This document shows positions 1-32,137 of a stretch of DNA of 32,137 nucleotides, piece by piece. The notes under the pieces were generated by a model. That model worked only from the letters and a program-made list of their open reading frames with translations. It had not been told where the DNA came from and searched no databases. Position 1 is the stretch's first letter. Every line of letters begins with the position of its first letter. The stretch comes from Candidatus Thiodiazotropha taylori (GTDB lineage: Bacteria; Pseudomonadota; Gammaproteobacteria; Chromatiales; Chromatiaceae): assembly GCA_019100305.1 (NCBI GenBank), contig JAHRHW010000002.1:1-32137 (forward strand), in the 5' to 3' direction. Made by a program: the position numbers and the translations under genes.

Positions 1-82
1 TGACAGTCACCTCCGGAAAATCCGGTAACTGTCAGATCGGGTCGTGATTACTACAATTCAATGATACTTCAATTGAATTATT

Positions 83-592
83 TTATCTGCTTCGTTGTAT
101 TGTTGATTTTGCATATATATTCATCACTATAAACGTCTGATCCAAAACCTGACTATAGTTCTCAATCAGCAAATCCAATCGATCGTTTAGCTCTGTTCTC
201 ACATACCAGAACTCTTGCCTATTCGCTATATAAAACGCCTGATAGTGGATAAGTATCGAGTTTCCGGTTTGATCAGAGGTTCGCCTCATTGTTGTTATGA
301 CCGATAAGCCTGGTATTGTAGTCAATTGCACATGATATTGATTGTCTATTCTGATGAGTCTTTTCTTGTCTTTGTTGATAAATCTATAGAACTTCTTTAT
401 TGCATCCTCCTCTGCATTAACAACTGAGGAAAACATGTTTACAGTAATATAGTCACCTCCTGACAAACCATATAACTTAAGAATGTACATTCCCTGACTT
501 TGCAGTGAAAGCCACTTGTAATCCGCTGCCACTACAGTCGTCGATAACAATGATATCACTATACTTAACATGAGATTCATCCTTGATTTCAT
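83..592 (-). CDS. Small secreted/periplasmic protein of unknown function
   Basis: 169-aa ORF with N-terminal signal peptide (MKSRMNLMLSIVISLLSTTVVAA); no family recognised. Confidence 0.6.
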   Translation of the reverse strand: MKSRMNLMLSIVISLLSTTVVAADYKWLSLQSQGMYILKLYGLSGGDYITVNMFSSVVNAEEDAIKKFYRFINKDKKRLIRIDNQYHVQLTTIPGLSVITTMRRTSDQTGNSILIHYQAFYIANRQEFWYVRTELNDRLDLLIENYSQVLDQTFIVMNIYAKSTIQRSR

Positions 593-835
593 CGTTTTGA
601 TTTAGCTACTCCTCATCATGGTTAACAGTCGATTATGGTATTACACTTACTACTCATTCATTATATGTTTTATCTCCATCTAAACTTAACACTCTGTTTA
701 ATAAAATAATTTATTGAATCTCAACAATCCATTGATAACTGGTGTACAGTAATGTTATCCAACATCTATATCCATTTATAATAACCTCAGTGTTTATTAG
801 TTTAGTGAACTTCTTTATTTGAAATCCATAGTCTA

Positions 836-1462
836 ATGAATTGGAAGCAACATTTATATTACATTCATGACCCCATGTGCAGTTGGTGTTGGGCGTTCCG
901 TCCTACCCTTGATCGCCTACTGGAGAAGCTGCCTTCCGATATATCTACTAGTTTTCTTTTAGGCGGGCTGGCAGCAGATTCTGAACAACCAATGGATGTT
1001 GATTTGCGTAGAAAAATAGAAGAGACATGGAAGATGATCCAGACCAGACTTCCTGCTACTGAATTTAACTACGATTTCTGGACAAAAAACACACCGCGCC
1101 GATCAACATATCCGGCATGCAGATCTGTCATCGCAGTAAGAGAGATTGAGGCCACTAAAGAAAAAGCCATGATTTACGCCATTCAACAGGCCTATTATTT
1201 GAAAGCGATGAACCCTTCCGATCTACCTATTTTGGAAAAACTGGCTGTTGATATTGGAATCAGTGGCGCCATGTTTTTAAAAGTTTTTCACAGTGATACC
1301 ACGGCCATTCAACTCCTTTCAGAAATCGAAAAATGCAGATCTATGGGCATCCACAGTTTTCCCTCACTGGTACTCAAAGCTGACAATAGTCACTGGCCGA
1401 TCCCGATTGATTACCAAGATGAAAATACCATGTTAGAAGCCATCTTTCAGATCAATAGCTGA
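836..1462 (+). CDS. DsbA-family (FrnE/COG3531-like) thioredoxin-fold oxidoreductase
   Basis: N-terminal HDPMCSWCWAF CxxC active-site motif; DsbA-like helical insertion and HSFPSLVL cis-Pro region near the C-terminus. Confidence 0.85.
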   Translation: MNWKQHLYYIHDPMCSWCWAFRPTLDRLLEKLPSDISTSFLLGGLAADSEQPMDVDLRRKIEETWKMIQTRLPATEFNYDFWTKNTPRRSTYPACRSVIAVREIEATKEKAMIYAIQQAYYLKAMNPSDLPILEKLAVDIGISGAMFLKVFHSDTTAIQLLSEIEKCRSMGIHSFPSLVLKADNSHWPIPIDYQDENTMLEAIFQINS

Positions 1463-1540
1463 TGTAAATTTTACATAGCATCCTCAACTTCTCTGTTATA
1501 AACTTAAGTATTTAAATTATCAACTAATATTTCTCGACCT

Positions 1541-2137
1541 ATGCAAGACAGCACTAAACTGGATAAACTCAGAAAGGATATCGTATTTTCTGCCGACTTG
1601 GCGGGTGAGCAGCTTATCTTCCACTCTACATGGGGCATATTTTCTCCTAAGGAAATTGATACTGGCACACAACTCTTGGTGAATCTTCTTGAGATAGAGT
1701 CTGGAGATCGTTGTCTTGATCTGGGTTGCGGGTATGGCCCCATTGGACTGTATATGGCAAGGCGTGCCTATCAAGGCGAAACCCTATTAGTTGATAAAGA
1801 CTTTATGGCAGTAGACTACGCCAATGCGAACGCTAAACGTAATAACCTAACCAATGCAAAAGCAATCTTAAGCAATGCTTTTGATCATATTGATTCACAA
1901 ATCAAGTTTGATGTTATCGCCTCAAACATTCCTGCTAAAGTAGGTAAAGAGATGCTATCAATTATACTCAATGATGCATACTCGAGACTTAATGCTGGAG
2001 GTAAGCTCTATGTAGTCACCATAAACGGTTTACGTCAATACATGAAACGCAATCTAACTGATGTTTTTGCTGACTACAAAAAACTCAAGCAGGGAAAAAC
2101 CTATACTGTTGCAGTAGCACGCAAGCTAACAGATTAA
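1541..2137 (+). CDS. Class I SAM-dependent methyltransferase, RsmC/MTS-like
   Basis: Motif I CLDLGCGYGPIGL; motif IV-like DVIASNIPAK; C-terminal beta strands typical of the small MTS domain. Confidence 0.8.
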   Translation: MQDSTKLDKLRKDIVFSADLAGEQLIFHSTWGIFSPKEIDTGTQLLVNLLEIESGDRCLDLGCGYGPIGLYMARRAYQGETLLVDKDFMAVDYANANAKRNNLTNAKAILSNAFDHIDSQIKFDVIASNIPAKVGKEMLSIILNDAYSRLNAGGKLYVVTINGLRQYMKRNLTDVFADYKKLKQGKTYTVAVARKLTD

Positions 2138-2143
2138 TCTGTC

Positions 2144-2911
2144 CTAAACTGGTTTTCCAGATAAATGGCCCAGCACATGCGCCACTGCAACCATTCCAAA
2201 AGTTGCTGTTACCGTCATTACAGAACCATACCCTGCACAATTCAGATCACTCTGAAACCCCTTGCCTGATTCCAAACAGGTTAAATCAACTGGAATGTTC
2301 TGTTGTTCCGTAGAGTACACACATGGCACACCAAAACGTCGTTTCAAATTATCCGGAAAATTATACTTTTGCCTGAGTAGTTTTCTGGTTTTAGATAGTA
2401 ACGGATCCTGCTCACTGCGACTCAGATCTATTTTGCGTATTTTTGTCGGATCAAGTTGACCACCAGCACCGCCAACTGTAATTATTGGTAATTTTTTTCT
2501 TTTACAGTAGGCAATCAATGCCGCTTTTGTCCGGAAACTATCAATGCAATCTATTACATAGTCGAAATCTTTACAAAGTAACTGTTGCAGATTTTTTTCT
2601 TCAACAAACTCTTCAATGCAATCGACTCTACATTCTGAGTTGATCTGCCCTACCCTTTCAGCAAGAACATTCACTTTCGCTTTACCGAGTTCACTCTCAA
2701 GCGCCTGAAGCTGTCGGTTGATATTTGATTCTGCGACATGATCCAAATCATAGAGACTTATGTTACCAATTCCACTTCGTGCGAGTGCTTCCACCACCCA
2801 GGACCCGACTCCACCAACGCCGATGACTGCGATATTTGAACTCCGTATGCAACTGACTCCCTTTTGGCCGTATAAGCGCGAAATACCTGAAAATCGCCTA
2901 TCGTAATCCAT
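2144..2911 (-). CDS. tcdA: tRNA threonylcarbamoyladenosine dehydratase (E1-like ThiF/MoeB fold)
   Basis: RRFSGISRLYGQKG start, GVGGVGSWVVEALARSGIG nucleotide-binding loop, DLDHVAESNINRQ, VDCIDSFRTKAALIAYC. Confidence 0.9.
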   Translation of the reverse strand: MDYDRRFSGISRLYGQKGVSCIRSSNIAVIGVGGVGSWVVEALARSGIGNISLYDLDHVAESNINRQLQALESELGKAKVNVLAERVGQINSECRVDCIEEFVEEKNLQQLLCKDFDYVIDCIDSFRTKAALIAYCKRKKLPIITVGGAGGQLDPTKIRKIDLSRSEQDPLLSKTRKLLRQKYNFPDNLKRRFGVPCVYSTEQQNIPVDLTCLESGKGFQSDLNCAGYGSVMTVTATFGMVAVAHVLGHLSGKPV

Positions 2912-3009
2912 TCAAAATCACCTAATGTCATGTAGAAACTGAACTTATAAATAGACTGCAATAAGACAAGGCATGCAGATAAGCATCAAAACAATCTCAG
3001 TAAGTTTGA

Positions 3010-5940
3010 TTAATTTCTTTTTAATAAACTCTGTAACTCATCGATGAATTGATCATGCATTGAAACCAGTTCCTCTAATCTTTGCAGCGCCTGCTTCTGA
3101 TTACCACTGCCTGACAAATTTCGTAACTCCTCAGCCAAAAGGTGTATCTGCTCATGATTTTCTCTGAGTTTACCATACTGCTCTAAATGTCCATATTTGA
3201 AATAACCAGTACCATGAAACCAGCGACCGAACTGGCAGCGGTTACTGTCTAATAAACTTTGATTTGATTGAGATCCAGCGTTGGCTATTGCATCTATTGA
3301 TTGATTTATCCATTGTTGATGGCCGACAATTGCTGTTTCCACATCTGTATTACTGTCTATCTCCAGTCTTTTATTTAAAGTTTGCCACTCCGTATTGCTG
3401 CGCCACTCTTCTCTCCAGCGCATAAAATCCTCTGCAGGCATTGGTCTTGCTATTCCGTAGCCCTGACCCAACTGGCATCCAAGTCGTAGTAAGGCCGCAC
3501 CATGTTCCAAACTCTCAACCCCCTCAGCTATCACCGGATGATGAAATGCGAGTGCCAATCTAACGACACTCTCTACAATTGCCAAGTCTTGAGGGTCCTC
3601 CAACATATCACACACAAAGCTTTGATCAATTTTTAATGTATTTACTGGTAATCGATGAAAATAGGTTAGTGATGAATAACCAGTACCAAAATCATCCAGT
3701 GTTATCTGTACACCCATTTCCTGACAGCGCAACAGGGGTTGGATTATCCGGCTTAAATCCTCAATGGAAGTTGTCTCCAAAATCTCGAGTTCTAGTTTAT
3801 TGGCAGGTACAGTGTCATATTTTTCCAGTGCCTCCTTCACATGATGAACAAAATCCGAATGTTGAAGATGATGCGGACCGATATTCACACTAACCGTTAA
3901 GTCCATTCCTTGGGATTGCCAGAGTTGCTGTTGCTCCAATGCTTTATCGATTACCCATTTTCCCAACTCGATCTCTAGGTCCGTATCGGTCATGATATGC
4001 AGGAATGAGCCCGGTGCCAGCATACCCTGCTCTGGATGGAACCATCTCAATAACGCTTCCATACCGATTACCTGGCCAGTGTACATATTAACTTTTGGCT
4101 GATAATAGAGGGCAAACTCGTTATCTCTAATCGCTTTGCTGAGACGATCATAGTTTTCTCGATAGGCTTTAACCTGCCTATCCTGCTCAGGATCGAATAG
4201 GTGGATACAGCTCTTACCTCGTTCCTTTGCTACATACATTGCTTGATCTGCATGTCGAAGCAGTAAATCTGCATCGGAATCATCTGATGGATAAAGCGTA
4301 AAGCCAATACTGGCAGATACGACTAACTCAATATCCTGAAGAATGATAGGCTCCTCAATCACCTGCATAACACGTTGCAGAATAAATTCACAACCTTCCT
4401 GGCTTTCAAGTTCGGTCAGTATAATTACAAATTCGTCACCACCGATTCTCGAGACGGTATCACCACCTCTGACGATATGTTCCAGTCGTTGGGCAACTTC
4501 AACAAGCACCAAATCACCCGTGTCATGCCCATATTTGTCATTTATTGGTTTAAAGCCATCCAGATCCAAGTAGCAAACCGCTACCAGGTGCCCCCTTCTT
4601 TTGGCTCTCACTATGGCCTGATTCAAGCGATCTGACTTCAAGAGACGGTTTGGAAGTCCTGTCAAGGAGTCATAATGCGCGATTCTGTCTAATTCAGCTT
4701 CAGCTTTTTTTCGATCGGTAATATCGTGAATGATAGAGTAGAGTACTTGTTTCCCACCCCAGTCAATCGGCCCTGAGTGCACCTCAACGTCTCTAATTTC
4801 TCCGCTTGCCAGTGCATGTTGAAAATAGAAATGATTTCGTTCTTCCCTTTTTGCCAGATCCATCTCATGGGCAATTTCAGCATCAGTCAAAACATTAATA
4901 TCCCCAATATTCTTATTCAACAACTGCCCAATATGGTAGCCATAATAGACTTCTGCAGCGCGATTTGCTGCAAGAATCTCTCCACTACCCGGATCAATCG
5001 TCAACATGATCGCTTTACTTTTTTCGAACAACATCCTGAAGCGTTCTTCACTGTCTCTTAGCGCATCGGAAAGCTCTTTTTCTCTCTCCAGCGCTTCACT
5101 GAGACCTTCGTTGCTCTTTTTCAGATCCTGATTAATATCTGCCAACTCTTGAGTGCGCATCTCAATTCGTTGTTCCAATTCACGTCCAGATTTTTTAAGT
5201 TCCACTATCTGTTTTTGTAGAATTCCACCCATCTCATGCAAGGAATAAGATAGCCGCCCAATCTCATCTTTGCTGCGAATGGCTATTTTCGAATCAAATT
5301 TTCCATTAGCAATCGATTCAGCATAACCAGATAGCTGTTTAACGGGTTCAATGACAGATCGCCGTAAAAAAAGATTAAGCAATAAGGCAATTACAACGAA
5401 TGTAACCAAGACATTGATTATTATTTGTGCAATCGCCTCTTCCACCTTCTGATCAACGATTGAGGATAGAAAACCGAGCCTGACAACACCAACATAGTTT
5501 TCATCATGATCAAATAAAGGTATTGAGACATCATAGTATCTTTCACCATCGAATCGATCATAAATCTGCCAGATTGGTGATTTTACGTTAAGAATTTTTT
5601 GTGCTACTGGATCTGTAAAGTGATACCCGATTAAGCTCTTGTCACTGTGGAATAAGACGATTCCAAGCTCATCTGTGACACCTGCATATGCGATGTGACT
5701 GTTTTTCTCGACCACTTCCACCAGTTTATTATCCATGCCTGAAAGCGAATCAAGCGGCAGTCCTAAAGCAAGCAATTCCGTCAACAGGCTTTCTATGCTA
5801 TATCCAATACCGAAACTGCCCGTTAGCAATGCATCTGTATACTTACTACGAAAACTGATTACATTAAGCATGGAACTGACTAAAAGAGAGATAGCCAGTA
5901 TGCCAATTGTAATTAAAAGAATTTTTCTACTAAGCCCCAT
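3010..5940 (-). CDS. Membrane c-di-GMP turnover protein: periplasmic sensor (Cache-like), HAMP, PAS, GGDEF, EAL, C-terminal CZB-like domain
   Basis: Two TM segments flank a sensor region; HAMP-like stretch; PAS; RIGGDEFVIIL; GMEALLRWF ... EGVE; C-terminal HQQWI...CQFGRWFHG...YGHLEQY...HEQIHLLAEEL, a CZB-like His/Cys pattern. Confidence 0.9.
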   Translation of the reverse strand: MGLSRKILLITIGILAISLLVSSMLNVISFRSKYTDALLTGSFGIGYSIESLLTELLALGLPLDSLSGMDNKLVEVVEKNSHIAYAGVTDELGIVLFHSDKSLIGYHFTDPVAQKILNVKSPIWQIYDRFDGERYYDVSIPLFDHDENYVGVVRLGFLSSIVDQKVEEAIAQIIINVLVTFVVIALLLNLFLRRSVIEPVKQLSGYAESIANGKFDSKIAIRSKDEIGRLSYSLHEMGGILQKQIVELKKSGRELEQRIEMRTQELADINQDLKKSNEGLSEALEREKELSDALRDSEERFRMLFEKSKAIMLTIDPGSGEILAANRAAEVYYGYHIGQLLNKNIGDINVLTDAEIAHEMDLAKREERNHFYFQHALASGEIRDVEVHSGPIDWGGKQVLYSIIHDITDRKKAEAELDRIAHYDSLTGLPNRLLKSDRLNQAIVRAKRRGHLVAVCYLDLDGFKPINDKYGHDTGDLVLVEVAQRLEHIVRGGDTVSRIGGDEFVIILTELESQEGCEFILQRVMQVIEEPIILQDIELVVSASIGFTLYPSDDSDADLLLRHADQAMYVAKERGKSCIHLFDPEQDRQVKAYRENYDRLSKAIRDNEFALYYQPKVNMYTGQVIGMEALLRWFHPEQGMLAPGSFLHIMTDTDLEIELGKWVIDKALEQQQLWQSQGMDLTVSVNIGPHHLQHSDFVHHVKEALEKYDTVPANKLELEILETTSIEDLSRIIQPLLRCQEMGVQITLDDFGTGYSSLTYFHRLPVNTLKIDQSFVCDMLEDPQDLAIVESVVRLALAFHHPVIAEGVESLEHGAALLRLGCQLGQGYGIARPMPAEDFMRWREEWRSNTEWQTLNKRLEIDSNTDVETAIVGHQQWINQSIDAIANAGSQSNQSLLDSNRCQFGRWFHGTGYFKYGHLEQYGKLRENHEQIHLLAEELRNLSGSGNQKQALQRLEELVSMHDQFIDELQSLLKRN

Positions 5941-6080
5941 AACGAGTGACTTGGCTATACCTTAATTAACATGTGTCAAAGAGAAAATCAGCTCAGAGAT
6001 TAAAGCAGTTACTTTTGGCAATCTATAGTTTGAAAAGATCAACATTCTCATGTTTGTTTTGATGTTCTCCTCATAGAATC

Positions 6081-7181
6081 TCATCTAATGATGTTTTCAC
6101 CAGCAAGTTGCAAAATACCAACCGGTACATTTATCCCAAATCTTTTAGTTTTATTTAAGTCAACAGCGTATCCAAAACGCGCAGGCCATTTAGGCTCAAT
6201 AAATTCAATTGGCACACCATCGAACAGTTCATGAACCATTTCACCCAACTGACGCCCCATACTCTCCAGACAGGGAAATACAACAGCTGTAGCACCCCAT
6301 TTAGAAACGACATCTTTCTTAACCAAGCCAATCAATGGTTTCTCACCATAAGCTTCTACAACCTCTGCAAAATGCTGTCTCGCCCCTAGTTGGTCATTAG
6401 GTTTTAAAAAAGCATCCACCCGATCATTCATCCGCTTGATAACGGGAACTGCCATCATTGCCATCTGTTCATCTCCACCCTCACCTGTTATCAATGGCAA
6501 GGGATGAAATATCACTTCAATATCACTAAAAGCAGGATCATGTTTCAGAAGGGCTTTTATCCATTTATTGTAGCTTTGAGATTGAGGCATATTGGCATAT
6601 ATCAATCCAACACTCCGTAATTCAGGCATTAATTGACGGAGAAACAAAAACCTTGACTTGACTGGAACAGGATAACTGACACCGGTGAAATTGACTTTTG
6701 GCGGTTGATCAAAGCTGTCTATAACTCCAATACCGATGGGGTCTGTAGGCGCGCCAAATACAACTGGCACATCACTTTCATAGAGTGTGTTTTTGGCGGA
6801 TATAGTGGCGACTGTGCCTCCAACATATACCACATCGTAATTATTCGGTATTTCACGCTTTAGAATTTCAGCACCCAAAGAGACACTGTTGTCAATATAG
6901 TGATGAGTGATTTCCAGGTTATCTCCTTGCCGATAACCTCTCAGCGTCAGTGTCTCAATGAGTGAATTGCGAACATCCTCATAGGGACTTCCAGCTTGAG
7001 AATCCAGAATCAGCAGGCGATAAACTTTATCTATCTCAGATGAGGAAATAGCGGCAACTGGGCTAAGACAACCTAGAATTGCCATCAAGACGCCAAGTGT
7101 GGCTTGTATTGTGCTCAATCTACCGTCAGCCAAGGTAGAAGTCATTGCTGTACAGTTGCCGGCTGAAGCTGCCAATCTCAT
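6081..7181 (-). CDS. ABC-type substrate-binding protein (ABC_sub_bind / PF04392-like), periplasmic
   Basis: LILDSQAGSPYEDVRNSLIETLTLRGY; VVYVGGTVATISAK; PVVFGAPTDPIGIGVI; FTGVSYPVPVKSRFLFLRQLMPELRSVGLIYA. Confidence 0.8.
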   Translation of the reverse strand: MRLAASAGNCTAMTSTLADGRLSTIQATLGVLMAILGCLSPVAAISSSEIDKVYRLLILDSQAGSPYEDVRNSLIETLTLRGYRQGDNLEITHHYIDNSVSLGAEILKREIPNNYDVVYVGGTVATISAKNTLYESDVPVVFGAPTDPIGIGVIDSFDQPPKVNFTGVSYPVPVKSRFLFLRQLMPELRSVGLIYANMPQSQSYNKWIKALLKHDPAFSDIEVIFHPLPLITGEGGDEQMAMMAVPVIKRMNDRVDAFLKPNDQLGARQHFAEVVEAYGEKPLIGLVKKDVVSKWGATAVVFPCLESMGRQLGEMVHELFDGVPIEFIEPKWPARFGYAVDLNKTKRFGINVPVGILQLAGENIIR

Positions 7182-7578
7182 AATGGATCATCTCTATCTG
7201 CTCCAAGTATCTCTACCAATCACAAGCTTTTGCTGATAAGGATTTTCAACATTTTTTCCTTTATAATCAGCAAGCTGGTTCAACCAGCAAAATCCAGATA
7301 CAACGGCTTTCCTGATCCAATGGATTACCACACACAAAATGAGTGGCAAAACATGTGTCAGGCCTACTCATGAACTGAATTATACCCTACCGCAGCGACT
7401 TTTCACCCGCGATACCCAATTAAATGCTTTATGTATAAGTATTTAAACCCTGATTTTTCAGTTCAGCGAGGCTATATGACTGATATAAGGAATCCGACCC
7501 CATAAAGCTATTTTATGCTTTAAGACTAAAACTCCTAATAAAATAAGAATTATTGTACCAATCAAGTCAATCTCCTCC

Positions 7579-7603
7579 GTTACAACTTGTTACATCGGGT
7601 TAC
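7579..7603 (+). promoter_or_regulatory. Three direct GTTAC repeats at 10-bp period (OmpR/RstA-family-like binding array)
   Basis: gttacaactt gttacatcgg gttac at 7579, 7589 and 7599, ~75 bp upstream of the preferred Spy-like start codon. Confidence 0.55.
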
Positions 7604-7678
7604 ATCTCAGATAGGATCTTTTACACGCCGTATTCCAGACTATTGACTGTGGCTAATAACACCTATCTGGAGACTATC

Positions 7679-8158
7679 ATGAGTAAAACAGTAATTATCA
7701 TCGTCAGCCTGCTGGTACTTTTGCTGATCAGTGGGGTCGCCATTGCACGTTACAAGGGTTTTTGTGGCAGCTCAGAGGCAAAAATCGGCTGGATGGCAGA
7801 TAGATTGGATAAGCACTTGGATCTCACCGATAACCAGAGAGTTCACCTGGACAAGTTTCGCACAGAAATCATCTCCATGGCTGAGACTCTGCGTAGCGAT
7901 CGCGAGATCTATGCAAATGAGGCTGCTGACCTGCTCAATCAGTCGAGCCTCGACCGTGAACGTGCTCATACCCTTCTGATGCAAAAACAGGCTCAGCTGG
8001 CAAGTATCAGCAGTGATTTCATCGATGCATTCGCTGACTTTAGCGACAATCTTGAACAGCATCAACGGGATAAATTGCAGACCATGATTCTGCACCACAA
8101 AGCTCACCGACATTGCGGAGCGGGTTGTGATACCCCTGCAAAGCCAGATCAGGAATAG
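7679..8158 (+). CDS. Spy/CpxP-like periplasmic protein; start revised from 7553 to ATG 7679
   Basis: MSKTVIIIVSLLVLLLISGVAIA signal/TM segment; LDLTDNQRVHLDKFRTEI LTxxQ-type helix; His/Cys-rich tail HHKAHRHCGAGC; GGAG ribosome-binding-like sequence at 7669-7672. Confidence 0.75.
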   Translation: MSKTVIIIVSLLVLLLISGVAIARYKGFCGSSEAKIGWMADRLDKHLDLTDNQRVHLDKFRTEIISMAETLRSDREIYANEAADLLNQSSLDRERAHTLLMQKQAQLASISSDFIDAFADFSDNLEQHQRDKLQTMILHHKAHRHCGAGCDTPAKPDQE

Positions 8159-8161
8159 TGC

Positions 8162-8229
8162 GTGTTGATTGTTCAATGGATCGAATCGCCCTACTCCAAG
8201 CATTGATAGGGCGATTTGACCATCAACAC
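8162..8229 (+). terminator. Nested inverted repeats between the spy-like gene and the response regulator; attenuator/processing hairpin or terminator without clear U-tract
   Basis: Inner stem AATCGCCCTA (8184-8193) / TAGGGCGATT (8207-8216); outer GTGTTGAT (8162-8169) / ATCAACAC (8222-8229). Confidence 0.55.
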
Positions 8230-8350
8230 AACTGATTGTCGGATCAGAAACCGGTACTGGGTTTAACAGTGAGTATTTGGGTGGTCTCTACCGATTAAGA
8301 TATGCTTTGGCCTGTAAACAGAAATCTTTGACTAATATGCGGATCGTTTG

Positions 8351-9025
8351 ATGCCTCAGATACTGCTTATTGATGATGACCAGGAGCTGGCAGCACCTCT
8401 CAGCGAGTATTTCTCCCGTTACGGTTTGAGCCTCATATCCGCTATCACCCCATCCCAAGGATTTGAATACCTCCGAACTTCCAAACCTGACTTGATCGTA
8501 CTTGATATCATGCTTCCTGAAATGGATGGATTTGAGGTCTGTCGTCAGATCAGAAAAAGCAGCGATATTCCGATCCTTATGCTGACTGCCAGAGGAGAGG
8601 TGATGGATCGTGTTATTGGCTTGGAGATCGGTGCTGATGATTATCTGGCTAAACCCTTTGAACCAAGGGAGCTGGTTGCCAGAATTCAGAATATTCTTAA
8701 ACGTAGTCAGTCTCATTCTACTCCTTCAAACACTCATGAGCTCGGCGATATTCAGTTGAACCAAGTGCAGCAATGTGCTTCGATTGACAACCGTAACTTA
8801 AATCTGACACATCTGGAATATCTACTGCTTGAGCTTTTTGTCTTGCATCCAGGTCAAGTCTTCAGTCGAGATGAGATTCTAACTGCGATTAAGGGTGTGG
8901 AAGCTGATCTCTATACCAGGTCAGTTGACATACTGGTCAGTCGTCTACGTCAAAAAATCCAACCACTGGACTATATCAAGACAGTATGGGGTTCCGGTTA
9001 CCGTATGGTAGGACCCATCCAATGA
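8351..9025 (+). CDS. OmpR/CpxR-family DNA-binding response regulator
   Basis: ILLIDDDQEL, VLDIMLPEMDG, LMLTARG, GADDYLAKPFEPRELVARI, C-terminal winged helix (SVDILVSRLRQKI...VWGSGYRM). ATG at 8351 preferred over TTG at 8348. Confidence 0.93.
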   Translation: MPQILLIDDDQELAAPLSEYFSRYGLSLISAITPSQGFEYLRTSKPDLIVLDIMLPEMDGFEVCRQIRKSSDIPILMLTARGEVMDRVIGLEIGADDYLAKPFEPRELVARIQNILKRSQSHSTPSNTHELGDIQLNQVQQCASIDNRNLNLTHLEYLLLELFVLHPGQVFSRDEILTAIKGVEADLYTRSVDILVSRLRQKIQPLDYIKTVWGSGYRMVGPIQ

Positions 9026-10326
9026 AACTTCGCCATAGACTCAGTATCCGCTTGATTGTACTGTTTATAATAATCAGCATCCTGATTATATTCGTACTCA
9101 ACACTGGCTTTCGCTACGGTATACGTGACGAATTCAAACGTCTGGCGGAACCTCATCTGGTCGAATATGTCGATCACCTGCAACAGCAGATCGGTACACC
9201 GCCAGATATTCTCGCTGCTTCAGCATTGGCTGAAAGACTTAGCATCGATATTCAGATCAGTTCGCCTGGTGAACGCTGGTCCAGCAGTGACGATTTTCTC
9301 GATGAAGAGAGCCTGAATTTTCATCAGCATCAACTTTCAAGCGGGCGTATTGTTGAGGTCAGTCATCAAGCCAGCCGTTTCATAATGCAGTTACAAGAAG
9401 GTAATATCACTACCTTGTATATCACCAAACAGAAATTCAATAGCTCTCAATTACCCTTAATTGCTTCCATCACCATCGTTGTCGTGTTGCTTTTGATCGC
9501 ACTGACCTATCACTTTGTTCGACGTCTTTTTCTGCCAATCGAGACCATTCGTCAAGGTGTGGCCAGTTTCGGTTCAGGAGACCTGAAATACCGTATCAAA
9601 CTTCAACGTAAGGATGAGTTGGGAGAACTGGCCCACAGTGTCAACATTATGGCTGATGAGATACAGGGAATGCTGGAAGCAAAACGCCAGCTATTACTCG
9701 CAATCAGCCATGAGTTGAGATCCCCTCTAACCCGAGTGAGACTCAATGCAGAGCTTGTTGAACATGGTGATCCAAGGGAACGTATCATCCAGGATCTGAA
9801 ACTACTGGAACAGCAGTTAAACGAATTGTTGGAAACCGAACGGCTGGAGTCCAATCATACAAAACTTGATCTGCAACTGGCTGATCCACTGCAATTGATC
9901 GATTCGGTTACAAAGGAGCATTTTGCAGATAGCCAGTGGCAAAGTCACTTTGATGAGAGTAACGGATTAATCCACTTGGACATTGCACGTATCAAGCTGT
10001 TAATCAAAAACCTGCTGGACAATGCCGAGCGCCACACTAACCTGCAACAAGGAGCGGTTGAAATCCATAGTCATATAACCAAGGAAGGCTGGCATTTTCG
10101 AGTCATAGATCATGGGGCCGGTATTGCTGAAGAGCATCTATCACACTTGACCGAGCCATTTTATCGAGTCGACAAAGCCCGCCAGAGATCCACCGGGGGA
10201 TATGGATTGGGACTCTATCTATGCCGGGTCATCGCAGAAGCCCATGGTGGACAACTGACGATTGCGAGTCAATTGGGTAAAGGTACACAAGTCTCAGTAA
10301 CCATACCTCATACTAGGGCCTGTTAA
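9022..10326 (+). CDS. HAMP-containing sensor histidine kinase (CpxA/RstB-like)
   Basis: ATG 9022 overlaps the upstream TGA (ATGA). MKLRHRLSIRLIVLF TM1, TM2, HAMP, ISHELRSPLTRVRLNAEL H-box, NLLDNAERHT N-box, GYGLGLYLCRVIAEAHGG G-box. Confidence 0.93.
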   Translation: MKLRHRLSIRLIVLFIIISILIIFVLNTGFRYGIRDEFKRLAEPHLVEYVDHLQQQIGTPPDILAASALAERLSIDIQISSPGERWSSSDDFLDEESLNFHQHQLSSGRIVEVSHQASRFIMQLQEGNITTLYITKQKFNSSQLPLIASITIVVVLLLIALTYHFVRRLFLPIETIRQGVASFGSGDLKYRIKLQRKDELGELAHSVNIMADEIQGMLEAKRQLLLAISHELRSPLTRVRLNAELVEHGDPRERIIQDLKLLEQQLNELLETERLESNHTKLDLQLADPLQLIDSVTKEHFADSQWQSHFDESNGLIHLDIARIKLLIKNLLDNAERHTNLQQGAVEIHSHITKEGWHFRVIDHGAGIAEEHLSHLTEPFYRVDKARQRSTGGYGLGLYLCRVIAEAHGGQLTIASQLGKGTQVSVTIPHTRAC

Positions 10327-10338
10327 CACTAATCCAAT
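10311..10338. repeat. 28-nt repeat copy 1 (TACTAGGGCCTGTTAACACTAATCCAAT)
   Basis: Identical to 27006-27033; contains the histidine kinase stop codon; lies between convergent kinase and dGTPase genes. Confidence 0.85.
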
Positions 10339-10342
10339 ACGC

Positions 10343-11704
10343 TTAACCGGGCAAAGAGATTCCGGTTACTTTTTTGTACAATGAGACGGCATAAGAATCG
10401 GTCATTCCTGAGACAAAATCAGTCAGGCGTAACAACCTGGTATAGTCATCCTGTACAGGTATGGCATCATCTCCAATAAATTGTTCAGGTATCAAGCGAA
10501 TCATCATCTGGCTTCTTGGGGTGGCGCTGGTACCGTGCTCAGCAACATCATCGATAATTGGAATAAACCGTTCAAGCAGTTCACTGATGACTTGAAAACC
10601 GGCCGTCTCTATCTCGATAACTTCCGGTGCAATATAGATCTTCTCCCCAGCTACCTGAATCAGACGATCCATCTCTTGGCGATGGGGAATAGAGCTCATC
10701 AATGGTTCGTCGAATTCACCTTTGAGAATCGCCGGCTCATGATCCAGAAAACAGCTTAGAATCTCACTGATGGCTTTACTGATCACCTTCGCACGTAAAA
10801 ACTCAACTTTTTCCTTGTCGCCTCCAATACGCTTCAGTCGGGACGTTTGAATCGAGGAGTCGGCCAAAATATCACTGTAGAGATCAAGCGCCTCCTGGTA
10901 ACTGATATGTCCGAGACGGAATCCATCCTCGATATCGATGACCCGATAACAGATGTCATCCGCAGCTTCCACCAAATAGGAGAGCGGGTGACGATGCCAG
11001 ATAGATAACACGGGATCCCTTCTTATCAAGCCAACCGCCTTGGCTACGGTTTCGAAATTCTCCTGATCCTGCGCTGTGAACCCTGGTTTTTTGGCACTGA
11101 CCCCATCGAAACGCCCTTTGCCGATGCAGGACTCTCTCGGGTATTTGGTGAATGCTGCCAGGGTGGCGCAGGTCAATTGCAGCCCCCCCGGGTTATCGCG
11201 ATTCTGCAATCTGGTAATTACCCGAAACCCCTGGGCATTACCTTCAAAATTCAGGAAATCCTCCCGTTGGCTGCCATTGAGCACGGCAACGCGCTGCCTG
11301 CCGTAGTCAGCGGTTTCCGCCCAATGACGAATTGCATCTTCGCCTGAATGCCCGAACGGCGGATTCCCGATGTCATGTGCCAGGCAGGCTGCGGCGCAGA
11401 TATCACCAAAATCCGATGCCTCGTATCCTTTCAGCTTGTGCCTGGCGATGATCTGTTCACCGACCAGGGTACCCAGGGAACGACCAACGCTTGATGACTC
11501 AAGACTATGAGTTAGGCGGGTCCGGACATAATCGATTTTGGAGAGGGGGAAAATCTGAGTCTTGTCCTGCATTCGTCTGAAGGCGGACGAGAAGACAATA
11601 CGATCAAAATCCCTTTGAAAATCCGTGCGGGAAGTTGTACTGGTCGGTTGATCTTTCGATCCAAGACGTTGGCGGGATAAGAGTTGTGACCAAATCATCG
11701 ACAT
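10343..11704 (-). CDS. dgt: Deoxyguanosinetriphosphate triphosphohydrolase (dGTPase-like HD hydrolase)
   Basis: RTDFQRDFDRIVFSSAFRRMQDKTQIFPL; RTRLTHSLE; CLAHDIGNPPFGHSGEDAIR; LSYLVEAADDICYRVIDIEDG. Confidence 0.92.
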   Translation of the reverse strand: MSMIWSQLLSRQRLGSKDQPTSTTSRTDFQRDFDRIVFSSAFRRMQDKTQIFPLSKIDYVRTRLTHSLESSSVGRSLGTLVGEQIIARHKLKGYEASDFGDICAAACLAHDIGNPPFGHSGEDAIRHWAETADYGRQRVAVLNGSQREDFLNFEGNAQGFRVITRLQNRDNPGGLQLTCATLAAFTKYPRESCIGKGRFDGVSAKKPGFTAQDQENFETVAKAVGLIRRDPVLSIWHRHPLSYLVEAADDICYRVIDIEDGFRLGHISYQEALDLYSDILADSSIQTSRLKRIGGDKEKVEFLRAKVISKAISEILSCFLDHEPAILKGEFDEPLMSSIPHRQEMDRLIQVAGEKIYIAPEVIEIETAGFQVISELLERFIPIIDDVAEHGTSATPRSQMMIRLIPEQFIGDDAIPVQDDYTRLLRLTDFVSGMTDSYAVSLYKKVTGISLPG

Positions 11705-11937
11705 GGGTCGATTCTATCCTTAAATATAGTGCTAATGTGATTGTTGTTTGGCTGTGAATGATAGCGACAGCTTGCGACAGAATCACCCCAGTATATGGGA
11801 TTTCCACTGAAATAACCTGTTTCTGCAAACAAGCTGAGCAAACCGTAAGCTAACCTCAAGGACTCAGCCGAAACACAGAGTCCCACACCGGACACTCCTA
11901 TCCGAAACCCGAGTATAAGTCATTATTTTATTTTTAT

Positions 11938-12825
11938 TCAGTTACTTACAGCATCGTTAGCCAACCTTTCATCGGTTTCCCTGCCACCTTTGAGTGCGAT
12001 GATTCCGGCCAGTCCGATCAGGAACGCACCAAATACAAACTGCAGGCTCAGGGTCTCTCCCCACAACAGATAGCCATAGGCGGCGCCAAACAGGACGGAT
12101 GTATAGGTGAATGGGCTTACTCTGGCAGCGGTCGCTATGGCATATCCACGCGTCAAGAGCAGTTGGCCCAATGTGCCGAATAATCCCAGCAGTGCAAATA
12201 ACCACCACTCCGTGACGGTGGGTTGTTGCCAATTCCAGCCCATCGGGATTGCAGAGATCAATGTACTCAACAGTGCGAAGTAGAAGACCACTCTGATTGA
12301 AGGCTCTGTTTTGCCTAACCGACGCAGGCTGACTTTAGCCAATGAGGCAAAAACACCCCCCAGAAGGCCGATCAGGGCGATTTGATTGAACTCACCACCT
12401 GGATTCAGAACCAGAATGACACCGACAAAGCCGATTCCGATCGCCAGCAGGACAGTGCGATACATAGGTTCACTCAGCCAATACCAGGCAATCAAGGGCA
12501 TGAAGAGTGGTGACGTCATTTTCAGCAGCATGCCATCAGCCAGCGGCAGATTGGCTAACGCATAAAAAAAGCAGTACATGGCGGAAACGCCTGCAACAGA
12601 GCGTAGCAGATGCAGGTGAAACACCTGGGTTTTCAGGCGAACAAAGCCAGCACCCCAGACCAGAGGCAGTAGCAGAGCAACTCCAAAGAGATTTCTCATG
12701 AACACAGCCATTTCGCTTGGCAGGCTTTGTGTCAGTTGCTTTACGACAGCTCCCATAGAGGCAAACATAAATTCAGAGAGCAGGATAAACAGTGCTCCCA
12801 ATAAAATATTTTGCTTATAAAACAT
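11938..12825 (-). CDS. DMT-superfamily transporter, EamA family
   Basis: About ten hydrophobic segments with duplicated EamA architecture (SEFMFASMGAVVKQL; LLLTRGYAIATAARVSPFTYTSVLFGAAYGYLLWGE). Confidence 0.9.
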   Translation of the reverse strand: MFYKQNILLGALFILLSEFMFASMGAVVKQLTQSLPSEMAVFMRNLFGVALLLPLVWGAGFVRLKTQVFHLHLLRSVAGVSAMYCFFYALANLPLADGMLLKMTSPLFMPLIAWYWLSEPMYRTVLLAIGIGFVGVILVLNPGGEFNQIALIGLLGGVFASLAKVSLRRLGKTEPSIRVVFYFALLSTLISAIPMGWNWQQPTVTEWWLFALLGLFGTLGQLLLTRGYAIATAARVSPFTYTSVLFGAAYGYLLWGETLSLQFVFGAFLIGLAGIIALKGGRETDERLANDAVSN

Positions 12826-12978
12826 GGTCTTAATTAAGATACAAACTATTTGCGGTTAACCTGATCGAGAATATTAAATTTGTTTAAATTCCTGTAAATG
12901 AGTACAAGTGACATCGCTTCAATCGTATAGTGTGTGGCAGAATTGCCAATCTAACAGATTCCGAGAGGATAAGTTCAA

Positions 12979-13632
12979 ATGTTTGACCAAACTCGCAGCC
13001 CGTTTATCGCCCTGCTACTGATTCTGCTCAGCGGCTGTTCCAGTGTCTATTACGATACGATGGAGAGCGTCGGTTATCACAAACGGGATATTCTGGTGGA
13101 TCGGGTCGAAGCCGCAAAAGATGCCCAAAGTGATGCCCAGGAGCAATTCAAGTCAGCACTTGACCAGTTTGCATCGGTTATCCGCTTAGAAGAGAGTGAT
13201 CTAAAGCGTGCCTATGACGATCTAAACCACGAATTTGAATCGAGTGAGAGTGCGGCCCAAGAGGTCACGGACCGGATTGACAAGGTCGAATCTGTTGCAG
13301 AGGATCTGTTTGAAGAGTGGCAGGAAGAGTTGGAACTCTACGAAAATCAAAAATTAAAAGCCGCCAGTAAACAGCAATTGAGTAAAACCAAGAGCCGCTA
13401 CCAGGGAATGCTCAAATCGATGCGTCAAGCTGAGCGGACCATGCAACCCGTACTCAATAACTTCCGTGACAATGTACTCTATCTGAAACATAACCTGAAT
13501 GCACAGGCCATCGGCTCGTTAAGAGGAGAGTTCGGTAATCTGAAAGCGGATATTACCAATTTGATCAATCGCATGAACCAATCGATAAAACGTTCAGACG
13601 AATTCATACGCGATATGCAGAGTGCAAACTAA
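12979..13632 (+). CDS. DUF2959-family lipoprotein
   Basis: Lipobox LLSGCSS; SVYYDTMESVGYHKRDILVDRVEAAKDAQSDAQEQFKSAL; long coiled-coil helices. Confidence 0.8.
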   Translation: MFDQTRSPFIALLLILLSGCSSVYYDTMESVGYHKRDILVDRVEAAKDAQSDAQEQFKSALDQFASVIRLEESDLKRAYDDLNHEFESSESAAQEVTDRIDKVESVAEDLFEEWQEELELYENQKLKAASKQQLSKTKSRYQGMLKSMRQAERTMQPVLNNFRDNVLYLKHNLNAQAIGSLRGEFGNLKADITNLINRMNQSIKRSDEFIRDMQSAN

Positions 13633-13633
13633 G

Positions 13634-13654
13634 ATCTGTTAACACTAATCGAAT
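13634..13654. repeat. Divergent third copy of the GTTAAC-centred repeat core
   Basis: CTGTTAACACTAATCGAAT at 13636-13654 versus CTGTTAACACTAATCCAAT in copies 1 and 2 (18/19), immediately after the DUF2959 stop codon. Confidence 0.6.
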
Positions 13655-13794
13655 CGGTCCTGGCATATTGTCTTATCCCTTTTTCATTCAGCCAATACGC
13701 TGCAACTGTGACGGCCTAGGCATACGTTTGCATAATGATACAGGATATCGATACTTCGTGATGATATCAGACATAGACAATACCGATTAAGAAG

Positions 13795-15363
13795 ATGCAC
13801 TACTTTCGCGGCAGCTCTCTCTCCTCATATCATCCACTTTACCATCTGCATCATCTGGTCGCGGTTCTATTTTTAGTTTCCATAGCCTTCTCTTCCCACC
13901 TGTTTTTCAATGGTTTGGGTGGACATGACCTGATTCTCATGACCGCCGTAATTTGTGGCTATATGGCACTCAATATTGGGGCTAATGATGCCGGCAACAA
14001 CATTGGCCCCTTGGTTGGCTCTGCAGTAATCACTCTCTCCGGCGCTGTGGCATTAGCCGCCATATTTGAGTTTTTCGGAGCATTCCTCGCGGGCAGAGAA
14101 GTTGTCAGCACGATAAAGCACGGTATTGTAGAGCAACAGCAACTCGGTGGTGCCAGAGAGATTGTACTGGTGATGATCAGTGCTCTGCTTGCCAGTGGCC
14201 TCTGGTTGAATATCGCCACCGCCACAGGCACACCGGTATCCACTACCCATACCATCGTTGGGGGAGTACTCGGTGCCGGCATTACAATTGGTGGAGCTTC
14301 AGTTGTAAATTGGCAGGCACTGGGAACGATCGGCATCAGCTGGTTCCTTTCTCCCCTGTTGGGTAGTGCGATCGCTGCACTGCTCCTCTATCTGATCAAG
14401 CGCAATATCACTTACCAGATAGAGATGTCTCGCGCTACTGAACGACTGGTTCCGGTGTTTGTAGGCTTAATGGCCTTCACCTTCACCACCTATCTGCTTA
14501 CCAAGGGACTGAAAAGCAGTTGGCGGACAGATTTAACCACCGCACTGCTTTGTGGTTTGAGTGTTGGCATCGGTACTTTTTTAATTATAAAACCAATCAT
14601 CAAACAACATGTGGCACTTTTGCCCAATACAAAATCCGCGGTTAACCGTCATTTCAATATTCCGCTTCTCATTGCCGCAGGATTATTGAGCTTCGCCCAT
14701 GGATCCAATGATGTTGCTAATGCAATTGGCCCTGTTATTGCCATAAAAGAAGCATTGGATTCCGACCAGAGTATAAGTCATACGGCGCTGCCTACCTGGG
14801 TACTGCTGGTTGGAGCCATCGGAATTCCACTGGGAATTGTGTTATATGGAAAACGCATGATCAAAACCATCGGTAATGAAATTACTGAATTTGATCAAAT
14901 CAGAGCATTTTGTGTTGTCACCTCGGTAACCATCACAGTTTTGCTTGCCAGCCTCCTGGGCATCCCAGTAAGCAGCACTCATACTACTGTTGGGGCTATA
15001 TTCGGAATTGGTTTCCTACGGGAAAACCTGAAAAAACAATACGCTGTCTCCATGGAAATCTTGAAGCGCCAAGCGACCAAACAAAATCAGCAGGAGATCG
15101 ATAATTTCATCCATCAGTTTGATGAATCGTCATTTCATGAAAAGGGTAAGCTCCTGAAAAGTCTCAATGGAAGTGACATAATCTCAAAGATCACAGAGAA
15201 GGACAGAAAATCACTCAACAAGCTGCATCGGAAGGAGCTGGTAAAGCGATCGACATTTATACGTATCCTCATTGGATGGGTAATCACGCTTCCAGTTGCC
15301 GGCCTGCTCGCTTCTTTAATATACACAATACTGGACTCAACAAACCTAATAGCTGTTGGTTGA
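13795..15363 (+). CDS. Inorganic phosphate transporter, PiT family
   Basis: Duplicated PiT signatures GANDAGNNIGP and GSNDVANAIGP; paired GTPVSTTHTIVGGVLGAG and GIPVSSTHTTVGAIFGIG; multiple TM helices. Confidence 0.92.
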   Translation: MHYFRGSSLSSYHPLYHLHHLVAVLFLVSIAFSSHLFFNGLGGHDLILMTAVICGYMALNIGANDAGNNIGPLVGSAVITLSGAVALAAIFEFFGAFLAGREVVSTIKHGIVEQQQLGGAREIVLVMISALLASGLWLNIATATGTPVSTTHTIVGGVLGAGITIGGASVVNWQALGTIGISWFLSPLLGSAIAALLLYLIKRNITYQIEMSRATERLVPVFVGLMAFTFTTYLLTKGLKSSWRTDLTTALLCGLSVGIGTFLIIKPIIKQHVALLPNTKSAVNRHFNIPLLIAAGLLSFAHGSNDVANAIGPVIAIKEALDSDQSISHTALPTWVLLVGAIGIPLGIVLYGKRMIKTIGNEITEFDQIRAFCVVTSVTITVLLASLLGIPVSSTHTTVGAIFGIGFLRENLKKQYAVSMEILKRQATKQNQQEIDNFIHQFDESSFHEKGKLLKSLNGSDIISKITEKDRKSLNKLHRKELVKRSTFIRILIGWVITLPVAGLLASLIYTILDSTNLIAVG

Positions 15364-15644
15364 TCATTTATAACCAAGTATTTTCATGCGTAATTGAGAA
15401 CCAGTCAGGTAGTCAAGAATATTGCAGAGCATCATCCTTTTGACTAACAACTCTTTTCCTACCATTTTACTGTAGCAAGAAAAGCCTCCCATTGGGGCAG
15501 ATTTTAATATCCCTCCTTTCATGCCATAATCAGCTTGAAAGAGTGGAATTTACAGCACACCAATTTATAAACTGCGTTTATACCTATACTGTGGCTGTCA
15601 GCAGGACGTGGTTAGTTGGTCTCTGAAGGTAACTGACCTGTTTC

Positions 15645-17735
15645 ATGACTATTTCCTGCCCAAGCAATAAGAGACAATTTCAGTCAGCATCTGCTCGAAC
15701 GAAATCCACACATTCCCACCTGTTTCCAATCCATTTAATCAGCACACTGCTTATTATCTACTGCAGTCAGGCTACCAGTTCTGACTCCAGTCAGGATCAG
15801 GAGTTACACAATCTGCTCTCCTTACTTGAAAGCCAGACGGAACTGGCGACCAAAAGCAGAATGAATACGGACTATATTCCTGGCATGGCAAGCATTCTCT
15901 ATGGTGACGAGCTGTTGGCTCGAGGTGCCAGAACCGTCTGGGAAGCTCTGGGGCTTGTACCCGGTATAAGTTTAGGAATGGAGTTCACAGGCGAGAAACA
16001 GATTCTCAGCAGAGGGGTTGGGCATGGATATGCTTCAGGAAATGTAAAAATACTCCTCGATGGAGTTTCCTTGAATTCGACTCTACTGGGTACTGCCAAT
16101 CCGGCCCTCAACCTACCGATTGAACAGATAGAGCGTATTGAGGTTATACGTGGTGCCGGTGCATCTGTTTATGGTGAGTATGCCTATGCGGGTGTCGTCA
16201 ATATTGTTACCAAACAAGCTTCGACAGGTCTACATACTCATTATGAAGATGATTCTCACTATGGTTTGGGTGGTTATTGGCAATGGTATGACCCCGCTAA
16301 CGATCTGACTGCTTCAATCAATATCTCAGGACTTAAGGGCGATGGCCATAATGTGGAGGTTGAAGAGGATGCCTGGTACCACACTGGTCAGGCAGAGCTC
16401 TCGAATGCACCTGGACCAACAAACGAGGCCAAAAAATATCTGGGTCTGTTTTTTGATTTAAAGTGGCAGGGATGGTTTGCCTCGGTAAAACTGCTTGATG
16501 ATGCCTATGGTGATCATTATGGAATAAATCATTTCCTTCCTCCTGCAGATGACCGCCTTGCATCCAGGCAGACTTACAACTCTTATCGTTTCGGCAATCA
16601 CCACAGGCTCAGCGATAAAATTCGCACAGAAATCAAATTTGAAATTCTGGAACATGAACGGGACAGGGATCAGCTCTATATCTATCCTGCAGGATTCATT
16701 ACCCCCTACCCTATTTATCTTGATTCACACTACAAAGAGAAAAAATACGAGATTTCTGCCGATATCTATTGGCGACCCAACACTCAACATGAAACACTGC
16801 TGACTGTTAAATCCACCGACACCTCAATTGAAGAAGCTGACTGGCAGTGGCCTGATCTCCCATTTGAGCTACCCCCGAACTGGATAGATACTGAGCGGGA
16901 AAGACACATTTTCACTTTGATTGCACAGGATCAGTATCGGTACAGCGAAGCATTTACATTAACAGCAACCTTGCGCTATGACGACTACAACGATCTCGAT
17001 AATCCCACAAGTCCAAGATTAGCCGGTGTCTGGCGGGTCTCTCCTGATAACATTGTAAAACTTCAGTTTGCCCGAAGTTTCCGCCCACCTACTTTCTATG
17101 AGTTACAAAATCCTGGCAAGGGTAAACTCTCGTTGAGCGCAATCAACAGCACTGAAATAGCCTATATCATCAAAAAAAATGACTGGCGCAGCAATTTCAT
17201 CGTTTTTCAATCTGATTTAATCGACCCTATATTTTTTGATGAACTCAACTTTGGCGGCTACATCAACGCTGAGGATGCACGACTTAAAGGATTTGAGTTT
17301 GAGTATCAACAACGCTTAGGAAACAATTTTAAACTGGATGGCAATCTCTCCTATGTGGACGCGAATTTTAAGAATAGTGGTGAAGATCTACCGGGTGGCG
17401 CTGAATGGCTGGCAAATTTGGGAATAATCTGGAAACCCATAGAGGACTGGTCAACCTCACTGCAAGTAACCTATGTAGGTGAACGTACCCGTGCAAATCT
17501 CGATACCCGTTCCAACTTATCTGCTACCACACAATATGATCTAACCATAGGTCACTATGGAACCATACCTGGATTAAAGTTTCTTTTTGGCATTAAAAAT
17601 CTGACTGACGAAACCATCAGATATCCCCAACAGTTGACCACCAATTTTGCAGGAGATGCATTTTTACCCTATCCCGATGACTACCACCGTCCTGGACGAC
17701 GCTGGTGGTTATCTTTGAACTACGACATACAGTAA
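15645..17735 (+). CDS. TonB-dependent outer-membrane receptor
   Basis: Plug domain (EALGLVPGISL...LLDGVSLN...IERIEVIRGAGASVYGEYAYAGVVNIVTK) and beta-barrel with RSFRPPTFYELQNP and a terminal aromatic-rich strand. Confidence 0.92.
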   Translation: MTISCPSNKRQFQSASARTKSTHSHLFPIHLISTLLIIYCSQATSSDSSQDQELHNLLSLLESQTELATKSRMNTDYIPGMASILYGDELLARGARTVWEALGLVPGISLGMEFTGEKQILSRGVGHGYASGNVKILLDGVSLNSTLLGTANPALNLPIEQIERIEVIRGAGASVYGEYAYAGVVNIVTKQASTGLHTHYEDDSHYGLGGYWQWYDPANDLTASINISGLKGDGHNVEVEEDAWYHTGQAELSNAPGPTNEAKKYLGLFFDLKWQGWFASVKLLDDAYGDHYGINHFLPPADDRLASRQTYNSYRFGNHHRLSDKIRTEIKFEILEHERDRDQLYIYPAGFITPYPIYLDSHYKEKKYEISADIYWRPNTQHETLLTVKSTDTSIEEADWQWPDLPFELPPNWIDTERERHIFTLIAQDQYRYSEAFTLTATLRYDDYNDLDNPTSPRLAGVWRVSPDNIVKLQFARSFRPPTFYELQNPGKGKLSLSAINSTEIAYIIKKNDWRSNFIVFQSDLIDPIFFDELNFGGYINAEDARLKGFEFEYQQRLGNNFKLDGNLSYVDANFKNSGEDLPGGAEWLANLGIIWKPIEDWSTSLQVTYVGERTRANLDTRSNLSATTQYDLTIGHYGTIPGLKFLFGIKNLTDETIRYPQQLTTNFAGDAFLPYPDDYHRPGRRWWLSLNYDIQ

Positions 17736-17954
17736 CAACGGGCCCTTTACTACTGTTGTCTTATGCCCAGTTGCTTATAAAGACTTGCCAATCAAGGCAC
17801 AAGGAGCGAGATTTGATTATTCCACAGGGTCGAAGAGCAGCAACGGACAGCCCGTTTTCGTTTGCAGCCAATCTGATAATTTGGACTGGGGTTCACGAGT
17901 TCTGAACAATCCCAGAGACTTGCTAACATGGAGAACATAGCAATCAGCAAAGAA

Positions 17955-18515
17955 ATGAGTCGCTCCCTATGGAGGGGTGTTGTTCTACTCATACTGTTGC
18001 TTAGCAGGACTTGCTTTGCCGATGTCCTCTGGCCTGAAGACAAGCAACGACTTAACGTCGCCATAAATATTCTACCTGCATGCCTGATGGCAGACCTTAC
18101 TCTGTCGGATAAGCTCTCATCAAGCGGAAAACTCCGCATTCTGGTTCTTCACGAGAATCAGCAAAAAGTCGCTCTGACCGTATCCGCAGGACTGCTGGCA
18201 CTAAAATCAATCGCCAACTTTCCACTCGATGTCGAAATCATCTCCACCTCTGACAGACAAAAACCGAATCTTTCTCCAATTGCAGCACTGTTTGTCGCCA
18301 CTCCCGGTATTAACTCGGAGATATTAAATAATTGGGTTGAATATAAACAAACTACGGTATTCTCCCCTTTTTCCGGCGATGTTGAACGCGGTGCTGTTGC
18401 AGGTATTTACGTTACTGACCGAATCCTGCCTTATATCAATCTTGCCCAGGCCAAAAAAGCCGGCGTAGTTTACAAGCCATTTTTTCTACGTATTGCAAAG
18501 CAGTATTATGAATAG
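17955..18515 (+). CDS. YfiR/DUF4154-like periplasmic protein; start revised from 17928
   Basis: Signal peptide MSRSLWRGVVLLILLLSRTCFA; C-terminal GIYVTDRILPYINLAQAKKAGVVYKPFFLRIAKQYY resembles the YfiR ending (INLxxAKKAGLxxSxxLLRLA). Confidence 0.65.
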   Translation: MSRSLWRGVVLLILLLSRTCFADVLWPEDKQRLNVAINILPACLMADLTLSDKLSSSGKLRILVLHENQQKVALTVSAGLLALKSIANFPLDVEIISTSDRQKPNLSPIAALFVATPGINSEILNNWVEYKQTTVFSPFSGDVERGAVAGIYVTDRILPYINLAQAKKAGVVYKPFFLRIAKQYYE

Positions 18516-20760
18516 GAACAGGCGACAAAATGGACCCTCGATGCTGGCTAAGAGTCATAGCCTGATATTGGTTTTTACAGCCCTGGGCATTACTCTCGGA
18601 ATTTTAATCGGAACTTATTGGTATTTGACTCTTGAACCCAGATTAGTAGCTCATGCGCAATCCCAAGCAAATACTTTAGCACAGGCGCAGGCAACCCTTC
18701 TGAGTAAACCGCTGAGCATAACAAATCAAGCTCTCCTTGAGTTGAAGTTGACGCAGGCTATGGATAGCATCTTACTGATTCGGGATCCTTCAATCGAATC
18801 ACCGCTGATTCAAAGAATTGAAATTGAAATTGACTACACAATGGTCAATGTTCCACCCGAGAGTTTTCCCCTAAGTAGAGGAAAAGAAGAGTGTGCAGAC
18901 TGCTTTGTTTCAGAAGTACCGCTATTCCATGAGTACTCCCGTTCACTGATCGGTATAGCACGTATATACACCGGGCGAGACTTTATCGATAATCTAATAA
19001 ATAACGTCCAGCAAAAGCTCTTAATATCCAGCATTATTCTGATGTTGTTACTTATTCTTGCATGGGCTACAGCTGAGTGGCTGTTATCTAAGTTACGTCA
19101 AAGTCAGTCCAATTTACAGTTGATCATAGATGCTGTTGCTGATCCACTTTTTGTGTATGGCACGGAAAGTGATCTACTTCTGAAGAATAAAGCAGCAGAA
19201 TCATTGGCCTCTTCAGAACTGATGATGAATGGAAACATCGGAAGCCCAGACTACTTGCCACCCCGGGAGATGATATCCAGTGTGATTCGAAAAGGTCGAT
19301 CAATCAAGTACATTCACACCGTAAAACGATCTCACGGAAAACCACAACGCATGGAACTGCAAGCCAGCCCACTCTCGATCGATGATACTATGGCTGTTGT
19401 CATCACTTACCGAGATATAACAGAACATCTCGAAATCGTGGATGAACTCCAGATCAAGAAACAACAGCTTCAGCAGTTAGCGGAAAAGGACTCACTGACG
19501 CAACTACCCAATCGTTTTCTGTTTACTAAATTGCTCAATCAGGCAATCTCACGCGCAGACCGTACCAACAGTATTTTGGCCATCCTCTTTCTCGACCTTG
19601 ATCGATTCAAAGAGGTGAACGACAGCCTTGGACACGATGCGGGAGATGAACTGCTGATCACTACCGCCAATCGATTGCTCCATGCCATACGGTCCGGTGA
19701 TGTGGTAGCCCGTCTGAGTGGCGATGAGTTTGTCATTTTATTGGAAAACACCAAGCGCACCGAAGATGCCTCGTCTGTAGCCCGACATATCATAAAAACC
19801 ATCCGCCAACCGGTCACACTGCAAGGCAAACGGTTACAACCGGCCGTAAGTATCGGAATCAGCATATACCCAAATGACGGCAAAAACGGTGAACGATTAC
19901 TGCAGAACGCCGACACTGCAATGTACCGAGCAAAACGTCAAGGTAGAAATACTTTCAGACTGTACAACACAAGCATGACTGAATCCATACAGGAGCGCAT
20001 CAATATCATCGGCGAACTTGAAAGCGCTACTGAAGAAAATAACTTTGTCATGTTATATCAGCCACAAATTGACCTCTATTCAAAGAAGTTGATCGGTGTC
20101 GAGGCCCTACTGCGTTGGAAAAGAACAGATGATGATCTGGTATCACCCTACGAGTTTCTTGAACTTGCTGAAGAGATGGGGCTTACTCAACTGATAGGTC
20201 AATGGGTCTTGTACAATGTCTGTATCCAGACAGCACAGTGGCATAGTGACAATCTGGCTCCTCCAAGAGTCGCCATCAACATCTCTGCGAGTGAACTCCT
20301 GCATGATGATTTTCTAACCAATGTGGAGAATATCCTGCACACAACCGGTTGTGCCGGTGAGTGGCTGGCTATGGAAGTGACTGAGAATCTTTTTATACAT
20401 AGGTTAGATGAAGCAGCAAATCGTCTACAACGATTGAAAGAGATGGGTATTTCTATCGTGATCGACGATTTTGGAATTGGTTACTCCTCATTGGCACGAT
20501 TAAAAAAGCTACCGATCGACCTACTCAAGCTCGATAAAGTTTTTTTGGAGAACCTCAACAAGGATAGTGGTAATCTGGCAATCGTTCAGACTGTAATTGA
20601 CATGGGACAGAGGCTGGGAATCGAAGTTCTTGCGGAGGGAGTGGAAACGGCTGAACAAGAAACGCTTCTCATCCTATCAGACTATCGAATTGCCCAGGGG
20701 TACCGCTATGGCAAGCCTATATCCGCCGAGCATTTCCGCGATAGGCTGTTGGACTCATAA
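18508..20760 (+). CDS. Membrane GGDEF-EAL protein with periplasmic sensor and PAS-like domain
   Basis: ATG 18508 overlaps the upstream TAG (18513-18515). Two TM segments; RLSGDEFVILL (SGDEF variant); GVEALLRW, DDFGIGYSSLARL, AEGVE of the EAL domain. Confidence 0.92.
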   Translation: MNRNRRQNGPSMLAKSHSLILVFTALGITLGILIGTYWYLTLEPRLVAHAQSQANTLAQAQATLLSKPLSITNQALLELKLTQAMDSILLIRDPSIESPLIQRIEIEIDYTMVNVPPESFPLSRGKEECADCFVSEVPLFHEYSRSLIGIARIYTGRDFIDNLINNVQQKLLISSIILMLLLILAWATAEWLLSKLRQSQSNLQLIIDAVADPLFVYGTESDLLLKNKAAESLASSELMMNGNIGSPDYLPPREMISSVIRKGRSIKYIHTVKRSHGKPQRMELQASPLSIDDTMAVVITYRDITEHLEIVDELQIKKQQLQQLAEKDSLTQLPNRFLFTKLLNQAISRADRTNSILAILFLDLDRFKEVNDSLGHDAGDELLITTANRLLHAIRSGDVVARLSGDEFVILLENTKRTEDASSVARHIIKTIRQPVTLQGKRLQPAVSIGISIYPNDGKNGERLLQNADTAMYRAKRQGRNTFRLYNTSMTESIQERINIIGELESATEENNFVMLYQPQIDLYSKKLIGVEALLRWKRTDDDLVSPYEFLELAEEMGLTQLIGQWVLYNVCIQTAQWHSDNLAPPRVAINISASELLHDDFLTNVENILHTTGCAGEWLAMEVTENLFIHRLDEAANRLQRLKEMGISIVIDDFGIGYSSLARLKKLPIDLLKLDKVFLENLNKDSGNLAIVQTVIDMGQRLGIEVLAEGVETAEQETLLILSDYRIAQGYRYGKPISAEHFRDRLLDS

Positions 20761-20778
20761 TCTGCTTTCAGAGCAGAT
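20760..20778 (+). terminator. Short stem-loop at the end of the GGDEF-EAL gene
   Basis: ATCTGCT (20760-20766) / AGCAGAT (20772-20778), 5-nt loop; no obvious downstream U-tract. Confidence 0.35.
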
Positions 20779-20880
20779 GAGGATCAGGTCAGTAGAGTTG
20801 ATGTGTGACGCCCATCCAGACAGGCAGCGACAGATCAACCTCGAATTGATAATCGACTGATTAAGATTTCGGCTCGATAC

Positions 20881-21468
20881 TTAACTCTCAGCAACCGATG
20901 GTTTCGCATTCTGGATAACCGGCAGGTCATCGGGAGGTGGCATACGTTTCACAATACCATCAGGTACCTCGCCTCGACCCGCCTGGTATATGGAACCTGA
21001 CTCAAGCACGAAACAGATCATGACAGTCAGCAGGGTTGGTACTACCGCAACCCGAGAGATCGCCACCATCATGATTTCCCCTTTGGAACTGCCGGATGTG
21101 GCCATCATGGCCATGCCGAGAATCACTGCACTGATCGTGTAACCAACCATCAATATCCGAGTGCGGTTGGCCGACAATCGCCAGTGTGCGGCCACAAACC
21201 AGGGATCCTGCTGTCGGGTCTGCCCAGCTTTGAACCAGATGAAGCTGATTACCAGAAGTGAGAGCGCCAGAGGTATCAGAAACCCCATCAAACCCACATC
21301 GAGTACGATTGAGGCCGGTGCGGCAATCAGATGACAACCCACTAAGTTCAGCATCGACAGCTCATGAGGGGTTTTGGCACGTTTGCGAATCGCTTCATCT
21401 ACATCAAATTGCATAGTCTTAATCTCTACGGGCCCAGCAACATCCAATGCCGAACGGACCGACATCAC
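20881..21468 (-). CDS. Integral membrane protein of unknown function
   Basis: 195 aa with about four hydrophobic segments; Pro-rich C-terminal tail; no recognised motif. Confidence 0.65.
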   Translation of the reverse strand: MMSVRSALDVAGPVEIKTMQFDVDEAIRKRAKTPHELSMLNLVGCHLIAAPASIVLDVGLMGFLIPLALSLLVISFIWFKAGQTRQQDPWFVAAHWRLSANRTRILMVGYTISAVILGMAMMATSGSSKGEIMMVAISRVAVVPTLLTVMICFVLESGSIYQAGRGEVPDGIVKRMPPPDDLPVIQNAKPSVAES

Positions 21469-21894
21469 CTATAACTAACTGAATAATATAATAATCCTGT
21501 TTTTCGGCTCAGGTAAAGTGCCAAATCACCACGCCAGGATATCTATTAAATATGACACAAATACCACCTCTCTATCCTTGATATTACGCAACGGAGAGAA
21601 AGCCATTCGATCTGGTTCGATCTAGGCATATTAGGTTATATCCTGAAAATAATCTTTTGATGTAGGCATTTAGGCTCAGTAGATCCTATTCCTGCCGTCC
21701 CTGTTAGCTTGGACAAAGCACCACAGCAGCCATTTCACGCCACACCAGTATCTATCCCTGATTGTAAAAAGAGAAGCCACTTTCACTCTGTATGGTTGAC
21801 TGCAAAGCAGACACAGCTGGATTGTTTGGAATCTTGTTAACAGATCCTTGTTAATGGTTTTAAACCCAAACTGACATTTTTTCTTAATTTTTGG

Positions 21895-21922
21895 TTGACC
21901 TGGGAGAATATTTCCTTACACT
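21895..21922 (+). promoter_or_regulatory. Sigma70-like promoter for tRNA-Asp
   Basis: TTGACC (21895-21900), 16-bp spacer, TACACT (21917-21922), 17 bp before the tRNA 5' end. Confidence 0.6.
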
Positions 21923-21939
21923 ATCGCGCTCTTGTCTTC

Positions 21940-22016
21940 GGAGCGGTAGTTCAGTTGGTTAGAATACCGGCCTGTCACGCCGGGGGTCGCGGGTTCGAGT
22001 CCCGTCCGCTCCGCCA
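21940..22016 (+). tRNA. tRNA-Asp (anticodon GTC), CCA encoded
   Basis: GGAGCGGTAGTTCAGTTGGTTAGAATACCGGCCTGTCACGCCGGGGGTCGCGGGTTCGAGTCCCGTCCGCTCCGCCA folds as a cloverleaf; anticodon loop CTGTCAC. Confidence 0.98.
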
Positions 22017-22496
22017 CTATCCAACTGACCATTCCATTCGTCAGCAATAGCTAGCCCGATAAGTCTCCTCATCTCCTGACACTCATTTAGCAACTCGCAA
22101 GGCTCCTCTGACAAACCAGTTAAGTGATCGCTATCACCTGTGCGAAGACCTGGATACGATTGTCCAGCACAACAGCAGATTGGCGCATAGTTAGGCTCAA
22201 ATTCCCCAAAGGCATGGCCTTCAAGCAACAACTTCACACTGCTTTCTTATATATAGTATCCCTAGTAGGCATTTATTTCCTCATTCTATAAGATTGTTCG
22301 TTTGTTACCCAATTCAATCAGATTCTAAATCTGTCATCTGCTCGAATATTTGTGGTAAGACCCTGTTCCTGTGAGCTTCTTGATCATATTTTTTGATACA
22401 AACCACAGTATTGCAGAGAAGAACTACCTACCCTTCTTTGCAATCACAGAATCATCCTCCATCTGTCATCATGACATTAGGGACCAGCACAGCAAT

Positions 22497-25346
22497 ATGG
22501 ATGCGTTAAAAAAGATCTCACCCAACAATATTCTGTATCTTCTTCTCTCTCTGTTGTTGACCGGCTGTATAGAAGAGAACACCGCCCCTGAAGCAGAAAA
22601 TGATCGTGCCACTCTGTCACAGGGGGATAGCATTCTCATCAAAGTGTTGGACAACGACAGCGATGCCAACAGTGACCCTCTGGAGGTTACCAACCTCTCC
22701 TCACCGGAAAAAGGACGAGTAACGCTGCAGACTGATGGCTCGGTACTCTACCAGCACGATGGAAGCGATGCAGCCCAGGACCAGTTTACCTACACCGCCT
22801 TTGACGGTGCGCTAGATTCCGCACCAGCGACAGTCACTCTGACCATTCAAAGCAGTGAAACCAACCCAGATGGGGATGCAGAGGTCACCCCATCCCCAAC
22901 CACTGTCAATCAACGCCCCATTGCCACCAATGATCAGTTTCAGCTCGAGTCGGGAGCGCAGACCTCGCTGAACCTGTTACAGAACGATCAGGACCCTGAT
23001 GGCGACCCGCTGCAGATCGCCCACCTGACTGATCCACAATATGGCTCTCTGCAACTCTCAGTCGATGGCACGATTGTGACCTACCGCCACAATGGCTCGG
23101 ATGCTGTGCAAGATCAGTTCAGCTACATAATTACGGATGGCAGAAACCAGTCTCAACCGGCTCAAGTTACCATTCGAGTTAACAGCTCAAATCAAGCTCC
23201 GCAATTCACCCAGTCAGGGCAAAGTCGTTCGATTGCCATCGATGAACTCTATTCTTTGGTTTTCCAGGCAGTCGACCCGGACGGTGACGAGTTGACCTAT
23301 GATGTCACGGGCCTTCCCTACTGGCTGGTCTACGCAGCGGAGACAAGAACCATCTCAGGCTCCCCTTCCTGGGAGGAGCTGGGTCAGCGGTATCAGATTG
23401 TCATATCGGCTTCTGACGGAATCAACGTCACTGAAAACCAGTTCACCCTGAACATAGAGCAGACACAAACCGTGACAGATGAAATGGCGCACCGCTTGTT
23501 GCTCCAAAGCACCTTCGGCCCGGTGCAGAGTGACATAGACCAGGTAAAAAGCCTTGGTATCAGTGGTTGGGTCGACCATCAACTGAATATGAATTCTGCC
23601 TATAGCAGCCCAACAGACGGTTGGAAAACCCAACTGGAGCGTACGCAAGAGATTGCAGTGCAGGCTGAACCCGGCATTGATTGGTATGAGAGCAATCAGA
23701 TTTTCAATCAACAGCCTCACAGCAGCTCTGTCAAGGATTATCAGATGGCCGCTTGGTGGGAGAACGCCTTGGGTGCCACAGCACCGAACCGTCAACAGAT
23801 CGGTACTGACCAGCTACGCCAACGCGTCGCTTATGCTTTGAGCCAGCTGCTTGTTGTTTCCACCAGCAGCCCGACGATGGTATCTCGAGGCGAATCCCTG
23901 GCTGTCTATTACGATCTGTTAACGAAACACGCTTTCGGTAATTATCGGCAGCTGCTGAAAGAGATCTCCATCAGCCCCGCCATGGGAGTCTATCTGTCCC
24001 ACCAAGGCAATCGCAAAGCCGATCCGGATACGGGTTCACGCCCCGATGAAAACTTTGCCAGGGAGATCATACAACTCTTTACCATCGGACTGTACGAATT
24101 GAATCTGGACGGTTCACCAAACAGGGATGGCGATCATACAACTTATCCTGACCAGGGCAACCATACCGTTGCCACTTACACACAATCCGATATTGAAGAA
24201 CTGGCAAAGGTGATGACGGGTTGGGATCTTGCTGATAATCATCGATTCGGTCAACTCCGCTCCAGCAGTGGCAACTATACCGTGCCGATGGTTTTCAATC
24301 CCACGATGCATGAGGATGAGGCAGCGGAAGGTGGCGATGGCAGGATTACCCTGATGGGACGAATCCTGTTGCTCAATGCCGGTTCGGATCAGAGCGGTCT
24401 CGACAGCGCCCTGGACAGACTGTTTGCCCATCCCAACGTTGCCCCCTATGTCAGTAAGCACCTGATCCAGAGATTGGTAACCTCGAATCCCACAGCACAC
24501 TATGTGGCTCGTATTGCCCAGATCTTCAACAATAACGGGCAGGGCGTAAAAGGAGATCTGAAGGCGGTCGTACGGGGAATCCTGCTCGATCCTGAGGCGC
24601 GTGATGAGAGCTATCAGTCAAACCCGGCCTATGGCAAAGCTAAAGAGCCCCTGTTGGCGATAACCCAATTACTCCGTGCAGCTCATGTCACGCCACTGAA
24701 TGGTTGGTTGAGCAAGCAAAATGTTGCCATGAATCATGTCTATTGGTACCGGGAACCTGAAAAACAGATTAACCAGGCCGCGATGCGCTCACCATCTGTA
24801 TTCAACTTTTACAGTCCCGGCCATGTCCCGAGTGATCCCTACTTTACCAGCCATCAGCTGGTTGGACCGGAGTTTCAGATCCAAACCTCACAAATGCTTG
24901 TGGACTACAACAATCTGGTAGTGACCCTGATATCAAATCTTGAAAAAAACAGGATCATTAAAAATAGTGGAGAGTCTCTGAACGAGTTTGCCAGCTCGCG
25001 AAGACACTACAGCCTCTCACTGCTGACCAACTTCGACACTGAACTCCGCCTGTTCGAACAAGCGCTGGAGAACGACTCGAATGGTGATTTTTCAAGCCTT
25101 AAAGATGACACCATGGACAGTAGTGGTGATACGCCAAAATCCAGGGGGATCAATGCACTGATAGATCATTTGAATCTGCAACTGTTGGGCAGGAAGATGA
25201 GCGACGAATATCGTGATGCCCTAAAACATTATCTGATGGACAGTAGTTATACCAATTCGGGCAATAACATCGAAATTGCCAGGCGAATCGTTCAGGAAGC
25301 GTTCACTTTCATCACCACCTCCAGCGCTTACATGATTCAAAAATAG
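22497..25346 (+). CDS. DUF1800-family lipoprotein with N-terminal tandem Ig/cadherin-like domains; start revised from 22371
   Basis: MDALKKISPNNILYLLLSLLLTGC lipobox; repeated VLDNDSD/LLQNDQDPDGDPL...YxHxGSDAxQDQFxY units; DUF1800-like AHRLLLQSTFGP..., ENFAREIIQLFTIGLYELN, VMTGW, SPSVFNFYSPGH. Confidence 0.85.
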   Translation: MDALKKISPNNILYLLLSLLLTGCIEENTAPEAENDRATLSQGDSILIKVLDNDSDANSDPLEVTNLSSPEKGRVTLQTDGSVLYQHDGSDAAQDQFTYTAFDGALDSAPATVTLTIQSSETNPDGDAEVTPSPTTVNQRPIATNDQFQLESGAQTSLNLLQNDQDPDGDPLQIAHLTDPQYGSLQLSVDGTIVTYRHNGSDAVQDQFSYIITDGRNQSQPAQVTIRVNSSNQAPQFTQSGQSRSIAIDELYSLVFQAVDPDGDELTYDVTGLPYWLVYAAETRTISGSPSWEELGQRYQIVISASDGINVTENQFTLNIEQTQTVTDEMAHRLLLQSTFGPVQSDIDQVKSLGISGWVDHQLNMNSAYSSPTDGWKTQLERTQEIAVQAEPGIDWYESNQIFNQQPHSSSVKDYQMAAWWENALGATAPNRQQIGTDQLRQRVAYALSQLLVVSTSSPTMVSRGESLAVYYDLLTKHAFGNYRQLLKEISISPAMGVYLSHQGNRKADPDTGSRPDENFAREIIQLFTIGLYELNLDGSPNRDGDHTTYPDQGNHTVATYTQSDIEELAKVMTGWDLADNHRFGQLRSSSGNYTVPMVFNPTMHEDEAAEGGDGRITLMGRILLLNAGSDQSGLDSALDRLFAHPNVAPYVSKHLIQRLVTSNPTAHYVARIAQIFNNNGQGVKGDLKAVVRGILLDPEARDESYQSNPAYGKAKEPLLAITQLLRAAHVTPLNGWLSKQNVAMNHVYWYREPEKQINQAAMRSPSVFNFYSPGHVPSDPYFTSHQLVGPEFQIQTSQMLVDYNNLVVTLISNLEKNRIIKNSGESLNEFASSRRHYSLSLLTNFDTELRLFEQALENDSNGDFSSLKDDTMDSSGDTPKSRGINALIDHLNLQLLGRKMSDEYRDALKHYLMDSSYTNSGNNIEIARRIVQEAFTFITTSSAYMIQK

Positions 25347-25371
25347 GAACCCAGTAAGGAAGTATATAAAT

Positions 25372-27003
25372 ATGGCAATGCATCGTCGTGGATTTTTGAA
25401 ATCACTGGCCAGCCTTGGTTGTATCAGCAGTATGGGCAGCCTGGCACTCCCCAGGCAGGCCGTTGCTGCAGCACCGGATTTCAATGATTACAAAGCCTTG
25501 GTTTGCATCTTTCTGTATGGCGGCAATGATGCTTTCAATATGCTGATTCCTACCTCAACAGATGCCAATAAAGGCTATGATCCATATGCTGAGGCTCGGG
25601 GAAGCCTGGCAGTCAACAACAGCGACCTCGGCATTTCCCAGGTAACCACCAATAGTGGCAATCTGAATCAAGGTGTTCTTGGGGCAGGACAGCAAAATCC
25701 CTACAATCAGAATCTCGATCAGAACACCGCCTATACTGGGGGCATCTACCCGTTGAGTGATAAAGGCATTGACCTGGGTGTCAACGGCGTCATGCCGGAA
25801 CTGGCTCAGTTGATCATCGACAACAGAACCTCAATTTTGGCAAATAGCGGTACTCTTGTCAGACCCGTCACCCGTGATGAGATTATTGATCATCGTGCGG
25901 ATCTCCCTGTCTATCTTTTTGCCCACAATCATCAACAGCGTATTCTGCAAACCGGGCAGGCAAATAATCTGAATGATATCGGCTGGGCGGGAAAGATTGC
26001 GGACCAATGGCACAACATCAATCAAAATAGCCCGCTGGGACTGAATATCTCCTACGCCGGCAATGATCGCATGTTGATTGGCAACAGCTCATCTCCACTG
26101 GTTCTCAATCCGGGAAATGTCCCGAAGATCTATCATTTAAGTGGAGACAACAACACCAACTCCGATCGGCGAGCCCTTTTCAATGCCTTGGCGGGTATCG
26201 AAGGCTCCACAACAAGAGTTCAATTCGGAGCGGACAGGACGGATCGCGTGACTGAGCCATTCAGAACGCTCTATAACAGCAAGGAGTTGAATGCAGTCGC
26301 AACCTTTGATCAATTGAAGCAGAGTTGGGACAGCTTGGAGATCAACTATGCAACCACCGGATCCTATGGAGAAACTCTGTTCGATATTCCGACTGCGCAA
26401 CAACTTGGCTTTAACCAGCCAATTCGTGGCAATCTGATACGCCAACTGGAAGCTGTGGCCAAAATGGTTCATCTTGGGGCATCAGGGAATCTGGGTGCTG
26501 AGTTCAATCGACAGATCTTTTTTGTTGAACTCGGTGGATTTGATACCCATGCCAGCCAGGCATCACAACACCCCCTGCTTCTGAGGGAGTTAAGCCTTGG
26601 TCTTTGGAAATTCCAGAAAGCAATGGAGGAACTGGGATATGCTGACAGTGTCACCAGTTTTACCATGTCCGACTTTGGCCGTACGTTGAGTTTCAACGGC
26701 GATGGAACCGATCATGCCTGGGGATCACATCAGCTGGTTATGGGTGGATATGGCAGTGGTGATTCCGGAACACTCCGAGGTGGAGAGATGATCGGCGAAT
26801 TACCGGAGATGTTACTATCAGGCAATGATGACTACAGTAACAAAGGACGGATGATCCCTACCCTCTCCCAGGATCAGGTCAATGCACCACTCACACAATG
26901 GTTTGGTGTCGATCAAAGCCAGATTTCAAATCTGTTTCCTAATATCAGGAATTTCCAAACCGGAACTGGTATCGAAACGGCTTTTGCACCAATCTTTGCG
27001 TAG
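25372..27003 (+). CDS. DUF1501-family exported protein with Tat-like signal
   Basis: RRGFLKSLASLGCISSMGSLALP; LVCIFLYGGNDAFNMLIP; ELGGFDTHASQ; SDFGRTLSFNGDGTDHAWGSHQLVMGG. Confidence 0.88.
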   Translation: MAMHRRGFLKSLASLGCISSMGSLALPRQAVAAAPDFNDYKALVCIFLYGGNDAFNMLIPTSTDANKGYDPYAEARGSLAVNNSDLGISQVTTNSGNLNQGVLGAGQQNPYNQNLDQNTAYTGGIYPLSDKGIDLGVNGVMPELAQLIIDNRTSILANSGTLVRPVTRDEIIDHRADLPVYLFAHNHQQRILQTGQANNLNDIGWAGKIADQWHNINQNSPLGLNISYAGNDRMLIGNSSSPLVLNPGNVPKIYHLSGDNNTNSDRRALFNALAGIEGSTTRVQFGADRTDRVTEPFRTLYNSKELNAVATFDQLKQSWDSLEINYATTGSYGETLFDIPTAQQLGFNQPIRGNLIRQLEAVAKMVHLGASGNLGAEFNRQIFFVELGGFDTHASQASQHPLLLRELSLGLWKFQKAMEELGYADSVTSFTMSDFGRTLSFNGDGTDHAWGSHQLVMGGYGSGDSGTLRGGEMIGELPEMLLSGNDDYSNKGRMIPTLSQDQVNAPLTQWFGVDQSQISNLFPNIRNFQTGTGIETAFAPIFA

Positions 27004-27005
27004 AG

Positions 27006-27033
27006 TACTAGGGCCTGTTAACACTAATCCAAT
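27006..27033. repeat. 28-nt repeat copy 2
   Basis: Exact copy of 10311-10338; lies between convergent DUF1501 and metA genes and contains the metA stop codon. Confidence 0.85.
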
Positions 27034-28091
27034 CCGAGGGGATTATCTGGATCGACACCCTCCATGAACGGTTGATTTCGTAGCCGATGGGTGACCTGGT
27101 AAACCAGACCTATCCAGTTACCGATTACCGCTTCTGCCGTGTCGTGCCAGGTATTATCCAAACGCTCGATGACCAGTGACTCGGGAAACTCAGGTATCTC
27201 CTTGCCCAGTTTTTTCGCCTCATCGATCCTCTCATGGTACTCATCGAAGATTGCCTGACTAGTAAGGCTGAAGTAGTTTTCTGGGAACGGAGGATAGTCG
27301 CTACGAGCACCTGAAATATAGAGATTGACCTCACGCTTGTACTCTTTGAGCAGACTGATTGTGTCATATTCAGGATGCCCCTGAAAATAGACCACACGAA
27401 GCCCGTCCCCACTGACTGCCAGATGTACCCCGGCCTCTTCACTCTCAGCCAACACCTTCAGCCCAGCCTGGTCAAACTGTTCTCTTGATATTTGGTTGTA
27501 GCGTGAATGTGGCACATCAAATCGGGTATTAACATCATTCACCAAAGGGTGCGATGTATCCTTGACCCGATGACTGAAAACTCCCCACAGCTTATCACCC
27601 ATATGAGTTCGTTGCTTACCATGATGGGACTGCACCACTGCATGGGTCGCAAGGCAGGAACATAGCACTGAGGTTACGTTTTCATGGGCCCAGTCGACAA
27701 CCTCGGTCAGCGGTTTCCAGAAATCCTCCTGAGCCAGATCCGGATGGGTAACATTGGCGCCGGTAATGATCAAGGCATCCAGCCCATCCTGTTTGATCTG
27801 TTCAAAGGATTCATAGAAAGCATCGATATGCGCTTTTGCCTTTTCACCACGAGGCAGCACATCCAGAGTAAATGGATGTATAAAGAACTGGGCGATCGGA
27901 TTCGCCTCACCCACCAAACGAAAAAACTGTCTCTCTGTAGCTTCGATTGCAGCGTCGGGCATCATGTTCAACAGACCGATGTGCAACTCCCTGATATGTT
28001 GGTGAGTTGCCCTGTCAGGTGAGAGAACGTTCTGACCCTCCTCCCGCAGACGATCAAAAGTCGGCAATTTAGTATGTGCTACCAATGGCAT
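27024..28091 (-). CDS. metA: Homoserine O-acyltransferase, MetA family
   Basis: RELHIGLLNMMPDAAIEATERQFFRLVG; LIITGANV; VLCSCLATHAVVQ; VFSHRV; VPHSRYN; VYFQGHPEYDTISLLKEYKREV. Confidence 0.92.
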   Translation of the reverse strand: MPLVAHTKLPTFDRLREEGQNVLSPDRATHQHIRELHIGLLNMMPDAAIEATERQFFRLVGEANPIAQFFIHPFTLDVLPRGEKAKAHIDAFYESFEQIKQDGLDALIITGANVTHPDLAQEDFWKPLTEVVDWAHENVTSVLCSCLATHAVVQSHHGKQRTHMGDKLWGVFSHRVKDTSHPLVNDVNTRFDVPHSRYNQISREQFDQAGLKVLAESEEAGVHLAVSGDGLRVVYFQGHPEYDTISLLKEYKREVNLYISGARSDYPPFPENYFSLTSQAIFDEYHERIDEAKKLGKEIPEFPESLVIERLDNTWHDTAEAVIGNWIGLVYQVTHRLRNQPFMEGVDPDNPLGLD

Positions 28092-28092
28092 T

Positions 28093-28938
28093 TCAGGACT
28101 CCCGCTCGATTACTTGTTCCAGAAGCGTGAGAAAATCGGCTTCGCTTTTAACTTGCGACAGCTCATGGGTTGTTACTGTGTATCCATATTTAGCCGCAAT
28201 CGACTCATAGCGTGGTATTCTGGCTCTGAACAGCTTAGGGAATACCCAGCGGATAAAATCATTCGGTTCGATAAGAGAAACATAGTCCACACCTTTGCTT
28301 TCCATGTACTCAGCCAACTGTTGATCCAGAAATGCTTCTCTGTAGTAGAGGGGCTTCGGATGGGATACTGAACGAGCGATCAATGACTGCTCATCCTCCT
28401 CACTCGCTCTGATATAGAGAATCAATGAATGTCTATCAAGAAACTCTAACAGTCCCGGTTCGTCCAACTCGCAAAGACTGCCTCCCACATCGTTTATGAA
28501 GTGGTTATAGCCATAAATCAGCTTTGCCTTTCGCATAAAAGCAGGCACATCGTACATGGCAGCAATCTCTGCCTGTCTGTGCAGATTCTGACGCCGTTTG
28601 AATTCGGTCAAGGACAATCCACCAAGCTCAGGATCTCCCAACATACCAAGAAAGGTGGAGACCGGATTCAGATTATGAAATGTGACATTACTGCGGATAA
28701 AGATCGAATCCGAGTGGAGTAGATCTCTCAGCAATGGCACACTCATGGCCTGTTCTTTGATGGTATCCAGAATGGGTTCATCGAGATAGCGGGTACCGAT
28801 ACGATAGTCTCCGGAGTAGTGAAACCAATTACTGCGTCGTAACAGATTCGAGAGCCGTGTCTTCCCCACACCAGACATACCCATCAAAGTGACGCTTTTT
28901 CTATCCCACTTACGGAATTGTTCCGGACTCAATCTCAC
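28093..28938 (-). CDS. P-loop ATPase of unknown role, apparently co-transcribed with metA
   Basis: Walker A GMSGVGKT; its TGA stop (28093-28095) is 1 nt from the metA ATG (28089-28091). Confidence 0.75.
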   Translation of the reverse strand: MRLSPEQFRKWDRKSVTLMGMSGVGKTRLSNLLRRSNWFHYSGDYRIGTRYLDEPILDTIKEQAMSVPLLRDLLHSDSIFIRSNVTFHNLNPVSTFLGMLGDPELGGLSLTEFKRRQNLHRQAEIAAMYDVPAFMRKAKLIYGYNHFINDVGGSLCELDEPGLLEFLDRHSLILYIRASEEDEQSLIARSVSHPKPLYYREAFLDQQLAEYMESKGVDYVSLIEPNDFIRWVFPKLFRARIPRYESIAAKYGYTVTTHELSQVKSEADFLTLLEQVIERES

Positions 28939-29016
28939 TGCCAGTTTCTCCTATCGCAAGAGGCGCACATTCTACGGAGAAGCCAGGTTGGATGAAAGTC
29001 ATACAGGAAAAATTGA

Positions 29017-29035
29017 GATAATGAGAATCATTTTC
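29017..29035. promoter_or_regulatory. Fur box
   Basis: GATAATGAGAATCATTTTC matches the 19-bp consensus GATAATGATAATCATTATC at 17/19 positions. Confidence 0.8.
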
Positions 29036-29046
29036 AAAATACTCTC

Positions 29047-29162
29047 TGATTTTCGATTCTCCTGGATTCCATCACCACCGCCTTCAATCTGGAGTGTGTT
29101 TGAAGGAACAAGGCAGAATCCGATTCTTCCAGAAGAAGACAAACAACCTTTTTGTTTTATTT
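29047..29162 (+). ncRNA. Candidate Fur-controlled small RNA (speculative)
   Basis: Promoter-like TTGAGA (29013-29018)/CAAAAT (29035-29040) overlaps the Fur box; stem CCTTCAA (29081-29087)/TTGAAGG (29100-29106); T-rich CCTTTTTGTTTTATTT at 29147-29162. Confidence 0.3.
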
Positions 29163-30072
29163 ATCAAAATGTTATTAGGTATATTCAGAAAGACTCGGTC
29201 ACCCAAGAGTGGTAGTCGCCGAGCTTAAGGAATCTTCGCATGACGATAGGCTATTCTACTCGGTAAAAAAATGCCTGAGAAACAAGATCGATACCCCGCT
29301 TAACAGTCTGATCAGGTGGTGAGATCAAAACAACCGGCTGTGACCTGGACGGCTTCAGGCCCATATCGTCACGACCACTCTTCGGCATCTCACGTTGGAT
29401 CTCTCAGTATCGTGCTATTCCAGTACGCCACCACACTCCAGCCTCCACATAGCAGTCTCTCAGTTATGCCAGTATCAGGCATAAGATTTACATGAGACAT
29501 CGCTGTCAACCAACTGTTTTTACTAAATATCATTTCAGGACAAAATATTGCCAGGAAGCGTGCCCGGAACGGCCCACTGTAAGCATCATCCAGAGTTATC
29601 TCTTCACAGATGCAGTTTCCATCTGTTAGCGGAGTGACGTCGCCAACGCTCGTTTCCCAGTAGCAGGATCGTTCTCAATCTGTCAGGCCCTATTCAATGG
29701 GAACACTGAAGATCGAAGAAGTGTCTTGCCAGCTGCCCTGTTGCGATTGATCCAATTCCAGTCGATCAGGCAGACAGAGAGGATGCCTAAGGCGGATCTG
29801 TATCACTGATCACAGTCGTGTTAGATTGTAAAATAAGTTAACATTTCGGGAAGTTAATTCACTATCGCTGTATGGCACTTTGGTTCTCTGTATCGGGCGC
29901 GAAGACCTTATCAGTCAGCAACCATGCCGAATGGAGCGCCAATTCCGATTGGCTGTTGAATTTCTGAATGAACTTCAACAAACGATCAAGCATTGAGACT
30001 GTTAGCCGTTATTGAAGCAGACAGGGACAAGCGAGCACAGAATCCACCTAAAGACTGCAAACACCTATCACT

Positions 30073-31131
30073 ATGCCCCATGTACTTATTATTGATGACC
30101 AATCAATAACCCGCATGATTCTTCAAGAATTGGTCGGTTCAATTGATGCTGATGTCTCATCTACCTGTTTTGCTGATCCCACTGAAGCCTTGGATTGGGC
30201 CAAAACCCATGAAATAGACCTCGTAATCACCGATTACAAAATGCCTCAGATGGATGGCATAAAGTTCATCAAGTGGTTAAGGCGTATACCTGGCTGCAGC
30301 GACGTACCCGTGATGATTGTTACCTGCGTGGAGGACCAGTCGGTTCGCTACTCCGCCCTCGAATCCGGCGCCAACGACTTCATCACCAAGCCAATCGATC
30401 ATACTGAGTGTAAGGCCCGCTGCAACAACATGTTGACCATGAGTCATCAGCGAAAAATGATCAAAGATCGAGCGCTTCTACTGGAACAGGAGATCCGCAA
30501 AACCACTCAGGAGTTGCACGACCGGGAACAGGAAACCCTGATGCGTCTGGCAAAGGCTGGCGAGTACCGGGATGAAGATACCGGTAATCATATTTTAAGA
30601 ATCTCCAGGTATTCTCTACTAATTGCCAAAAAACTGGGGTTATCTCAAGAACGCTGCGATTTGATTGCACAGTCAGCTCCTATGCATGATATAGGCAAAA
30701 TCGGTATACCTGACGCAATCCTGCTCAAACCCGGTAAATTGACCGCGGAAGAGTACAACATCATGCAACGACACACGCTACTTGGATACGAAATACTCAA
30801 AGACAGCTTATCGAAGTATATTCAAACTGGTGCGATCATTGCTCTGAACCATCATGAAAAATACAACGGAAAGGGCTATCCAAATAATTTGAACGGCGAT
30901 GAAATACCTCTGGAAGCCAGAATTGTGGCAGTTGCTGATGTTTTTGATGCATTGGTATCAGATAGACCCTATAAAAAAAGCTGGTCAATCGAAAAGGCCA
31001 TTGACTATATTAGCCAAGAGAGAGGATCCCATTTTGATCCAGACTGCGCCGATGCATTTCTCAGTGAAATGCAGGAAGTGGAGGCCATTCACTATGCCCT
31101 GCGTGGAACCCTCGAAGGAACGCATTCTTGA
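30073..31131 (+). CDS. Response regulator with HD-GYP c-di-GMP phosphodiesterase output (RpfG-like)
   Basis: REC: VLIIDDQSITR, LVITDYKMPQMDG, ANDFITKPID; HD-GYP: MHDIGKIGIPD, HTLLGYEIL, LNHHEKYNGKGYP, RIVAVADVFDAL. Confidence 0.93.
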   Translation: MPHVLIIDDQSITRMILQELVGSIDADVSSTCFADPTEALDWAKTHEIDLVITDYKMPQMDGIKFIKWLRRIPGCSDVPVMIVTCVEDQSVRYSALESGANDFITKPIDHTECKARCNNMLTMSHQRKMIKDRALLLEQEIRKTTQELHDREQETLMRLAKAGEYRDEDTGNHILRISRYSLLIAKKLGLSQERCDLIAQSAPMHDIGKIGIPDAILLKPGKLTAEEYNIMQRHTLLGYEILKDSLSKYIQTGAIIALNHHEKYNGKGYPNNLNGDEIPLEARIVAVADVFDALVSDRPYKKSWSIEKAIDYISQERGSHFDPDCADAFLSEMQEVEAIHYALRGTLEGTHS

Positions 31132-32137
31132 ACGAGCAAACAGTAACGCCACAGAGATCTGATATTACCTCACATGAGAGTGATCAGGTCTACTACGGCC
31201 TGAGCTTATTTGTCAGTTTTGTGGCATTTATTGGCCTGGCTCTGACCTATCTGTGGTCTGCATCGACGCCGGTTAACCTCATGACACTGGTATTGGCCTG
31301 TCAATTCCTGCTGCTCCGATTTATTGAACACTATAAATGTCTCTACTCCTCCAGCTCAATCAAACGCAGTTCATCAATCATTCTCGATCAGCTGTTTCTC
31401 GGACTGATCACCTTTGCGGGTGGTTCGGCGCTTCTCCTGTTGCCTCTCAGTAGTGTGTTGATTTTTGCATCACGTTTTTTTGGCAGATCCTATCTCTGGC
31501 TGGGAATTGGAACAGCGTTTACAATGCTGACCACCACACTGCATCTGGCACAGCAAATGGAGTTGCTGCAAGCGTTACTACTGAGTGTTCTTGCTCTGTT
31601 ACCCCCTGTCCTTGTATCCATACACAGATATGGCGCATCGAAACAGGATAAGCAGGACACAGAGCAGCTACCCACACTACCTCAACTGGAGGAAGAGCCT
31701 CCAAAACAGGCTGAATCACCTGCAGATGCACAACGATTTACCGCTCAGCCTGCAAAACGTGCTATTCAGCGCATATTGATATTGTCCCGTAACAAAAGCA
31801 CTACAGCCCTTCTCTCCCGCCAACTGTTCGCTTGGGGACATGAAACAACAACCTGCAGTAACAGCCTGCAGGCATTCAAACACATGCTCTCTCGCAGTCA
31901 GGGAGAGGTCTTCACCCCCTACTCATCCCTCATTGTCGATGGCGAAAATCTGGATATTGAGCCACTCTCATTGGCACGTCTGATCAAGAATGAATCACTA
32001 CTTGATGATGTTAGACTGATCTGCATACAAACATCTTTCTACAATGAGAAGTATGCGCACAGATTGTTGCGGGCAGGCTACCACACGCTACTCGAATCCC
32101 CATGGACCAAAGAGCAACTGTTCAGCATCATCAGTTA
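31128..32137 (+). CDS. Partial ORF (runs off window): five putative TM segments then a receiver-like domain, not listed in the ORF track
   Basis: TTG 31128 overlaps the HD-GYP stop (TTGA); no in-frame stop to the window end on manual translation; hydrophobic stretches then ILILSRNKSTTALLSRQLFAWGHETTTCSNSLQAF...SLIVDGENLD...LLESPWTKEQLFSIIS. Confidence 0.75.
   Translation, partial: MNEQTVTPQRSDITSHESDQVYYGLSLFVSFVAFIGLALTYLWSASTPVNLMTLVLACQFLLLRFIEHYKCLYSSSSIKRSSSIILDQLFLGLITFAGGSALLLLPLSSVLIFASRFFGRSYLWLGIGTAFTMLTTTLHLAQQMELLQALLLSVLALLPPVLVSIHRYGASKQDKQDTEQLPTLPQLEEEPPKQAESPADAQRFTAQPAKRAIQRILILSRNKSTTALLSRQLFAWGHETTTCSNSLQAFKHMLSRSQGEVFTPYSSLIVDGENLDIEPLSLARLIKNESLLDDVRLICIQTSFYNEKYAHRLLRAGYHTLLESPWTKEQLFSIIS

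Follow-up and report, generated by a model that had tools for sequence, protein, structure and literature searches.

TonB-dependent receptors (TBDRs) signal across the cell envelope in the FecA-FecR-FecI system. In the YfiBNR system of Pseudomonas aeruginosa, the periplasmic protein YfiR binds the inner-membrane enzyme YfiN at a motif of the AAVVF type (PMC3375315). The 2012 PLoS Pathogens study of YfiBNR found YfiB missing from nearly all divergent Yfi operons, noted varied outputs, and put forward a modular core of YfiR and YfiN that is joined to other inputs; TonB is not mentioned in that study (PMC3375315). No description of a coupling between a TBDR and YfiR was found in the open-access papers searched.

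The window analysed here is a stretch of 32,137 nucleotides from the clam symbiont Candidatus Thiodiazotropha taylori, in which positions 15645–20760 of the + strand encode a TBDR, a YfiR-like protein and a GGDEF-EAL protein, in that order. We lean towards reading this locus as a modular cassette that signals from envelope to cytoplasm and is related to YfiNR, with the TBDR as its outer-membrane member and information passing from the receptor to the YfiR-like protein, to the sensor and to c-di-GMP. The sequence-only reading of this DNA had described three genes on one strand with an 8-bp overlap between the last two, and both points hold: Pfam domains and ORF positions return the same trio, and the sensor ATG at 18508 lies within the end of the YfiR-like gene, whose stop codon ends at 18515. 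With ~190 bp between the receptor and YfiR-like genes, the receptor gene is probably co-transcribed with the other two. Of the named relatives found, Ca. T. endoloripes is the nearest, at 86% in the YfiR-like protein.

The first gene (15645–17735, +) encodes the receptor, in which Pfam identified both domains of a TBDR, the plug (PF07715, 8e-16) and the barrel (PF00593, 1.1e-31), in keeping with the earlier placement of a TBDR in the outer-membrane position where YfiB would be. A FecA-type N-terminal STN domain is absent by Pfam at E-values up to 10. Assignment as BtuB or another named receptor was rejected, as NCBIfam matches fall far under their cut-offs. Its domains, neighbourhood and place in a tree mark it as a cassette-type receptor; among 204 genomes of the order, 43 of the 44 receptors at least 45% identical to it adjoin a YfiR-like gene and the remaining one meets a contig end.

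The ~150 bases directly 5' of the receptor (15500–15644, +) are strongly conserved in two congeners and have no unusual fold energy. The sequence-only reading had seen no Fur box there, and none was found: the best match is 12/19, compared with a mean of 11.2 in shuffled sequence. An upstream riboswitch or other RNA was rejected, since the Rfam search of the window returned no family upstream of the receptor and the conserved stretch folds no more stably than its shuffles (z -0.95). The sole Rfam match of the window is a tRNA gene at 21940–22013, which is followed at 22371–27003 by genes for a DUF1800 protein with cadherin-like repeats and a DUF1501 protein. On the - strand, at 3010–7181, a gene for an ABC_sub_bind protein adjoins one for an sCache-HAMP-PAS-GGDEF-EAL protein with a C-terminal CZB domain.

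The second gene (17928–18515, +) encodes a predicted periplasmic YfiR-like protein of 195 aa. Its start had been placed at the ATG at 17955; position 17928 is more likely, because the start there, CATGGAGA, is common to two congeners and the 17955 ATG is not. The DUF4154 model (PF13689) scores the protein at 16.2 bits (E 0.011), under the Pfam cut-off of 24.9, so that membership of the YfiR family, as proposed from the sequence, does not follow from the HMM search of this protein itself. The proposal stands on other grounds. Five orthologues (G049, G139, G055, G140 and G107) exceed the cut-off, and hhalign aligned a 40-sequence profile with the canonical DUF4154 profile across the domain (probability 95, E=3.7e-8). 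The AlphaFold (AF2) model (pLDDT 92) has its best Foldseek TM-scores to the YfiR crystal structures 4yn7 and 4yna (0.59 by query, 0.70–0.71 by target). At eight loci of the order (L050, L060, L067, L080 and L086–L089) a YfiR-like domain is followed in one chain, ~357–438 aa as mechanically called, by a second domain with canonical DUF4154 features, which Pfam confirmed in one of them, L050, at 5e-45; most of these fusions are convergent with a TBDR. Because orthologues pass the cut-off, the profiles align, the model matches YfiR and natural fusions occur, homology to DUF4154 is well supported, though the protein is divergent, and a YfiR fold is supported by the model. The two conserved cysteine pairs of YfiR are absent, as the mature part holds zero or one cysteine in the 40 members.

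Next in the Foldseek list after the YfiR structures are substrate-binding proteins of the ABC_sub_bind type (3lft) and from Rhodothermus. This likeness of the YfiR fold to ABC_sub_bind solute-binding proteins, also described in PMC4655355, bears on an account in which the receptor is a transporter alone, its cargo is sensed in the periplasm by the YfiR-like protein in the manner of a solute-binding protein, and the two never touch. The window holds a second such pair, the ABC_sub_bind protein (6081–7181) and its GGDEF-EAL sensor (3010–5940), which speaks for cargo sensing, but the ~160 mature residues of the YfiR-like protein form a single lobe and thus offer no two-lobe cleft to close on a ligand. 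We judge this account rather unlikely; it is itself a sub-version of the receptor-to-sensor relay and shares in its probability.

The third gene (18508–20760, +, with an alternative TTG start at 18493) encodes an inner-membrane sensor with two predicted transmembrane helices, a periplasmic domain containing a CxxC motif, a PAS-like domain, and GGDEF (6.2e-53) and EAL (8.8e-66) domains identified by Pfam, the latter in agreement with the earlier remark that the output protein also carries an EAL domain. The codons of the CxxC motif, here CADC, lie at 18892–18903 (+; residues 134–137 counted from the TTG), and an alignment of sensors shows both cysteines in 48 of 53. The EAL domain has its catalytic motifs, and the cyclase motif reads SGDEF. 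Cassettes have the N-terminal sensor domain in common and differ in output: Thiodiazotropha has GGDEF-EAL, most Chromatiaceae have GGDEF and several others a histidine kinase; the EAL output is restricted to Thiodiazotropha among the cassettes examined.

Neither CHASE8 nor HAMP was found in the sensor by Pfam at E-values up to 10, and hhalign of the sensor domain to CHASE8 sensors gave a partial alignment (probability 82). An AAVVF-type YfiR-binding motif occurs in 0 of 30 sensors, by a strict pattern that itself finds just 13 of 26 CHASE8 sensors. These results bear on a strict YfiBNR arrangement, in which the receptor would act exactly as YfiB does and sequester the repressor YfiR from YfiN. 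The cellular layout is alike and the YfiR fold agrees with it, but with CHASE8, HAMP, the AAVVF motif and the YfiR cysteine pairs all absent and no OmpA gene in the cassette, it appears improbable. The comparison with YfiBNR made by the sequence-only reading therefore survives in part: the YfiR fold and a TBDR at the position of YfiB remain, and the sensor-side and cysteine features of the Pseudomonas proteins do not.

The YfiR-like protein is encoded in 55 of 210 genomes of the order, and 52 of the 61 copies in the 60 loci retrieved lie behind a same-strand TBDR, a count that takes in the truncated receptors of L039–L041. Seven of the other nine are fusions of the YfiR-like and DUF4154 domains that face an opposite-strand TBDR, and two have no TBDR. 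The canonical DUF4154 genes retrieved from the order are arranged in the same way, with 76 of 86 behind a TBDR and three ahead of one; a regex-seeded profile found no OmpA/YfiB-like gene beside any of the 86. In a sample of 40 loci, hand-picked across many families of Pseudomonadota, 24 lie behind a TBDR, three lie ahead of one and four have an OmpA/YfiB-like gene. The loci are related by descent and these counts are not independent. The expectation that the neighbourhood would be conserved is met by the figures of 52/61 and 76/86, and the census rules out chance adjacency. The host genome encodes eight TBDR barrels within 4.23 Mb, and still each of its two YfiR-family genes comes immediately after one; since this order is kept in most relatives the arrangement is not one of chance. 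No flanking genes recur across all cassettes, and synteny is local only.

The cassette of the window type is found, among others, in Thiocapsa, Marichromatium, Thiocystis and Allochromatium, in Thalassolituus, by which it reaches the Oceanospirillaceae, in the Magnetococcales, where the receptor is downstream, and in a Binatota bin. Full cassettes are present in the cultured purple sulfur bacteria Marichromatium gracile and Thiocystis violacea. The host genome also carries a cassette (L180, G000:C186) composed of a TBDR of another clade, a canonical DUF4154 protein and a CHASE8-HAMP histidine kinase. A quick tree was built from 106 TBDR rows, and its unrelated TBDRs sit on long branches; in it the window-type, fusion-type and canonical receptors separate with 4 label changes, compared with 44.0 in shuffles. 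On this tree TBDR subtypes track YfiR subtypes, and since many genomes have more than one cassette type, the match is more than species history. It could arise from co-inheritance of neighbours without contact.

One syntenic locus, adjoining a PHO4 transporter gene where contigs extend that far, was followed through 17 congeners, of which five are complete, three have no receptor and nine have the sensor alone; all 17 keep the sensor, and no YfiR-like gene was found at this locus without it. The three receptor-less loci (L039, L040 and L041) retain remnants of the receptor, and purifying selection acts on their YfiR-like gene and sensor. L040 has an open frame that links a signal-peptide-like start to the final part of the barrel. 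Beyond the genus there are two more receptor-less cassettes, L101 and L071/L112. In the sensor-only G131 and G142, a single deletion that ends at a short shared AGTTTA took the receptor from codon 115 onward together with almost the whole YfiR-like gene. At L279 and L280, the first 114 codons of the receptor are joined, through a deletion at a short repeat, to the final codons of the YfiR-like gene, which still overlap the start of the sensor. For the seven older sensor-only species, the absence of both genes is assumed to be a loss. Among the genomes without the receptor, the sensors of G133, G141 and, upstream of its EAL frameshift, G137 have a dN/dS of ~0.07, a constraint no weaker than in complete relatives. 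Between sensor-only pairs the periplasmic domain changes at a higher rate than the catalytic domains do (ratio 3.35, P=1e-5), and between complete-cassette pairs the ratio is 1.33 (P=0.24); compared directly in the relaxation test, sensor-only and complete loci show no significant difference (P=0.075).

These losses show that the receptor is dispensable for retention of the YfiR-like gene and the sensor; it is not an obligatory member, because relatives have lost it and yet kept the two genes, and nine congeners keep the sensor alone. The order of loss suggests a chain with the sensor as core, the YfiR-like protein as modulator and the receptor feeding the YfiR-like protein. Loss of the receptor while the other two genes stay is also what would be seen if the signalling pair controlled expression of the receptor, with information running from sensor to receptor, and the conserved region upstream of the receptor fits this too. 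Such a direction seems quite doubtful, as the cassettes encode GGDEF, GGDEF-EAL or kinase outputs and no DNA-binding output.

In the relay from receptor to sensor, the YfiR-like protein would dock onto the sensor at its small CxxC-bearing periplasmic domain and set its activity. The receptor may alter this docking by touching the YfiR-like protein or by way of a ligand that it brings into the periplasm, and the sensor would in turn shift c-di-GMP turnover. In Thiodiazotropha the output may be net c-di-GMP degradation, given intact EAL motifs and a GGDEF motif that reads SGDEF. Natural fusions of DUF4154 to histidine kinases (L207, L295, L296 and L297, with a divergent TBDR adjoining in L295 and L296) support a partnership between YfiR and the sensor; no comparable fusion with a receptor was seen among the examined loci.

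The census suggests that signalling proteins of the YfiR type usually have a TBDR as their partner, a pairing not described so far, and it gives a candidate for the input missing from Yfi operons without YfiB. A wider reading, which we offer tentatively, is that YfiR-family signalling throughout Pseudomonadota generally takes its outer-membrane input from TBDRs, with YfiB in the minority, and that receptor occupancy or cargo feeds c-di-GMP enzymes and histidine kinases apart from the FecR-sigma route. If true, TonB receptors would gain a second inward signalling route, to c-di-GMP and to kinases.

The locus can be set beside four described or related arrangements. As in FecA-FecR-FecI, a TBDR possibly signals across the envelope; unlike FecA, the receptor here has no STN domain, and no FecR or FecI is present among the neighbouring genes scanned. 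As in HmsCDE of Yersinia, where a protein assigned to the YfiR/HmsC family by its Pfam name controls c-di-GMP, a YfiR-type protein is involved here; no TonB-dependent receptor is named in the abstract text consulted on HmsCDE (PMC5550408). With YfiBNR (PMC3375315, PMC4655355) the locus shares a periplasmic YfiR-fold protein encoded beside an inner-membrane c-di-GMP enzyme, an outer-membrane third member and modular outputs, and it differs in having a TBDR for the OmpA-like YfiB, a CxxC domain for CHASE8-HAMP, a GGDEF-EAL output and no YfiR cysteine pairs. The canonical TBDR-DUF4154-CHASE8 cassettes, of which L180 is an example, have a canonical DUF4154 protein, a CHASE8-HAMP histidine kinase and a TBDR of a different clade, but their gene order and layout are those of the cassette described here.
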